DNA of 64,000 nt from Bacteroidales bacterium (GTDB lineage Bacteria > Bacteroidota > Bacteroidia > Bacteroidales > GCA-2748055): the NCBI GenBank assembly GCA_016936975.1, contig JAFGWU010000054.1, positions 1 to 64,000 on the forward strand. Reading direction: 5' to 3'. Below, in pieces: positions 1 to 64,000 of the stretch. How positions within the stretch are numbered: position 1 is the first letter of the stretch; the number at the start of each line of letters is the position of its first letter. A model generated the notes under the pieces. That model was not told the DNA's origin and made no database searches. It saw nothing but the letters and a program-made list of their open reading frames with translations. The translations under genes were made by a program, and so were the position numbers.

Positions 1-8
1 AGATCAAA

Positions 9-1124
9 ATGGTGGACCTGAGAGGTCAGTATATGAAAATTAAACCTTTTATAGACGATGCCATTCAGGAGGTCATTGATACCACTTCGTTTATAAAGGG
101 ACCGGATGTTGAGCAATTTGAGAGGGAACTTTCGGAATACCTCGGATGCAGGCACACCATATCCTGCGCAAACGGCACGGATGCCCTGCAGATTGCAATG
201 ATGGCCTTGGATCTTCAGCCGGGAGACGAAGTCATTACCACTCCCTTTACCTTCATTGCTACCGTTGAATCCATAAAGCTTCTCAGGCTTAAGCCGGTTC
301 TGGTGGATGTGGAAGAAGATTCGTTCAACATCAATACCGGACAGATTGATAGGGTCATCACCGGAAGGACCAGAACCATTGTGCCCGTTCACCTTTTCGG
401 CCAGTGTTCCGATATGGCATCAATAACCGATCTGGCAAAAAAACACAACCTTTCCATCATTGAAGATAATGCCCAGGCACTGGGGACAACCTTTACGTTT
501 CCGGATGGGAAAGCCCGGAAGTCTGGCACCATCGGAACCATTGGAACCACATCGTTCTTCCCCTCAAAGAACCTGGGATGCTACGGTGACGGGGGTGCTG
601 TATTTACCAATGATGATAAACTGGCCAATAAAATCAGGGCCCTTGTCAATCATGGCATGTTCCGCAGATACTATTATGATTATATAGGCGTAAACTCAAG
701 GTTGGACTCTGTTCAGGCAGCTATTTTACGGATCAAGTTGCAGCATCTTGAGGTGTATAACCGGTTGCGCCGGGAAGCTGCGGATTTTTACGACCGTGCT
801 CTCAGTCCCGTCGGGGAGATAAAGATACCGGCCCGTTCCCCTTTCTCCGACCATATATTTCATCAATATACACTCCGTGTTCCTGCAGGCCTGCGTGATG
901 AACTGCAAAAATATCTTGAATCCAAAAAAATCCCCTCGGCCATTTATTATCCTGTACCTGTCCATCTGCAGGCTGCATACCGGGATCTCGGGTACAGGAA
1001 GGGAGATTTTCCGGTGTCCGAACAACTTTCTGATTCTGTCATCTCACTGCCCATGCATACGGAGCTGGATGAGGAACAGCTGGAGTATATTACAGAAGCG
1101 GTTCAGTTATTCTTTAAAAGATAG
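9..1124 (+). CDS. wbpE: DegT/DnrJ/EryC1-family PLP aminotransferase (WbpE/WlbC-like)
   Basis: Sugar aminotransferase, probably converting UDP-3-keto-GlcNAcA to the 3-amino sugar. The family features are visible: substrate/PLP segment SCANGTDAL near residue 53, the [10 protein letters not shown] acid region, and the PLP lysine Lys187 in [12 protein letters not shown]. The length (371 aa) is normal. It is followed at 2 bp by an acetyltransferase and then by oxidoreductase and dehydrogenase genes, the complete set of the UDP-GlcNAc(3NAc)A route known from Pseudomonas (WbpE) and Bordetella (WlbC). The reading frame stays open to base 3 upstream of the ATG (codons for I-K before M-V-D-L), and family members often begin with a few residues before MVDL, so the true start may lie just outside the window. 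Substrate is inferred from context. Confidence 0.85.
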
Positions 1125-1126
1125 CC

Positions 1127-1699
1127 ATGAAAGATTTTTTTGCTCACGAAACAGCCGTAATTGATGAGGGTTGCCGGATTGGTAAAGGTACCCGCATCTG
1201 GCATTTCACCCACATCATGACCGGATCAGTTATCGGGGAAAATTGTAATTTGGGGCAGAATGTGGTGGTTTCTCCGGAAGTGGTTCTGGGAAACAATGTG
1301 AAGGTGCAGAACAACGTCTCCATATATACGGGTGTGACCTGTGATGATGATGTCTTCCTGGGTCCCTCCATGGTTTTTACCAATGTAATCAATCCCCGGA
1401 GTGCCATCGTGAGAAAAAAGGAGTACCTGAAGACCCATGTGGGAAAAGGAGCCACTATCGGGGCCAATGCCACCATCATCTGCGGGATCAATATTGGCGC
1501 TTTCGCCTTTATTGGGGCAGGATCGGTAGTGACTAAGGAGGTTAAATCCTACGCCCTGGTGGTCGGAAACCCGGCACGACAGGTGGGGTGGATGAGCGAA
1601 TACGGGCACCGGCTGGAATTTAATGAAACAGGCATTGCCGTATGCCCTGAAAGTAAAGAAGAATACCGGCTCAAAGAGGACCGGGTTGAGAAAATATAA
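1127..1699 (+). CDS. wbpD: Left-handed beta-helix sugar N-acetyltransferase (WbpD/WlbB-like)
   Basis: Probable acetyl-CoA dependent N-acetyltransferase acting on UDP-linked 3-amino-GlcNAcA in the cytoplasm. The protein (190 aa) is built of isoleucine/valine-rich hexapeptide repeats (for example [20 protein letters not shown], then [16 protein letters not shown]), and the typical trimeric-transferase ending [16 protein letters not shown] is present. It begins 2 bp after the aminotransferase and ends 10 bp before the WbpB-like gene, so the genes are translated from one message. The fold is certain; the exact amino-sugar substrate is taken from the neighbours. Confidence 0.85.
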
Positions 1700-1709
1700 G
1701 GCTGAAACT

Positions 1710-2663
1710 ATGGAACAGGAACCAAAAAACTTTACAGTCATCGGTATTGCCGGGTATATAGCCGTACGGCATGTGAAAGCTATCAGGGAGACTCATAACA
1801 ACCTGGTTGCCGCACTCGACCGGTTCGATTGTGTGGGATACCTTGATAATTATTTCCCCGATGCCGATTTCTTCACTGAATTCGAGCGGTTTGACAGGCA
1901 CGTAGCCAAACTGAACCGTACGGGTACCCCCGTGCATTATGTCAGCATATGCTCCCCGAATTACCTGCATGATTCCCATATCCGGTTTGCACTCCGTAAC
2001 GGGGCCGATGCCATCTGTGAAAAACCGCTTGTACTCAATCCGTGGAATATCGATGCACTGAAGGATTATGAACAGGAAACCGGGAAAAGTATTTTTAACA
2101 TCCTGCAATTACGTCTGCACCCGGCCATTATTGAACTGAGGAATAAAATTAAAGCCGGACCGAAGGACCGGATCTATGATATTGATCTCTCCTATATTAC
2201 CAGCAGGGGGAACTGGTATCATTATTCCTGGAAGGGGGATGTGGAGAAGTCAGGGGGCATCGCCACCAACATAGGGGTTCATTTCTTCGATATGCTTATA
2301 TGGATTTTCGGAGACGTTAAAGAAAATATCGTACAGGTTCTGAAGCACGACAAGGCAGCGGGTTACCTGGAACTGGAACAGGCCCGGGTCAGGTGGTTCC
2401 TCAGCATTGACTTCCAGGATATTCCGGAACAATATAAATCGAAAGGTCAGAGAACCTACCGGTCGATCACCGTTGACGGGGAGGAGATAGAATTCAGCGG
2501 CGGATTTACAGACCTGCATACTTCCTCATACCAGGAAATTCTTGTAGGCCGCGGATTCGGCGTGGAATCATCCCGCAAATCGATTCAAACTGTTTATACC
2601 ATCCGAAATGCCACTCCTGTCGGGTTGAAAGGAGAATATCATCCACTTATTAAAAATCTTTAA
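1710..2663 (+). CDS. wbpB: Gfo/Idh/MocA oxidoreductase (WbpB/WlbA-like)
   Basis: NAD-dependent oxidase that in the known pathway oxidises UDP-GlcNAcA at C3 before transamination. The N-terminal Rossmann segment reads FTVIGIAGYIAVRHVKAI, the WlbA-type variant of the dinucleotide motif, and the family EKP motif appears as CEKPLVLN. I chose the ATG at 1710 (317 aa) because the longer frame starting at 1623 lies inside the upstream acetyltransferase gene and adds no family-like sequence. It ends 2 bp before the dehydrogenase gene. Role assignment relies on the four-gene context. Confidence 0.85.
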   Translation: MEQEPKNFTVIGIAGYIAVRHVKAIRETHNNLVAALDRFDCVGYLDNYFPDADFFTEFERFDRHVAKLNRTGTPVHYVSICSPNYLHDSHIRFALRNGADAICEKPLVLNPWNIDALKDYEQETGKSIFNILQLRLHPAIIELRNKIKAGPKDRIYDIDLSYITSRGNWYHYSWKGDVEKSGGIATNIGVHFFDMLIWIFGDVKENIVQVLKHDKAAGYLELEQARVRWFLSIDFQDIPEQYKSKGQRTYRSITVDGEEIEFSGGFTDLHTSSYQEILVGRGFGVESSRKSIQTVYTIRNATPVGLKGEYHPLIKNL

Positions 2664-2665
2664 AT

Positions 2666-3955
2666 ATGTATAAGGAATTACTTGAAAAGAAAGAAAAAAT
2701 GGCCGTGATAGGCCTCGGTTATGTCGGATTACCAATCGCACTGGAGTTTGCCAAAAAGATATCGGTTATTGGATTCGATATCAAACCGGAACGTGTTGAG
2801 ATGATGAAGAAGGGGATTGATCCGAGTAATGAACTTGATGCCGGTGCTTTTAAAAATTGTGATATCCATTTCACTTCGGAACTGGAGGAAATAAGGGAAG
2901 CTTCATTCTATATCGTTGCGGTTCCAACCCCCATTGATGAACATAAAAAACCCGACTTAAAACCATTACTTGCTGCAACCGATTCTGTTGGCAGAGTGCT
3001 GTCCGAGGGAGATTATGTGGTCTATGAATCCACCGTTTATCCGGGGTGCACTGAAGAAGATTGTGTTCCCATACTCGAACTTAACTCCGGATTGAAGTAT
3101 ATCGAGCAATTTAAGGTTGGCTTTTCTCCCGAAAGAATAAATCCCGGGGATAAGAAGCATACACTCACAAAAATTACAAAGGTTACATCGGGTTGCGATC
3201 CCGAATCAGCAGAAGAAATTGCAAAAGTTTATGAAATGGTCATCGAGGCCGGAGTACACCGGGCAAGTTCCATAAAGGTAGCTGAATCTGCAAAGATTAT
3301 CGAAAATACCCAGCGTGATATTAATATCGCCTTCATGAATGAATTGTCGATGATTTTTAATAAGATGCATATCAATACCTATGAGGTTCTGGAAGCTGCC
3401 GGAACCAAGTGGAACTTTCTAAATTTTTCTCCCGGCCTGGTTGGCGGACATTGCATCGGTGTGGATCCATATTATCTGACTTACAAATCTGCAATGTACG
3501 GGCACCATGCACAGGTTATCAATTCCGGGCGAAGCATAAATGATGGTATGGGGGCCTATGTGGCAAAGCAGATCATCATCAAATTGGCTAATACATTCCC
3601 GAACCTTAAAGATTGCAGAGTCCTCGTTATGGGAGCAACCTTCAAGGAGAATGTAACGGATATTCGTAATTCGAGGGTTATCGATGTGGTTTATGAATTG
3701 AAAAGCTTTGGTGTGGGTGTGGATCTTGTTGATCCCCTGGCTTCAGCAGAGGAGGTGATGGCAGAGTATAACCTGAAGCTGGAAAAAGAACCAGTGGGCC
3801 CGTATCATGCTGTAATCATAGCCGTCGGCCATGATGAATATTCCAATCTTCCCGAAGCATATTTCAGATCAATTACCCTTCCGGGAGCCACCATCGCCGA
3901 CCTGAAAGGGATGTACAGAAATAAACTAAATTCATTAACTTACTGGAGTCTTTAA
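2666..3955 (+). CDS. wbpA: UDP-N-acetyl-hexosamine 6-dehydrogenase (WbpA/TviB-type)
   Basis: Nucleotide-sugar dehydrogenase that makes a UDP-HexNAc uronate by two successive NAD-linked oxidations. The N-terminal Rossmann motif is VIGLGYVGLPIALEFAK, the central domain carries NTQRDINIAFMNEL, and the catalytic cysteine is in GLVGGHCIGVDPYY. The length (429 aa) fits the UDP-GlcNAc/GalNAc dehydrogenases rather than the UDP-glucose type. Its place after wbpE-D-B-like genes suggests UDP-GlcNAc as substrate, giving the entry metabolite of UDP-GlcNAc(3NAc)A synthesis. A TviB-like role making UDP-GalNAcA cannot be excluded from sequence alone. Confidence 0.85.
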   Translation: MYKELLEKKEKMAVIGLGYVGLPIALEFAKKISVIGFDIKPERVEMMKKGIDPSNELDAGAFKNCDIHFTSELEEIREASFYIVAVPTPIDEHKKPDLKPLLAATDSVGRVLSEGDYVVYESTVYPGCTEEDCVPILELNSGLKYIEQFKVGFSPERINPGDKKHTLTKITKVTSGCDPESAEEIAKVYEMVIEAGVHRASSIKVAESAKIIENTQRDINIAFMNELSMIFNKMHINTYEVLEAAGTKWNFLNFSPGLVGGHCIGVDPYYLTYKSAMYGHHAQVINSGRSINDGMGAYVAKQIIIKLANTFPNLKDCRVLVMGATFKENVTDIRNSRVIDVVYELKSFGVGVDLVDPLASAEEVMAEYNLKLEKEPVGPYHAVIIAVGHDEYSNLPEAYFRSITLPGATIADLKGMYRNKLNSLTYWSL

Positions 3956-3965
3956 TCTGATAAAA

Positions 3966-5003
3966 ATGAACAGGGTCTTGGTAACAGGAGGAACCGGTTA
4001 TATCGGATCCCATACAGTTGTGGAGTTGATGGAAAAAGGTTTTGATGTAGTGATTATCGATAATCTGTCCAATTCTCAGATTGAAGTGCTGGACGGTATT
4101 GCCGGTATAACAGGAAAAAGGCCCGACTTCGAACAGGTTGACCTCAGGGATAAAGCGAATACCTTTAATGTTTTCAGAAAATATCCCGATATTGGATCCA
4201 TAATCCATTTTGCGGCCTTTAAGGCTGTGGGTGAGAGTGTTGAAAAACCTCTCGAATATTATCATAACAATATCAATTCGCTCATTTATCTGCTGGAGGC
4301 TATGAACGCCTTCAGGGTAAATAATTTTGTGTTTTCATCTTCCTGCACGGTATATGGCGAACCCGACACACTTCCTGTCACCGAAAATGCACCTATCAAA
4401 AAGGCTAGTTCACCATACGGCAATACTAAACAAATCTGCGAGGAGATCCTCCAGGATGCCCTGATTCCCAATCCTGATTTCAAAATTATTTCGCTCCGAT
4501 ACTTCAATCCGATAGGGGCACATCCCAGTGCCCTGATTGGGGAACTTCCGGTTGGAGTCCCGAACAACCTTGTGCCGTTTATTACGCAAACGGCCATTGG
4601 TCTGAGGGATGAACTCAGGGTATTCGGAAACGATTATAATACACCCGACGGATACGGCATAAGAGATTATATTAATGTGGTTGACCTGTCCAGAGCCCAT
4701 GTGATTGCTATCGAACGTTTGCTGGAAAACAGGCAGAAACAGAAATTTGAAATATTCAACCTCGGAACAGGAAAGGGTTTATCAGTCCTTGAAATCATTC
4801 AAACCTTCGAAAGGATTACCGGGAAAAAACTTAAATACAGGGTCGTTGACAGGCGCGACGGGGATGTGGAACAGGTTTATGCCGACCCTTCCTATGCCAA
4901 TAATGAACTTGGCTGGAAAGCCGAAAAAACCCTGGAAGAGACCTTGCTTTCCGCCTGGAGCTGGGAAAAATACATTCGATCGAAGTATAATGCAAAAGGA
5001 TAG
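3966..5003 (+). CDS. galE: UDP-glucose 4-epimerase
   Basis: Interconverts UDP-glucose and UDP-galactose (or the GlcNAc/GalNAc forms). This is an extended short-chain dehydrogenase with the NAD motif VTGGTGYIGSH at the N terminus, the catalytic SSCTVYG serine/threonine region and the YGNTK Tyr-x3-Lys pair. The C-terminal part contains the GalE-typical NLGTGKGLSVLEII and RRDGDVEQVYADP segments. The length of 345 aa is usual. It starts 10 bp after the dehydrogenase and is followed at 6 bp by rfbB, so it is part of the same polysaccharide precursor operon. Confidence 0.95.
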   Translation: MNRVLVTGGTGYIGSHTVVELMEKGFDVVIIDNLSNSQIEVLDGIAGITGKRPDFEQVDLRDKANTFNVFRKYPDIGSIIHFAAFKAVGESVEKPLEYYHNNINSLIYLLEAMNAFRVNNFVFSSSCTVYGEPDTLPVTENAPIKKASSPYGNTKQICEEILQDALIPNPDFKIISLRYFNPIGAHPSALIGELPVGVPNNLVPFITQTAIGLRDELRVFGNDYNTPDGYGIRDYINVVDLSRAHVIAIERLLENRQKQKFEIFNLGTGKGLSVLEIIQTFERITGKKLKYRVVDRRDGDVEQVYADPSYANNELGWKAEKTLEETLLSAWSWEKYIRSKYNAKG

Positions 5004-5009
5004 TTCAAT

Positions 5010-6059
5010 ATGAAACATATCTTAATTACCGGAGGGGCAGGGTTTATAGGATCTCATGTGGTCCGTTTAATGGTAAATAAATACCCCGATTATCAAATCG
5101 TCAATCTTGATAAGCTCACATATGCTGGCAACCTCGAGAATCTGAAGGATATCGAACACGCCCCTAATTATATCTTCGAGAAAGGAGATATCGTGAATGC
5201 TCCGTTAATTGATGGATTGTTTAAAAAGTACAATTTCGATTCAGTGATTCACCTGGCCGCCGAATCGCATGTCGACCGTTCCATCTCCAATCCGCTTGAA
5301 TTTATCAAAACCAATATTGAGGGTACGGTAAATCTTTTGAATTCCTGCAGAAATCTCTGGTCTTATGGCGAAGGACATCTTTTTTATCATATTTCTACCG
5401 ATGAGGTTTACGGGAGCCTGGGAAAAAATGGATTTTTTACTGAAGAAACCGCTTATGATCCAAGGAGTCCCTACTCCGCTTCAAAAGCCAGTTCCGATCA
5501 TCTTGTACGGGCCTACTATAATACTTACGGATTACCTGTTGTTATCTCAAACTGTTCGAACAATTATGGACCCAATCAATTTCCTGAGAAACTTATTCCT
5601 TTAGCAATCAACAATATCCTTCATATGAAACCTATACCGGTATACGGGAAAGGTGAAAATGTCAGGGACTGGTTGTACGTGCTGGATCATGCACAGGCCA
5701 TAGACACCATTTTCCACAGAGGTGTTCCAGGAGATACTTACAATATTGGAGGTAACAACGAGTGGAAAAATCTGGATCTGATAAGATTGTTATGCAAAAT
5801 CACAGACGAAAAACTGATGCGTAAGGAGGGAACCTCACAATCCCTAATCACTTTTGTTAAGGACAGAGCCGGACATGATCTTCGCTATGCCATCGACAGC
5901 TCGAAAATACAAAAAGAACTCGGCTGGTCACCTTCCGTAACATTCGAGGAAGGCCTTGCGGAAACCGTCGACTGGTATTTGAACAATCTGGAATGGATGG
6001 AACATGTTACTTCCGGTGCATACCAGTCATACTACCGTGAACAGTATGAAGAAAGATAA
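5010..6059 (+). CDS. rfbB: dTDP-glucose 4,6-dehydratase
   Basis: Catalyses the NAD-dependent conversion of dTDP-glucose to dTDP-4-keto-6-deoxyglucose, the branch point to rhamnose and other deoxysugars. Visible features are ITGGAGFIGSHVV at the N terminus, HISTDEVYGSLG with the catalytic Asp-Glu, YSASKASSDH with the Tyr-x3-Lys pair, and SNCSNNYGPNQFPEKLIP. The length of 349 aa is typical. No rfbA, rfbC or rfbD is in the window, so these must be elsewhere, perhaps to the left. The stop codon abuts the stop of glmS on the other strand, with no terminator between them. Confidence 0.95.
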   Translation: MKHILITGGAGFIGSHVVRLMVNKYPDYQIVNLDKLTYAGNLENLKDIEHAPNYIFEKGDIVNAPLIDGLFKKYNFDSVIHLAAESHVDRSISNPLEFIKTNIEGTVNLLNSCRNLWSYGEGHLFYHISTDEVYGSLGKNGFFTEETAYDPRSPYSASKASSDHLVRAYYNTYGLPVVISNCSNNYGPNQFPEKLIPLAINNILHMKPIPVYGKGENVRDWLYVLDHAQAIDTIFHRGVPGDTYNIGGNNEWKNLDLIRLLCKITDEKLMRKEGTSQSLITFVKDRAGHDLRYAIDSSKIQKELGWSPSVTFEEGLAETVDWYLNNLEWMEHVTSGAYQSYYREQYEER

Positions 6060-7895
6060 TTATTCAACGGTAACTGATTTCGCCAGGTTCCTGGGTTGAT
6101 CAACATTACATCCGCGCATAACGGCGATATGGTAAGCAATCAGCTGCAATGGAACCGCCGCAAGAAGGGAAATCAGAACTTCATCCGCTTCAGGGATTTC
6201 AATGGTATGATCCGCCATTTTAGAAATAATGTCATCTCCCTCTGTCACAATAGCAATTACTGCCCCGTTCCTGGCTTTTACTTCCTGAATATTACTCAGA
6301 ATTTTGTCGTATGATTTATCTTTGGTAGCTATGAAAATAACCGGCATATTTTCATCGATCAGCGCAATCGGACCATGCTTCATTTCAGCGGCCGGATAAC
6401 CTTCGGCATGAATGTAGGAAATCTCCTTGAGCTTCAGAGCTCCCTCAAGGGCAACGGGGAACGAAACACCACGCCCAAGATAAAGTGCATTGGTCACATG
6501 TTTGTAAATACCTGCTATTTTCTTGAATTCATCATTAAGCTTTAATATCTGTTCAATTTTAGAGGGGATATCATACAACTCTTTAATCAGGATTGCCATC
6601 CGTTCATCACTTACAAGTCCCTTCTCTTTGCCTATCATAAACGCCATCATGGTCAGCACTGTTACCTGCGCGGTAAAAGCCTTGGTGGAGGCCACTCCTA
6701 TTTCCGGACCTGCATGTGTGTAAACACCGGCATCGGTTTCCCGGGAAATACTGGAACCAACAACATTACAGATTCCCAGTACCAGTGCTCCCGATTCCTT
6801 TGCCAGCTGTATCGCAGCCAGTGTATCAGCGGTTTCACCACTCTGACTGATGGCAATGACCACATCCTCTTTCCCGATCAGCGGGTTCCTGTATCTAAAT
6901 TCAGAAGCGTATTCAACCTCTACGGGAATGCGGGCAATATCCTCAAACAGATATTCCCCGACCAGAGCCGCATGCCATGAAGTACCACAGGCAATCAGAA
7001 TAATCCGTTTGGCATGAACAAGTTGGTCATTCACAGAATATAATCCTCCCAGCCTGATCTCATTCATCTCCTGACTGATTCTCCCCCTAAATGTATCTTG
7101 TATCGACCTGGGCTGCTCGAATATCTCCTTTAGCATGAAATGATCGAATCCATTTTTCTCAATTTCTGAAATGCATAGATCGATTTTCTCTATATTGGGC
7201 TGGAGAATATCGTTTTTCAGGTTTTTCAGAACCATTTCCTCCTTTTTGATGATGGCTATATCATCATTGTTGAGATAAATGACACGATCGGTATACTCAA
7301 TGATGGGAGTCGCATCCGAGGCCAGGAAATATTCATTATCTCCAATTCCGATAACTAGGGGACTACTTTTTCTGGCTGCAATGATCTTGTCAGGCTCCTC
7401 GGAACACAACACCACCAATCCGTAAGCACCCACCACCTTAAGCAGAGCCAGTCTGACAGCTATTTCAGCAGTTACTTTCTGCGAAGTATAAATGTATTCG
7501 ATCAGGTTAGCCAATACCTCGGTATCTGTCTCGCTGTAAAATTCATAACCCTGTTCCTTAAGACTGTGCTTCAAATGTGTATAATTTTCGATAATACCGT
7601 TATGAATTATCGTGAAAATGCGATTCTGCGAATGATGGGGATGTGCATTCCGATCATTCGGTTCCCCATGAGTTGCCCAACGGGTGTGTCCAATTCCAAT
7701 GGTGCCTTTCTTGTCCATTCCCAGAATATAATCTTCCAGTTCACTAACCTTTCCCCTTTTCTTATAAATATTTAGTTTTCCGTTAATTATTGCAATTCCT
7801 GCAGAATCGTATCCCCTGTATTCTAATCTTTTAAGGCCTTTAAGAATAATGGGATAGGCATCTTTATTACCGATATAACCAACAATGCCACACAT
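6060..7895 (-). CDS. glmS: Glutamine-fructose-6-phosphate aminotransferase (isomerising)
   Basis: Makes glucosamine-6-phosphate from fructose-6-phosphate and glutamine, the first step towards UDP-GlcNAc. The protein begins MCGIVGYIG, where Cys2 becomes the N-terminal glutaminase nucleophile after Met removal. The glutaminase domain spans about residues 2-220, followed by two SIS sugar-isomerase domains (CGTSWHAALVGEY in the first), and the conserved tail PRNLAKSVTVE. The length of 611 aa is standard. It is last in a three-gene minus-strand unit after the DUF4270 gene (3 bp gap). No glmS ribozyme signature was seen in front of it, and there is hardly room for one. Confidence 0.97.
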   Translation of the reverse strand: MCGIVGYIGNKDAYPIILKGLKRLEYRGYDSAGIAIINGKLNIYKKRGKVSELEDYILGMDKKGTIGIGHTRWATHGEPNDRNAHPHHSQNRIFTIIHNGIIENYTHLKHSLKEQGYEFYSETDTEVLANLIEYIYTSQKVTAEIAVRLALLKVVGAYGLVVLCSEEPDKIIAARKSSPLVIGIGDNEYFLASDATPIIEYTDRVIYLNNDDIAIIKKEEMVLKNLKNDILQPNIEKIDLCISEIEKNGFDHFMLKEIFEQPRSIQDTFRGRISQEMNEIRLGGLYSVNDQLVHAKRIILIACGTSWHAALVGEYLFEDIARIPVEVEYASEFRYRNPLIGKEDVVIAISQSGETADTLAAIQLAKESGALVLGICNVVGSSISRETDAGVYTHAGPEIGVASTKAFTAQVTVLTMMAFMIGKEKGLVSDERMAILIKELYDIPSKIEQILKLNDEFKKIAGIYKHVTNALYLGRGVSFPVALEGALKLKEISYIHAEGYPAAEMKHGPIALIDENMPVIFIATKDKSYDKILSNIQEVKARNGAVIAIVTEGDDIISKMADHTIEIPEADEVLISLLAAVPLQLIAYHIAVMRGCNVDQPRNLAKSVTVE

Positions 7896-7898
7896 ACT

Positions 7899-9284
7899 TT
7901 AAAGTTTGGTATATACTATTTTTAACCGGAGACCACCCTGAGTAGGATAAAAATTGCTCCAGAGCTTCACCATCTTATTACTGATTTTCTGATCATAAGG
8001 TTGCAATACTAAATCACGATTTTCAATTTTACCGCTGATAAGGTTCTGGTAATGCAATCCAATATTGAAGGAATATTGATAGGTAGTATCGAAAAAAACA
8101 CCCTCGCTGACTGCTTTCAGCCTGCCGTCATAAGCAGCCTGGTCTATAACATAATCATACAGGGGCTCAGTTCCTTTATCCCCGAGATCGGTATAAAGTA
8201 TAAGCCTGTCAGGAAGGTCATCGTAGGAAATTCCTGATAAGGACTCAGGCAGAACCTCGAAAATGAGCTTTGCACTGTTAATCGCTAATGGTCCGCTATC
8301 CATCCAGTTTTCCACATTTCTCAACTGGATCTTTGTATTTAAACCGGTCATGCCCTGAACATACATTACCGGCGATTGTGAATCGGGATTGTTAAGAATA
8401 GGTGCAATTGCTGTCCCGGCGTAATCATGCTGAAAAATATTTATTTTCTGGGAGGAGTAAGCATCAATGGTAAAGGTACTCCAAACATAGTTCAATCCCG
8501 GAATAGAATCCACGCCCGTACTGTCGTTGGCATACTTGATGGATAATTTAGTCAGACTGTTTGCCAGTTGAATTTTTGAGAGAAAACCTCCTTCTGAAAC
8601 ATCATCAGTCGTTATGTACAATCCATTAAAATACTCCTTGAATAACGAATCTGATTTAAAAAGCGTGTCAACGGGCGGGTTAATGAACTTATTAATGAAT
8701 CCCTGGTATGTAATAACAAACTCATAAACTGTAGAATCAAGCGGCAGAACTGTTTTTTCAGCAATCGGGTTCATCCCGATTTTTCCAGTAATATCATAAT
8801 CGGTGTAATAAACAGAATCCATGTATATCGGCTCTGTAAATTCGTAAATTTTAATATTCAGGGGGGATATTTTTTTCATTACCGTTTCGGTAAAATACAA
8901 ATAGAGAATCAGGGAATCGACGGTCATATTCGGCCCATAGGTAAATCCCGACGCAGCATTAAACTGGGTCACAATATCTGCCTTTGAGAAACCTGAAAGG
9001 GTATCTCTCATATTACCCAGCAGAAAAAGCCGGCTGGTTTGCGGATTATATGGATTCTCAGAAATCAGAACGGGCTTCCCTGTTATGGTAGAAGTTGATA
9101 AATTATCCAGTGTATCATAAAATACAAAAATGTTATCACCGGCTGGAAGCAGGTCTCTTCCGAGTTCGTTTTCATCCGGTGTGCAACCGAAATAAAAAAA
9201 ACCTGCGAGTATTGATAACATATAGGGGAGAAGGCTCTTAAACAGAATACCCCGCAAAACCGGCTTCATTATAGGATTTTTCAA
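7899..9284 (-). CDS. DUF4270 family lipoprotein
   Basis: Predicted lipoprotein of 461 aa. A signal peptide ends in a lipobox (FYFGC, Cys34) followed by TPDENELGRDLLPAGDNIFVFYDT, which is characteristic of DUF4270. The remainder is beta-rich with many repeated Y-D-T and Asp-rich segments and no catalytic motif that I can recognise. Its start overlaps the end of the glycogen-synthase-like gene by 4 bp and it is followed at 3 bp by glmS, so the three are co-transcribed. Function is unknown; an outer-surface or periplasmic role is inferred only from the lipobox. Confidence 0.85.
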   Translation of the reverse strand: MKNPIMKPVLRGILFKSLLPYMLSILAGFFYFGCTPDENELGRDLLPAGDNIFVFYDTLDNLSTSTITGKPVLISENPYNPQTSRLFLLGNMRDTLSGFSKADIVTQFNAASGFTYGPNMTVDSLILYLYFTETVMKKISPLNIKIYEFTEPIYMDSVYYTDYDITGKIGMNPIAEKTVLPLDSTVYEFVITYQGFINKFINPPVDTLFKSDSLFKEYFNGLYITTDDVSEGGFLSKIQLANSLTKLSIKYANDSTGVDSIPGLNYVWSTFTIDAYSSQKINIFQHDYAGTAIAPILNNPDSQSPVMYVQGMTGLNTKIQLRNVENWMDSGPLAINSAKLIFEVLPESLSGISYDDLPDRLILYTDLGDKGTEPLYDYVIDQAAYDGRLKAVSEGVFFDTTYQYSFNIGLHYQNLISGKIENRDLVLQPYDQKISNKMVKLWSNFYPTQGGLRLKIVYTKL

Positions 9285-10096
9285 TGATTAGAATTGATGA
9301 TACTTTCATAGAAAACGGAAAATTGGTCCACAAAGTCTTCATTTCCGATATAATTCATTAATGGTTTTCCGCTCTTCTTTAAAATCTGCAAAGTATCATC
9401 AGGAAGATCTGAGCTGCCCGGGATCAAACCATCCGAAAAATTAACCGCAAGCTTGATAAGATTATTGTGATTGGGCTGACTCACTATTTCAACATTTTCC
9501 GGCATAACACCGTCGATTAATATTTTTGTCTTGAAAGAAGGATTCAACGTGCTATCGAATGCATTATTATAAACTGAAAAAACCACCTTTGTATCTGAGA
9601 ACAGGGGATCCTCCCTGTAAGCATTCTTGAGGTAAAGCGGTACTAAAGAAGTAAACCATCCATGGCAATGAACCAGATCGGGCGACCAGCGAAGTTTTCG
9701 AACCGTTTCCAATACACCCCTGGCAAAAAAGATCATTCTCTCATCATTGTCCTCGAAAAAACAGCCTTTTGAATCGGTAAAAGTTGCTTTTCTATGAAAA
9801 TAATCATCATTATCGATAAAATATACCTGCATTCTTGCGGATTGTATGGAAGCTACCTTGATGATTAACGGGTGATCCGTATCATCAATAATCAGATTCA
9901 TTCCGGAAAGGCGAATAACTTCGTGCAACTGGTTGCGCCTTTCATTGATATTTCCGTACTTCGGCATGAATGTCCTTATTTCCATTCCTTTGTCCTGTAT
10001 GCCTTGAGGTAAATATCTGGAGATATAGGAAAGTTCGGTTTCGGGTAGGTAAGGAGTAATTTCTTGTGAAACGAATAAAACTTTAACACTTTCCAT
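9281..10096 (-). CDS. Glycogen/starch synthase-like protein, N-terminal GT5 domain only
   Basis: The protein resembles the N-terminal half of GT5 glycogen/starch synthases: KVLFVSQEITPYLPETELSYISRYLPQ at the N terminus and DLVHCHGWFTSLVPLYLK, where the HCHGW segment lies in the ADP-glucose synthase core. At 271 aa it is about half the length of a full GlgA (about 470-500 aa) and has no C-terminal GT1-like domain with the E-x7-E nucleotide site. I chose the ATG at 10096 because GTGTGT-spaced AAGGTG precedes it and the upstream TTG (10117) adds nothing family-like. Such short versions occur in other Bacteroidota. Whether it makes a glucan is doubtful; it may be regulatory or need a partner. Confidence 0.75.
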   Translation of the reverse strand: MESVKVLFVSQEITPYLPETELSYISRYLPQGIQDKGMEIRTFMPKYGNINERRNQLHEVIRLSGMNLIIDDTDHPLIIKVASIQSARMQVYFIDNDDYFHRKATFTDSKGCFFEDNDERMIFFARGVLETVRKLRWSPDLVHCHGWFTSLVPLYLKNAYREDPLFSDTKVVFSVYNNAFDSTLNPSFKTKILIDGVMPENVEIVSQPNHNNLIKLAVNFSDGLIPGSSDLPDDTLQILKKSGKPLMNYIGNEDFVDQFSVFYESIINSNH

Positions 10097-10121
10097 TATT
10101 ACACACCTTATATTCAATCCG

Positions 10122-10151
10122 CAAATTTACTAAAAATAATCGAGACCTCAA
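10122..10151 (-). promoter_or_regulatory. Bacteroidota-type promoter for the GT5-like/DUF4270/glmS unit
   Basis: On the minus strand a -33 TTG (10149-10151) is followed after exactly 19 bp by TAAATTTG (10122-10129), a full match to the Bacteroidota -7 consensus TAnnTTTG with the right spacing. The predicted start of transcription is around 10115-10119, about 20 nt before the ATG at 10096. Confidence 0.7.
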
Positions 10152-10227
10152 TTAGAATGGATCCACCAGTTAAAACGATGACTCAGCCAATTATAAAATC
10201 CTTTTAAAACGGTTGTGTTATAAACAT

Positions 10228-10235
10228 TATATTTG
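10228..10235 (+). promoter_or_regulatory. Probable -7 box for panC
   Basis: TATATTTG matches the TAnnTTTG consensus exactly and lies 14 bp before the panC ATG at 10250, so the 5' leader would be only about 10 nt. I see no TTG at the ideal -33 distance. With the minus-strand promoter at 10122-10151 this makes the 153-bp region a divergent promoter region. Confidence 0.5.
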
Positions 10236-10249
10236 CCCTCAGCAATATC

Positions 10250-11092
10250 ATGGAAATACTTGAAACAAAAAAGGAGATAACGGATCGATTACACACCGTA
10301 AGACTAGATGGATCCGACATCGGGCTGGTCCCTACAATGGGGGCGCTCCACAACGGACACGCATCCCTGATCAGTAGAGCCCGGGAAGAAAATCAAACAG
10401 TCGTGGTGTCGGTTTTTGTCAACCCAACCCAGTTTAATGACCCGCAGGATCTTCTTAAATATCCCCGGACACCTGAAAGGGACATTCAATTGTTAGGAGA
10501 GTTGCAGGTTGATTTTGTATTTATTCCCGGGGAAAAAGAGATGTATCCCGAACCGGATGAACGGTTTTTCGACCTTTACCCCCTTGATGCTGTTATGGAA
10601 GGTAAATACCGGAAAAATCATTTTAACGGTGTCGCACAGATCGTGACCAAACTGTTTGATACCATTGCCCCCGATCGTGCTTATTTCGGCCAGAAAGACT
10701 TTCAACAGCTCGTTATCGTAAAAAGGCTCGTCCAATTAATGGGATACAACATATCCATCGTAGCCTGTCCGATCATCAGGGAACCGGATGGCCTTGCCAT
10801 GAGTTCCCGCAATATCCGCCTTTCTCCTGAAGAGCGTCAGATTGCTCCTTTTATCTCACAAACGCTTTTTAAAGCCAATAAATTAAAAAGCAATTACTCT
10901 CCGTCTGAACTGAAGCAATGGGTTATTGGTCAATTCAGGAAAAGAAAAGCATTCAAACTTGAATACTTTGAAATTGTGGACGATACTGAACTGAAACAGG
11001 TTAAAGAATGGTCAGAACACGTTATCACGGTCGGATGCATTGCGGTTCATCTGGGAAAAGTCAGACTGATTGATAATATTATTTTTAATTAA
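10250..11092 (+). CDS. panC: Pantoate-beta-alanine ligase (pantothenate synthetase)
   Basis: Joins pantoate and beta-alanine using ATP to give pantothenate, the precursor of coenzyme A. The nucleotidyltransferase signature is MGALHNGHASLI near residues 27-38. FVNPTQFNDPQDLLKYPR and YFGQKDFQQLVIVKRLV are strongly conserved in PanC, and SSRNIRLSPEER contains the KMSKS-like loop. The length of 280 aa is standard. It is followed by panD, which supplies its beta-alanine substrate, so the pair forms the vitamin B5 branch. Confidence 0.97.
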   Translation: MEILETKKEITDRLHTVRLDGSDIGLVPTMGALHNGHASLISRAREENQTVVVSVFVNPTQFNDPQDLLKYPRTPERDIQLLGELQVDFVFIPGEKEMYPEPDERFFDLYPLDAVMEGKYRKNHFNGVAQIVTKLFDTIAPDRAYFGQKDFQQLVIVKRLVQLMGYNISIVACPIIREPDGLAMSSRNIRLSPEERQIAPFISQTLFKANKLKSNYSPSELKQWVIGQFRKRKAFKLEYFEIVDDTELKQVKEWSEHVITVGCIAVHLGKVRLIDNIIFN

Positions 11093-11097
11093 CTTTG
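11070..11097 (+). promoter_or_regulatory. Probable promoter for panD and downstream genes
   Basis: TTG (11070-11072), a 17-bp spacer and TAACTTTG (11090-11097) match the Bacteroidota -33/-7 pattern. The -7 box overlaps the stop codon of panC, and the predicted start site lies roughly 15 nt before the panD ATG at 11117. The panD gene may thus be expressed both by read-through and from its own promoter. Confidence 0.5.
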
Positions 11098-11116
11098 CAC
11101 CGGAAACAGATTGATT

Positions 11117-11467
11117 ATGAATATTGAAGTTGTAAAATCGAAAATTCATCGTGTTACGGTTACTGAGGCTGACCTCCACTATGTAGGAAGCATTACAATC
11201 GATGAAGATTTGATGGATGCTGCCAATTTGATAGAATATGAGAAGGTCCAGGTCCTAAATATCAATAATGGTGAACGGCTTGAAACTTATGTTATTACAG
11301 GGAAAAGGGGTTCAGGACAAATCTGCATGAACGGACCGGCAGCACGTAAAGTCACGGTTGGGGATATTGTTATCATTATATCCTATGCTTCAATGGATTT
11401 TGAGGCTGCAAAGAAATTTACCCCTGCACTGGTTTTTCCTGACACTGCCTCCAATAAATTAACCTGA
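11117..11467 (+). CDS. panD: Aspartate 1-decarboxylase (pyruvoyl enzyme)
   Basis: Decarboxylates aspartate to beta-alanine for pantothenate synthesis. The proenzyme is self-cleaved between Gly24 and Ser25, and the site is visible here in [18 protein letters not shown] with Ser25 as the residue that becomes the pyruvoyl group. The conserved INGPAAR-like segment appears as [14 protein letters not shown]. The length of 116 aa is normal when the ATG at 11117 is used; the TTG 6 bp earlier is less likely. It is followed at 7 bp by a membrane protein gene. Confidence 0.96.
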
Positions 11468-11474
11468 TCAGGAA

Positions 11475-12494
11475 TTGAAAAAAGCAATTATTCAGATTCT
11501 TAAAATTTCTGGATTTGCAGGACTCGGAATTCTGCTTTTATATTTTGCCTTCCGTGACATTGAACTGGATGAGCTTCTGAATATTATTAAAAATGCGAAC
11601 TTCTGGTGGGTTGGAGCCTCCCTGCTGTTTCTCACTCTTTCCTTTATCAGCAGGGCACGACGCTGGGTTCTGTTAATCGAACCGCTGAATTTTAAACCCT
11701 CCCTAAGAAATACCTTCTATGCCCTCATGGTGGGTTATCTTGCCAATTATGCACTGCCCAGGCTTGGAGAGGTTACGCGATGCGTAACACTGGGGAAAAA
11801 GGAGAAAATTCCTGTGGATTCTCTTTTCGGAACAGTGATCATTGAAAGGGTGTTTGACCTGTTAATGCTGATTCTCATTCTCCTGTTACTTCTGTTCACC
11901 TGGCTGGAAAAATTCGGCGGATTTTTCCACGATCAGCTTTACATCCCTTTTCAGGAAAAAATCATTAAGGCATTCGGCGAAACCTATCTCTTCTGGGCAA
12001 TAATAGCCGCATTCCTGACTGTAATTCTCATCCTTATTTATGTTTTTCGTAAAAGCCTTTTGAAACTAAAATTCTTTCAAAAAATCAGAGATCTCCTTAA
12101 AGGAGTTTTTCTGGGACTGAAAACCGTCTATAGGATGAAGCGCAACTGGGAATTTATTTTTCACACAGTGTTCATCTGGTTTTGCAACATCATGATGACC
12201 TGGGTCCTGGTCTTTTCTCTGAAGGAAACTTCTCACCTGGTTTTCATAGATGGAGTGTTCCTCCTGGTTGTAGGTGGTATTGCCTTTGTTGCGCCGGTAA
12301 CGGGTGGATTCGGCGCTTATCACTGGATGGTTTCAAGGGCGCTCTATTTCGTATACGGGCTTACTCTCGAACAGGGTGGCGCATACGCCATACTTACCCA
12401 CGAGGCAAACTCACTTTACACCATATTGCTGGGTGCAATTTCATTCGCTATAATCTTAAGCAGTAATAAAAAACGGCAATATTCCCATGCGTGA
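11475..12494 (+). CDS. Flippase-like (LPG synthase transmembrane region/UPF0104) membrane protein
   Basis: Integral membrane protein of 339 aa with about eight hydrophobic segments and the family motifs RARRWVLLIEPL near residue 61, YLANYALPRLGEVTRC near residue 92 and APVTGGFGAYHWMV near residue 276. It belongs to the domain family also found in the membrane part of lysyl-phosphatidylglycerol synthase and in glycolipid-related proteins; the substrate is unknown. The only plausible start is a TTG at 11475, since no ATG or GTG occurs before the first conserved segment. The 3' end overlaps rfaE2 by 8 bp, suggesting coupled translation. Confidence 0.8.
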   Translation: MKKAIIQILKISGFAGLGILLLYFAFRDIELDELLNIIKNANFWWVGASLLFLTLSFISRARRWVLLIEPLNFKPSLRNTFYALMVGYLANYALPRLGEVTRCVTLGKKEKIPVDSLFGTVIIERVFDLLMLILILLLLLFTWLEKFGGFFHDQLYIPFQEKIIKAFGETYLFWAIIAAFLTVILILIYVFRKSLLKLKFFQKIRDLLKGVFLGLKTVYRMKRNWEFIFHTVFIWFCNIMMTWVLVFSLKETSHLVFIDGVFLLVVGGIAFVAPVTGGFGAYHWMVSRALYFVYGLTLEQGGAYAILTHEANSLYTILLGAISFAIILSSNKKRQYSHA

Positions 12495-12966
12495 ACACCT
12501 TTTGAAGAAAATAGTCTCCACGGTTCAGATTACAGGGATACTGAATCCTGGATACAGGAAGCTCCATACCGTAGCTTTCACCAACGGCTGTTTTGATATC
12601 CTGCACAGGGGACATATCTATTATCTTTCGAAGATCAGGGAAAAAGCGGATATCCTGATTATCGGATTGAACTCCGATAACTCCGTCCACCGGCTTAAAG
12701 GCCCCGGAAGGCCGGTTCAGGATCAGCAAACCAGGGCTGAAATATTGGCTTCACTGTTCTTCGTGGATTTTGTTATCCTCTTTGCAGAGGAAACCCCCAT
12801 CAGGCTAATCACCCTGATCAGACCGGACCTCCTGGTTAAAGGTGGCGATTACCGGGCTGAAGATATCGTCGGCTATGAGGAAGTTACCTCCTACGGTGGC
12901 AGGGTGGAAACCATCCCTTTTCTGGAAGGATATTCTTCTTCGGATTTAATTAAAAGAATAAAATAG
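12487..12966 (+). CDS. rfaE2: D-glycero-beta-D-manno-heptose 1-phosphate adenylyltransferase
   Basis: Transfers AMP from ATP to heptose 1-phosphate, making the ADP-heptose used in lipopolysaccharide core. This is the stand-alone version of the C-terminal domain of HldE. The cytidylyltransferase-fold signature FTNGCFDILHRGHIYYL is near residues 31-47, and the ending VKGGDYRAEDIVGYEEVTSYGG with GYSSSDLIKRIK is typical. The length of 159 aa is normal. No hldA-type kinase or hldD epimerase was seen in the window. It overlaps the membrane protein gene upstream. Confidence 0.93.
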   Translation: MREHLLKKIVSTVQITGILNPGYRKLHTVAFTNGCFDILHRGHIYYLSKIREKADILIIGLNSDNSVHRLKGPGRPVQDQQTRAEILASLFFVDFVILFAEETPIRLITLIRPDLLVKGGDYRAEDIVGYEEVTSYGGRVETIPFLEGYSSSDLIKRIK

Positions 12967-13029
12967 TTAATCGGCACCGGAATCATTATGTTCCTATTTG
13001 CTTAACTTTACTATTGAATCCTTTTTACC

Positions 13030-14388
13030 ATGGCGAAATCAAAAACGGCATATGTATGTCAGAATTGCGGTGCAGAGTCGCCGAAATGGATTGGGCGATG
13101 CTATTCCTGTGGCGAATGGAATACCTTTGTAGAACAAATCATTCATAAAGAGTCTCCGCGTTCCGGTAAATTTGGATCCTCCGGAACCGCTGTCGTCGAA
13201 AAACTTCTGGAAATCCAATCCGATGACCTGAAAAGACTTGATTTACATAACGGGGAATTCAACAGGGTGCTGGGAGGAGGTTTGGTTCCCGGTTCTGTGG
13301 TCCTGATTGGAGGGGAACCGGGAATAGGTAAATCCACTCTGGCCCTTCAGGTGGCTATGACTATTGAGCGGAAGACCCTTTATGTATCAGGCGAAGAGAG
13401 TCCGCAACAAATCAGGATGCGGGCAGATCGGCTAGGAATATTGAACGATCAACTGATGGTGCTTCCCGAAACTTCTCTTCAGGCTATCCTGAACCAGGTA
13501 AAAAATATTGACCCCGACCTGATAGTAATTGATTCTATTCAGACCCTCTATTCCAGCGACCTTGAGTCAACACCGGGGTCTGTCAGCCAAGTAAGGGAGT
13601 GTGCAGCCCAACTCCTAAGAATGGCAAAAGAGACCGGTATCCCGGTTATCCTGATCGGACATATTACCAAGGAGGGCAGCCTGGCCGGTCCGAAAGTACT
13701 CGAACATATCGTGGATACCGTTTTACAGTTTGAAGGCGATACACATCATATGTACCGCATATTGCGTGCCAGCAAAAACCGGTTTGGCTCAACCTCTGAA
13801 CTGGGAGTTTTTGAAATGCAGAATAGGGGTCTTATTGAGATTGCCAATCCTTCTGAACTGCTCATAAACCAACAGCCCGCCGATCTGAGCGGATCAGCTA
13901 TAGCTGCAAATATGGAAGGAATCCGTCCATTGATGATAGAAGTCCAGGCCCTGGTCAGTTCAGCTGTTTATGGAACACCCCAGCGTACCTCCACAGGATT
14001 TGACTTGAGGCGTCTCAGTATGCTGCTTGCAGTTCTGGAAAAACGTGCAAATTTTAAACTGGCAAGTAAAGATGTTTTCATAAACATTGCCGGGGGAATC
14101 CGTGTGGATGATCCGGCAATTGACCTGGCTGTCGTAGCAGCGGTTCTCTCCTCTACCATTGATATACCTGTCGAATCACAAAGTTGTATGGCGGGAGAGG
14201 TTGGATTGTCGGGAGAAATCAGACCGGTAAACAGGATTGAACAACGGATGATGGAGGCAGAGAAGCTTGGATTCAGGAGAATATTTATACCAACATTTAA
14301 TAAAAAAGGAATTGACCTTAATCGGTTCAGTATGCAGATTGTTGAAATTAACCGAATACAGGAGCTGGCCAAATACCTTTTCGGATGA
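13030..14388 (+). CDS. radA: DNA repair protein RadA
   Basis: RecA-related ATPase that promotes branch migration in recombinational repair. The N-terminal zinc finger is complete (CQNCGAESPKWIGRCYSCGEW, four cysteines), the Walker A motif is GGEPGIGKSTL with Lys101, and the RadA-specific KNRFGS motif is in RASKNRFGSTSELG. The C-terminal part is the Lon-protease-like domain (VFINIAGGIRVDDPAIDLAV, and later GLSGEIRPVNRIEQRM). The length of 452 aa is standard. Its stop codon overlaps the start of the next gene. Confidence 0.97.
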   Translation: MAKSKTAYVCQNCGAESPKWIGRCYSCGEWNTFVEQIIHKESPRSGKFGSSGTAVVEKLLEIQSDDLKRLDLHNGEFNRVLGGGLVPGSVVLIGGEPGIGKSTLALQVAMTIERKTLYVSGEESPQQIRMRADRLGILNDQLMVLPETSLQAILNQVKNIDPDLIVIDSIQTLYSSDLESTPGSVSQVRECAAQLLRMAKETGIPVILIGHITKEGSLAGPKVLEHIVDTVLQFEGDTHHMYRILRASKNRFGSTSELGVFEMQNRGLIEIANPSELLINQQPADLSGSAIAANMEGIRPLMIEVQALVSSAVYGTPQRTSTGFDLRRLSMLLAVLEKRANFKLASKDVFINIAGGIRVDDPAIDLAVVAAVLSSTIDIPVESQSCMAGEVGLSGEIRPVNRIEQRMMEAEKLGFRRIFIPTFNKKGIDLNRFSMQIVEINRIQELAKYLFG

Positions 14389-14882
14389 TGAACCTGACGG
14401 AAGATCCTTTTATCCCTCTTATTAAAGAAGATTACAGGCCTGTATTCAAGCTTTACCCTGTTCAGTTACCCGAAATCAAATCCGGAGCAGCTTATTACTT
14501 TAAAACAGAAAGCGGCTTGCATTACGAGGTACTCTTTGCGAAAAAGAAAGACAACTACCTGGAAAACATTATCAATTTCAGTGTGCTGAATGAGGAATTT
14601 GAGGATGAATACAGTGTTACCAACCGAGGTGAGATATACCGCGTCATGGCTACTGTTATAGAGATTATCCTCATATATCATGAAAATCATGCATATTCGG
14701 TAAGCTATGAATTCAGCGGAGAGTTCAAAAAAGGAAACGAAAACCGTCCCACCAGCATCCGAACCTTTTTATACTATCGCAAAGCAAAACAAATAATCAA
14801 TCCTGCCTGGAACATTCAACTATCTGGTAACAAAGTCATTGTACACAGAAAGCGACCACATCATGGAAAACCAAATTATTGA
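14385..14882 (+). CDS. Uncharacterised 165-residue protein
   Basis: I do not recognise this protein with confidence. It is soluble, without signal peptide or membrane segment, and its middle part EYSVTNRGEIYRVMATVIEII followed by RTFLYYRKAKQI recalls the DUF6934 family; that is a resemblance from memory, not a search result. The ATG at 14385 overlaps the radA stop codon and the 3' end overlaps the ABC ATPase gene by 20 bp, which argues that it is translated. A second ATG at 14388 is equally possible. Confidence 0.6.
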   Translation: MMNLTEDPFIPLIKEDYRPVFKLYPVQLPEIKSGAAYYFKTESGLHYEVLFAKKKDNYLENIINFSVLNEEFEDEYSVTNRGEIYRVMATVIEIILIYHENHAYSVSYEFSGEFKKGNENRPTSIRTFLYYRKAKQIINPAWNIQLSGNKVIVHRKRPHHGKPNY

Positions 14883-16515
14883 AATCACCGATCTTACTCT
14901 CAAATTGAATAAAGCGGTCTTAATCAACAATATCTCACTGAATATCAAAAGAGGACATATAACCGGGCTGGTTGGCGAGTCCGGATCAGGAAAAACCATG
15001 ACAGCTCTTTCTATGCTTCGCCTTCTGCCTCCGGGAATCGACATCCATACCGGAACAATCCGTTTTAATAGCAGCGATGGATCTTTCTATCCACTGGAAA
15101 GCATCCCTGAAAATATTCTGAACCGAATCAGGGGAAATAAAATAGCCATGATTTTCCAGGAACCGATGACCTCCCTGAATCCATCCATAACCTGCGGCAA
15201 ACAAATTATGGAAGCTATTATCCGTCATAAACCAGTCGGCCGTAAAGAAGCTCTCGAACAAACTCTGGAACTGTTGGATGAAATGAAGCTACCAGATCCC
15301 TCCAGGATATTCAAGGCATGGCCCCATCAGTTATCAGGCGGTCAGCGCCAGCGGATCATGATTGCAATGGCCCTTTCTACAAACCCCGAAATGCTGATAG
15401 CTGACGAACCGACCACCGCACTCGATGTTACCGTGCAGAAAAGCATTCTTGACCTTCTGAACCATTTAGGGGCTAAATACAATCTGAGTATTCTATTTAT
15501 AACCCACGATCTGATGGTTCTTAAACAGATTGCCGATGATATCATTGTCATGCAACAGGGGGAGATTGTTGAGAGCGGGTCCGAAGAAAAAATCTTGTGC
15601 CAGCCCGAAAAAACCTATACGAAAGCACTTATAGCCTGCAAACCAAAACTGGAAGGTAATCCCGCAAGACTTCCCACTATAGCAAGCCTGACCGGTTCAA
15701 CATTCGAACGGGCGGAGAAGAAACAATCTTTTCCTGAAAAGGCTCCCTGTATCCCGCTGTTAACGGTACAGAATCTTAATGTAACTTATTTCAGTGGCCG
15801 CCGGAAATCGACACAGGCGGTCAAAAATGTCAGTTTTGAAGTGTATGAGGGCGAGACACTGGGTTTGGTGGGTGAATCAGGTTCAGGAAAGACCACCATT
15901 GGAAGAACAGTTCTCAGATTGATCGAAGCCAACAGCGGCAAGATTCTTTACAGGGGAATGAATTTGACCCGGATGCCTGAAAAAGAAATCCGGACCTTGC
16001 GTAAAAATTTTCAGATTGTATTCCAAGATCCTTATTCTTCATTAAATCCACGGTTTACCATCGGCCGGATGCTCCGGGAGCCCATGGATATTCACAATAT
16101 CGGAAAAAGCAGGGAGGAGAGACTGGCCTTCATTGAACATCTAATGGGACAGGTCGGCCTGGAAAAAGATGCTCTGAACAAATATCCGCACCAGTTCTCA
16201 GGGGGACAGAGACAACGCATCGGAATTGCCCGTGCCCTTGCCTGCAGGCCGGAATTCATCATCCTCGACGAATGTGTTTCCTCTCTCGATGTAAGTATTC
16301 AGGCACAGATTCTAAACCTCCTGAATGATCTCAAACTGATTTACGGATTAACCTATATTTTTATCTCACACGACCTGACGGTGGTAAAATATATGTCGGA
16401 CCGGGTGATAATTATGAAAAGCGGTGAGATCATAGAATCCGGACAGACAGGCCAGGTTTACAGGAATCCGGAACATGAATATACCCGTAAGCTGATTGAT
16501 GCCATTCCCGGATAG
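14863..16515 (+). CDS. Oligopeptide-type ABC transporter ATPase, two fused nucleotide-binding domains
   Basis: ATP-binding component (550 aa) with two complete ATPase domains in tandem, like YejF/GsiA of peptide and glutathione importers. Domain 1 has GLVGESGSGKTMTALSML, LSGGQRQRIMIAMAL and LIADEPTTALDVTVQ. Domain 2 has GLVGESGSGKTTIGRTVLR, FSGGQRQRIGIARAL and IILDECVSSLDVSIQ, in which the usual Walker B Glu-Pro is Glu-Cys. The oligopeptide-specific EPMTSLNP-like Q-loop segments are present in both. I chose the ATG at 14863 because the TTG at 14839 lies inside the previous gene. No permease or substrate-binding protein gene is adjacent, so the import partner must be encoded elsewhere. Confidence 0.9.
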   Translation: MENQIIEITDLTLKLNKAVLINNISLNIKRGHITGLVGESGSGKTMTALSMLRLLPPGIDIHTGTIRFNSSDGSFYPLESIPENILNRIRGNKIAMIFQEPMTSLNPSITCGKQIMEAIIRHKPVGRKEALEQTLELLDEMKLPDPSRIFKAWPHQLSGGQRQRIMIAMALSTNPEMLIADEPTTALDVTVQKSILDLLNHLGAKYNLSILFITHDLMVLKQIADDIIVMQQGEIVESGSEEKILCQPEKTYTKALIACKPKLEGNPARLPTIASLTGSTFERAEKKQSFPEKAPCIPLLTVQNLNVTYFSGRRKSTQAVKNVSFEVYEGETLGLVGESGSGKTTIGRTVLRLIEANSGKILYRGMNLTRMPEKEIRTLRKNFQIVFQDPYSSLNPRFTIGRMLREPMDIHNIGKSREERLAFIEHLMGQVGLEKDALNKYPHQFSGGQRQRIGIARALACRPEFIILDECVSSLDVSIQAQILNLLNDLKLIYGLTYIFISHDLTVVKYMSDRVIIMKSGEIIESGQTGQVYRNPEHEYTRKLIDAIPG

Positions 16516-16523
16516 AGGAATTA

Positions 16524-18908
16524 TCAGAATTCATTATACCTTTCACTGCCTCCGGGCTCCAGAATATTGGGACAGTCCAGATCCACAAAAAAGTCATCGG
16601 GTTTCACAAATTCATCTTCCATGGTAATATGAAGGGCTGGATCGGCATAAATCCTTTTCATGAATTCTCCGTAAATCGGCAGAGCCATATTGCTTCCCGC
16701 CCCCATGCCCAGTTCATCAAAATGAATGGACCGGTCTTCTCCCCCTACCCAGATGGCAGCGGTAAGTTTCGGTACTAGTCCGACAAACCAGCCATCACTC
16801 TGGTTTTGCGTCGTCCCCGTTTTGCCGGCCATCTCACCTTCAAATTGATAGAGAGATCTCAGTCGATGTGCGGTACCCGAATAATATTCCCCCTTGAATT
16901 GCCCGATCATATCCACTACATTTCTGAGAAGCATGAGCATCAGGAATGCAGTATGTTCATTGATGGCCTCATTCTCGTCTGGAAGGAAGGTCCCGATCAC
17001 ATTCCCGTATCGATCTTCAATCCGGGTAACATACACCGGACTCACGTAAATCCCTCTGTTGGTGAATGTATTGAAAGCCCCTACCATCTCTTCCAAAGAA
17101 ATATCCGAGGGCCCGTATATCATGGAAGGTACGGGATCTATAAAGGATGTTATGCCCATTTTCCGCATTTCATTGATCATGCTCAGTGGATTGAAATTCT
17201 TGAAAAGCCATGCCGAAACCCAGTTATGGGAGTTTGCCAGGCCCCATTTCAGGGATACCATGTTACCGGCAAACTTCAGGCTCGTAGCCCTGGGCTGGTA
17301 AATAGAATCATTGACTATATCCTCAAAGGTCACAGGTACGAGGGGAATCATATAACAGGGAGAATAGTTTTCCTGCATGGCCAGCAGATATAAAAACGGC
17401 TTGACGGTGGATCCTACCTGGCGCCGTCCCAGGTACACATGGTCGTATTGAAAATATTGATAGTTGTGTCCGCCCACATACACCTTGACACGTCCCGACC
17501 AGGGTTCCATTGCCATAAATCCTGCCCTGAGAATATGTTTCATATACCTGATGGAATCATATGGTGAAAGGACCGTATCTATGGGGCCATGCCAGGAAAA
17601 CACCTGCATCGGCACCGACTGTTTAAAAATATAATCGATGGAGTCGGATGAAACGCCTTTAGATACTAAACTCTTGTAACGATCGGTCCATCGCATCGAC
17701 CTCCTCATAATCTGTTCTATCTCCTGCACGGAGACCTCTTCAAATGGTGCATTCCTCCTGCCTTTTTTTTCTTTGAAGAAATACGGCTGCAAATAATTTT
17801 TTAGATGTTCTTCTATTGCCTGCTCAGCATATTTTTGCATGGTGAGATTTATCGTCGTATAAATTTTTAAACCGTCCTTGTATAGATTATACTGGGAACC
17901 ATCCGGCTTGTAATTCTTATTTATCCATCCATAAAGCGGATCTCTGGCCCATCGTAATGAATCCCTCCTGTATTTTTCAGAAGCAAGTATTGAAGCATTC
18001 CTGCCCGGAGGCTCCGGCTTTCTGGCATTCATAAATTCACTTAGAAAAGTCCGGAAATGCTGTGCATGGCCCGTCATATGACTGGCAATATTGTAATCCA
18101 GAATGGTGGGTAACTGTTTTACAGAATCAGCAACCCGGGCATCAATAAATTCGTATCTGGCCATCTGGTTGATAACCGTATTCCTCCGTTCCATCGAACG
18201 TTCAGGATTGATACGCGGATTAAAGGCAGTCGGGGCTTTCAGCATGCCCACCAGCACTGCGGCCTGCTCGATGGACAATGAATCGGTAGTGGTGTTGAAA
18301 AAAGTTTTTGCAGCAGAATTAATCCCAACTATCGATTCTCCCCCAAATGCAACAGTGTTCAGGTACATCAAAATGATCTCATTTTTCGTATAGCTTCTTT
18401 CCAGCCTCACAGCTGTATTCCACTCTTTGAACTTCACCATGGCCAGATGAGCTGCCTTGCCCACGGCTGTTCTCCTGTAAGTGGTATCCCTGGGGAACAG
18501 GTTCTTGGCCAATTGCTGGGACAGCGTACTGCCTCCCCCGGCATCCTGGCCCAGCAGTACCGATTTGACGAGCACCCTGACCAGGCTTCTGACATCAATC
18601 CCCGAATGCCTGTAAAACCTGATGTCTTCAGTAGCGATCAGCGCATTAACAAGGTTCGGTGAGAGATCCTCAAAATCTACAAACGTTCGGTTCTCGATAA
18701 AATATTTGCCCAGCACCTCCAGACTATCGGTATAAATTTCTGAGGCAAGATTGGTCTGTGGGTTTTCAAGTTCAGAAAAACCCGGCATGAATCCCATTCT
18801 TCCTTTTCCAATCATGACAAAAATAGAAATGAACAATACGATGATAAAAGCGTATAGTGACCATAGAATAGTAAGATAAATAAAGGATTTACTGGTTTTT
18901 TTAAGCAT
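16524..18908 (-). CDS. mrcA: Class A penicillin-binding protein (PBP1A-type)
   Basis: Bifunctional peptidoglycan glycosyltransferase and transpeptidase. A single N-terminal membrane anchor (about residues 11-35) is followed by the GT51 domain with ALIATEDIRFYRHSGID and GGSTLSQQLAKNLFPRDT, then the transpeptidase with the SxxK motif in RQVGSTVKPFLYL, the SxN-type motif in LANSHNWVSAWL and KTGTTQNQSDGWFVGL. The length of 794 aa is normal. It is convergent with the ABC ATPase gene (8 bp apart) and divergent from topA. Confidence 0.95.
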   Translation of the reverse strand: MLKKTSKSFIYLTILWSLYAFIIVLFISIFVMIGKGRMGFMPGFSELENPQTNLASEIYTDSLEVLGKYFIENRTFVDFEDLSPNLVNALIATEDIRFYRHSGIDVRSLVRVLVKSVLLGQDAGGGSTLSQQLAKNLFPRDTTYRRTAVGKAAHLAMVKFKEWNTAVRLERSYTKNEIILMYLNTVAFGGESIVGINSAAKTFFNTTTDSLSIEQAAVLVGMLKAPTAFNPRINPERSMERRNTVINQMARYEFIDARVADSVKQLPTILDYNIASHMTGHAQHFRTFLSEFMNARKPEPPGRNASILASEKYRRDSLRWARDPLYGWINKNYKPDGSQYNLYKDGLKIYTTINLTMQKYAEQAIEEHLKNYLQPYFFKEKKGRRNAPFEEVSVQEIEQIMRRSMRWTDRYKSLVSKGVSSDSIDYIFKQSVPMQVFSWHGPIDTVLSPYDSIRYMKHILRAGFMAMEPWSGRVKVYVGGHNYQYFQYDHVYLGRRQVGSTVKPFLYLLAMQENYSPCYMIPLVPVTFEDIVNDSIYQPRATSLKFAGNMVSLKWGLANSHNWVSAWLFKNFNPLSMINEMRKMGITSFIDPVPSMIYGPSDISLEEMVGAFNTFTNRGIYVSPVYVTRIEDRYGNVIGTFLPDENEAINEHTAFLMLMLLRNVVDMIGQFKGEYYSGTAHRLRSLYQFEGEMAGKTGTTQNQSDGWFVGLVPKLTAAIWVGGEDRSIHFDELGMGAGSNMALPIYGEFMKRIYADPALHITMEDEFVKPDDFFVDLDCPNILEPGGSERYNEF

Positions 18909-19017
18909 GCACGGATTGATTTCCGGTAAAAATAATAATTATTTACTTCAAAAATTTTGAACAGAGCAAAGCATTTGATTTAATTTGTGGTCTGTTTTAA
19001 TATCAGGAAAGCAAAGA

Positions 19018-21327
19018 ATGATGATTGAAAATCTTGTAATTGTTGAATCACCTGCCAAGGCCAAAACAATTGAGCGGTTTCTCGGGAAGGAGTTTACAGT
19101 CAAATCCAGCTTTGGTCACATAAGAGATCTAGCAAAGAAAGATCTCGGTATTGATGTTGGAAACGATTTTCAGCCAAATTATGTCGTCCCATCTGATAAG
19201 AAAAAAATTGTCAGGGATCTGAAGGAGTTCGCATCCAAATCAGACATGGTATGGCTTGCTTCAGATGAGGACCGGGAAGGAGAAGCAATCGCCTGGCACC
19301 TTTACGAGGTACTGGACCTTAAACCCGATAAAACAAGACGGATTGTGTTTCATGAGATAACCAGGGACGCCATTATAAATGCCATAAAAAATCCAAGATT
19401 TATTAATTCTGATCTGGTAAACGCACAACAGGCCAGGCGTATACTTGACCGCCTGGTAGGATTTGAACTTTCTCCCCTTCTCTGGAAAAAAATAAAGCCG
19501 GCTCTTTCTGCAGGACGGGTTCAGTCGGTTACGGTAAAGCTGGTTGTCGAAAAAGAAAGAGAAATACAAAAGTTTAAACCGGAAAGCTATTTCAGGGTTA
19601 CTGCCGTATTCAATGTTCCCGGCCGGGATGGAAAAACGCACAACCTGCATGCAGAACTTTCAAAAAGGTTCAAGACACTTGAGGAAACAAAAACATTCCT
19701 GAAAAAGTGTATGACTTCTGTTTATACCGTTTCCAAGATTGAAAAAAAACCGGCCAAAAAATCACCTGCTCCGCCTTTTACTACATCCACCCTTCAGCAG
19801 GAGGCTGGCCGAAAACTTGGTTTTTCAGTTTCTCAGACCATGACCATTGCCCAGCGGCTTTATGAAAGCGGAAAGATCACCTATATGAGAACCGATTCTG
19901 TAAATCTTTCCAAACTGGCTATGGCATCGGCAGCCAATGAGATAAAATCAAATTACGGCGATAAATACCTGCATACAAGGGCCTATAAGACAAAAGCGAA
20001 AGGCGCCCAGGAAGCCCATGAGGCCATTCGTCCAACATACCTGAATCAACCGGAAATCCAGGGAAACAGATCGGAACAGAAACTCTATGAATTAATATGG
20101 AAACGGACGGTTGCCTCCCAGATGGCCGATGCCCTGATGGAAAGAACCTCCGTAACAATAGATATTTCAAATACCCCGGAAAAATTTATTGCAACCGGCG
20201 AAGTGCTTCAGTTTGACGGATTCCTTAAGTTGTATATGGAATCAACCGACGAAGAAGCCGATGAAGAAGCAACCGGATTATTACCTCCTTTAAAGATCAA
20301 CGATAACCTGAAGAATGACCGCATAGAGGCCACTCAGAAATTTACTGTACAGCCGGTGAGATATTCCGAAGCCAGCCTTGTTAAGAAACTGGAAGACCTG
20401 GGTATCGGAAGACCCTCGACCTATGCACCCACCATCTCAACCATTCAACAGAGAGAGTACGTTGTAAAGGAAGACCGGCCGGGCAAACAGCGTAACTTCA
20501 TTTTTATCCTTTTAAAAGACAGAGAAATCATCACCTCTGAAAAAACAGAGAATTACGGGTATGAAAAAGCCAAGCTATTCCCAACCGATTTGGGATTCAT
20601 TGTCAACGATTTTCTGGAGCAACACTTCAGCAATGTAATGAATTATAATTTTACAGCCTCGGTGGAGAAACAGTTTGACGATATTGCCGAAGGAAATATG
20701 GATTATCCGGAAATGATCAGGAAATTTTATGAACCTTTCCACCGGCAAATTGATGAAACAACACGGACATCCGAAAAATCCAGGGGGGAGCGCCTGTTGG
20801 GAAAGGATCCCTCCACCGGAAAAAACGTATATGTAAAAATAGGTCGATATGGGCCGGTTGCTCAGATAGGTGAAGCTGACGAAGAAGAAAAACCACGATT
20901 TGCAAGCCTTCTCAAAGGCCAGAGCCTCGAATCAATTACCCTTGATGAGGTTCTTGATCTTTTCAAATTACCCAAAACCATCGGAACCTACGAAAATCAG
21001 GATGTGATTATCGGTATTGGAAGGTATGGCCCATACGTCAGGCTTGGAAGCAAATTCTTCAGCCTCACGAAAGACGATGATCCAATGTCCGTAAAATTGG
21101 ACCGGGCTATTGAGTTGATTAATGCGAAAAGGACACGGGAAGAGAATAAATATATACAGACTTTCGAGGAAGAACCTGAATTGTTCATTATGAACGGCCG
21201 GTATGGACCCTATATCTCCTACCAGAAGAAAAATTACAGGATCCCGAAAAAATATAATCCATCTGAGTTATCTTTGGATACTTGTAAGGAAATCATTGAA
21301 AAAACAAAGTCCAAATCCGGCAAATAA
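19018..21327 (+). CDS. topA: DNA topoisomerase I (type IA)
   Basis: Relaxes negatively supercoiled DNA. The TOPRIM domain begins LVIVESPAKAKTIERFL and includes the acidic DEDREGEAIAWHL. The catalytic tyrosine is Tyr289 in ITYMRTDSVNLS. The C-terminal part has RYGPVAQIG and RYGPYVRLG repeats in place of classical Cys4 zinc fingers, as in other Bacteroidota. Two adjacent ATGs (19018 and 19021) precede the conserved N terminus; upstream frame to 18985 lacks family similarity. It is 769 aa and is followed at 8 bp by the arginase-like gene, so they are likely co-transcribed. Confidence 0.97.
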   Translation: MMIENLVIVESPAKAKTIERFLGKEFTVKSSFGHIRDLAKKDLGIDVGNDFQPNYVVPSDKKKIVRDLKEFASKSDMVWLASDEDREGEAIAWHLYEVLDLKPDKTRRIVFHEITRDAIINAIKNPRFINSDLVNAQQARRILDRLVGFELSPLLWKKIKPALSAGRVQSVTVKLVVEKEREIQKFKPESYFRVTAVFNVPGRDGKTHNLHAELSKRFKTLEETKTFLKKCMTSVYTVSKIEKKPAKKSPAPPFTTSTLQQEAGRKLGFSVSQTMTIAQRLYESGKITYMRTDSVNLSKLAMASAANEIKSNYGDKYLHTRAYKTKAKGAQEAHEAIRPTYLNQPEIQGNRSEQKLYELIWKRTVASQMADALMERTSVTIDISNTPEKFIATGEVLQFDGFLKLYMESTDEEADEEATGLLPPLKINDNLKNDRIEATQKFTVQPVRYSEASLVKKLEDLGIGRPSTYAPTISTIQQREYVVKEDRPGKQRNFIFILLKDREIITSEKTENYGYEKAKLFPTDLGFIVNDFLEQHFSNVMNYNFTASVEKQFDDIAEGNMDYPEMIRKFYEPFHRQIDETTRTSEKSRGERLLGKDPSTGKNVYVKIGRYGPVAQIGEADEEEKPRFASLLKGQSLESITLDEVLDLFKLPKTIGTYENQDVIIGIGRYGPYVRLGSKFFSLTKDDDPMSVKLDRAIELINAKRTREENKYIQTFEEEPELFIMNGRYGPYISYQKKNYRIPKKYNPSELSLDTCKEIIEKTKSKSGK

Positions 21328-21335
21328 AAAATTTA

Positions 21336-22511
21336 ATGGACTTCAACGGTTATTTTGATCCGGTAAGCCTGGATCGTCCTGAATATAATTTTCTTCCCCA
21401 GGAAGAGACTTTCAGTCATAATATCTCGGTGAATACGCCGGATCATCCCATCCGTGATCTGAATAAACATCATGCAGTAATTATCGGGGTTCCGCAGGAT
21501 GAAAAAGCTTTCCTTAAAGGAAGTAAAGAAGCTCCCGATGAGATCAGAAGCAAATTATACCAGCTTAAAAAAATTAATGATAATATCCGCATTTATGACC
21601 TTGGGAACCTGAAAACCTCCGGCTCCATTAACGACACCTATTTTGCGCTACGGGATCTGATTCTTGAATTCATGGAACGGAATATGGTATCAATCATCCT
21701 GGGTGGTTCGCAGGATCTAAGTAAAGGGATTTTCCTGGCCTTTGAAAAGGATCCTTCTCTGAAAAGTATCCTTACCATTGATTCCAGACTCGATTTCTCA
21801 AAAGGAAAAGAGGTGCCTGACTCCCGCAATTATTTGAATCACATTATCTCCGAAAAAATGCGGAAGATCTTCAATTATGCGAATATCGGGCACCAATCCT
21901 ATTTCGTTACTGGCTGGCAGGTCGAAAAACTTGAAAATTCCTATCTCGAAAGTATCCGGTTGGGTGATGCCCGTTCGAAACTCGACAATACTGAACCATT
22001 AATTCGCGATTCTTCTTTCCTAAGTATTGATATGGGTTGCGTCAGACAATCCGATGCCCCCGGCGTTTCAATACCTTCTCCAAACGGTTTTACTGGTGAA
22101 GAGCTCTGCCGTATGTCGCGCTATGCCGGATTAAGTGAAAAGGTAAAGGTAATGGGCTTGTTTGAAATGACCCCGCCTGCTGATATCAATAGACAGACTG
22201 CCCATCTCGCAGCCCAGTGTATATGGTATTTCCTCGAAGGTATGACCCACCGCATCAGGGAAAATCCTGTTGATACACCTGAACATACAAGGAAATTCAT
22301 TGTCAAATTGAATGCTGCCGGCCACGATATTATTTTTCATAAAAGCCTGCTCTCTGAAAGATGGTGGATGGAAGTTCCTGTGATAAATCCCGCCACCGGG
22401 TATAACTTTTTTGTTTCCTGTTCGTATGAGGACTACACACAGGCGTGTAACCAGGAAATACCTGATCGCTGGTGGCGTTATTTGCATCGTTTAAGTAATG
22501 AAGAAGGATAA
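21336..22511 (+). CDS. Arginase/formimidoylglutamase-fold protein with degenerate metal site
   Basis: The protein (391 aa) has the ureohydrolase layout: IGVPQDEKAFLKGSKEAPDEIR near residue 51, a GGSQDLS motif at 123-129, IDSRLDF at 148-154, SIDMGCVRQSDAPG at 230-243 and GLFEMTPPAD near 270. Active enzymes of this family carry GGxH, DxHxD and DxD metal ligands. Here the histidine of the first motif is Gln126, that of the second is Arg151 and the second aspartate of the third is Gly234; Asp149, Asp153 and Asp232 remain. I infer that the dimanganese centre is lost and that it is not a working hydrolase. It lies between topA and the T9SS operon. Confidence 0.75.
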   Translation: MDFNGYFDPVSLDRPEYNFLPQEETFSHNISVNTPDHPIRDLNKHHAVIIGVPQDEKAFLKGSKEAPDEIRSKLYQLKKINDNIRIYDLGNLKTSGSINDTYFALRDLILEFMERNMVSIILGGSQDLSKGIFLAFEKDPSLKSILTIDSRLDFSKGKEVPDSRNYLNHIISEKMRKIFNYANIGHQSYFVTGWQVEKLENSYLESIRLGDARSKLDNTEPLIRDSSFLSIDMGCVRQSDAPGVSIPSPNGFTGEELCRMSRYAGLSEKVKVMGLFEMTPPADINRQTAHLAAQCIWYFLEGMTHRIRENPVDTPEHTRKFIVKLNAAGHDIIFHKSLLSERWWMEVPVINPATGYNFFVSCSYEDYTQACNQEIPDRWWRYLHRLSNEEG

Positions 22512-22596
22512 CTTGCCGTTATATAGAATATCTGATCGTTCAGCAGGTTCATTGAATTTTAAATCTTTGGCGGGTTATCAACATTCTTCTGTTAAT

Positions 22597-22604
22597 TATA
22601 TTTG
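22597..22604 (+). promoter_or_regulatory. Probable -7 box for the T9SS core operon
   Basis: TATATTTG is an exact TAnnTTTG match, 82 bp before the porP ATG. No TTG is at the ideal -33 distance. If used, the transcript would carry a leader of about 75-80 nt that is rich in short inverted repeats. Confidence 0.45.
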
Positions 22605-22605
22605 T

Positions 22606-22639
22606 CCCGAAGCATTATTTTTACTTATTTTACTTCGGG
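22606..22639 (+). repeat. Inverted repeat in the porP leader
   Basis: CCCGAAG at 22606-22612 and CTTCGGG at 22633-22639 form a perfect 7-bp stem around a 20-nt AT-rich loop, immediately after the -7 box. There is no following T-tract, so it is not a terminator. It may be a structured 5' leader or a DNA-level operator. Confidence 0.5.
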
Positions 22640-22686
22640 GTGGAACCCTGCGGGCATAGCGTTAAACAGCGTACATAACAAGGTGC

Positions 22687-23625
22687 ATGAAACAACTGGT
22701 TTTTATATTTTTAATCTTTGTTTTTACCCTGAACCTGATGGCTCAGCAGGACCCGAAATTCAGTCAGAGTATGTTCCTGGCACCGTTTTTCAATCCCGGT
22801 GCAGCTGGAAGCGATGAAAAAATCTGTGCAGCTGCCGCTTTCAGGAACCAGTGGACAGGCCTGCCTGATGCCCCTATCGCCACGATTTTCTCCGCACATA
22901 TGCCATTCAGACTGCTCGATCTGGACCATGGCGTGGCTCTGAATCTCAGGAATGATAACATAGCATTTAATAATGATTTCTATTTAAACGCATCCTACGC
23001 CTACAGAATGAACCTCGGAGCCGGAAAGCTTGGCCTCGGGGTGAATGTCGGGCTCGCCAATTATTCCATAAGCCCGGAATGGAACGATGCAGATGTTATG
23101 AATATTGAAGGGGACAACGCCATTCCTCAGAATGAAGGAAGTTATTTTGGTTTTGATATGGGATTGGGCGCCTATTATAACACTGATAAAATGTATGCCG
23201 GCATTTCGGTTACCCATCTCAATCAGGCCCGTTTCAATATTATTCAGGAAAATGCCGAACCATCCCTGATTCGGCATTTTTATGCCACAGCAGGGTATAT
23301 GTTTCAGTTGACCAATCCAATGTTCGAGATTATACCTTCCTTCCTTATTCAGACTGATGCACGGTCGAATCATATTTACCTAAATACCAATCTGAGATAC
23401 AATAAAAGGTTCTGGGGAGGAGTTTCTTATACTGTGGGAGGTGCTATTACGGCACTTGCTGGTTTTGAGTTGCTAAACGGAGTCATGGTCGGATACTCAT
23501 ATGATTTTGAACTTTCTCCGCTGTTAAAATATAACAGCGGATCCCACGAAGTAACAGTAAGATATTGCTTCGATCTCAGTGTTGACAAGAGTCCGCAAAA
23601 ATATAAGAGTATAAGATTTTTATGA
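22687..23625 (+). CDS. porP: PorP/SprF family type IX secretion outer-membrane protein
   Basis: Outer-membrane beta-barrel of the T9SS (312 aa). A signal peptide ends at LNLMAQ-Q, followed by the family motif PKFSQSMFLAPFFNPGAAGSD with YNxxNPA-like variant and AAAFRNQWTGL. The C-terminal strand ends with the alternating pattern typical of the family (HEVTVRYCFDL). It is the first gene of the order porP-gldK-gldL-gldM-gldN, the same order as porPKLMN in Porphyromonas gingivalis, which supports a role as the core PorP component rather than an adhesin-specific SprF. Confidence 0.92.
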   Translation: MKQLVFIFLIFVFTLNLMAQQDPKFSQSMFLAPFFNPGAAGSDEKICAAAAFRNQWTGLPDAPIATIFSAHMPFRLLDLDHGVALNLRNDNIAFNNDFYLNASYAYRMNLGAGKLGLGVNVGLANYSISPEWNDADVMNIEGDNAIPQNEGSYFGFDMGLGAYYNTDKMYAGISVTHLNQARFNIIQENAEPSLIRHFYATAGYMFQLTNPMFEIIPSFLIQTDARSNHIYLNTNLRYNKRFWGGVSYTVGGAITALAGFELLNGVMVGYSYDFELSPLLKYNSGSHEVTVRYCFDLSVDKSPQKYKSIRFL

Positions 23626-23708
23626 TATTTTAACTATATTTAAATTGTTTTTTATAATTTAATCACTTTGAAATTAAGAGAGTTTTTGCATTAAATAAGC
23701 ATGATGCC

Positions 23709-25091
23709 ATGAAAAGAATAATTTCACTACTGGTCCTTGGAGCATTAATTGGAGGATGTACAAGCTATGATTCAGGTGAGCTTGTCGGTGTTCCGGGCCG
23801 GAAGGCTTACACTGAACCCGATCCTTTTGGAATGCTCTTTATTCCGGCTGGTTCTTACATGATGGGTACCAGTGACCAGGATATTACCTGGACCCAGAAC
23901 GTGGTTCCTAGAACGGTAACCGTGGATGCATTCTGGATGGATGAAACAGAGATCACCAATAACGAATACAGACAGTTTGTTTTCTGGGTAAGGGATTCTA
24001 TCATACGCAAGGAATTGGCAGTACAGGGGATAGAGGATTTCATTATGAAAGATCTTGAAGGCGTTCCTTATGAAGATGACAACGGGGATCCAATCATTGA
24101 CTGGGATGCAGAGCTGGATATATCAAAAGACAGAGAGGGAAATATTAAACAGATCATTGAAGATCTGGGGATTTATTACTCAGGTGCCGAAAGGCTTTCT
24201 CCATTTGCCCGCGAATTGAATGTAAGTAAACTAATATATAATTACTATTGGGTGGATCATAACCAGGCCGCCAAGTCTTCGAATCGTTATCATGTAGAGT
24301 ATTCCGGCGGAAATACTGAACCGGTGGTCCTTTACGAAGGAACTGTGGTAAGACCTGATGGTACGGTTGAAGATGTTACAAGCCGGGCATCATTCCTTAA
24401 CAGGGACTGGGTAGCCATTTATCCGGATACACTGGTCTGGGTTGCCGATTTTACCTATTCCTATAACGAACCAATGGTAAATATGTATTTCAATTCTCCC
24501 TCCTACGATAATTACCCGGTGGTGGGAATTACATGGAAACAGGCAAAAGCTTTCTGCAGATGGCGGACCAACCTCCTCAACAGGGTACTCGCCCGGTCCG
24601 ATATGCAAACCGTTCAGGATTACAGACTCCCGATCGAGGCAGAATGGGAATATGCCGCAAGGGGAAATCTTGATCACAGCATGTATCCCTGGGGCGGAGT
24701 TTATCTCAGAAACAGGCTGGGATGCTTTGTCGCTAATTTTAAACCTCTGAGAGGTAACTATACTGATGATGGCTCACTCTATCCTACCCGTGTTGGTACA
24801 TTTGCTGCCAATGAGTACGGTCTCTACGACATGGCCGGGAACGTATCCGAATGGACCATTACAGCATATGATCCCTCAGCCTATGTATTCTCAGATGACA
24901 TGAATCCTTACTATAACTATGATGCACGGCCTGATGATCCGCCAGTCATGAAACGCAAAGTGATCCGCGGTGGTTCATGGAAGGACGTGGCCCGCTATCT
25001 CCAGGTCAGTGTCAGGGATTACGAATACCAGGATACTGCTAAATCCTACATCGGTTTCAGATGTGTTCGTTCATATTTAGGTGCTAATTAA
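23709..25091 (+). CDS. gldK: T9SS ring lipoprotein GldK/PorK
   Basis: Outer-membrane-attached lipoprotein forming, with GldN, the periplasmic ring of the T9SS. The lipobox is LIGGC with Cys17. The rest is a formylglycine-generating-enzyme (sulfatase-modifying) type fold: MMGTSDQDITW, MDETEITNNEYRQFVFWV, VVGITWKQAKAFCRWR, YRLPIEAEWEYAARG, YDMAGNVSEWT and KVIRGGSWKD. The family uses this fold structurally rather than as an enzyme. The length of 460 aa fits GldK. The gap to porP (83 bp) is the largest in the operon, so a secondary promoter is possible. Confidence 0.95.
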   Translation: MKRIISLLVLGALIGGCTSYDSGELVGVPGRKAYTEPDPFGMLFIPAGSYMMGTSDQDITWTQNVVPRTVTVDAFWMDETEITNNEYRQFVFWVRDSIIRKELAVQGIEDFIMKDLEGVPYEDDNGDPIIDWDAELDISKDREGNIKQIIEDLGIYYSGAERLSPFARELNVSKLIYNYYWVDHNQAAKSSNRYHVEYSGGNTEPVVLYEGTVVRPDGTVEDVTSRASFLNRDWVAIYPDTLVWVADFTYSYNEPMVNMYFNSPSYDNYPVVGITWKQAKAFCRWRTNLLNRVLARSDMQTVQDYRLPIEAEWEYAARGNLDHSMYPWGGVYLRNRLGCFVANFKPLRGNYTDDGSLYPTRVGTFAANEYGLYDMAGNVSEWTITAYDPSAYVFSDDMNPYYNYDARPDDPPVMKRKVIRGGSWKDVARYLQVSVRDYEYQDTAKSYIGFRCVRSYLGAN

Positions 25092-25111
25092 ATTGTTAAA
25101 TACTTTCTTCT

Positions 25112-26074
25112 ATGGGACTTACAGAAATTGTTCAAAGTTCGGGCTGGAAAAGTTTTATGGCCAAACTTTATGGTTTTGGTGCCTCTGTCGTTCTTATCGG
25201 GGCATTATTCAAAATTCAACACTGGCCAGGTGCCGGTATTGCACTGACTGCCGGCCTGATAACGGAGGCAATCATCTTTTTCTTCTCAGCATTCGAACCA
25301 CTCCATGAAGAACTCGACTGGACCTTGGTTTATCCTGAACTTGCGGGAATGACCGATCCGGATGAAATTGACGAGTATAAGGAGCAGGCTATTGCTGACA
25401 GGGGTGTTGGCCTTCAGAAGTTTGATGAATTATGGAAAGCGTCCGAAATCAAGGCTGAGGATATTCAAAGCCTCGGAAAAAATCTGAACCTTATTTCACA
25501 AACAACCAGTACCATTTCGGATATCACAAGCTCATCCCTGGCTACCAAAGAGTATTTTGATAAGATGGGGAATGCTGCACAAAAGATGGACAGCGTCGCC
25601 TCCGCTTATGGAACCAATACCGGTATCCTGAATGAATCAGTCAACACCCTTGCCGAATCATACCGGAAGACTGCCGAACTGATAAATAAGAAAGGAACTG
25701 ATATCGCTGAAAAATTTGCAGCATCAAGCGCTAACCTTACAGCCACTTATGAAGCAATGTCCAGCGAAGTGAAAGGAGAACACACAAACATATCCGAAAG
25801 CCAGAAAAAGTTTCACCAGCAACTCGAGCATTTAAGCAAAAACCTCAGCGATTTAAATTCTTCCTATTCAGAACAGGTTAAGGGCAGTAAGGAACACCTG
25901 CAGGGAACATCTGAGGTGTACAATGGTCTCAGCCAGATGATAGCAAGCCTTAAAACCTCTGTGGATGAAACACAAAAATATAAGGAGGAAATTGTTAAAC
26001 TCAGCCAGAGCCTTTCGGAACTCAATAATGTATACGGAAACATGCTTTCCGCAATGAGCATACGTAAAAAATAG
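25112..26074 (+). CDS. gldL: T9SS inner-membrane motor protein GldL/PorL
   Basis: Inner-membrane protein that with GldM converts proton motive force into motion for secretion and gliding. Two transmembrane helices lie in about residues 18-37 and 42-62; the rest is a long cytoplasmic, largely helical region rich in Ser, Glu and Lys. Residues equivalent to the functionally important Tyr, Lys and Glu of Flavobacterium GldL appear to be conserved as Tyr20, Lys34 and Glu52 (alignment by eye). The length of 320 aa is in range. It lies 20 bp after gldK and 20 bp before gldM. Confidence 0.95.
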   Translation: MGLTEIVQSSGWKSFMAKLYGFGASVVLIGALFKIQHWPGAGIALTAGLITEAIIFFFSAFEPLHEELDWTLVYPELAGMTDPDEIDEYKEQAIADRGVGLQKFDELWKASEIKAEDIQSLGKNLNLISQTTSTISDITSSSLATKEYFDKMGNAAQKMDSVASAYGTNTGILNESVNTLAESYRKTAELINKKGTDIAEKFAASSANLTATYEAMSSEVKGEHTNISESQKKFHQQLEHLSKNLSDLNSSYSEQVKGSKEHLQGTSEVYNGLSQMIASLKTSVDETQKYKEEIVKLSQSLSELNNVYGNMLSAMSIRKK

Positions 26075-26094
26075 TAATTCTTTAATCCATTTAT

Positions 26095-27675
26095 ATGGCC
26101 CACGGTAAAGAAACTCCGAGACAAAAAATGATCGGGATGATGTATTTGGTGCTGACATCCATGCTGGCACTGAATGTATCTAAGGATGTTCTCAATGCCT
26201 TCACCCTGGTGGATAAAGGCCTGTCAAATACCATTGAGAATTTTGCCATAAAGAATGATGGCTTGTACGATAAATTTGCAATGGCTTATGAGCAAAATCC
26301 CCAAAAGGTGGGACATTGGAAAGAAGCTGCAGATGAACTCCACAAAAGATCAGATGAACTCTATTTGTTTATTAATGAGTGTAAAGTGGAAATTGTCAGC
26401 AGAACAGAGAAGGATGCCGTTATCGATAATCAGGTTGACCTGGTAAATGTCAAACAGAAGGCAAACCTAGATACCCCCGGTGAAGTGATGATTGTCAGTA
26501 AAAGAGCAGAAGAATTGAAGAACCGGATCATCGAATACAGGGAATATCTCCTCGGCCTGATTGAAGATAAGGAGGAGTATGCCAGTACCGTTGAAGCCAT
26601 CGCGGGAACCCTTGATACCGAAGCACCTAAAGTAAATCTCAGCCATACCAGGAAAGAGCAGTTCCCCGAATCGTGGGAAATAGCCTATTTTGATATGATG
26701 CCCCTTGCCGCCGTGGTTACCATTCTTTCAAAAATGCAGGGCGATGTTAGAAATGTGGAAGCTGAAATGCTTAATTTCCTGCTTAACCAGGTCGGTGCAC
26801 GCGATTTCAGGGTCAATGTCCTTGAATCTGTAGTCCTCCCCAATACAAATCATGTATTCAGGGGACAGGAATACCGGGCACAGGTATTTATCGCAGCATA
26901 CGATTCAACCAAGATCCCCGAAGTGGTGCTTTCAGATGGAACCACCCTGCCTGTTGAAAGAGGGAAAGGAATCTATACGTTCACCTCTAATACAACTGGC
27001 TCACGCACATGGGGCGGCGTTATTAAACTTGAAAATGACGGCGAAATCATCGAACGTCCCTTTAAAGCCGAATATACCGTTGCAGAAGCCAATGCGGTCG
27101 TATCCCCTACAAAAATGAATGTTTTTTACAGGGGTGTTGATAATCCCGTATCAATCTCTGCCTCCGGGGTTCAGTTAAGCAGTCTCAGACCATCCATTTC
27201 CCACGGAACTCTCAGGGGAAGCGGGGGTAACTATATTGTCAGGCCCGGCCCCAGAGAAGAATCCAGTAAGATCTCCGTATATGCAGAACTTGATGACAGA
27301 TCACGTAAATTCATGGGAGAACAATCATTCCGGGTCATGAACTTACCTACTCCTTTTGCCGTCGTTGATGGCGTTTCAAAAGGAGAAGGTCAGCTGACAC
27401 TCGGACAATTGACACGCCTTGAGGAAGTCAGAGCTGAATTGAAAGATTTTCTCTTCGATGTGGAGTTCACCGTTACCGGTTTCATGGTAAGCGCTACCGT
27501 TTCAGGTGGTTTTGCAAGAGAAATGCCATCAAGCAGTAATAAGTTTACCTCCGAACAGAAACAACTGTTCCGAAGCCTTAACCCGGGACAGTCGGTGACC
27601 ATCAAACAGGTAAAAGCAATCGGACCCGATGGTGTCCCCCAGAACCTGAACCCGATATTAATTAGAGTAAGATAA
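26095..27675 (+). CDS. gldM: T9SS motor shaft protein GldM/PorM
   Basis: Forms the periplasmic shaft that crosses from the GldL motor to the GldK/GldN ring. The N terminus reads GKETPRQKMIGMMYLVLTSM, the family's charged cytoplasmic tip followed by one transmembrane helix (about residues 12-30). The long periplasmic part has a helical first domain and later beta-rich domains. The length of 526 aa is usual. Gene order and short spacing tie it to gldL and gldN. Confidence 0.95.
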   Translation: MAHGKETPRQKMIGMMYLVLTSMLALNVSKDVLNAFTLVDKGLSNTIENFAIKNDGLYDKFAMAYEQNPQKVGHWKEAADELHKRSDELYLFINECKVEIVSRTEKDAVIDNQVDLVNVKQKANLDTPGEVMIVSKRAEELKNRIIEYREYLLGLIEDKEEYASTVEAIAGTLDTEAPKVNLSHTRKEQFPESWEIAYFDMMPLAAVVTILSKMQGDVRNVEAEMLNFLLNQVGARDFRVNVLESVVLPNTNHVFRGQEYRAQVFIAAYDSTKIPEVVLSDGTTLPVERGKGIYTFTSNTTGSRTWGGVIKLENDGEIIERPFKAEYTVAEANAVVSPTKMNVFYRGVDNPVSISASGVQLSSLRPSISHGTLRGSGGNYIVRPGPREESSKISVYAELDDRSRKFMGEQSFRVMNLPTPFAVVDGVSKGEGQLTLGQLTRLEEVRAELKDFLFDVEFTVTGFMVSATVSGGFAREMPSSSNKFTSEQKQLFRSLNPGQSVTIKQVKAIGPDGVPQNLNPILIRVR

Positions 27676-27681
27676 GATTAT

Positions 27682-28584
27682 ATGAACATGAAAACATTCA
27701 GGATTTTTTTATTGGCGGTAGTATGTTCAGGAACAATATTCACTGTCTCGGCACAGAATGTGAATACATCCATTTCTCCGGGCAGTGCAGTATCACAACT
27801 GAATAGTGAAGTACCACCGATAAATATTTACAAAAGAGAAAATATCATTCCCGAGAAAAAACCTGTTCCCTATACCTATATCCGGGAAGCAGATGTAATG
27901 TGGGCAAAAGATATCTGGAGGGTAATAGACCTGAGAGAGCGGGTAAATATGACGCTTCGCTACCCCATTTCGGGCAAAATGGAAGAACGGTACAGTCTCT
28001 TCAACCTTCTTATGGAAGGTATCCGCTCCGAGGAGGTCACCCCTTATCAGTTTACCTCCTTTCAAACACCTTTTAAGCAGCCAACAACCCTGAAAGAAAT
28101 CTATTCCACACTCGATGCCGATACCATTTTTGACGATAACGGGAATCCGACTGAGATAAGTACCAACAGCCAGAATATTAAACAATTTGTTATCCAGGAG
28201 AAATGGTTTTTCGATAAACAGAGCTCTGTTATGAAAGTACGGATTTATTCCATTGCTCCCGTTATCTTCAAACAACAATATAATCCTGTCACAGGTCAAA
28301 TGCTTCCGCAGATCGAAAGGGTTCCGGTATTCGTGGTCTATTTCCCGCAATGCAGAAGGCTATTCGCTACCCATTTCCTCTACAATCCGGGTAACGATGC
28401 CCAAAATATTTCTTTCGATGACCTGTTCTTCCAGCGCCGTTTTGCAAGCACCGTCGTTGCCGAATCGAACGTTTACGGGAACCGTTTTATTACCGACTAT
28501 CTGAGGGGGCAGGATGCTCTGATGGAAGCTGAAAATATCAAAAAGGAACTGTTCAATATGGAACACGACCTATGGGAGTATTGA
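27682..28584 (+). CDS. gldN: T9SS ring protein GldN/PorN
   Basis: Periplasmic partner of GldK in the T9SS ring. A signal peptide ends at FTVSAQ-N; the mature part has the family segments NIYKRENIIPEKKPVPYTYIREADVMWAKDIWRVIDLRE (shown here only as the region around residues 48-90) and MNMTLRYP-like NMTLRYPISG. The C-terminal region includes FFQRRFASTVVAESNVYGNR. The length of 300 aa is typical. The ATG at 27682 is used; an in-frame ATG at 27688 is also possible. It is the last gene before a strong terminator. Confidence 0.93.
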   Translation: MNMKTFRIFLLAVVCSGTIFTVSAQNVNTSISPGSAVSQLNSEVPPINIYKRENIIPEKKPVPYTYIREADVMWAKDIWRVIDLRERVNMTLRYPISGKMEERYSLFNLLMEGIRSEEVTPYQFTSFQTPFKQPTTLKEIYSTLDADTIFDDNGNPTEISTNSQNIKQFVIQEKWFFDKQSSVMKVRIYSIAPVIFKQQYNPVTGQMLPQIERVPVFVVYFPQCRRLFATHFLYNPGNDAQNISFDDLFFQRRFASTVVAESNVYGNRFITDYLRGQDALMEAENIKKELFNMEHDLWEY

Positions 28585-28611
28585 GAACATACAATCTCTA
28601 CTGATTATATT

Positions 28612-28641
28612 AAGGTCTCTTTAACGGGACCTTTTTTTTTC
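28612..28641 (+). terminator. Rho-independent terminator after gldN
   Basis: AAGGTCT (28612-28618) pairs with GGACCTT (28627-28633, one G-T pair), with an 8-nt loop, and is followed by a run of T to about 28640. It closes the porP-gldKLMN operon, 27 bp after the gldN stop codon. Confidence 0.8.
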
Positions 28642-28685
28642 TCTTTTATTACCCATTTTTCAATATGAGGAAAAACCGGGACCGC

Positions 28686-29780
28686 CTAAATCATCTTTTC
28701 CCCGATTTCGGTTCGGATATCGTCAACTATTTGCCTGATCTTCTGTTCCTCCTCGAGCTTGCAGACCAGCAGAATGTCTTCAGTCTGCACTACAATATAG
28801 TCATTTAATCCCTGCAAAACCACCAGCCTGTCATCCGGAACCTTGATAATCGATCCGGTTGTATCATACAGAAATACTTTCTTCCCGGTAATGGAGTTCC
28901 TGTATGGATCTTTCTCCAACTGCTCATAGAGTGACCCCCATGTCCCCAGATCCGACCAGCCGAAATCAGATATCAAAACATATACATTTTCCGCCTTCTC
29001 CATAAGACCATAATCAACACTGATATTCTTGCAATTACTGTATGTGCTTTCGATAAATTTCGCTTCGCCGGAGGTGCCGTAACAGTCCATTCCTTCTTCG
29101 AACAGGGAGTGGATCTCAGGTAAAAAAAGCTTGAAAGATTCCAGTATTGTTTTCAAAGACCAGAAGAAAATTCCGGAATTCCAGTAGAAGTCCCCGCTTT
29201 CTAAAAATATTTTTGCCATTTCCAGATTGGGTTTTTCCGTAAAGGTTTTCACTTTCTGCAGGGGTACATTTTCGAATCCTTCAACTTTTTTCTGTATGGC
29301 CTGAATGTAACCGTACCCCGTCTCGGGGCGGTTTGGAAGAATACCAAGAGTCAGCAGTGCATCATTTTTTTTAACAAACTCCAGCCCCTGCTTGATGCAG
29401 CTGATAAATTGGGCTTCTTTTACAATTAAATGGTCGGAAGGGGCTACTACAATTTTAGCATCAGGATTCTTTTGGAGAATTCTGAAGTTTGCATACTCAA
29501 TGCATGGGGCGGTGTTTCTTCTCATCGGTTCCAGCAGAATATTCTCCACGGGAATTCCCTGCACCTGTTCCTGAATGATATCCCTGTACTCCATGTTACT
29601 GACAATGTAGATGTTTTCCATCGGTATCAGTGTGGAAAACCTCTCAACGGTCAGTTGTATCAATGTCCTGCCTATGCCCAGAATATCCAGGAATTGTTTT
29701 GGTCTGTTAGTCCTGCTGTAAGGCCAGAAACGGCTTCCTATACCGCCAGCCATGATAACGCAATAGTGATCATTTCTCAT
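28686..29780 (-). CDS. manC: Mannose-1-phosphate guanylyltransferase
   Basis: Makes GDP-mannose from mannose 1-phosphate and GTP. The nucleotide-binding signature is VIMAGGIGSRFWPYSR followed by RPKQFLDILG. Further family motifs are APSDHLIVKE, KTFTEKPNLEMA and YWNSGIFFWSL. At 364 aa it is the single-domain type, without the C-terminal phosphomannose isomerase domain. I chose the ATG at 29780, directly before the conserved N terminus; 29804 and 29819 are alternative in-frame starts. It stands alone on the minus strand. Confidence 0.93.
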   Translation of the reverse strand: MRNDHYCVIMAGGIGSRFWPYSRTNRPKQFLDILGIGRTLIQLTVERFSTLIPMENIYIVSNMEYRDIIQEQVQGIPVENILLEPMRRNTAPCIEYANFRILQKNPDAKIVVAPSDHLIVKEAQFISCIKQGLEFVKKNDALLTLGILPNRPETGYGYIQAIQKKVEGFENVPLQKVKTFTEKPNLEMAKIFLESGDFYWNSGIFFWSLKTILESFKLFLPEIHSLFEEGMDCYGTSGEAKFIESTYSNCKNISVDYGLMEKAENVYVLISDFGWSDLGTWGSLYEQLEKDPYRNSITGKKVFLYDTTGSIIKVPDDRLVVLQGLNDYIVVQTEDILLVCKLEEEQKIRQIVDDIRTEIGEKMI

Positions 29781-29873
29781 GATGTCAGTCCTGCTTTGGT
29801 GCATATCATAAATATACACGCTTTTTAATGAATCCCGATATTTTGAATGATGTTTTAAATCAAGAGGCCCTGT

Positions 29874-29906
29874 TTTGCTTGCTCTGTCTATTAATTCTTA
29901 ATTTTG
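29874..29906 (+). promoter_or_regulatory. Bacteroidota-type promoter of the mlaE-mlaF pair
   Basis: TTTG at 29874-29877, a 21-bp spacer and TAATTTTG at 29899-29906 match the full Bacteroidota promoter consensus. The mlaE ATG is at 29911, only 4 bp after the -7 box, so the mRNA would have almost no leader unless a later start codon is used. Confidence 0.65.
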
Positions 29907-29910
29907 CTTC

Positions 29911-30657
29911 ATGATTGAATATTTGTTTATCAATTTTGGCAAATACTTCCTTATGCTGAAACGGATTTTTGCCCGGCCAGGAAAATTCTCGATTTACTAC
30001 AGACAAACCATCACGGAAGTCGAGAACCTGGGTATCAATTCATTCGGCATAGTTGTTATTATTTCTGTTTTTGTAGGAGCGGTAATTACCATTCAGACCA
30101 ATTATAATATTGAAAACCCTTTCCTGCCAAAGTACCTTGTGGGTGTTACCGTCAGGGATTCGCTGCTGCTGGAATTCTCATCTACCATGGTGGCGCTGAT
30201 ACTGGCAGGGAAAGTGGGTTCCAGCATTGCCTCCGAGATTGGCATGATGCGCGTCACGGAGCAAATTGATGCCCTTGAGATTATGGGCGTGAATTCTGCT
30301 TCCTACCTTATTTTACCTAAAATTATCGCATCGGTGATTTTTTTCCCGGTCCTATGCCTAATCAGCATGATCGTCGGTCTGTTTGGTGGATATCTTTCCT
30401 GTTTCCTTGGGAAAATCATTCCCCCTTCCGATTATATCTACGGTATCCAGTATGCCTTTTACCCGCATTATATATCCTACGCACTAACTAAAACGGTATT
30501 TTATGCTTTTATCATTGTCACGATTTCGGCCTATTACGGCTATCACGTAGAAGGGGGAGCCATCGAAGTCGGCAGGTCGAGCACAAAAGCGGTGGTGCAC
30601 AGCAGCGTACTGATTTTACTCGCGAATCTGATCCTTACAAGAATCCTTTTACAATGA
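29911..30657 (+). CDS. mlaE: MlaE-family ABC permease
   Basis: Inner-membrane permease (248 aa) of an MCE-type lipid transporter. About five to six hydrophobic segments are seen, with the family signature GKVGSSIASEIGMMRVTEQIDALEIMG in the middle (residues about 100-130). It overlaps the ATPase gene by the 4-bp ATGA junction. No MlaD/MCE-domain protein gene is adjacent in this window. Substrate is presumed to be phospholipid by family. Confidence 0.93.
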   Translation: MIEYLFINFGKYFLMLKRIFARPGKFSIYYRQTITEVENLGINSFGIVVIISVFVGAVITIQTNYNIENPFLPKYLVGVTVRDSLLLEFSSTMVALILAGKVGSSIASEIGMMRVTEQIDALEIMGVNSASYLILPKIIASVIFFPVLCLISMIVGLFGGYLSCFLGKIIPPSDYIYGIQYAFYPHYISYALTKTVFYAFIIVTISAYYGYHVEGGAIEVGRSSTKAVVHSSVLILLANLILTRILLQ

Positions 30658-31409
30658 TCGAGGTAAAGAATGTGTTTAAATCCTTCAACGGCGAATTTGT
30701 GCTAAATGATGTGAGCGTGCTTTTTGAAGCCGGAAAATGCAATATGATCATCGGCAGAAGCGGTTCGGGTAAAACCGTATTGCTGAAATCCATCGTCGGG
30801 CTCCTCGAAATCGATCGGGGAGAGATATGGTATGATGACCGGCTATTCAGTAAACTTATCCTGAACGAACGACAGGAAATCAGGCAGAAGATGGGCATGC
30901 TGTTCCAGGGAGGAGCCCTGTTCGACTCCCTTACGGTTGAACAGAACGTTATGTTTCCATTGAATATGTTCACAAATCAATCTTACAGGGAGAAGCTCAA
31001 AAGGGTGAACTTCTGCCTGGAAAGGGTTCGGATTGAAAGGGCAAACAGCATGCTTCCAGCTGAACTGAGCGGCGGTATGAGGAAACGCGTGGCAATTGCC
31101 CGGGCCATCGCCTTGAATCCTAAATACCTCTTCTGCGACGAACCTAATTCCGGTCTCGACCCGGAAACCGGTATCGTAATCGATAAGCTTATTAAAGAAA
31201 TTACGGTTGATTTTAAAACCACCACCGTTATCAACTCTCATGACATGAATTCGGTTCTCGAGATCGGCGATAAAGTGGTTTATATTCATAATGGCTACAA
31301 ATGCTGGGAAGGAACACAGGAAGAGGTCCTTCACACCAATAATCCCGATCTTAATGACTTTGTCTTCGCCACCACACTGGCTCAGCAAATAAAGAAACAG
31401 GGAATTTAA
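30654..31409 (+). CDS. mlaF: MlaF-family ABC ATPase
   Basis: ATPase (251 aa) that drives the MlaE permease. Walker A is IGRSGSGKTVL, the signature is LSGGMRKRVAIARAI and Walker B is LFCDEPNSGLDPET. The GGMRKRV signature is typical of MlaF rather than of importers. The pair with mlaE is translationally coupled through a 4-bp overlap. It is convergent with the DUF5723 gene, 27 bp apart. Confidence 0.94.
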   Translation: MIEVKNVFKSFNGEFVLNDVSVLFEAGKCNMIIGRSGSGKTVLLKSIVGLLEIDRGEIWYDDRLFSKLILNERQEIRQKMGMLFQGGALFDSLTVEQNVMFPLNMFTNQSYREKLKRVNFCLERVRIERANSMLPAELSGGMRKRVAIARAIALNPKYLFCDEPNSGLDPETGIVIDKLIKEITVDFKTTTVINSHDMNSVLEIGDKVVYIHNGYKCWEGTQEEVLHTNNPDLNDFVFATTLAQQIKKQGI

Positions 31410-31436
31410 TTCCCCCCTGCATCTTCCTGCCTTATG

Positions 31437-32906
31437 TTAATACACCATCGGCTTATCCTTATATTCTTTTGCCCTTTTTGTATATGCCCGATATCCGAAG
31501 GTCAGGTTCAGCCCGAACCAAAGATTGACCGACTGGGTCTCCTCCGGCCACAGAGCCAGATTCAGGATATTGTCTGAGATGAGGTACATATTGAACGGAC
31601 CTACATTAAAGGACAATCCTGTACCGAAGTTCTTGAAATAATTGTTTATATAAGAGTAAGTCAGTGAGAGATTGATAAACCTGCCTGTAGTAAGATTGGC
31701 GGAGGCGGTAAACTGCTGGGCAATTTTATTGTTCATGAAGTCGGTCCTTGACAGCAATCCGAAACTGATCTTCGGGGTCACAAAATAAGATGCCCCCAAA
31801 TACAGTTTTGTATTCAGCCGCTTTCCGTAAGCTCCTCCTTCCTGCATGACAAACAAACCCATCAGGGAATCCCCGATGGCCGTGAGTGTGCTGTCGACCA
31901 TATCCCCAACAGAATAATCATCGGTTCCGGAAAGTGGATTAACCTCTATCCCTTTGAATTCATAGGCATCCAGTTCATATGATGCAGAATGAATCCCGTC
32001 GGTCCATCTGATGAATCCCAGATCAGTTACCGAAGCGCTTAACATCAACCTGTCAAGCGGATGGAAATTAACACCAAGATCCGCTGCAAAGCCAAAATTC
32101 TTTGTATTGAAGAGATAACCCGATATCAGGTTGGGAGAAGGATTATCAAATTCATCCTTAACGTCCACTTCTTCAATCAGCCCTTCTTCATCATAAGTGA
32201 CCTCGGCAAAAGGCAGGGAAGCACTCAACAACATATCCGATTCAATTGTCCAGCTATCCATGGAGGTTGTAAGCCTCAAATCCGATCGGTTTGTGGTTAC
32301 ATTTGCAACTCCGAAAAGAAATTTTGCACGTGCACCGATATCAAGATTGCTCAGGATGTTCCGTGACCATCCGATAGAAACCTCGTTAAAAACAGAAAGG
32401 TCAACCCCGAGGCCATCAAAAGAGTAAGTCTCGTCTTCCATTGCTCCATTAAGCAATAGTTTAAACACATCCCCGGGATAATAAAAATTTCCGTCGACCC
32501 GTGTTGTGGCATCCACGGATATAAAATTCCTCCCGGCCCTGAACCCGAACGATGCAAGGGAGGTGCCTATATCACTTGCAACAAAATTCAGGGGTTTCAA
32601 TGCATCCAAGAAGATCTCCCTGTCGGCATTGGGATGCAGGAAAGTAATCAATGAATCCAGTTCATAATCGGGATAAATAAAATCCTTATAAGCCAGCGAA
32701 CTGCTGGACAGCTCCAATCTCAGGGGTGCCAAAAGGGGAAAACCCAGGTAAAAATTACAATTGGGTTGTATCGCGGGATTAATGCGGTTCGACTGGGGCA
32801 CTCCCGGCATAAAATAGAGGGAATTGGTAACCTGTCCGTTGACTTCAGCTATTAATAAAATAGCAACGAGTCCTGAAAAAAGGGCAATAATTTTTTTGCG
32901 TTTCAT
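31437..32906 (-). CDS. DUF5723-type outer-membrane beta-barrel protein
   Basis: Predicted outer-membrane protein of 489 aa. A signal peptide ends near EVNGQ, followed by TNSLYFMPGVPQSNRINPAIQP, which resembles the start of the PorP/SprF and DUF5723 families. The sequence is an alternating hydrophobic pattern of strands with internal YSYINNYFKNFGTGLSFN-like hairpins near the C terminus. Function is unknown. It is third of three closely spaced minus-strand genes (13 bp from the lipoprotein gene). Confidence 0.75.
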   Translation of the reverse strand: MKRKKIIALFSGLVAILLIAEVNGQVTNSLYFMPGVPQSNRINPAIQPNCNFYLGFPLLAPLRLELSSSSLAYKDFIYPDYELDSLITFLHPNADREIFLDALKPLNFVASDIGTSLASFGFRAGRNFISVDATTRVDGNFYYPGDVFKLLLNGAMEDETYSFDGLGVDLSVFNEVSIGWSRNILSNLDIGARAKFLFGVANVTTNRSDLRLTTSMDSWTIESDMLLSASLPFAEVTYDEEGLIEEVDVKDEFDNPSPNLISGYLFNTKNFGFAADLGVNFHPLDRLMLSASVTDLGFIRWTDGIHSASYELDAYEFKGIEVNPLSGTDDYSVGDMVDSTLTAIGDSLMGLFVMQEGGAYGKRLNTKLYLGASYFVTPKISFGLLSRTDFMNNKIAQQFTASANLTTGRFINLSLTYSYINNYFKNFGTGLSFNVGPFNMYLISDNILNLALWPEETQSVNLWFGLNLTFGYRAYTKRAKEYKDKPMVY

Positions 32907-32919
32907 AGGTGGTTCCGGG

Positions 32920-34614
32920 TTATAATGAATCTCCTGTTTCCTGTGGATTTAATTTGAATCCACCGTGTATCGACAGATCAAAATCCAGTGCATAGGCCGG
33001 CTCAAAACCAAGCCCCTCGTAATGTGAATAGATTTTTACAAAATCCTGACCCTCATTGCTTGTCAGAATCTTTGCATGGAATATGGCATAGGTAACATCC
33101 ATCAGGTTCGATATCTTGTCGCTGTCAATATCCGCGAAGTTTTCTGCCCTCTGGAATGAGGTTATTATACCATTCTGATCTACTGGAGCCGCTTCCAGCA
33201 GGGCCACCGTACCCTCGAACAGCGAATCGATAACCGTATAATATTCATCTGTAAAGTACACCTGGACCTCGAAAGCAATCGGCAGTCCGTTATCGGTTCC
33301 CAGCCTGATCTGCAGAAATTGGATCAGCGAGGTATCTACTTCCTCTTCCCCGAATAATTCAAAATCCATAGTGTCTTGCAGTGAAAAACCGGTTGTCTTA
33401 AAATCCAGCGGCAATACGAACTCGACAATCATATCAATTTTACTCGTATCAAGCACGAAATGCTCATCCGAAAGACTTTCATAACCCGTTCGTCCGATGA
33501 TATCGTAAGTTATGTACGACGGGGCACAGGCCAGGAACTCATCAATATTGCTTGTGGTGTTATTGATGTTGATCTCCGTGGCAATGGTTTCTCCCACCTG
33601 GTTTATGCCGGGGGCATCTATCCAAAACGGGTGAATGCCCTCAAAGGTCAATTCAACTAGCGAACCGTCAATGGCAGATGTGGCAGTCATGTCATTCAAT
33701 TCAATCTCTAAGGGTAAACCGATGGAATTGTTAACATAAATATTGATCCGGGGATCGGCAAAGATGATATCAGCCAGTTCGGGGCGCTCACTGTAAAGTG
33801 GAATCTCAAACTCCCCGGATTGATTCAGTTCTTCCCTAGGTTCCACAAATCCATAGGCGCTGTAAAACTCCATATCCTGGAAACTCATATCAATGGAACA
33901 TTCCTGGCCAACTTCAATGGGATTCCCTGAGTTTGTAAGTGCAAGATCATATTTGACAATGATATAGGTAATGGTGGAATCAGGCTTTACCTTCAGGTCG
34001 GTACTGATATGATAACCTTCCATCAGGATTTCCCTGTGACCGGTATAATCCTCTCCGGATAAACTGATAACGAAAGTAGTGCTGAATGGATTTCCCTGCT
34101 CATCAACCACGTAATCACTGCTGATCGTTAATTCTCCCCCGTGACGAAATTCGCTTAGAACATCGATTACAAGCATACCACCTTTAAGTAAGGCACTGTC
34201 GAGACGGCTGATCCCCTCCATCCCGTAATCCAGTGTATCGGTTTTATAAAAGTGAACCGTTTCCCCGACATTGATCCCCCAGTTGGGATCCCCTGTAATA
34301 TCCGATTCGATATAATACCTGGAGATCAGCTTGTCGGGAACATCGATCATTGTATCAGCCATGGCCTCCAGAAGAGTATCAGAGTAAATCAGGTAAATCA
34401 GTCCTGCTTCATCCGTTTCGGTATAACCCGCCGAATCGATGAATGCAATGATATCTTCCATGCTGACCGAACCATATATAACCGGAGCCGCTATTTCGGG
34501 CTCCAGTTCAATTTCAGTGGACAGCCTGTCGAGTTCAAAATACTCCTTGTGACAGGAGATAATGAATAGGGGGATAATACCCAGTATCCATACTTTTTTT
34601 CGAAAACTATTCAT
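32920..34614 (-). CDS. Uncharacterised lipoprotein (564 aa)
   Basis: I do not recognise the family. A short signal peptide ends in a lipobox (FIISC, Cys21), followed by an acidic, beta-rich protein with no catalytic motif visible. The composition (many Asp, Glu, Thr, Tyr) and segment pattern suggest several beta-sandwich domains. It lies 2 bp downstream of the membrane-anchored beta-propeller gene and 13 bp upstream of the DUF5723 barrel gene. A shared role at the envelope is inferred from this arrangement only. Confidence 0.7.
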   Translation of the reverse strand: MNSFRKKVWILGIIPLFIISCHKEYFELDRLSTEIELEPEIAAPVIYGSVSMEDIIAFIDSAGYTETDEAGLIYLIYSDTLLEAMADTMIDVPDKLISRYYIESDITGDPNWGINVGETVHFYKTDTLDYGMEGISRLDSALLKGGMLVIDVLSEFRHGGELTISSDYVVDEQGNPFSTTFVISLSGEDYTGHREILMEGYHISTDLKVKPDSTITYIIVKYDLALTNSGNPIEVGQECSIDMSFQDMEFYSAYGFVEPREELNQSGEFEIPLYSERPELADIIFADPRINIYVNNSIGLPLEIELNDMTATSAIDGSLVELTFEGIHPFWIDAPGINQVGETIATEININNTTSNIDEFLACAPSYITYDIIGRTGYESLSDEHFVLDTSKIDMIVEFVLPLDFKTTGFSLQDTMDFELFGEEEVDTSLIQFLQIRLGTDNGLPIAFEVQVYFTDEYYTVIDSLFEGTVALLEAAPVDQNGIITSFQRAENFADIDSDKISNLMDVTYAIFHAKILTSNEGQDFVKIYSHYEGLGFEPAYALDFDLSIHGGFKLNPQETGDSL

Positions 34615-34616
34615 TT

Positions 34617-37376
34617 TTATTCTATTGAGTAATTATATAAAAATCCGTTTGAACTGCCTACGATAAGATTAAAACGGCTGTCGGACCCTGCAAAGTATCC
34701 AATACTGAACCGTGTGCTCCCATCCAGCGGGAATCCTTCGTGTAAGGAGCCGTCGGAGTTTATAAGATAAATTCTGTCATTTTCATTATCTGTCAATCCT
34801 ATTTTGATATCCGAAGCAGAAAATTTATAGATGTCCGGCTGCTGTGTAACGGCACCTTTTGTTTTAAACGAAAAGAGCGGCTCCCCGGTTAGCTTCAATA
34901 ACATTAGTTCATTTCCTTCTGTAATGAGACAATCGGGGACACCATCACGATCCATGTCCTGTAAACAGAAGAAATGATCCGGATCAGCCTTTCTCTGAAC
35001 AAGCGTTTCAACATCTCCGCCGGTATAAATGGCCACGATGTTTCCCGTGGTATCCGAACTGATCCATCTGGGTTTTCCGTCCCTGATATTCATATCGAGA
35101 TATAACAAATTACTATGAGAAATCGCAATCCATTTTTCGGGATTAATCCGTTCTCTGCCCCTCCTGTCAAGAATGTAAACCCTCTGCGGACCGGTTGCAA
35201 TGATGTAATCCCTGTCATTAATCCTGAAATGTTGCAAAGGCTTTGACAGAATACCATCCGTCTTACGGAATTTCCAATCTGTTATGATACTCCCCTCTTT
35301 ATCATACAGATATATTTTCCGATCGATGCCGGCAACAAAAATCCTGTAATCCCTGCTATTATCATAGTCAAATAAAGCCATAGGATTGGTTGCATGGGCC
35401 CTCAGATTAATGGGATACCGTTCGACATAATTACCATTTCTGTCTATTAAATGTAACTTTTCCTTCGTGTTAAAAAGGAATTGCAATTTGTTGTTCCGGT
35501 AAAAATCTATTTGATATATCTCGCTTAGAATTGGGGACTCGAGCTGGAGGCTCCAAAGAATCCGTCCTGTACCGTTTATCAGATAGATTTTATGATTGGC
35601 GTCCTGCAGGAAAATCTCTTTCTCCGAGGTGTTATGATTTGTAACCAGCGACGGTTTCAGAAAAGCCACAGTATCAAGAAGACTTTCCCAGACGGTCAGG
35701 GCACGCTCCTTAATCTGAGAGGTATATTTCAGGGTAACATTATTGTAGAACATATTATCTTCCCTACTATATTGTATAACCATCCCGGATATTTTGCGGA
35801 GAAAAGGTTCTGACTCCCCGATAATCCCGTCCATTTCCTGTTTCAGAAGGCTCCGGTTATTCTGAAGATAGGCAAACGGTTTAATATAGACACTTACATT
35901 CGCACGGCTTGAAAAAAAGTTGGAAACCTCCTGAAATACCGGATCATTGTCAAGGGTTTTTCGCAAGATGTTCTGGTAAATTACCGCAGAAAGAGATTCG
36001 ATGCTGGGTCCGAAAAGAATATACTTATCATAAACGGTATAGTAATGATTAAAAAAGCTCCCTGCCTTCTGATTTTGATAAAAAAGGTCGGGCAGACGGT
36101 AAATATCAAAGATTGTCTGGTTATCCAGTTTATACTGATACAACAGGGATGAGGGTTCAAAACGGTTTGCAGAGAGATATTGAGAGTACCATTTATGCAA
36201 TTTTTCCCTGGCCTGGCTCCCGCTCCTGACCTCAACAACGCATATTTCAGAGGTCAGGCGATCATTGCTGCCTTCCACTGCAAACCATCCGATTTCATTA
36301 TCCAAAATATCCAAAAGATCTCCGAAAGGATCCAATCCGTATAACCTTTTGATGCGATCTGTTTCCTCATCAAATTGTACCCGCTCTCCCTGCTCCGCCA
36401 GGACCATTAGCATTCGTTTATGGAACGATTCTTTCTTATCGATTCCCAGGTGGAGAAAATAGAAGGTATTAGAAGGAAATAAACTGGTCATTTCTACCTT
36501 CACGGGAGATTGCTCAACACTGCTGCCCAGGAAAAGGGGAATAGAATCTGCCACACTGGTCATCCCGTTCAGGATAATGGCATCATCCTTGACATCCAGG
36601 TCAAGCTCTCCCCAACTGGCAAATTTTTCCAGCCCTTCCAATCTGCTCCAGCAATTATGATCCACAAAAGGATAGAAAAGCTGAGGCAGCCTGGAATAGT
36701 TCAGGTAGAGATTTGCATAAACGTACCGCCCCGATGTGCTCTTCACCTGTAAGAACTCTCTTTCATTGAAAAAGCCGTTTCCGGCATTGGATCCCCTTAT
36801 CGACTCTTCCAGAAGAATGGATGAAGGACTCAATATGAAGATACCTTTAATAACAGCAAAGGAAAATTGGTCCGGTAAATAATCACTGCGGCAGGAAACA
36901 TCGTATATGGTTTCAGCTTCGTAACGCCTTTCGTTGATCAGCGATGCATCACCCAGGAACGCTGTGACCAGGTTCACAAAATCCTTCTGGGAATAAGAAT
37001 CCGAATAATCCACGTAAAAAACCGGCTGAATCTTATCCTTACCCAGGAGATGGAGGGATAGATTGATCTGTTCCTTTCTCAGGATTTCATCCAGCTCATC
37101 ATGCCGGGCCAACTCTTCTAAAAAGATTCTCCATAGTGAATCTGCTCCCGAAAATCCGGTCAGATTAGCCAGGTCGTTATAAATCGTGTTCTGGTCGATC
37201 AGTTCATTGGAAACATAGTTAAAATCGAGATGCTCCGCAATCATTATCGCATTTCCCGGTATAATCTCAAACAGCGATGCGGGAGCGGCAGATCCGGTTT
37301 TTTTAAGGATTACCAGCAGCAGCAATCCTGTAAAAACCAGTGCAAAGATTCCTCCATATATAAAACGTTTCAACAT
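34617..37376 (-). CDS. Membrane-anchored protein with DUF3352-like N-terminal part and C-terminal beta-propeller
   Basis: Predicted periplasmic protein (919 aa) with one N-terminal membrane anchor (about residues 5-25). Residues about 35-560 resemble DUF3352-type proteins (ASLFEIIPGNAIMIAEHLDF near the start) by eye. From about residue 570 to the end there are at least six repeats of the kind D-x-N-x-x-I-Y-L-I-N-x-x-G (for example HKIYLINGTGRILW, RKIYLYDKEGSIITDW, DRIYLINSDGSLHEGF), which I read as a PQQ/BamB-like propeller. First gene of a three-gene unit. Function unknown. Confidence 0.7.
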   Translation of the reverse strand: MLKRFIYGGIFALVFTGLLLLVILKKTGSAAPASLFEIIPGNAIMIAEHLDFNYVSNELIDQNTIYNDLANLTGFSGADSLWRIFLEELARHDELDEILRKEQINLSLHLLGKDKIQPVFYVDYSDSYSQKDFVNLVTAFLGDASLINERRYEAETIYDVSCRSDYLPDQFSFAVIKGIFILSPSSILLEESIRGSNAGNGFFNEREFLQVKSTSGRYVYANLYLNYSRLPQLFYPFVDHNCWSRLEGLEKFASWGELDLDVKDDAIILNGMTSVADSIPLFLGSSVEQSPVKVEMTSLFPSNTFYFLHLGIDKKESFHKRMLMVLAEQGERVQFDEETDRIKRLYGLDPFGDLLDILDNEIGWFAVEGSNDRLTSEICVVEVRSGSQAREKLHKWYSQYLSANRFEPSSLLYQYKLDNQTIFDIYRLPDLFYQNQKAGSFFNHYYTVYDKYILFGPSIESLSAVIYQNILRKTLDNDPVFQEVSNFFSSRANVSVYIKPFAYLQNNRSLLKQEMDGIIGESEPFLRKISGMVIQYSREDNMFYNNVTLKYTSQIKERALTVWESLLDTVAFLKPSLVTNHNTSEKEIFLQDANHKIYLINGTGRILWSLQLESPILSEIYQIDFYRNNKLQFLFNTKEKLHLIDRNGNYVERYPINLRAHATNPMALFDYDNSRDYRIFVAGIDRKIYLYDKEGSIITDWKFRKTDGILSKPLQHFRINDRDYIIATGPQRVYILDRRGRERINPEKWIAISHSNLLYLDMNIRDGKPRWISSDTTGNIVAIYTGGDVETLVQRKADPDHFFCLQDMDRDGVPDCLITEGNELMLLKLTGEPLFSFKTKGAVTQQPDIYKFSASDIKIGLTDNENDRIYLINSDGSLHEGFPLDGSTRFSIGYFAGSDSRFNLIVGSSNGFLYNYSIE

Positions 37377-37392
37377 AATTTCCTGAATTATT

Positions 37393-37400
37393 CAAAATTA
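37393..37400 (-). promoter_or_regulatory. Probable -7 box for the propeller/lipoprotein/barrel unit
   Basis: On the minus strand TAATTTTG is an exact TAnnTTTG match, 16 bp before the ATG at 37376. A TTG lies further upstream at 37426-37428, but the 25-bp spacer is longer than the usual 19-21. Confidence 0.45.
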
Positions 37401-37751
37401 TGAATTTACTTATTCTTATTCATGACAACTTACCAACAATGTAAATGAATATATTGGATGGTCAAATGCATGGTAGTGATGAGTTTTATCCTGTTTCATT
37501 ACCTATCCGCCGCAAATGGTAGGCAGAGAGGGCCGGAAAAGCTGCCTTGAATGAAGCAGGATTTTTATTGTTACCGGTTACCTAATTTACCAGCCAGACA
37601 GGAAAAAAACGCACCCCCTGTTACCCATAAATACCTCAGCCTCATACTAACTGTTGAAAACCTGTTCGATAGATTTTATAAACCTTGTAGTCCCTGCTTG
37701 AGTGGTTTCGGCTTTAATTTTATTTTTACGACACAGGTTAATTCATGATTT
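37401..37751. other. Intergenic region between the divergent propeller gene and ung
   Basis: About 350 bp with no gene that I can support. It holds the minus-strand -7 box at 37393-37400 at one end and an imperfect plus-strand box TATTTTTA (37721-37728) before ung at the other. A 65-codon frame at 37551-37748 has no recognisable features. No tRNA or terminator was seen. Confidence 0.5.
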
Positions 37752-38423
37752 ATGTCTATGATTGATCCCATCATTGAGGAAAGCTGGAAAATCCTTCTTT
37801 GGGATGAATTTCAATCCGGATATTTCCGGGAACTGAAACAATTCCTGGTAGAGGAACGTCAGAAGTTCACAGTTTACCCTCCGGGCCCTCTTATTTTTAA
37901 TGCTTTTACGCACACGCCTTTTGAAACCGTCAAAGTGGTTATCCTCGGACAGGACCCTTACCATGGCAAAGGACAGGCCCATGGGCTCTGCTTTTCCGTT
38001 CCGGAAAAGATGGCCCAGCCACCCTCCCTGGTTAACATCTTCAAGGAAATCCATGAAGATATCGGGACCCCGATCCCCGGAAGTGGAAACCTCGAGCGCT
38101 GGGCCGACCAGGGAGTCCTCCTCCTTAATGCGACCCTTACAGTTAGGGCGAACCAGGCCGGATCTCACCAGAACAGAGGATGGGAACAATTCACCGGCCA
38201 TATTATCCGGTTGATCTCGGAACGGAAAAACCACGTTGTATTTCTTCTATGGGGACGTTACGCCCAGGCAAAAGAGTACCTGATTGACACCTCCCGTCAC
38301 CTCATCCTGAAAGCAGCCCACCCGTCTCCGTTTTCGGCCCATAATGGATTTTTCGGATGCCGCCATTTTTCAAAAACAAACCAGTATTTGAAAAAATATG
38401 GGATTGAACCCATTCAGTGGTAA
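37752..38423 (+). CDS. ung: Uracil-DNA glycosylase (family 1)
   Basis: Removes uracil from DNA at the start of base excision repair. The water-activating loop is GQDPYHG with Asp68, and the minor-groove/leucine loop appears as AAHPSPFSAHNGFFGCRHFSKTN. The usual family form is HPSPLS; the Phe here is a common variant. The length of 223 aa is normal. An ATG at 37758 is an alternative start. It stands alone between two larger intergenic regions. Confidence 0.96.
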   Translation: MSMIDPIIEESWKILLWDEFQSGYFRELKQFLVEERQKFTVYPPGPLIFNAFTHTPFETVKVVILGQDPYHGKGQAHGLCFSVPEKMAQPPSLVNIFKEIHEDIGTPIPGSGNLERWADQGVLLLNATLTVRANQAGSHQNRGWEQFTGHIIRLISERKNHVVFLLWGRYAQAKEYLIDTSRHLILKAAHPSPFSAHNGFFGCRHFSKTNQYLKKYGIEPIQW

Positions 38424-38882
38424 ATGATGTTTTCCGAAGATCCTGGGCCCCTGCAAAAAACAAGAAAAGGCAGGGACTGAATCCGATTGAATGGGAATAT
38501 TATTTAAGTATTAGGGGACAACATTCCAGTCATTGGGAGCAAGACTTAAGGCTGTAGGGACCAGATCCGGGACAACAGGGATTGCTATAACAACCATATG
38601 CAATGAGCGGCAAGTATCTCCTAACCGGTGCAACGAATCCGAACAGTCAACGAACAAATTCGTACAATTTACCGGATGGGACTGTCAATCTCCCAATCCT
38701 GGTGGATAATTGGCAAATCCCCGTTACTGCTGATTATTCCGGGTATCTCAATCCTTTTAAAAGAGCGGAGGAATCCTGTTTGGCATGCTATTTGATATTC
38801 TTATAGTGACAGTTCATCCATCATATACCTGCTAGCACCGGGGTCAGGTCCGTCACAAGCAATTGCGGCGGGCTTTTATTTT
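38424..38882. other. Intergenic region with no recognisable gene
   Basis: About 460 bp between the ends of ung and trpS, the longest non-coding stretch of the window. It contains a perfect inverted repeat CCCTGC/GCAGGG (38449-38454 and 38470-38475) with an A-rich loop and no T-tract, and a 67-codon open frame at 38603-38806 without features. No tRNA cloverleaf, insertion-sequence end or riboswitch was recognised. It could be a decayed gene or an RNA of unknown type. Confidence 0.5.
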
Positions 38883-39872
38883 TCAGAAAGGTTTGAATCC
38901 GATAATTTCCCGGACATCCCTGAGGGTCTTTGATGCACTCGCGCGCGCACGCTCTGCTCCCATCCTGACCACTTTTTTCAGGTAGTCATCATCATGATAA
39001 ATATCCAGAATTCGCTTCCTGACTGGAGAGGTAAAAGCAATCATGTCCTCCGCAAGCTGTTTTTTTAAATCCCCGTAACGGATGGTGCAGTTTTTATACT
39101 GCTCCCTGAAAAACTGAACGGTATCGGGTGTGGAAAGCAATTCAAGCAGGTAAAAGAGATTCTTTACCGGCTCGCTCATCTTTGAATTGGGTTTTGTTGG
39201 ACCGGCATCAGTAACGGCCCGCATTACCTTTTTGCGGATGACGGAAGGTTCATCAACAAGGAAAATACCGTTTCCCTCACTTTTCCCCATCTTTCCTGTT
39301 CCGTCCAGACCGGGAACCTTAATCAGTTTATCTCCGAAATTATAAGGCTCCGGCATTTTAAAATACTCCACACCATACATGGTATTGAACCGCCGGGCAA
39401 ATTTGCGCGCCATTTCGAGGTTTTGCTCCTGGTCCTTGCCCACTGGCACCTTATCGGCATTGTGAATGATGATATCCGCACACATAAGCACCGGGTAAGT
39501 CAAAAGACCCGCATTCACATTATCGGGCTGACTGCGGATTTTTTCCTTGAAGGTTGTTGTTCTCTGCAACTCCCCGACATAAGCATTCATGTTCAGCAAA
39601 AGGTATAGTTCCGGTATCTCCGGTACATCACTCTGCACGTACAGGGTGGCCACTTCGGGATCGAGACCCGAAGCTATATACTCGGAAAGAACCGACCGTA
39701 CACTGTCCTGAAGATTCTCCGGCTTCGGATGGGTTGTGAGGGAATGGTAATCGGCAACAAAGAAAAAACACCGGTTCTCATGCTGCATTTTTACAAAATT
39801 CTTAACCGCCCCGAAGTAGTTGCCAAGATGAAGGGATCCTGTTGACCGGATTCCGCTTAAAACTGTATCCAT
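38883..39872 (-). CDS. trpS: Tryptophanyl-tRNA synthetase
   Basis: Class I synthetase that charges tRNA-Trp. The HIGH-type motif is in RSTGSLHLGNYFGAV near residues 10-24, the GKDQEQNLEMARKFARRFN segment is the typical amino-acid/ATP site, and the KMSKS motif is GKMGKSEGN. The length of 329 aa is normal. It is divergent from rbfA with only 74 bp between the two start codons, each with its own -7 box. Confidence 0.96.
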   Translation of the reverse strand: MDTVLSGIRSTGSLHLGNYFGAVKNFVKMQHENRCFFFVADYHSLTTHPKPENLQDSVRSVLSEYIASGLDPEVATLYVQSDVPEIPELYLLLNMNAYVGELQRTTTFKEKIRSQPDNVNAGLLTYPVLMCADIIIHNADKVPVGKDQEQNLEMARKFARRFNTMYGVEYFKMPEPYNFGDKLIKVPGLDGTGKMGKSEGNGIFLVDEPSVIRKKVMRAVTDAGPTKPNSKMSEPVKNLFYLLELLSTPDTVQFFREQYKNCTIRYGDLKKQLAEDMIAFTSPVRKRILDIYHDDDYLKKVVRMGAERARASASKTLRDVREIIGFKPF

Positions 39873-39903
39873 ATTTATGGTTTATGATTTGCTATGGTGG
39901 ATA

Positions 39904-39911
39904 CAAAACTA
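39904..39911 (-). promoter_or_regulatory. Probable -7 box for trpS
   Basis: TAGTTTTG on the minus strand is an exact match to TAnnTTTG, 31 bp before the trpS ATG. No ideal -33 TTG is visible. Confidence 0.45.
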
Positions 39912-39932
39912 TAAAATGTTCTTTAAAAATCG

Positions 39933-39940
39933 TATTTTTG
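39933..39940 (+). promoter_or_regulatory. Probable -7 box for rbfA
   Basis: TATTTTTG matches TAnnTTTG exactly and ends 6 bp before the GTG proposed as the rbfA start (39947). The transcript would begin at or within a few bases of the start codon. Confidence 0.5.
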
Positions 39941-39946
39941 CGAACT

Positions 39947-40285
39947 GTGACAACAACCCGTCAAAATAAAGTAGCCCGATTACTCCAGAAAGAACTCGGG
40001 GAACTGCTCCAGAAAAGAGGCAGGGAATTCCTGGGTAATAAACTTACAACCGTCACTGTGGTGAGAATCAGTCCCGATCTTAGCGTTGCAAAAGTGTACC
40101 TCAGCATCTTCCCTGTATCAAAGGGAGAGGATCCTCTTGAGCAGATAAACAGTCATTCTGCAACCATACGATACGAAATCGGCAGGAAAGTCAGAAACCA
40201 GTTGCGAATCATCCCTGAATTTATATATTTTCTTGACGACTCTCTCGATTATATTGACAATATCGACCACCTCCTTAAAGAATAG
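39947..40285 (+). CDS. rbfA: Ribosome-binding factor A
   Basis: Small KH-fold protein that helps mature the 30S ribosomal subunit. I chose the GTG at 39947 (112 aa, starting TTTRQNKVARLLQKELGELLQ after the initiator), because Bacteroidota RbfA proteins typically begin M-x-x-x-RQ-K-ARLLQK and the longer frame runs back through the promoter into trpS. The core VRISPDLSVAKVYLS and the ending RNQLRIIPEFIYFLDDSLDY are characteristic. The start is unusual: GTG and almost no 5' leader. Confidence 0.9.
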   Translation: MTTTRQNKVARLLQKELGELLQKRGREFLGNKLTTVTVVRISPDLSVAKVYLSIFPVSKGEDPLEQINSHSATIRYEIGRKVRNQLRIIPEFIYFLDDSLDYIDNIDHLLKE

Positions 40286-40290
40286 CAATC

Positions 40291-41100
40291 ATGCAATACG
40301 ATCCCGTAAAGAGTAGTCTTGGCGAGATTTTTAACAGGACTGTTTTTCTGAGGAAGTTATTTTACAGGTTGCTCGATCTGTTATTGCTGCGCTCATGGCA
40401 TATCCGGAAGGAATTGAAAGCACTGAAAAGGGAAGGATTTGCCCCGAAGGAGATTCTCGATGCCGGTTCCGGATTCGGTCAGTATGTCTTTTTTCTGGCC
40501 AGGCTCTTTCCCGGGAGCAGAATCACCGGACTGGATATTAAAAAGGAACAGATAGAAGATTGTAATCATTTTTTTGAACAAACCGGGTTTGCAGAACGTG
40601 TTGGTTTTCATGTCGGAAATCTTACTGTTTACAGGAAAGAAGAGGCGTATGACCTGATTCTCTCTGTGGATGTCATGGAACATATTGAAGAGGATACTGC
40701 TGTCTTCAAAAATTTCTACAAAAACCTGGTACCCGGAGGAATTCTTCTGATTTCAACCCCATCGGATCAGGGAGGGTCGGATGTGCGACACGACCATGAC
40801 ACATCATTTATTGATGAGCACGTAAGGGATGGATACGGAACCGCTGAAATCCGCCAGAAATTATCCGCCTCGGGATTTTCCGATATTAAAATCCATTATT
40901 CCTATGGCGATCCCGGAAAGCTTTCCTGGCGCCTCTCCATGAAGTACCCGGTTCAGATGGTCAATATCAGTAAATTTTTTCTGTTGTTACTCCCGGTTTA
41001 TTATCTCTTAACTTTTCCCCTAAGCTGGTTTTTAAATTGCCTGGATGTTCGTCAAAACCATGAAACCGGTACGGGGCTTATTATAAAATGCGTGAAGTGA
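40291..41100 (+). CDS. Class I SAM-dependent methyltransferase
   Basis: Methyltransferase of unknown substrate (269 aa). The SAM-binding motif I is ILDAGSGFGQYVFFLARLFP near residue 51, followed by GLDIKKEQIEDC and the motif LILSVDVMEHIEED. The ending ISKFFLLLLPVYYLLTFPLSW is hydrophobic and may bring the protein to the membrane. It is 5 bp after rbfA and overlaps the LolC/E-like gene by 13 bp. It may act on a lipid or quinone, but this is a guess from the hydrophobic tail. Confidence 0.8.
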   Translation: MQYDPVKSSLGEIFNRTVFLRKLFYRLLDLLLLRSWHIRKELKALKREGFAPKEILDAGSGFGQYVFFLARLFPGSRITGLDIKKEQIEDCNHFFEQTGFAERVGFHVGNLTVYRKEEAYDLILSVDVMEHIEEDTAVFKNFYKNLVPGGILLISTPSDQGGSDVRHDHDTSFIDEHVRDGYGTAEIRQKLSASGFSDIKIHYSYGDPGKLSWRLSMKYPVQMVNISKFFLLLLPVYYLLTFPLSWFLNCLDVRQNHETGTGLIIKCVK

Positions 41101-42338
41101 ACCTTCCATTTTACATAGCGCGGCGATACCTTCTCGCAAAAAAATCACAGAATGCCATTAACATCATCTCCACAATCTCTGTACTGGGGGTCGCGGTTGG
41201 CACCATGGCGCTTGTGGTTGTATTATCCGTATTTAACGGTTTCGATAAGGTTGTGAAGTCGTTGTTCAATGCGTTTGATCCCGATATCAAAATTACAGCT
41301 ACTGTAGGAAAGACATTCTCACCTTCCGGAGAAGCGTTCGATCGCATCAGAAATCATTCGGGGGTCGCGGCATATTCAGAAGTTCTGGAAGAAAATGCCC
41401 TCCTGATGTATGGCGACCAGCAACATATTGCCACCATCAAAGGGGCCGACAGCGTTTTCGTGGAAGTGACCGGAATCGATTCCATGATGGTCGACGGCTC
41501 CATGACATTAAAGGACCAGAATCGTCCGTATGCAGTGGTCGGGCAGGGTGTCGCTTACTATTTAAGGATTGGTCTCAGTTTCGTCGATCCCCTTTTTGTT
41601 TATACCATACGACGCTCCTCAAAAGTTAACCTGGCCAATCCTGACGAATCGGTCAAGCGCAGGTACATCTATCCCTCCGGCATCTTTGCCATTGAGCAGG
41701 ATTTTGATTCCCGGTATGTGATAGTGCCCATTGAATTTGCCAGGGAACTGCTAGAATATTCTGACGAGGTATCAGCCATCGAGGTAAAACTGAACCCGGG
41801 GAAGAACCCTGAACAAACACAGGCTGATTTCAAGAATATCCTGGGGCCTGATTACCGGGTAAAAAACCGGGAGGAACAGAATGAACTGTTCTACCGGATC
41901 ATGAGATCGGAAAAGTATGCCATATTCCTGATTCTTACCTTCATCCTGGTCATTGCATCTTTTAATATTGTGGGGTCCCTCAGTATGCTTATCATTGATA
42001 AGAAAAGAGATATAAAAAGCCTGAGGGATATGGGCGCCGGCAACAAGCTTATTGAAAGGATTTTCATTGCGGAAGGGTGGATGATATCCCTGATCGGAAG
42101 CCTGATTGGATTAGTGGCCGGAACCGGGATCAGCTGGGTACAGGACCGTTTCGGACTCCTGAAACTTCAGGGCAGCGGGACCTTCGTAATTGATGCTTAC
42201 CCGGTAGATATTCAGATTCCGGATCTCATTCTTGTCTGGTTAACGGTGCTTTTCATCGGCTTCCTGGCTGCTCTTTACCCCGTTAAGCAAATCAGCAAAA
42301 AGTATTTGAGACATATTGAAAATAGCGTGATTGTTTAA
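41088..42338 (+). CDS. lolE: FtsX-like ABC permease of the LolC/LolE family
   Basis: Membrane permease (416 aa) of the lipoprotein-releasing type. The N terminus FYIARRYLLAKKSQNAINIISTISVLGVAVGTMAL is the LolC/E signature (residues about 7-45, with one membrane helix). Three further helices lie in the C-terminal part (about residues 275-300, 320-350 and 370-395), with a large periplasmic domain between. The ATPase candidate of the LolD type is not adjacent; it is at 60518-61171. Overlap with the methyltransferase gene indicates co-transcription. Confidence 0.88.
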   Translation: MREVNLPFYIARRYLLAKKSQNAINIISTISVLGVAVGTMALVVVLSVFNGFDKVVKSLFNAFDPDIKITATVGKTFSPSGEAFDRIRNHSGVAAYSEVLEENALLMYGDQQHIATIKGADSVFVEVTGIDSMMVDGSMTLKDQNRPYAVVGQGVAYYLRIGLSFVDPLFVYTIRRSSKVNLANPDESVKRRYIYPSGIFAIEQDFDSRYVIVPIEFARELLEYSDEVSAIEVKLNPGKNPEQTQADFKNILGPDYRVKNREEQNELFYRIMRSEKYAIFLILTFILVIASFNIVGSLSMLIIDKKRDIKSLRDMGAGNKLIERIFIAEGWMISLIGSLIGLVAGTGISWVQDRFGLLKLQGSGTFVIDAYPVDIQIPDLILVWLTVLFIGFLAALYPVKQISKKYLRHIENSVIV

Positions 42339-42474
42339 AACTTTGTATTTCTCCTATTCGCTTATCTTCTAATTTTATAATCGCTGTTCAGCCATTTAAA
42401 AAGGGCGATGCAACTATCTCTTGCGCGAAAAAGTATTTATATAATTGATTTGGAACTTTTTTCAACATGATGCC

Positions 42475-45400
42475 ATGCCAAAATCAAGACTTTTAAATAT
42501 CCTGGCGGTTTTTTCCTTGCTGGTTCCTTTCTTTTCCCTGTCCGCCCAGGAAGTTGTGATTACAAGCATTTCGGCAACACCGGTAACCTGCGGAGGAGCA
42601 TCAGACGGAACAATCACCGTGACTGTTACCGGTGGTGTACCCCCTTACCAGTACGGTCTGATCCAGGAATTTATCTATGTCGAAACCAGCGAGATTACCT
42701 ATAACACAACTTACACCTACACAGGCCACGAGAAGTACAACTCCTATATCGTTGTGGTCCGCGACTCAGATCCCAATACATCGCACGGATTTGTTAGCAA
42801 TTACCCCATTGGCGGTCCCGATCCGATAGCTATTACCTCTCATATAGCCGAAGACATGTCGTGCACCGGCGTGGAGGATGGCGTGATAACCGTTACAGCA
42901 ACCGGTGAAGATGGCAACTATCTTTTCGACCTCACCGGGCCGGTCTCGGAACAGAACACCACTGGAATCTTTCCCGGGCTGCCGGAGGGGAACTATACAG
43001 TTACTGTTTCACATAATGGCAGCTGCACAAGCACCGATGTTACCCCAACCTTAACCATTAATAATCCCTCCACCCTCTCAATTTCTTTGGACAATGTTGT
43101 TCCTGCAACTTGCTTCGGTGGTTTTTCAGGTTCCATTGGAATAACTCCGTCAGGGGGTACTCCATCTGGGTCCGGTACCGGTTATACATATTTTTGGACC
43201 GGACCAAACGGATTCACATCAACCGATGAGGATATTATAAATATCCAATCGGGGAATTATTCGGTGACGGTTTACGACGGGAATATGTGCGCGGCCACTG
43301 CCGGCCCTGTTTTTGTCCCAGAACCATCCCAGATTACAGTTATTTTAAACAATTCCTCCAACCTCACCTGTAACGGGGGTAATGACGGTTCCGTTGCGAT
43401 TACGGCTGGTGGAGGAACTCCTCCCTATACATTTTTTTGGGAAGGCCAATCAACCGGTTTTACAACAGCAGCAGAGGACCCTTCGTCCCTTCCTGCCGAC
43501 AAGTATGACCTGACAATCACCGACGGCAATTCATGCTCCCGTATCTTCCCGGATTTTTTAACCATTGAAGAACCGCCTGCCATTACCGTAAAGGTTGACG
43601 GAACAACCGATGCCACATGTTTTGGAGAATCCGACGGTTCAGCTTTTATTTCCACATCCGGGGGAACTCCCGGCTATAGTTTCCTCTGGAGCGGCAGCAC
43701 ATCGGGCTATTCAGACACCGGTGAGGACCCGGAGAACATGCCCGCCGATACTTATTCTGTTACCTTGACCGATGCAGCCGGATGCATCGTAATATTCAAC
43801 GATCTGCTCACCATCAATGAACCTGCTCAGATTAATGTGACAGTAAATGGAACATCCAATGTAACCTGCAACGGGGACAGCGACGGCTCTGCAGATATTA
43901 CAGTTACCGGAGGCACTCCCGGTTACACGTTTCTATGGACGGGTATTGTATCAGCACATACCTCCACGATGGAAGACCCGGACGACCTGGTAGCCGATGC
44001 CTATGATCTTTTAATAACCGATTCGAACGGATGTACACGAGTCTTTAATAACCTTCTTACTATCTCGGAACCGGAAATCATATCCGTAAGTATCGATAAC
44101 ATAGCAGATGTTGCCTGCTACGGTGATGAAACTGGAGCCATAAATATTACACCCGCCGGGGGAACCCCGGTATATACATATGTATGGAGCGGTCCGGATG
44201 GGTTCTCCCAAACATCCCAGGACATTGCCAATCTTGCAGCGGGAACTTACAGTCTGACCATTACCGATGCAAGGGGATGTAAGGGTACATTCAACGACCT
44301 GGCCACTGTAGGGGAAGCAGCGGAAATAATTTCCACATTCATTCTGAATAATATTTCATGCAATGGATTTTCCGATGGGACTATTGATGTTACTGTTTCA
44401 GGCGGAACTCCCCCGTATGATTTCAGCTGGACCGGCCCTTCCGGTTTTACAGCCACAACAGGTGATATTTCCAATTTATCTCCCGGTGACTATGAACTTA
44501 CGATAACTGATAATGCTGAATGCACCCGGGTCTTTCCGGTTCAAACCCTCACCGAACCGCTTCCCATCACCATTGCGACCTCGGTTTTGAACATCAGGTG
44601 TTTTGGAGCGGCTGACGGTTCCATAAATTTAACCATTTCCGGGGGCACACCACCCTATACCTGCTTCTGGATCGGTCCGAACGGTTTTACATCCCCCGAC
44701 GAGGATATTTCCAATCTCGGACCGGGCAACTACAGTGTAACTGTAACCGACCTGAACAGTTGTACCCAACTTTTCGAAAACGCCGCAACCATAATTGAAC
44801 CTGCAGAAATTTCAGTAAATGTTACAAAAACCGATATCTCCTGCAACGGATTAAACGATGGATCAATCAGTATAACCTTGTCAGGAGGGACTTCTCCCTA
44901 TGACTTTATATGGACCGGTCCTCCGGGATACAACTCTTCACAGCAGAATATCTCCGGACTGGGTGCAGGCACATATAATCTTACCATTACTGATGGGAAC
45001 AGCTGCGTGAACAATTTTCCCGGTCTTGCGACCATTATCGATCCCGATCCCTTACAGGCCGTTCTCATATCCCACACCAATGTTTCCTGCTACGGAGGCA
45101 GTGACGGTTCCATTGAAATCAATGTGTTCGGGGGAACGGCTCCCCTGGCTTTCAATTGGACCAGTTCTTCCGGAACAACCCTATCTTCCGATGAGGATCC
45201 CTCTTTCCTTCCGGCCGATACTTATTCACTGGAAATAACAGATGTCAATGATTGTTCTGTCTCTTATCCAGGTTTTGTCACCATCGGCGAACCACCCGCT
45301 CTCTCGATCTCCCTTTCGAAAACAGATATCGACTGTTACGGAGATGCGGACGGGACTATAACAATAACAGCATCAGGTGGCACCGGAACCTATCAGTATT

Positions 45401-48400
45401 CGCGTTTCGGAAACAGCGATCCCTCATATCAAAACGAAAACACTTTTACAAACCTTCCCCCCGGTACCTATACACTCTGGGTAAGGGATGCCAACCTTTG
45501 CGTGTTATCGGATACCATTTCAATCTATCAGCCGAATGAAATCCTCATCCAGGACGAATCGGTGACCGGTGAGATTCTCTGTTATGGGGATGGAACGATG
45601 CAGATATCCATAAACCTTGTGTCTGGAGGTGTCGAACCTTATGAATACTCGATTGACGGGGGTCTGAATTTTTACGCCTCCGGAGTCTTTCCCAATCTGA
45701 CAGCCGGGAATTACCAGACCACAATCAGGGATGCCAACGGATGTCAGGTTTCGGGTGAACTTCATGTTATTACACAGCCCGATGAACTCATTATCGACAG
45801 TTATAACCAGTTAAATGTAACAACCTGTTATGACTCCCCCGAAGGACTGGTTTCAATAACAGGCACCGGCGGGGTCGGCCAGTTATCCTACACACTTGAC
45901 GAATCCGTCACCAATCTTACGGGTGACTTTCAGAACCTGCTGGCCGGTAACTATTCCATCGTCATTGAAGACCTGAACGAATGTACGAAGGATACGCTGA
46001 TTACCATTCTCAGTCCTCCGGCAGTTGTAGTAAGCAACGCTTCTGTTACAGATGTGACCGGTTGTTCGGGTGATGCAACCGGCTCCCTGGAAGTCACGGG
46101 AGCAGGCGGAACCGGAAATATCACCTATTCACTGGACGGCGCTCCTTTTGTTACATCCGGAACGTTTACCAGCCTCCCTGCCGGAAGCTACAGAGTTACC
46201 CTCAAAGATGATAATGATTGCACCATTGATACGTTGCTGACCATCAGCGAACCAGGTCCACTCGTCATAGACAATGTAGCCGCAGACAATATCACATGCT
46301 CCGGTTCAAATGACGGCCTCATCCAGGTTACCGTTTCAGGAGGAACATTGCCATTGCTTTATACCCTTAATCCAGTCGGGACAATCAATTCAACGGGTAT
46401 CTTTCAGAATCTTGCTGCAGGAGAGTACAGTGTAGAGGTTGATGATAGCCGGGGATGCGGCCCGCTTACCTACTCCGGTATTGTAATTTCGGAACCACCG
46501 TCCTTGTTGATCGATTCGGCAAAACATAAAGTTATTAGCTGTAATGGTGCAAAGGATGGAGAGATCCATATCTATCTTTCCGGCGGAACCCCTCCTTATG
46601 AATATTCGATCGATAACCGGGCCAGTTACTCCACATCGGGTGATTTCACAGGGCTGGGGCCCGGTAATTATGAGGTTTATGCATCCGACCGTTCCGGCTG
46701 TGAAGTGTATGCAGGTACGTATCTGTTTACTGATCCGCCGGTTCTTTCATTAGAAATTACCGTCACCGATGTAACCCCCTGCCACGGCAATGCAAACGGA
46801 ACCATTTCGATAAATGCCACTGGTGGCACCGGAATGAAGATATACTCTATCGACGGTTTGAATTACCAGGGATCCGGTGATTTCCTCAACCTGGATGCAG
46901 GCCCTTATATGATTTATGTTGTCGATGAAGCAGGCTGCACATTGAGTGAGCAGGTAAATATTGATGAGCCGGAAGCGGTAACTGCCTCCATTGAAAAAAC
47001 AGATGCAATCTACGGTAACCTGGGTACCATAACCTTTTCAGCCACTTCAGGGGGTACAGCGCCCTACGAATATTCCATAAACGGTCCGGAAGGACCTTTT
47101 ACAGCAAGTACTTTTTATGAAGACCTGCCTGCTGGCTTTTACTATGCAATGGTGAAGGATGTCAATGACTGCTTATATGAAGAGATGATAGAGATCCTTG
47201 ATGTTCCGCCGCTTACTGTTACCGTTAACACCACCGATGTTCTCTGTTATGGTGACGATAATGGCACCATAGAATTTGTTCCCCAGGATGCAACAGGAGA
47301 GGTGCAGTATTCCATCGACGGCGGGGACAGTTTTGAAACAGTGCCTTTATTTGATAATCTGGAAGGCGGCAGGTCATACGACCTGGTTGCCCTGGATGAG
47401 GAAGGAAAAGTTTTCAGAAGTTCTGTATTCATTTTCGAACCCGACAGGATAAACATTTCGAGAACCGTTTCTCCTGCTGAATGCAATGTTTTCAGTGAGA
47501 CAGGGAGCATTAGCGTTTCCGTGACAGGTGGAACCGGACCCTACAGTTACTTATGGTCCAATGGGAGTTCCTCACAAGAGCTGGATCATGTTGTTGCAGG
47601 AACCTACACGGTTCAGGTTACTGACGAAAACGGTTGTGTGGTTTCAGAGGATATTTTTATCGGCTCTTTGATTACCGTAAACGCCGACGCCGGTAAGGAC
47701 ACTACCATTTGTCCCGGAAGTCCGGTTCAACTTGAGGGAAGGGGCGGAACCGATTTCAGCTGGACACCTTCGGAATACTTTTCCGATCCTTTCAGCTCCA
47801 ATCCTGTGGCTGAAGGAATGACCGAAGAGGTGAATTTCATTCTAACTGTAGCTGAAGAGTCTTCCCCATATGGTTGCTATGACATCGATACCGTAAACGT
47901 TTCGTTCTATCCCCTTACCGGTCTGCTGGCTTCAGCTGATACTTTTATGATCCGGGGAACTTCCGTGCAGCTGCACGCAGAAGGCGGTCCGTTTGAATCA
48001 TATCTTTGGGAACCGGCTGCGGGTTTGAGTAATAACGCCATTCCCGACCCGATAGCCTCTCCGCTTCTGTCAGTAATGTATACCGTATCGGCTGTCAATG
48101 AATACGGCTGCGAAGAGAATGATTCTGTCTTTGTCGAAGTTTTAGAAAATATTAAGGTGTATAATGTTTTCACTCCCAACGATGACGGTAAAAACGATTT
48201 CTTTGAAATTGAAGATGCATACCGCTTCCCGGAAATGATCGTGGAAGTATACAGCAGGTGGGGTGATCTGCTGTTTTCAAGCAAGGGATACACCGACGAT
48301 AAGCGATGGGACGGCACTGCCCGCGGAAAAGATGTCCCCGCAGGCACCTATTATTATGTGGTGATTCCTTCAAGCGGTGTAAAACCCATAACAGGAAACG

Positions 48401-48417
48401 TAACCATAATCAGGTAA
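42475..48417 (+). CDS. Giant SprB-repeat surface adhesin with T9SS type B sorting domain
   Basis: Secreted protein of 1980 aa. The ATG at 42475 gives MPKSRLLNILAVFSLLVPFF with a signal peptide ending SLSAQ; the ATG-less longer frame from 42445 is less likely. About 21 repeats of roughly 72-85 aa follow, each with C-x-G-x-x-D-G at its start, a GGTPPY-type centre and a TVTDxNxC-type end. Two PKD-like segments come next (ADAGKDTTICPG and LLASADTFMIRG). The last ~90 residues (from KVYNVFTPNDDGKNDFFEIE to the GNVTIIR end) form the gliding-associated type B C-terminal sorting domain. The next gene is a PorP/SprF, the usual partner. Likely adhesin or gliding/attachment protein, as SprB is in Flavobacterium. 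Confidence 0.92.
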   Translation: MPKSRLLNILAVFSLLVPFFSLSAQEVVITSISATPVTCGGASDGTITVTVTGGVPPYQYGLIQEFIYVETSEITYNTTYTYTGHEKYNSYIVVVRDSDPNTSHGFVSNYPIGGPDPIAITSHIAEDMSCTGVEDGVITVTATGEDGNYLFDLTGPVSEQNTTGIFPGLPEGNYTVTVSHNGSCTSTDVTPTLTINNPSTLSISLDNVVPATCFGGFSGSIGITPSGGTPSGSGTGYTYFWTGPNGFTSTDEDIINIQSGNYSVTVYDGNMCAATAGPVFVPEPSQITVILNNSSNLTCNGGNDGSVAITAGGGTPPYTFFWEGQSTGFTTAAEDPSSLPADKYDLTITDGNSCSRIFPDFLTIEEPPAITVKVDGTTDATCFGESDGSAFISTSGGTPGYSFLWSGSTSGYSDTGEDPENMPADTYSVTLTDAAGCIVIFNDLLTINEPAQINVTVNGTSNVTCNGDSDGSADITVTGGTPGYTFLWTGIVSAHTSTMEDPDDLVADAYDLLITDSNGCTRVFNNLLTISEPEIISVSIDNIADVACYGDETGAINITPAGGTPVYTYVWSGPDGFSQTSQDIANLAAGTYSLTITDARGCKGTFNDLATVGEAAEIISTFILNNISCNGFSDGTIDVTVSGGTPPYDFSWTGPSGFTATTGDISNLSPGDYELTITDNAECTRVFPVQTLTEPLPITIATSVLNIRCFGAADGSINLTISGGTPPYTCFWIGPNGFTSPDEDISNLGPGNYSVTVTDLNSCTQLFENAATIIEPAEISVNVTKTDISCNGLNDGSISITLSGGTSPYDFIWTGPPGYNSSQQNISGLGAGTYNLTITDGNSCVNNFPGLATIIDPDPLQAVLISHTNVSCYGGSDGSIEINVFGGTAPLAFNWTSSSGTTLSSDEDPSFLPADTYSLEITDVNDCSVSYPGFVTIGEPPALSISLSKTDIDCYGDADGTITITASGGTGTYQYSRFGNSDPSYQNENTFTNLPPGTYTLWVRDANLCVLSDTISIYQPNEILIQDESVTGEILCYGDGTMQISINLVSGGVEPYEYSIDGGLNFYASGVFPNLTAGNYQTTIRDANGCQVSGELHVITQPDELIIDSYNQLNVTTCYDSPEGLVSITGTGGVGQLSYTLDESVTNLTGDFQNLLAGNYSIVIEDLNECTKDTLITILSPPAVVVSNASVTDVTGCSGDATGSLEVTGAGGTGNITYSLDGAPFVTSGTFTSLPAGSYRVTLKDDNDCTIDTLLTISEPGPLVIDNVAADNITCSGSNDGLIQVTVSGGTLPLLYTLNPVGTINSTGIFQNLAAGEYSVEVDDSRGCGPLTYSGIVISEPPSLLIDSAKHKVISCNGAKDGEIHIYLSGGTPPYEYSIDNRASYSTSGDFTGLGPGNYEVYASDRSGCEVYAGTYLFTDPPVLSLEITVTDVTPCHGNANGTISINATGGTGMKIYSIDGLNYQGSGDFLNLDAGPYMIYVVDEAGCTLSEQVNIDEPEAVTASIEKTDAIYGNLGTITFSATSGGTAPYEYSINGPEGPFTASTFYEDLPAGFYYAMVKDVNDCLYEEMIEILDVPPLTVTVNTTDVLCYGDDNGTIEFVPQDATGEVQYSIDGGDSFETVPLFDNLEGGRSYDLVALDEEGKVFRSSVFIFEPDRINISRTVSPAECNVFSETGSISVSVTGGTGPYSYLWSNGSSSQELDHVVAGTYTVQVTDENGCVVSEDIFIGSLITVNADAGKDTTICPGSPVQLEGRGGTDFSWTPSEYFSDPFSSNPVAEGMTEEVNFILTVAEESSPYGCYDIDTVNVSFYPLTGLLASADTFMIRGTSVQLHAEGGPFESYLWEPAAGLSNNAIPDPIASPLLSVMYTVSAVNEYGCEENDSVFVEVLENIKVYNVFTPNDDGKNDFFEIEDAYRFPEMIVEVYSRWGDLLFSSKGYTDDKRWDGTARGKDVPAGTYYYVVIPSSGVKPITGNVTIIR
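42560..47670 (+). repeat. About 21 tandem SprB-type repeats within the adhesin gene
   Basis: Degenerate tandem coding repeats of about 205-250 bp. Repeats 3-11 carry the W-x-G-P-x-G-F version (for example FWTGPNGFTS, FSWTGPSGFT), while repeats 12-20 use a shorter Y-S-I-D-G version (for example YSIDGGLNF), and repeat 21 returns to the SYLWSNGSSS form. Repeat 19 has lost its cysteine motif (AIYGNLGTI). Nucleotide identity between neighbours looks low, so the array seems old and not prone to slippage. Confidence 0.85.
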
Positions 48418-48420
48418 GCC

Positions 48421-49314
48421 ATGAAGCGTATTACATATATCCTCCTGACGGTGATACTGTGTTTTACAGAATTGTCGGCCCAGCAGCTTCCGCAGTACAC
48501 ACAATATATGTTCAACGATTTTGTGGTCAATCCGGCCATCGCCGGTATCCATGATTATTACCAGATCCGGACCAACCACAGGTTCCAGTGGGTAGGATTG
48601 GTCGATCCACCCATGACGAACTCCATCGCTTTCTATGGTCCGCACGCAAGGCACAACATGGGTTATGGGGGATATATATACAGTGATGTTACCGGGCCGA
48701 CCAGTCGGACCGGTATTACCGGTTCATACGGATACAATATTGAACTGACACGGGAAATAAGACTATCTATGGGTTTATCCGGCAGCATCCTTCAGTACCG
48801 TGTCGACGGTACGCAGTTAAATCCGAGGGATCCCTCGGATGAGGTCCTGCAAAATGTCATCAGCACCACCTATATGCCAGATGCCGGGGTAGGACTTTAT
48901 TTTTACAGCGATTACTTTTACGCAGGATTCTCCGCGGCCCAGTTACTGAACAATAAAATTCAGATTTTTGAAAACCGGGACGGTCTTAACCGTCTGAAAA
49001 CCCACTTCTATCTTACAGGGGCTTACCGTTTTGACATCAACCGTGACTGGATGGTTGAACCTTCTGTAATTGTTAAGGGAACTGCACCCAAAGAATTCGG
49101 ATTTGATATAACCGCCCGGGTGGAGTGGCAGAAGATGGCCTGGGGTGCCCTGTCCTACCGGTTCCATGAAGCAGTGGCTATTTTATTGGGATATAGCTAT
49201 GATGAAACGCTCTATTTTGGTTATGCTTATGATATCGGCATCACGGAACTCCGGAAATATAATACCGGCACCCATGAGTTAATGATTGGGTACCGCTTCA
49301 ATGATATAAAATAA
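48421..49314 (+). CDS. sprF: PorP/SprF family outer-membrane protein (adhesin partner)
   Basis: Outer-membrane barrel (297 aa) with a signal peptide ending at ELSAQ-Q and the family motif LPQYTQYMFNDFVVNPAIAGIHDYY, including the NPAxAG segment. The C terminus KYNTGTHELMIGYRF is typical of this family. It begins 3 bp after the giant adhesin gene, the arrangement in which SprF is required for secretion of SprB-like proteins bearing type B sorting domains. It differs from the porP of the core operon, so it is likely dedicated to this adhesin. Confidence 0.93.
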   Translation: MKRITYILLTVILCFTELSAQQLPQYTQYMFNDFVVNPAIAGIHDYYQIRTNHRFQWVGLVDPPMTNSIAFYGPHARHNMGYGGYIYSDVTGPTSRTGITGSYGYNIELTREIRLSMGLSGSILQYRVDGTQLNPRDPSDEVLQNVISTTYMPDAGVGLYFYSDYFYAGFSAAQLLNNKIQIFENRDGLNRLKTHFYLTGAYRFDINRDWMVEPSVIVKGTAPKEFGFDITARVEWQKMAWGALSYRFHEAVAILLGYSYDETLYFGYAYDIGITELRKYNTGTHELMIGYRFNDIK

Positions 49315-49321
49315 ATCCTGC

Positions 49322-49747
49322 GTGCAGATAAGATTGAAATATTGTACCGTATTTTTCCTGGTAATTCTCACACTTATTGGTGGTTGCTCCAGGAAAAAAA
49401 GGATCAGCGGCAAAGAATATATCGAAAAGGAAGTCCTTGTTGATATTCTCGTAGATATTCATCTCGTACAGAGTATTACCCAGGACCGAAGATATTATCG
49501 CAAATATAATTTTAACGACACGATCGATATGATTACCCCGATCTTCGACAAATATCATGTGACCAGGGAACAGTTCGACTCCACCATGGCAGAATATACG
49601 CGCTATCCAGATTTACTCGATAAGGTATATGACGAAGTGATCATGAAATTGAATGTGATGATTGATGAAATCGATAAACAGGATGACCCGCCCAAAAAAA
49701 TTACTCCCCCTGAGAAACTTGAGAGAATTGGTGCTGACCCGACCTAA
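49322..49747 (+). CDS. DUF4296 family lipoprotein
   Basis: Small predicted lipoprotein (141 aa). Lipobox LIGGC with Cys22, then the DUF4296-type core EKEVLVDILVDIHLVQSIT followed by TREQFDSTMAEYTRYPDLLDKVYDEV. A GTG at 49322 is the only start before the signal peptide that fits; the alternative TTG at 49334 would shorten the signal peptide. It overlaps the end of the converging membrane protein gene by 4 bp. Function unknown. Confidence 0.8.
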   Translation: MQIRLKYCTVFFLVILTLIGGCSRKKRISGKEYIEKEVLVDILVDIHLVQSITQDRRYYRKYNFNDTIDMITPIFDKYHVTREQFDSTMAEYTRYPDLLDKVYDEVIMKLNVMIDEIDKQDDPPKKITPPEKLERIGADPT

Positions 49748-50358
49748 TAGATAAGCATCACCACACCTGTTACAATAATACCCAGTATAAATCCCCCGTA
49801 TAGTTCCAGCGCAGAGTGCTTTCTCAGAATGGCTCTGGCAGTGCCTGTTATTCCTGCCGCAAGTACCGCTATCACAAAATATGACTGCAGTGCGAGCCCG
49901 AAGTGAATGACCAGGGAGAGAATCAAGCCCACAATCCCTCCAAGTGCCATCATATGCTCGCTTATGTTGAGTCTAATATTCACAAGAATTAGAACCAGTA
50001 CCATCACTGGAAGTGAAAGCGCGTATGCATGAATGTGGGAATGAAGCGGTATTCTGATCAGAAATATGAATGTGAGAATATAAAGAATCATAATTAAAAA
50101 ATAGGGCAGGAACCGCTCCTGCCTGATATCCATCTGGATATCTGTTATGATCTTACGGAAATACAGAACCGGTAATAAAGCCAGGGGAAGTACCAGGGTG
50201 CTCAAAACTACTGTCAGAAAAATTACTTTTTTGACATCGAAGGAGACGAGGGAAAGGTAGGTCCCTGAGTTAAACAGAATCAGGAGGCCTGCAGAGGGCA
50301 TAAGGAGTGGGTGGAAAATAACGGAAATGATCTGTGGCACTCTTTTTTCAAAAGTCAT
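49744..50358 (-). CDS. PAP2-like integral membrane protein
   Basis: Membrane protein of 204 aa with about six hydrophobic helices. SEHMMALGGIVGLILSLV (about residue 132) and ARAILRKHSALELYGGFILG (about residue 175) resemble the C-terminal part of PAP2-type phosphatases, but I do not see a complete KX6RP motif at the usual place; RQERFLPYFLI could be a remnant. It is therefore named as PAP2-like only. It is 1 bp downstream of rpoN, on the same strand. Confidence 0.6.
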   Translation of the reverse strand: MTFEKRVPQIISVIFHPLLMPSAGLLILFNSGTYLSLVSFDVKKVIFLTVVLSTLVLPLALLPVLYFRKIITDIQMDIRQERFLPYFLIMILYILTFIFLIRIPLHSHIHAYALSLPVMVLVLILVNIRLNISEHMMALGGIVGLILSLVIHFGLALQSYFVIAVLAAGITGTARAILRKHSALELYGGFILGIIVTGVVMLIY

Positions 50359-50359
50359 A

Positions 50360-51808
50360 TCATAACTCTTTTCTCAAGCGGGCAACTGGCAATCCCAGCT
50401 GTTCACGATACTTGGCCACGGTTCGCCGTGCGATCTGGTAACCTTTTTCATTCAATATTGCTGATAGCCTGTCGTCGGTAAGCGGTCTTCTCTTGTCCTC
50501 GCCATCAATACAATCATGCAGAATTTTCTTTATCTCCCGGGTTGAAACCTCTTCACCGCTATCGGTTTGCATTCCTTCAGAGAAAAAATACTTCAAAGGG
50601 AATATTCCAAAGTGGGTCTGTATGTATTTACTGTTAACGACCCTTGAAATGGTGGATATATCCAGCCCGGTTCGTTCGGCAATGTCCTTGAGAATCATTG
50701 GTCGCATTCTGGTTTCGTCGCCTTCGATAAAATAATTCCGCTGATACTCCAGTATGGCATTCATGGTAAGCAGCATAGTGTTTTGCCTTTGCCTGATGGC
50801 GTCTATGAACCATTTTGCCGAATCGAGTTTTTGCTTCACAAAAGTCAGAGCGTTCTTATCTTCTCTGCTTGCAGAAGCCTTATTGGCATGATACGATTCA
50901 ATCATATCGGAATAGGTTTTGCTGATTTTCAACTCCGGGACATTCCCTGAGTTGAGAGACAACTGCAATTCTCCCTCGTGCTCCTCCAGAATGAAATCGG
51001 GAACGATATGTTCGATGGATTTACCGGCTGAATCACCGGCCGCTCCTCCCGGTTTCGGATTCAGTTTCAGGATTTCCGTCAGTGCCTGCTTCAATAATGA
51101 TTCATCTATATCCAGTCGCTGGACAATTTTATCGTAATGCTTATTGGTAAATTCGTCAAAGTGATTTTTGAGGATCCTCCTCGCCAATCCAATGATGGGA
51201 TCATCTGTATTCTTTCTTTCAATCTGGAGCAGCAGGCACTCCTGAAGAGAACGTGCACCGACTCCGGCAGGATCAAACTCCTGGATTATCATCAGCACCT
51301 CATGGATCTCCTCATAACTGGCTTCAAATCCCACTGAAAAAGCGAGATCATCGGCGATGGCTTCCAGTTCTCTCCGGAGATACCCATCATCATCAATATT
51401 ACCGAGCACATATTCCGCAATAACTTCCTGTTTTTCGGTAAGATTCCGCAGACCCAACTGGGTCTTCAACAGTTCCCGGAAGGTATTGCCAACAGAAAAC
51501 GGGATCTCCTCACGCTTTTCATCCGAAGAATAATTCCCGGTACTCAGCCTGTAGGAGGGAATTTCATCATCCTGCATATAGTCTTCAAGCGAAAATTCAT
51601 CCTGATCATTGCCCGGGCTTTCATTTTCAGCAACCCCTTCCTCATATACAGCCTCTTCATTTCCCTCCTCAAGGACAGGATTATCTTCCAGTTCTTTTTT
51701 TATTCGCTGTTCCAACTGTATGGCGGGAATCTCCAGCAGTTTGATCATCTGGATTTGCTGGGGTGACAGTTTCTGCAATAACTTTTGCTGTAGCCTCTGT
51801 TTAAGCAT
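50360..51808 (-). CDS. rpoN: RNA polymerase sigma-54 factor
   Basis: Alternative sigma factor that directs transcription from -24/-12 promoters and needs an enhancer-binding activator. Region I is Gln- and Leu-rich (MLKQRLQQKLLQKLSPQQIQMIKLLEIP), an acidic region follows (about residues 42-95), and the RpoN box is ARRTVAKYREQLGLPVARLRKEL at the C terminus. The length of 482 aa is usual. No enhancer-binding protein was seen in the window. It lies 13 bp after asnS. Confidence 0.96.
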   Translation of the reverse strand: MLKQRLQQKLLQKLSPQQIQMIKLLEIPAIQLEQRIKKELEDNPVLEEGNEEAVYEEGVAENESPGNDQDEFSLEDYMQDDEIPSYRLSTGNYSSDEKREEIPFSVGNTFRELLKTQLGLRNLTEKQEVIAEYVLGNIDDDGYLRRELEAIADDLAFSVGFEASYEEIHEVLMIIQEFDPAGVGARSLQECLLLQIERKNTDDPIIGLARRILKNHFDEFTNKHYDKIVQRLDIDESLLKQALTEILKLNPKPGGAAGDSAGKSIEHIVPDFILEEHEGELQLSLNSGNVPELKISKTYSDMIESYHANKASASREDKNALTFVKQKLDSAKWFIDAIRQRQNTMLLTMNAILEYQRNYFIEGDETRMRPMILKDIAERTGLDISTISRVVNSKYIQTHFGIFPLKYFFSEGMQTDSGEEVSTREIKKILHDCIDGEDKRRPLTDDRLSAILNEKGYQIARRTVAKYREQLGLPVARLRKEL

Positions 51809-51821
51809 CTGTCATAGGTTG

Positions 51822-53210
51822 TTAAAACTCTGCATTCTTCGGCGTCCGTGGAAAAGGAATAACATCCCTGATATTGCTCATCCCTGTGATAAACATCAGG
51901 AATCGTTCAAATCCCAGTCCAAATCCGCTATGAACTACCGTTCCAAATTTACGCGTTTCCAGATACCACCATAACTCCTTTTCAGGAATATTCATCTGCT
52001 GCATTCTGCCTACAAGCTTTTCGTATATCTCCTCCCGTTGTGATCCCCCTATAATTTCGCCTATCTGGGGAAACAGAACATCCATTGCCCTAACCGTTCT
52101 TCCATCATCGTTCTGCTTCATGTAAAAAGCTTTAATTTCATTTGGGTAATCGGTAAGAATGACCGGGCGTTTATAATGCTTTTCAACAAGATAACGTTCA
52201 TGTTCTGCCTGCAGGTCCAGACCCCATTCCACCGGAAACTCAAATTTTTGTCCCGACTTTCTGAGTATCTCGATTGCTTCTGTATAAGTAGTTCGTTCAA
52301 ACCGGTTTTCAAGAATAAAACCAAGCCGGTCGAGTAATCCTTTATCCACCATTTGATTCAGAAAATCCAGATCATCTCTGCAGTTTTCAAGTATATAACT
52401 GATGAGAAATTTTAAAAACTCTTCTGCCAGGTCCATGTTATCATGGATATCGTAAAAAGCCATTTCAGGCTCAATCATCCAGAATTCGGCAACATGCCGC
52501 GGCGTGTTGGAGTTCTCTGCCCTGAAGGTCGGGCCAAATGTATAAATGGCCGACAGAGCCAGAGCCCCCAGTTCTCCTTCAAGTTGTCCTGAAACAGTCA
52601 GGTTGGTGGACCGGCCAAAGAAATCCTCCTGGTAATCTATTTGTCCCTGCTCATCCCTGGGAAGATTCTCCAGGTCCAGGGTGGTAACCCTGAACATAGC
52701 CCCTGCTCCCTCGGCATCAGATGCCGTAATAATGGGGGTGTGTAAATAATAGAATCCTTTATCGTTGAAATATTTATGAATGGCAAAGGCAGCAGCATGC
52801 CTGATCCGGAATACGGCCCCGAACGTGTTGGATCGCATCCGGAGGTGGGCAATCTCCCTTAGAAATTCAAAAGAATGGCCCTTCTTCTGAAGGGGATACG
52901 TTTCCGGATTTGAATCTCCCAGAATTTCGATCTTACCTGCCTGGATTTCCACATTCTGACCTTTTCCGGGTGACTGAACCAGTTTTCCCTTAACCGCTAT
53001 GGAAGACCCTGTCGTAACCCGCTTCATGACAGACTCCGGAAACGATTCCATATCAGCCACAACCTGAATATTATGTATGCTTGTCCCGTCATTCACAGCA
53101 ATAAATGCCACACGGTTGTTACCTCTCCTGGTCCTCACCCAGCCTTTGAGCAAAACATCCCTGTCGAAATCCTTACTATTAATTAATTCCTTTACCGTAG
53201 ACCTTACCAT
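51822..53210 (-). CDS. asnS: Asparaginyl-tRNA synthetase
   Basis: Class IIb synthetase for tRNA-Asn. The N-terminal OB-fold anticodon domain covers about residues 15-110 ([23 protein letters not shown] near the start). Motif 2 is around [24 protein letters not shown] and motif 3 is [16 protein letters not shown] chose the ATG at 53210 (462 aa); the longer frame to 53270 runs back through a -7 promoter box. Downstream are rpoN and the PAP2-like gene in one apparent operon. Confidence 0.95.
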
Positions 53211-53234
53211 AAAAGCGGTTTTTTTAACAGTTAA

Positions 53235-53242
53235 CAAAAATA
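53235..53242 (-). promoter_or_regulatory. Probable -7 box for asnS-rpoN
   Basis: TATTTTTG on the minus strand is an exact TAnnTTTG match, 24 bp before the asnS ATG at 53210. No TTG at the ideal -33 distance. Confidence 0.45.
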
Positions 53243-53315
53243 CAATTTTTAAACGGATAGGTATCACCATACGTTATTTTCTGGTGACGGACTTCATAAT
53301 ATTAAAAGAATGAAC

Positions 53316-53323
53316 TAATTTTG
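53316..53323 (+). promoter_or_regulatory. Probable -7 box for the universal stress protein gene
   Basis: TAATTTTG is an exact match to TAnnTTTG, 23 bp before the ATG at 53347. Confidence 0.45.
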
Positions 53324-53346
53324 CCCTGTTTAAAAAACTGTAACCG

Positions 53347-54189
53347 ATGGACCAGCAGAAAAAAACCATCATGATTACCTGGGACTTTACAGAAAAGTCT
53401 CTTTTTGCCCTGGAGCATGCCATTCGCCTGGCCCGAATAATGAAAAATAACATGCTTTTATTTCACATTGTTCCGGAACAATCCGATGTGGAAAAAGCAA
53501 AGGAGAATATTCAGAAGACAGTGCTTGAGGTCAGGGAGAAATATGGAGTGGATGTTGATTATTTTGTCAATCACGGTTCCATCTTCAATGAAATAGCAAA
53601 ATATGCCTCGGAAGAAAAGAACAATGTGACTTTTGTTATCATGGGAACCCATGGGATGAAAGGTAAGCAGAAGTTTTTCGGAAGCTGGGCCCTGAGAGTC
53701 ATAACCGGTTCAAAGGTTCCCTTCATCGTGGTCCAGGATGCTCCCCCAAATAAAGATCGTTTTACCGATATTGTATTCCCCATAGATTTCAAGTCAGAAA
53801 ACAAAGAAAAACTTCAATGGGCCATATTCCTGGGTAAATATCTCAACTCAAAGATCCATCTTTATAAAGCGCCAATCACCGATAAAGACCTGCAGAAAAA
53901 AGTCAATGTCAACCTGAATTTTGCCATACGGTTTCTGATCCAGAATAACATTGACTATGAAATTCATACTGCCCGTAAAACAGCAAATTTTACCAGGGAG
54001 ATCCTTGCATTTACCAAAAGTATCAATGCGGACCTCATATTGATAACAACCACCAAACATATTACTTTCCTCGATTATGTATTCGGGGCAAAGGAACAGT
54101 ATTTGCTGTCAAATAGTGAAAAGATACCGGTGATGTGCGTCAATCCAAAGTCTCAATTCGCCAAAGTGGGACAGTTTATGTATGGTTAA
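53347..54189 (+). CDS. Universal stress protein, two tandem Usp domains
   Basis: Soluble protein of 280 aa with two Usp domains. The first begins MITWDFTEKSLFALEHAI and has the ATP-binding type motif MGTHGMKGKQKFFGSWALRV (G-x2-G-x-n-G-S form). The second begins VFPIDFKSENKEKLQWAI and lacks the glycine motif (ITTTKHITFLDYVFGAKE). The tandem form with one functional and one degenerate site is common in Bacteroidota. Likely involved in stress or stationary-phase response; not further defined. Confidence 0.88.
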   Translation: MDQQKKTIMITWDFTEKSLFALEHAIRLARIMKNNMLLFHIVPEQSDVEKAKENIQKTVLEVREKYGVDVDYFVNHGSIFNEIAKYASEEKNNVTFVIMGTHGMKGKQKFFGSWALRVITGSKVPFIVVQDAPPNKDRFTDIVFPIDFKSENKEKLQWAIFLGKYLNSKIHLYKAPITDKDLQKKVNVNLNFAIRFLIQNNIDYEIHTARKTANFTREILAFTKSINADLILITTTKHITFLDYVFGAKEQYLLSNSEKIPVMCVNPKSQFAKVGQFMYG

Positions 54190-54219
54190 GAACCATCCCG
54201 GTTTTTCATATTGGAAAAA

Positions 54220-54227
54220 TATTTTTG
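54220..54227 (+). promoter_or_regulatory. Probable -7 box for the GldA-like ATPase gene
   Basis: TATTTTTG matches TAnnTTTG exactly, 25 bp before the ATG at 54253. No TTG is seen at the ideal distance. Confidence 0.4.
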
Positions 54228-54252
54228 CAGGTAATCAGATTAAACTTTTCCG

Positions 54253-55170
54253 ATGTCTGTTAAGATTCAAAATATCTCCAAGGTATATGGTAATCTATTT
54301 GCCCTGGATAACGTATCCTTTGAAATCGGGATCGGAGAGGTTGTGGGATTTATAGGGCCGAACGGCGCGGGCAAATCCACCACCATGAAAATTATGACGG
54401 GATTTATACCGCCTGACTCGGGCGAGATATGGATGAATGGCATCAATGCACTTGAGCATCCCATGGCGATTAAAAAATTGATCGGGTACCTTCCCGAACA
54501 TAATCCGCTTTATCAGGATCTTTATGTAAATGAATACTTGCATTATGTGGCCGGTATATACAGGCTTGACCGGAAAACATCAAGAAAAAAAATAGAGGAA
54601 ATAATTGAGCTGACCGGCCTGTGGAATGAGCAGAAGAAGAAAATCGGGAATCTATCCAAGGGAAACAAACAAAGGCTGGGACTTGCCCAGGCTTTGATCC
54701 ATGATCCTGAAATTTTAATCCTTGATGAACCAACCTCCGGACTGGATCCCAACCAGATTATAGAAATCAGGAATCTGATCTCTGTGGCCGGTAAAAAAAA
54801 GACCGTTTTTCTTTCAACGCATATCATGCAGGAAGTTGAGGCAATATGCGATCGTGTGATTATCATTAATAACGGACGTATTATTGCCGATGACAAGCCG
54901 GAAAACCTGGCCGGACTCGCTCCCGCAGAAATCAAGACAGTGCTGGTGGAAACAGATAAACCGGTCGGCAATCATCTCTGGAAAGATATCCAGGAAATTG
55001 AACATATCCGGGAAATGAATAATTGCCGTTACCTTCTCGAAACGAAAATTGATAAGGATATCCGTCCCCTTATTTTCAACCTTGCCGTCAAACATGGTTT
55101 TACTATCCTGTCGATGACACTCAGGGAAAAAAGCCTTGAAGAACTGTTCCATGAATTGACACATTCCTAA
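54253..55170 (+). CDS. gldA: GldA-like ABC transporter ATPase
   Basis: ATPase (305 aa) with Walker A GPNGAGKSTTMKIMTG, signature NLSKGNKQRLGLAQALI and Walker B LILDEPTSGLDPNQI. The N-terminal VKIQNISKVYGNLFALDNVSFEI and the length fit the gliding-associated GldA subfamily, whose product works with the permeases GldF and GldG. Those two genes are not adjacent, so the subfamily assignment is moderate and a general ABC-2 exporter ATPase is the alternative. Confidence 0.7.
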   Translation: MSVKIQNISKVYGNLFALDNVSFEIGIGEVVGFIGPNGAGKSTTMKIMTGFIPPDSGEIWMNGINALEHPMAIKKLIGYLPEHNPLYQDLYVNEYLHYVAGIYRLDRKTSRKKIEEIIELTGLWNEQKKKIGNLSKGNKQRLGLAQALIHDPEILILDEPTSGLDPNQIIEIRNLISVAGKKKTVFLSTHIMQEVEAICDRVIIINNGRIIADDKPENLAGLAPAEIKTVLVETDKPVGNHLWKDIQEIEHIREMNNCRYLLETKIDKDIRPLIFNLAVKHGFTILSMTLREKSLEELFHELTHS

Positions 55171-55212
55171 TCTCTTGATTTCTATTTATATCACCTTTAA
55201 AAAAAAATGGCA

Positions 55213-55242
55213 TTGTATTTGTAAACATAATTTATATATTTG
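55213..55242 (+). promoter_or_regulatory. Bacteroidota-type promoter for the TPR protein
   Basis: TTG at 55213-55215, a 19-bp spacer and TATATTTG at 55235-55242 match the full -33/-7 consensus. The gene's ATG is at 55273, giving a leader of about 25 nt. Confidence 0.7.
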
Positions 55243-55272
55243 TCGATTCGTTGTTAACCAAATTATTAGACT

Positions 55273-56259
55273 ATGAAGTACAGAGTTGTTGCACTATTTC
55301 TGGGTTTATTTGCAGTCGGGTTTCTCTCTGCGCAAACCACCCTGACCGATGTAATTAATGAATTTAATGCAGGCGTTGAGTTCTTAAACAACCAGGAGTA
55401 TGATGGCGCATTGGGCCATTTCAATCAGACAATCGCCCTGGCAGACCAGGTTGGAGAAGAAGCCGCTGAAATGAAAACAAAGGCAGAGGATCAGATTCCA
55501 GCAACCTATTACAGGCAGGCCACTGTTTTCATGAAGAGAAAGCAATACGACAATGCTATTCCATTCCTGGAAAAGACTGTTGAATTTGCCTCCCTGTACA
55601 ATAATAATGAAGAGTTTAAAGATAAATCCCTGAAGTATCTTCCTTCGCTTTATGTGCTTGAAGGTAACAAGGCCTTGAAAAATGGAGGAAAGGAAAATGC
55701 TCTGGTTTATTTTGACAAAGCCCTTCAACTCAATCCTGATCTGTATCATGCACATCAAGGCAAAGGATTGGTTTACAAAGACCAGGAGGATACAGAAAAC
55801 ATGCTTGCAGCATTTGCTCAAGCCAAGGAAGGTGCCCGTGCAAAGGGCGACAATGAAACCATCGCAGAAATAAATGGCGTAATTGATGCCTATTTCAATA
55901 AATTTATCCTGGAAGAAATGGAACTGGTTGATCCGGAGGATAATGATTATACCTATGTGATTGAAGCATGCGATAAAGCTCTTGCAGCGAATAATCAGAA
56001 TCCCCGGGCATATTATCATCTCGCGTTGATCAAAAATAAAATGATCGAATATGATGCCGCCATCGAAAATGCACTGAAAGCACTTGAATTTGAAACAGAC
56101 CCGGTCTGGATTTCAGCGTTATATTATGAGCTTGGACATGCCTATCAGAATACTGTTGAGTATGACAAAGCCTGTGAATCCCTGAAAAAAGTATCCGAGG
56201 AACCGTTTAAGTCAAGAGCTGAAAAGAAGATGGGATCAATTCCCGGGTGCATTATGTAA
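55273..56259 (+). CDS. Secreted tetratricopeptide-repeat protein
   Basis: Protein of 328 aa with a signal peptide ending at FLSAQ, then several TPR-like helical pairs (for example GVEFLNNQEYDGALGHFNQTI near residue 38, KRKQYDNAIPFLEKTVEFA near residue 88, NALVYFDKALQLNPDLYHAHQGKGLVYKD region near residues 145-170, and AYYHLALIKNKMIEYDAAIENALKAL region near 245-275). It is probably periplasmic. It is a single-gene transcription unit with a consensus promoter and a strong terminator. Role unknown; TPR proteins commonly act as scaffolds. Confidence 0.82.
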   Translation: MKYRVVALFLGLFAVGFLSAQTTLTDVINEFNAGVEFLNNQEYDGALGHFNQTIALADQVGEEAAEMKTKAEDQIPATYYRQATVFMKRKQYDNAIPFLEKTVEFASLYNNNEEFKDKSLKYLPSLYVLEGNKALKNGGKENALVYFDKALQLNPDLYHAHQGKGLVYKDQEDTENMLAAFAQAKEGARAKGDNETIAEINGVIDAYFNKFILEEMELVDPEDNDYTYVIEACDKALAANNQNPRAYYHLALIKNKMIEYDAAIENALKALEFETDPVWISALYYELGHAYQNTVEYDKACESLKKVSEEPFKSRAEKKMGSIPGCIM

Positions 56260-56286
56260 GTGAATGCATCCAGACCTTATAATATG

Positions 56287-56314
56287 AAACAGCGGCAATT
56301 GTCGCTGTTTTTTT
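56287..56314 (+). terminator. Rho-independent terminator after the TPR gene
   Basis: AAACAGCG (56287-56294) pairs perfectly with CGCTGTTT (56303-56310) around an 8-nt loop and runs into T residues to 56314. It ends 27 bp after the stop codon and separates the TPR gene from metK. Confidence 0.88.
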
Positions 56315-56355
56315 GGAAATAACTGTGCAATTTGGTTTCTTTGTTCTTTCATTTG

Positions 56356-56407
56356 CCTGTGGAAAGATTTGTCTGATTGCAACCACGGAAAAAAATGCTA
56401 AAACAGT
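56356..56407 (+). promoter_or_regulatory. SAM-II-like riboswitch upstream of metK
   Basis: The region has the order of elements of the SAM-II pseudoknot: a P1 5' strand (GTGG, 56359-56362), GATTT, ATTGCAA (56376-56382), the P1 3' strand (CCAC, 56383-56386), an A-rich stretch and GCTAAA (56397-56402). The pseudoknot P2 can form between CTG (56373-56375) plus GC (56379-56380) and GC (56397-56398) plus CAG (56404-56406). Known SAM-II RNAs have the same elements with compensating bases in both stems. SAM-II senses S-adenosylmethionine, and metK makes it, so feedback control fits. The ATG is 62 nt beyond the element, farther than usual. A TAnnTTTG-like box (TTCATTTG, 56348-56355) ends directly before P1. 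Confidence 0.75.
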
Positions 56408-56468
56408 ATCTTCTTCCCGCTTTGTTCAGCCAGGTCTTTCTTAGTATTAATCCAATTAATCACCGAAA

Positions 56469-57725
56469 ATGTCTTATCTATTCACTTCAGAATCTGTATC
56501 GGAAGGTCATCCGGATAAAATTGCGGATCAGATTTCAGATGCACTCCTTGATGAATTCCTCGCTTATGACTCTGCCTCCAAAGTTGCATGCGAAACACTT
56601 GTTACAACCGGACAGGTTGTTCTGGCCGGAGAGGTACATTCCACCACCTATATTGATGTGCAAAAAATTGCAAGGGATGTTATTTGCTCTATAGGTTACA
56701 CCAAAAGCGAATACCAGTTTGAATGCAATTCGTGTGGTGTAATGACCATCATTCATGAACAATCTCCTGATATCAACAGGGGGGTTGACCGGAACGATCC
56801 CATGTTGCAAGGAGCCGGAGACCAGGGTATGATGTTTGGATACGCAAGCAACGAAACTGATGACTTTATGCCGCTTCCGCTGGAATTAAGCCACAGGATC
56901 TTAATGGAACTGGCATCCATCCGGAAGGAGAAGGAATTTATGACATACCTGCGACCCGATTCCAAGTCACAGGTCACCATAGAGTATGACGACCAGGATA
57001 ATCCCCTGAGGGTTCATACCGTTGTTCTTTCCACACAGCATGATGAGTTTGATCCCAATGATGAAAAGATGCTGAACACAATCAAGGAAGATGTTAAAAA
57101 TATACTATTGCCGAGGGTTATTAAAAAATTACCTGACCGGCTGCACTTTCTTTTCGACGATCATCTCATCCTGCATGTGAATCCCACCGGGAAATTTGTA
57201 ATTGGCGGACCGCACGGAGATACCGGTCTTACAGGGCGAAAGATTATTGTAGATACCTATGGCGGTAAAGGAGCGCACGGAGGAGGCGCTTTTTCCGGAA
57301 AAGATCCCTCCAAGGTAGACCGTTCGGGAGCTTACGCGGCCAGGCACATCGCAAAGAATCTTGTCGCCGCTGGTATTTCAGATGAGATCCTGGTCCAGAT
57401 CTCTTATGCAATCGGGGTGGTTGAGCCGATCGGAATTTATGTCAATACTTACGGGAAAGCCAGAGTCAATCTTACTGACGGTGAGATCGCTGAAAAAATC
57501 CGAAAAATTTATGATCTGAGGCCCGGTGCAATTGAAAAAAATCTGAAGCTGAGAAATCCCATTTACAGGGAAACAGCCTCATACGGTCATATGGGGAGAA
57601 CACCAAGGGTAGTTACCAAAATTTTCGATTCCCCTTACTGGGGTAAAAAAGAGGTTGAAGTTGAACTTTTTACATGGGAGAAACTCGATTATGTGGATGT
57701 TTTTAAAAATGCCTTTAATCTGTAA
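56469..57725 (+). CDS. metK: S-adenosylmethionine synthetase
   Basis: Makes S-adenosylmethionine from ATP and methionine. Signature segments are [21 protein letters not shown] near the N terminus, [12 protein letters not shown] (about residue 116), [21 protein letters not shown] and [27 protein letters not shown] in the C-terminal half. The length (418 aa) is in the range of this group, somewhat longer than the 384 aa of Escherichia coli. The gene follows the SAM-II-like element and is followed at 12 bp by riboflavin synthase. Confidence 0.97.
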
Positions 57726-57737
57726 ATTTGAATAACT

Positions 57738-58337
57738 ATGTTTTCAGGAATTGTTGAAGAAGCTGCAACCGTTGTCAGGTTGGAAAAAGAGCATGAGAAC
57801 CTGCACATTACCATGACCTGTTCGTTCACTGACGAGCTTAAAATCGATCAGAGCATATCCCATAACGGGGTATGTCTGACTGTTGTGAACATTGAGGAGA
57901 ATACCTACACGGTAACAGCAATTAAGGAGACCCTTCTGAAATCCAACCTTGGCCTGCTAAAAGTCGGGGATAAGGTAAACCTCGAACGAAGCACGCGGCT
58001 GGATGCCCGACTGGATGGTCATATGGTTCAGGGACATGTCGATCTGACGGCAACCTGTATACAGGTAAGGGAAGCTGAAGGAAGCTGGTACTACAAATTT
58101 GAGTATCAGCCGGTGAATGAAGAGCATCTGACCGTTGAGAAGGGTTCTGTCTCAGTGAATGGAGTAAGCCTGACCGTGGTAAATTCCGCTGACAGAAGTT
58201 TTGAGGTTGCAATTATTCCCTATACCTATGAGATTACCAACTTTCACCAGATCAAGCCGGGTACGGTAGTTAATATTGAGTTTGACATTATCGGGAAATA
58301 CATTGCAAAAATAGTGAAACAACAGCTGAATCGATAG
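57738..58337 (+). CDS. ribE: Riboflavin synthase alpha subunit
   Basis: Dismutates two 6,7-dimethyl-8-ribityllumazine to riboflavin. The two tandem lumazine-binding barrels are visible: the first starts MFSGIVEEAATVV and includes SISHNGVCLTVV, the second includes GHMVQGHVDLTATC and SVSVNGVSLTVV. The length of 199 aa is normal. It is 12 bp after metK; an FMN riboswitch is not seen in front. The gene probably depends on the metK promoter. Confidence 0.95.
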   Translation: MFSGIVEEAATVVRLEKEHENLHITMTCSFTDELKIDQSISHNGVCLTVVNIEENTYTVTAIKETLLKSNLGLLKVGDKVNLERSTRLDARLDGHMVQGHVDLTATCIQVREAEGSWYYKFEYQPVNEEHLTVEKGSVSVNGVSLTVVNSADRSFEVAIIPYTYEITNFHQIKPGTVVNIEFDIIGKYIAKIVKQQLNR

Positions 58338-58447
58338 ACCGGTCACTACTTCAACCGAAGGTTAAAAAAACATGTTATACAGTACCCGTTCCCGCATAAC
58401 GGGATGCCATCTGCCTTATTATCTTTACTGGTTAAATCAGCAATGGC

Positions 58448-59785
58448 ATGAAAATTATTTTAATCCTTGGCGCTGGTCTGTCCTCCACCTCCATGATCCG
58501 CTATTTCCTTGACCTGGCCCCTGAAAAAAACTGGAAAATCAGGATTGGCGACCTGAATGTCAGGAGTGCCACTCAGAAAATCGGGGGAAATCCCTTCGGA
58601 GAAGCATTTTCCTTTGATGTCTATGATGATCTCTCCAGAATCAGGGAGATCCGGCAGTCGGATATCGTGGTATCCATGTTACCGGCAAAAATGCATTACC
58701 TCGTAGCCCTGACCTGTATCGAACTTGGAAAGGACCTTGTAACGGCGTCTTATGTTTCTCCGGAGTTAAAATCTCTGGACTCCCTGGCTAAAGAAAAAAA
58801 CGTCATTTTAATGAATGAATGCGGGGTCGATCCCGGAATCGATCATATGTCGGCCGTCCAAATGATCAAGAAGATAAGGGATGCAGGCGGGATCATCACT
58901 GCTTTCGAATCGAGCACCGGGGGACTCGTTGCACCGGGTTACGAAAACAATCCCTGGCAGTATAAATTTACCTGGAATCCCCGCAATGTTGTCCTGTCGG
59001 GCAAGGATGGCGCCAGGTTCCTGCATAACGGAAAGTTCAAGTATATTCCATATCATAAATTGTTTCAAAGGATTGAAACCATCCAGGTGCCGGAACTCGG
59101 AGAATTTGAGGTTTACGGTAACCGTGACTCCCTGACCTACCGGGAAACATACGGCCTTCACGATCTGCAGACCATGTTCAGGGGAACCATCCGGCGTCCG
59201 GGATTCTGCGAGGCATGGGATATTTTTGTCCAGCTCGGTGCTACCGACGACAGTTACATTATGGAAGAAACCGAGAATATGACCAACCGTGAATTTATCA
59301 ATAGTTTCATGGCTTACCGCGTGGATATCCCCGTAGAGCAAAAATTGGCCGCATATCTTCATTTTAAGGAAGATTCGGCTATGATGGACCGATTGAAGTG
59401 GCTCGGCATTTTTGAAAACAGGAAAATCGGGATCCCGAATCTGACCCCGGCAAAGGTGCTTCAGCACATTCTTGAACAAAAATGGCGCCTGGAGCCGGAT
59501 GACAAAGATATGATTGTCATGCAGCACCAGTTTGATTTCATGCTTAAAGGTATACACAGGAAACGTTACTCCACCCTGGTATTTGTCGGTGAGGATAGTG
59601 AGCATACTGCAATGTCGATTACCGTCGGGTATACCGTGGCCATAGTAACCAAAATTTTACTTGAAAGGGAGATCCCACATAAAGGGGTGTTGCTTCCCAT
59701 CATTCCTGAAATTTATAATCCGGTGCTTGATGAGCTTAAAAAATATGGAATCGCATTTATCGAAGAGGAAATTACGATCGATTAA
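58448..59785 (+). CDS. Saccharopine dehydrogenase family oxidoreductase
   Basis: Dehydrogenase of the saccharopine/lysine-pathway family (445 aa). The N-terminal Rossmann motif is ILGAGLSSTSMIRYF, followed by VVSMLPAKMHYLVA and the family signature NECGVDPGIDHMSAVQMI. The C-terminal catalytic domain covers roughly residues 130-430. Its metabolic role in bacteria that lack the fungal lysine route is unclear. It is preceded by a 110-bp gap and is convergent with trmN6 (6 bp). Confidence 0.85.
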   Translation: MKIILILGAGLSSTSMIRYFLDLAPEKNWKIRIGDLNVRSATQKIGGNPFGEAFSFDVYDDLSRIREIRQSDIVVSMLPAKMHYLVALTCIELGKDLVTASYVSPELKSLDSLAKEKNVILMNECGVDPGIDHMSAVQMIKKIRDAGGIITAFESSTGGLVAPGYENNPWQYKFTWNPRNVVLSGKDGARFLHNGKFKYIPYHKLFQRIETIQVPELGEFEVYGNRDSLTYRETYGLHDLQTMFRGTIRRPGFCEAWDIFVQLGATDDSYIMEETENMTNREFINSFMAYRVDIPVEQKLAAYLHFKEDSAMMDRLKWLGIFENRKIGIPNLTPAKVLQHILEQKWRLEPDDKDMIVMQHQFDFMLKGIHRKRYSTLVFVGEDSEHTAMSITVGYTVAIVTKILLEREIPHKGVLLPIIPEIYNPVLDELKKYGIAFIEEEITID

Positions 59786-59791
59786 AATGAC

Positions 59792-60505
59792 TTACAGGTA
59801 AAAATCCCCGGTCAGTTCCCGGTACTCCGTGGAATAATGGTGCCTGCCCCCGGTTTCGATGATCAGTTTTTCATGCTTACGTACTGAATGATTGCGGGAA
59901 ATTTCAAAGCACATGCGTACAGCTTCTTTCTCCGGTGTGGGAAAAATTTCAAGAATACGGTTTATGCACAATCCATATAAACCAATAAGGCCCTCCAGGA
60001 TATCTCTGCTTTGAACCGGGAGGATCAGATAAAAGCGGCCTTTGCCAAACAATAACCGAGAAACAGAATGAACCAGTTCGGGAAGAGCTAATGCATCATC
60101 GTGACGGGCAATAGTCCTTTCTTTGGAAATGTTTCGCATCGAAGCTGTGAAATAGGGCGGATTACAAATAATCAGATCATATCTGCCAGCCGGATTGGAC
60201 ACCGGCAGATCACCCAGCGAACAATGCAATACTGTGATACGGTCCTTAAACTTGCTGTTTTCTGCATTTGCTGCTGCCTGGGAAGCTGCGCGGGGGTCGA
60301 TCTCAATTGCAACAATATTCAGCATACTACTTTTCTGTGCCAGCATCAGGGCAAGCAGTCCCGTACCGGTTCCAATATCCAGCGCCGTCCTGCAGCCTTC
60401 CGTATTTGTCCATGCCCCAAGAATAACCCCGTCGGTTCCCACCTTCATGGCACAGGAATCCTGTTCAATCGTGAATTGCTTAAACCGGAACCAACTGTTT
60501 GGCAT
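59792..60505 (-). CDS. trmN6: tRNA1(Val) (adenine-37 N6)-methyltransferase-like protein
   Basis: SAM-dependent methyltransferase (237 aa) of the YfiC/TrmN6 type. Motif I is LDIGTGTGLLALMLAQ (about residue 41) and the N6-adenine motif is CNPPYF in DLIICNPPYFTASM. The N-terminal FRFKQFTIEQDSCAMKVGTDGVILGAW is characteristic of the YfiC group. It is first of the row of minus-strand genes trmN6, lolD-like and antiporter when read from its 3' end; the nearest upstream gene is the LolD-like ATPase (12 bp). Confidence 0.9.
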   Translation of the reverse strand: MPNSWFRFKQFTIEQDSCAMKVGTDGVILGAWTNTEGCRTALDIGTGTGLLALMLAQKSSMLNIVAIEIDPRAASQAAANAENSKFKDRITVLHCSLGDLPVSNPAGRYDLIICNPPYFTASMRNISKERTIARHDDALALPELVHSVSRLLFGKGRFYLILPVQSRDILEGLIGLYGLCINRILEIFPTPEKEAVRMCFEISRNHSVRKHEKLIIETGGRHHYSTEYRELTGDFYL

Positions 60506-60517
60506 ACATAAATGAAA

Positions 60518-61171
60518 TTAATTAACCACGATTCCATCCTTGATTTTAATGATACGGTCGGCCAGCTTTGCCAGTTCCCTGTCGTGGGTCACAATAACAA
60601 GGGTTTTCTTAAATTCATCCCTGAGATCAAAAAACAGTTGGTGCAGTTCCTGTTTGTTTTCAGTGTCGAGATTTCCGGAAGGTTCATCGGCAAGGATAAC
60701 TGCAGGGTCGTTAATCAGTGCACGTGCCACAGCCACTCTTTGTTGCTCTCCTCCCGACAGTTCAGCAGGCTTGTGTTCCAGCCTCCCGGATAGGCCAAGA
60801 AAATCCAACAGTTCTTTAGCTTTTTTCTCGACTTTACCCGGATCATACCTTGCAATGAAACCCGGAATGCAGACATTCTCCAGGGCAGTAAATTCAGGCA
60901 ACAGCTGGTGAAATTGAAACACAAAGCCAATATTGAGGTTTCTGAAACGGGCAAGCTGGTTGTTGATGAGTTTATCTGTCTGGATACCATTAATCGTTAC
61001 TGTTCCGGAATCCTGCTTGCTCAGGGTCCCCAGGATCTGCAGCAGGGTTGTTTTCCCGGCTCCGGAGGATCCCACTATCGAGACCACCTCGGCAGGTTTA
61101 ACCTCCAGTGATATGCCCTTTAAAACCTGCAAATTGCCATACGACTTGGTTATATTCTCCGCTTTGATCAT
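60518..61171 (-). CDS. lolD: LolD-like lipoprotein-releasing ABC ATPase
   Basis: ATPase (217 aa) of the LolD/MacB type. Walker A is [18 protein letters not shown], the signature is [16 protein letters not shown] and Walker B is [15 protein letters not shown], and [21 protein letters not shown] matches the LolD Q-loop region. The likely permease partner is the LolC/E-type protein at 41088-42338, 18 kb away, or others outside the window. It lies between the trmN6 gene and the antiporter gene, both at 10-12 bp. Confidence 0.9.
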
Positions 61172-61181
61172 ATTCTGCCTT

Positions 61182-62120
61182 TTAGAAGATTAAATAAAGA
61201 TATAACAGATACGACAGAAGCATCAGTGTACCTTTCCATCTTGTAATTTTCAATGCCGGGGGAACAACCATTAAAACCAACAATAATAATGCCGTTCCGA
61301 GCATCCAGGGGGTATCAAAAAAAGCCAGTTTATGCTCCACATTTATCGGAGCAATTAATCCTGTCAAACCAATTACCGACACCAGATTCATCAGGTTTGA
61401 GCCCAGGATATTTCCAAGTGAAATCCCTGTTTCCTTTTTGACAGCAGCAATAACGGAGGTCGCCAGTTCGGGAATACTGGTACCCACCGCCACCATGGAC
61501 ACAGATATAACCCGCTGGGAAATACCGAGTGCTTCCGCAATCAGAGCGGCCTTTCTTACGAACAAATCCGCCCCGTAAGCCAGTCCTGCTACCGAAACCA
61601 GGAAAATGACGGCGGCCACCCACCATTTTGCATTGATTTTTTTCTCCGGCATCACCCCGTTCCTGCTGTTCTCCTTTCTGACATCCAGTATCGAGTAGAT
61701 TATATATATCACCAACAGAACGAAAAGGATCAATCCCTCCCAACGGCTAAATTTCTCATCAAGAATGAGAACAAAAAACAGAACGCTCACAAACATCATG
61801 ATGGTCCAGTCCCTTTTCAGGGATTTTACCGGGACCGCCACCGGAAAGATGATGGCCGTGAGGGCCAGTACCAGTAAAATATTTGCAATGTTACTACCCA
61901 CAACGTTACCGACTGCGATTTCGGGAAATCCCCTCAGGGCTGCCTGCAGACTGACCAACAATTCGGGAGAGGAGGTGCCGAATGCCACAATCGTAAGACC
62001 GATGATCATGGTCGGTATCCGGAAGTAGGTGGCAATAGCCACACTGCTTTCAACCAGGAATTTTCCACTGATAAATAATAACAATAACCCGGTGACCAAT
62101 AATAGATAGTGAACAGCCAT
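61182..62120 (-). CDS. Calcium/sodium antiporter (CaCA family, YrbG-like)
   Basis: Inner-membrane cation exchanger (312 aa) with about ten helices in two inverted repeats. Repeat 1 has [20 protein letters not shown] and [17 protein letters not shown]; repeat 2 has [20 protein letters not shown] and [17 protein letters not shown]. These alpha-repeats, with the acidic residues in the SPEL/IPEL segments, form the ion site in the family. Ion specificity is by family, not proven here. Confidence 0.93.
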
Positions 62121-62137
62121 AAAATAAATCAGGGAGA

Positions 62138-62419
62138 TTAATCGGTGTCGAGGTTCTTTTTGACATTCCTGACTACTTCACTGGCATCACGGGAGAGATC
62201 ATCCTTAAGGTCCTTAAAATCGTTTACCACATCCCTGGAACTGTCTTCTATTTCTCGCTTGATTTCATCTGTAGCCTTTCTGAATTCCTTCATTCCCTGT
62301 CCCAGGGATCTGGCAATTCTCGGTATTTCTTTCGACCCGAACAACAACAGAACAACCAGAAGTAAAATGACTATCTCCTGCCCGCTTATGAAAATAAAGT
62401 AGCCTGCCATTAATGCCAT
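62138..62419 (-). CDS. tatA: Twin-arginine translocase subunit TatA
   Basis: Small membrane protein (93 aa with the ATG at 62419; ATG at 62410 also possible). The N-terminal helix GQEIVILLLVVLLLFGSKEIPRIARSLGQGMKEF (membrane helix plus the FGxxxIP hinge and amphipathic helix) is diagnostic of TatA/E. The acidic tail EIKREIEDSSRDVVNDFKD is normal for this group. TatC is not in the window. It is 17 bp upstream of the antiporter gene on the same strand. Confidence 0.93.
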   Translation of the reverse strand: MALMAGYFIFISGQEIVILLLVVLLLFGSKEIPRIARSLGQGMKEFRKATDEIKREIEDSSRDVVNDFKDLKDDLSRDASEVVRNVKKNLDTD

Positions 62420-62524
62420 TGTTTTCGCAAAGATAGCAAAAAGCAATTGCAGTTTAATGGAATCCGCAACCGTTATGGATGGTTATCCCGGAGTAAGGAG
62501 CTACAGCACCCAGTTCATACGTAA

Positions 62525-63127
62525 TCAATTTGTATTTATTGACAACCTGTATCTGCCTGTAGTTTTATTCGCTTTTATCACATATTTCCACCGTCCCGAG
62601 TATTTATTCTCTTCCTCGCGAATAACAAGCGATTGTGAAAACCGGATATCAGCGGTATTATCAATGGTAAGCTCTTTGAAAATTTTCCCTTCCGGAAGTA
62701 AAAGTTTAATGACAATTGAACCCTCCTCGACTGATCCATCAATGCTGAATCGTATCTGGCGAACGGACTCTTCAATCTGAAATTCACCTGTATTTTCTCC
62801 ACTGGTTCCGTCATACTCCTTACTGAGCATAAGCTGGGTACTATTTTGATTTCCGAAATGTAAAGCCCTGGCCTGCAGTTCAAGTTCTCTGGCCTGATCC
62901 TGTGCCTTTCTTGCAGTCATTTCCAATTGCTGTTTAAATTCTTCTGATTGCAGTTTCTTCTGGAGATCCTCCAGAGCCTGATCCAGCCGGTCCCTGTCCT
63001 TTTCCATGAATCTCTCATAATCACGGGTACGGGCATCTTCCCCTTCTTCCTGGGCAAAAACATTCATAGAAGTCATAATAAAAACAAAAGAAAGCAGCAT
63101 GCTGAGCATCATTGTTATTGTTTTCAT
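62525..63127 (-). CDS. Secreted coiled-coil protein of unknown function
   Basis: Protein of 200 aa that I do not recognise. A signal peptide ends at MNVFAQ; residues about 28-90 are strongly charged and helical (DYERFMEKDRDRLDQALEDL and QLEMTARKAQDQARELELQA), predicting a coiled coil; the C-terminal ~90 residues are beta-rich (FQIEESVRQIRFSIDG, then GRWKYVIKANKTTGRYRLSI). I used the ATG at 63127, since the TTG at 63133 is only 2 codons earlier. It is divergent from the sensor kinase gene with 125 bp between them, which includes three 11-bp repeats, so it may be a periplasmic partner or target of that system; this is inference. Confidence 0.65.
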   Translation of the reverse strand: MKTITMMLSMLLSFVFIMTSMNVFAQEEGEDARTRDYERFMEKDRDRLDQALEDLQKKLQSEEFKQQLEMTARKAQDQARELELQARALHFGNQNSTQLMLSKEYDGTSGENTGEFQIEESVRQIRFSIDGSVEEGSIVIKLLLPEGKIFKELTIDNTADIRFSQSLVIREEENKYSGRWKYVIKANKTTGRYRLSINTN

Positions 63128-63162
63128 AGTCAAAGAATTTTAAGTTCTCATTACCCTATCTG

Positions 63163-63170
63163 CAAATTTA
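63163..63170 (-). promoter_or_regulatory. Probable -7 box for the coiled-coil protein
   Basis: TAAATTTG on the minus strand is an exact TAnnTTTG match, 35 bp before the ATG at 63127. No -33 TTG is at the usual distance; instead the GTTAAT repeats begin 22 bp farther upstream, as would suit an activated promoter. Confidence 0.5.
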
Positions 63171-63192
63171 GTCATCATACCCGTACAGTTTG

Positions 63193-63220
63193 GTTAATGT
63201 TGAGTTAATGATTGGTTAAT
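63193..63220. promoter_or_regulatory. Three GTTAAT direct repeats with an 11-bp period, probable response-regulator operator
   Basis: GTTAAT occurs at 63193-63198, 63204-63209 and 63215-63220, each exactly 11 bp from the next (GTTAATG, GTTAATG, GTTAATA with 4 variable bases between). Direct repeats one helical turn apart are the usual binding sites of OmpR/PhoB-family response regulators. The array sits between the two divergent genes and could act on both. A TATCTTAG box (63237-63244; one mismatch to TAnnTTTG) follows on the plus strand, 9 bp before the kinase ATG. Confidence 0.6.
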
Positions 63221-63252
63221 AAGGAAATAAACATCGTATCTTAGCTCTGCGA

Positions 63253-64000
63253 ATGTTTGTTATGAGGATAAAATATCTTACATGGCTCTCTGCGCTGGCC
63301 CTGGTAATGCTGGTTGTTGCCCAGTACTTTTTTATTACGGAGACATTTGAAACCAAGAAAGAGCAAATCGACGGCAAATACGGCACTCTTGTACAGAAGG
63401 GGATTTATGAATTTGAGGAGCAGTATTTCGGATATTCCCGGGATTCGCTATTTTCAGCTCTTGATAACCAGGCGCTTCAATTTTTGCGAGCCGGAAAAAA
63501 CCGGGATTCACTGGTAGAAAATTTTAATCTTCATCTTAACAAATATAACGATCTCAATCATTTTCTCAGGAATTACCTGATGCAACACGGTGAAGATCCT
63601 GTATTTCATTCAGCATATATTATCAGATCACTAACGCTCATTGATATCAGCGGGGAACATATCGTATTTATTGAACCTTCCCTGAAGGCTCCTGCCGGAT
63701 TGAAAGACCCCATTCTGGCCGGTTCATTTGCCCTGGAAAGAAATTATTTCCGGACAACTTACGATTACTACATCAGCATTGTGCATAAAACAGGGATGAT
63801 AATGAGAGAGATGCGAATGACGCTCTTCCTGGCGGTTATTACAATCCTAATTGTGTTTATTGTGTATTACATGACCCTGAAAAACATGCTTCGCCAGAAA
63901 CGCCTGTCGGATCTGAAAACCGATTTCATTAATAACATGACCCATGAACTGAAGACACCGCTCTCGACTATTTCAGTCGCTTCTTCCTCCCTTGCCAATC
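63253..64000 (+). CDS. Sensor histidine kinase, N-terminal part (cut by window end)
   Basis: Two-component sensor kinase of which 249 residues are seen. A first membrane helix (about residues 8-25), an extracytoplasmic region (about 26-178, no recognised domain) and a second helix (about 190-212) are followed by the HisKA segment [19 protein letters not shown] with the phospho-accepting His231. The kinase ATPase domain lies beyond the window. The ATG at 63253 is used; an in-frame ATG follows at 63262. The cognate response regulator is probably downstream. Partial gene. Confidence 0.9.

Follow-up and report, generated by a model that had tools for sequence, protein, structure and literature searches.

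A SAM-II long-loop riboswitch upstream of metK in a Bacteroidales bacterium and a candidate anti-aptamer platform in the gap before the start codon

How could a SAM-II riboswitch control metK if the start codon of this gene lies well beyond the aptamer? This question is raised by the metK leader in a 64,000-nt stretch of DNA from a Bacteroidales bacterium (the whole stretch is referred to here as the window). Bacteroidota messages are naturally without Shine-Dalgarno (SD) sequences and the ribosomes of these organisms make no use of SD pairing (PMC6847099, PMC9976891); the textbook action of SAM-II, in which the SD is hidden, therefore cannot apply in this phylum.

The element itself, located on the forward strand at 56353-56411, is a SAM-II long-loop aptamer (RF01726). 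A cmscan search of the whole 64 kb window found RF01726 as the only match of any family above the gathering threshold (70 bits, cut-off 44; E 1.8e-11), well outside what chance would give, with an alignment that covers model positions 1-60 of 60. The initial annotation had proposed a SAM-II-like pseudoknot at 56356-56407, and each of its elements was found where it had been placed. P1 is formed by GTGG (56359-56362) and CCAC (56383-56386), and the H-type pseudoknot P2 is formed by CTG (56373-56375) with CAG (56404-56406) and by GC (56379-56380) with GC (56397-56398). The motifs GATTTG (56366-56371), ATTGCAA (56376-56382) and GCTAAA (56397-56402; GCUAAA in the RNA) are also present, such that the UUGCAA/GCUAAA core is complete both in the sequence and in the RF01726 alignment. 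The family suggested earlier for confirmation, RF00521, reached only 13.8 bits (cut-off 36) and was rejected; its sister model RF01726 is the correct assignment. The aptamer is a typical representative of an established family and would be expected to bind SAM.

The aptamer finding is ordinary: each of the 10 near-complete genomes in the family of the window carries RF01726, and among the Bacteroidales 214 of 295 genomes have a match that exceeds the cut-off. Over all 28 genomes of the family, 21 carried a match and metK was located downstream in each of these 21 (tblastn); the genome of the window has a single occurrence. Across the phylum, RF01726 was found in 41 of 296 sampled genomes. Many of the phylum-wide genomes carry long insertions between P1 and GCUAAA (leaders L257, L260, L261, L263, L265-L274 and L276), with matches that reach a span of approximately 117 nt compared to 60. 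Two contigs of metagenome-assembled genomes (MAGs), labelled Candidatus Rokubacteria (L051) and Chlorobiota (L024), nevertheless carry typical Bacteroidota metK leaders and are probably mis-binned or mislabelled.

The riboswitch is preceded by a gene encoding a TPR protein (55273-56259), and the terminator that had been proposed for this gene was confirmed by a terminator scan at 56291-56315 (+), with a stem at 56291-56309 followed by a T-run. The end of this T-run reads TTTG (56312-56315) and occupies the position expected for the -33 element in a Bacteroidota promoter, 20 nt upstream of a putative -7 box, TTTCTTTG (56336-56343, +), which was recognized by eye from the consensus TAnnTTTG and from relatives. 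This sigma-A consensus sits at -12 to -5 in Bacteroidota (PMC9723704), and a second candidate -7 box, TTCATTTG (56348-56355, +), was also identified by eye. From the first of these boxes, transcription is predicted to begin near 56348, some 11 nt ahead of P1. The order of terminator T-run, approximately 20 nt, CCTTTG and P1 recurs in relatives, and an overlap of the terminator with the metK promoter seems to exist in the window (56291-56343) and in several relatives among L002-L021. Downstream, metK, encoding S-adenosylmethionine synthetase, is located at 56469-57725 (+; TIGR01034, 502.9 bits, cut-off 309.4) and is followed after 12 nt by the riboflavin synthase gene ribE (57738-58337, +; NF006767, 218.2 bits). 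These two genes are possibly co-transcribed, in which case the riboswitch would act on ribE too.

As had been noted initially, 62 nt separate CAG from the metK ATG (56469). This distance had been regarded as unusual, a view that did not hold: among 227 parsed, non-identical Bacteroidota metK leaders, the ATG followed GCTAAA at a median distance of 70 nt (5th-95th percentile about 53-136), compared to 66 nt in the window. Direct occlusion would call for a ribosome binding site or start codon in or beside P2, and the ATG of the window lies 62 nt past CAG. Only 4 of the 227 leaders (L030, L067, L089 and L129, from Bacteroidales MAGs; RF01726 56-62 bits) had no gap. Here the metK ATG follows immediately after GCUAAA and the P2 3' strand (CAG) is missing; the aptamer AUG opens a reading frame, AUG-CUA-AAA-UGA, with a stop codon that overlaps the start of metK. 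In these four leaders, the metK start would be covered once the aptamer is bound, and direct occlusion is therefore possible in the phylum; it is also how SAM-II metX works (PMC10907184). An alternative reading for the window is classical SAM-II action, in which the pseudoknot alone hampers the loading of ribosomes and the gap serves as a neutral spacer. A neutral spacer, however, would not be expected to be conserved in length and to be complementary to the aptamer with covariation, as described below, and this explanation is considered very improbable.

The gap of the window contains a pyrimidine-rich segment (56421-56442, +) that can pair with the aptamer 5' half in a duplex of -19.3 kcal/mol (z -3.1, p 0.03). 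The 19 pairs join 56431-56441 with 56361-56371, 56426-56429 with 56373-56376 and 56422-56425 with 56379-56382, and the base opposite 56372 is mismatched. This helix is part of the minimum free energy (MFE) structure of 56356-56500 (-27.0 kcal/mol, z -2.19) and prevails in the ensemble, in which it accounts for 0.84 of the possible anti-aptamer pairs. Since it uses the 5' strands of both P1 and P2, the anti-aptamer helix excludes the SAM-binding fold.

Side-by-side comparison of leaders showed that the gap again and again carries the complement of the aptamer 5' half, even where the sequences differ. In many Flavobacteriia, the gap sequence GUCAAAUC(C/U)UUCC complements GGAARGAUUUGAC, while in the family of the window GAUCAGUCA complements UGACUGAUU; CAAUCA is found in the gap where the loop is UUUGAUUGAUUG and CUACUC where the loop is UUUGAGUAGCUUG. 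This complementarity was quantified in silico, as was all pairing described here, with ViennaRNA duplexes between the aptamer 5' half and the gap, expressed as z-scores against dinucleotide shuffles; the first 8 bases of the gap were dropped, and therefore the P2 3' strand cannot contribute to the signal. Over 223 leaders the mean z was -2.09, with 65% of leaders below -1.64, for duplex energies that ignore competition by P1, kinetics and co-transcriptional order, and Mg2+. The control targets, i.e., the promoter region and the aptamer 3' half, gave mean z-scores of -0.18 and -0.21. The result was replicated in 25 held-out leaders, previously unused and taken from a later phylum-wide search (mean z -2.26, 68% below -1.64, p 3e-8). 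By comparison, the signal was weak (mean z -0.94) in the 17 leaders of the loop group TTTGGCTGCTT (UUUGGCUGCUU), and the loop type UUUGGCUGCUU may work otherwise. A separate observation concerns a second RF01726 copy in the Bacteroidales genome G102 (L195, approximately 695-815), which precedes a putative metH-like open reading frame (ORF) and not metK; this ORF presumably encodes a methionine synthase, as recognized from its sequence. The anti-aptamer complement is found at this copy too (z -1.95, p 0.046).

Covariation was assessed by a swap test in which leaders with differing loops were matched to their nearest relative by MetK N-terminus, each leader entering a single pair, and the aptamer was combined either with its own gap or with that of its partner. 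The own gap was better in 71 and the partner's gap in 15 of 86 contrasts (p 3.5e-10), with a mean gain of 3.9 kcal/mol per pair of leaders; the leaders are interrelated, and the pair contrasts lessen but do not remove the effect of kinship on these numbers. A minority of contrasts ran in the contrary direction, including the nearest contrast of the window (L001/L002, whose loops differ). Controls with the reversed gap (50:36), with coding sequence in place of the gap (45:41) and with other targets, namely the promoter (48:38) or the aptamer 3' half (50:29), carried a small bias of up to approximately 0.9 kcal/mol, much below the signal, which was put down to composition. Single positions agreed with the swap test. 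The position preceding GATTTG and that following CAAATC combined as G-C (14) or A-T (20), compared to 10 combinations of the other kind (Fisher 6e-4). For the position following TTTG and that preceding CAAAT, 42 of 51 cases were A-T and 4 were G-C. Within-clade alignments, which are highly conserved and hold too few changes, showed no significant covariation, and RNAalifold on loose clusters, for which the alignments were poor, recovered the helix in 2 of 12. Two further pairings were considered. The segments flanking the anti-aptamer element showed no conserved pairing of the part before with the part after it (swap 51:46, not significant). An inner hairpin with the aptamer 3' half (GCUAAAG/CUUUAGC), visible by eye in some Flavobacteriia, was weak overall (z -0.44) and was rejected; the TTTAG of this hairpin was found in 15 leaders compared to 8.2 expected.

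Taken as a strand that undoes the aptamer when SAM is absent, 56421-56442 makes the gap an expression platform and not a spacer. The initial suspicion that the mode of action could differ from the masking of a nearby ribosome site is supported by the covarying anti-aptamer segment that the gap contains. The aptamer would be transcribed before the rest of the leader. With SAM bound, the pseudoknot (P1 and P2) would be retained, while in the absence of SAM the pyrimidine-rich segment, transcribed later, would invade the aptamer 5' half and dissolve both helices; this pairing is probably the way in which the switch flips. That SAM lowers metK is suggested by feedback logic and by the four leaders in which the ATG directly follows GCUAAA. 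The most likely reading of the locus, to which we assign a probability of roughly 0.7, is therefore a SAM-II long-loop riboswitch that lowers metK when SAM is plentiful, with the gap as its anti-aptamer platform and a translational output favoured.

For such a translational output, the SAM-bound state would free the segment or its flank, which would then mask the metK start region. This last step has partial support. A second-codon swap test of the gap against the start region favoured the own combination in 66 and the swapped one in 37 of 103 contrasts (p 0.003, Wilcoxon 5e-5), and its controls were null. Particular clades also offer suitable pairings: GGCAUUC pairs with GAAUGCC across the ATG in L063 and L100, GGCAUUU pairs with AAAUGCC in L110, and in a marine flavobacterial group UUGCUUUA pairs with UAAAGCAA around the anti-aptamer element, with the 3' arm just before the ATG. 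Apart from this swap test and these clades, tests of whether the anti-aptamer sequesters the start region in leaders at large were negative, and the general form was rejected: masking the anti-aptamer in silico opened the start region no more than control masks did, and the z-scores of the gap against the start region (-0.3) were similar to those of coding sequence controls. The only start-masking pairing on offer in the window is a weak alternative hairpin (56437-56468, +) in the MFE structure of 56408-56510, in which UUUC (56437-56440), located inside the anti-aptamer element, pairs with GAAA (56465-56468), which adjoins the ATG. This pairing would be possible when the anti-aptamer is free; the fold of the gap predicted for the SAM-bound state (56408-56510) is no stabler than shuffles (z +0.83).

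The same strand exchange could also act on transcription. A scan of 56200-56700 found no intrinsic terminator between P2 and metK, the only one being that of the upstream gene. A Rho-dependent output is possible because the gap is poor in G; in the SAM-bound state this pyrimidine-rich stretch would be freed and would load Rho before translation of metK starts, while without SAM it would be hidden in the hairpin. Ligand-exposed Rho sites are known in other riboswitches, according to the citation of Hollands 2012 in PMC10907184, and the lack of an intrinsic terminator in the gap is consistent with this output. The gaps had G and C contents of 0.108 and 0.214 compared to 0.149 and 0.157 in other leaders of the same contigs, and C minus G was higher even outside the anti-aptamer element (+0.064 vs +0.008, p 5e-11). 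The pyrimidine richness of the anti-aptamer, however, follows automatically from its pairing with a GA-rich strand, and outside this element C was not enriched (0.156 vs 0.157). A literature search for Rho data on Bacteroidota SAM-II metK leaders found none. Overall, Rho-dependent output is judged unlikely, and translational output stays the favoured end point.

The distance to the start codon could also be bridged by a standby site, as in Sinorhizobium meliloti metA, where ribosomes bind at a site within the aptamer region to supply a start codon 74 nt downstream and SAM hides this site (PMC9373788). An aptamer AUG with an A-rich 5' flank (AAAAAAAUGCUAAA) is indeed present in 208 of 223 leaders. 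The metA mechanism, however, relied on an SD sequence, which Bacteroidota messages naturally lack (PMC6847099), and an upstream ORF opened by the aptamer AUG, while frequent, was conserved neither in length nor in frame (mean rank 0.60 vs shuffles) and was rejected as a functional element. Distal standby in the window is accordingly hardly credible, and the exchange between anti-aptamer and aptamer is preferred as the explanation of the long gap.

Somewhat short of an even chance is given to the broader reading that Bacteroidota SAM-II riboswitches are a phylum-wide variant, in which a covarying anti-aptamer strand would pair with the aptamer in the absence of SAM (ON) and with the region of an SD-free start codon when SAM is bound (OFF). 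The anti-aptamer offers a concrete, mutable target for learning how riboswitches work in Bacteroidota, among which are major gut and marine bacteria. The aptamer class was already known, and what is added here is the proposed explanation of the gap as an anti-aptamer platform; a search of the open-access literature found no description of such a platform in Bacteroidota SAM-II.

SAM-II long loops (RF01726) were reported from Bacteroidetes in 2010 (Weinberg et al., PMC2864571), and the window shares with them the aptamer sequence, the layout of P1 and P2 and the phylum. The main-text sections of that report that list the motif leave its details to the supplement and describe no expression platform. 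The alphaproteobacterial SAM-II riboswitches, among which terminators occur (RF00521; Corbino et al. 2005, PMC1273637), share with the window the pseudoknot plan, the UUGCA and GCUAAA core and a transcription start that is predicted to lie a few nt upstream of P1, although the RF00521 model scores the sequence of the window far below its cut-off. With S. meliloti metA, where SAM-II acts over 74 nt, the window shares the long distance to the start codon that is used. S. meliloti metA and metZ use SD masking and intrinsic terminators, whereas the window has neither, but the metZ platform is predicted to change its structure upon SAM binding (PMC9373788), as is proposed here for the metK leader.
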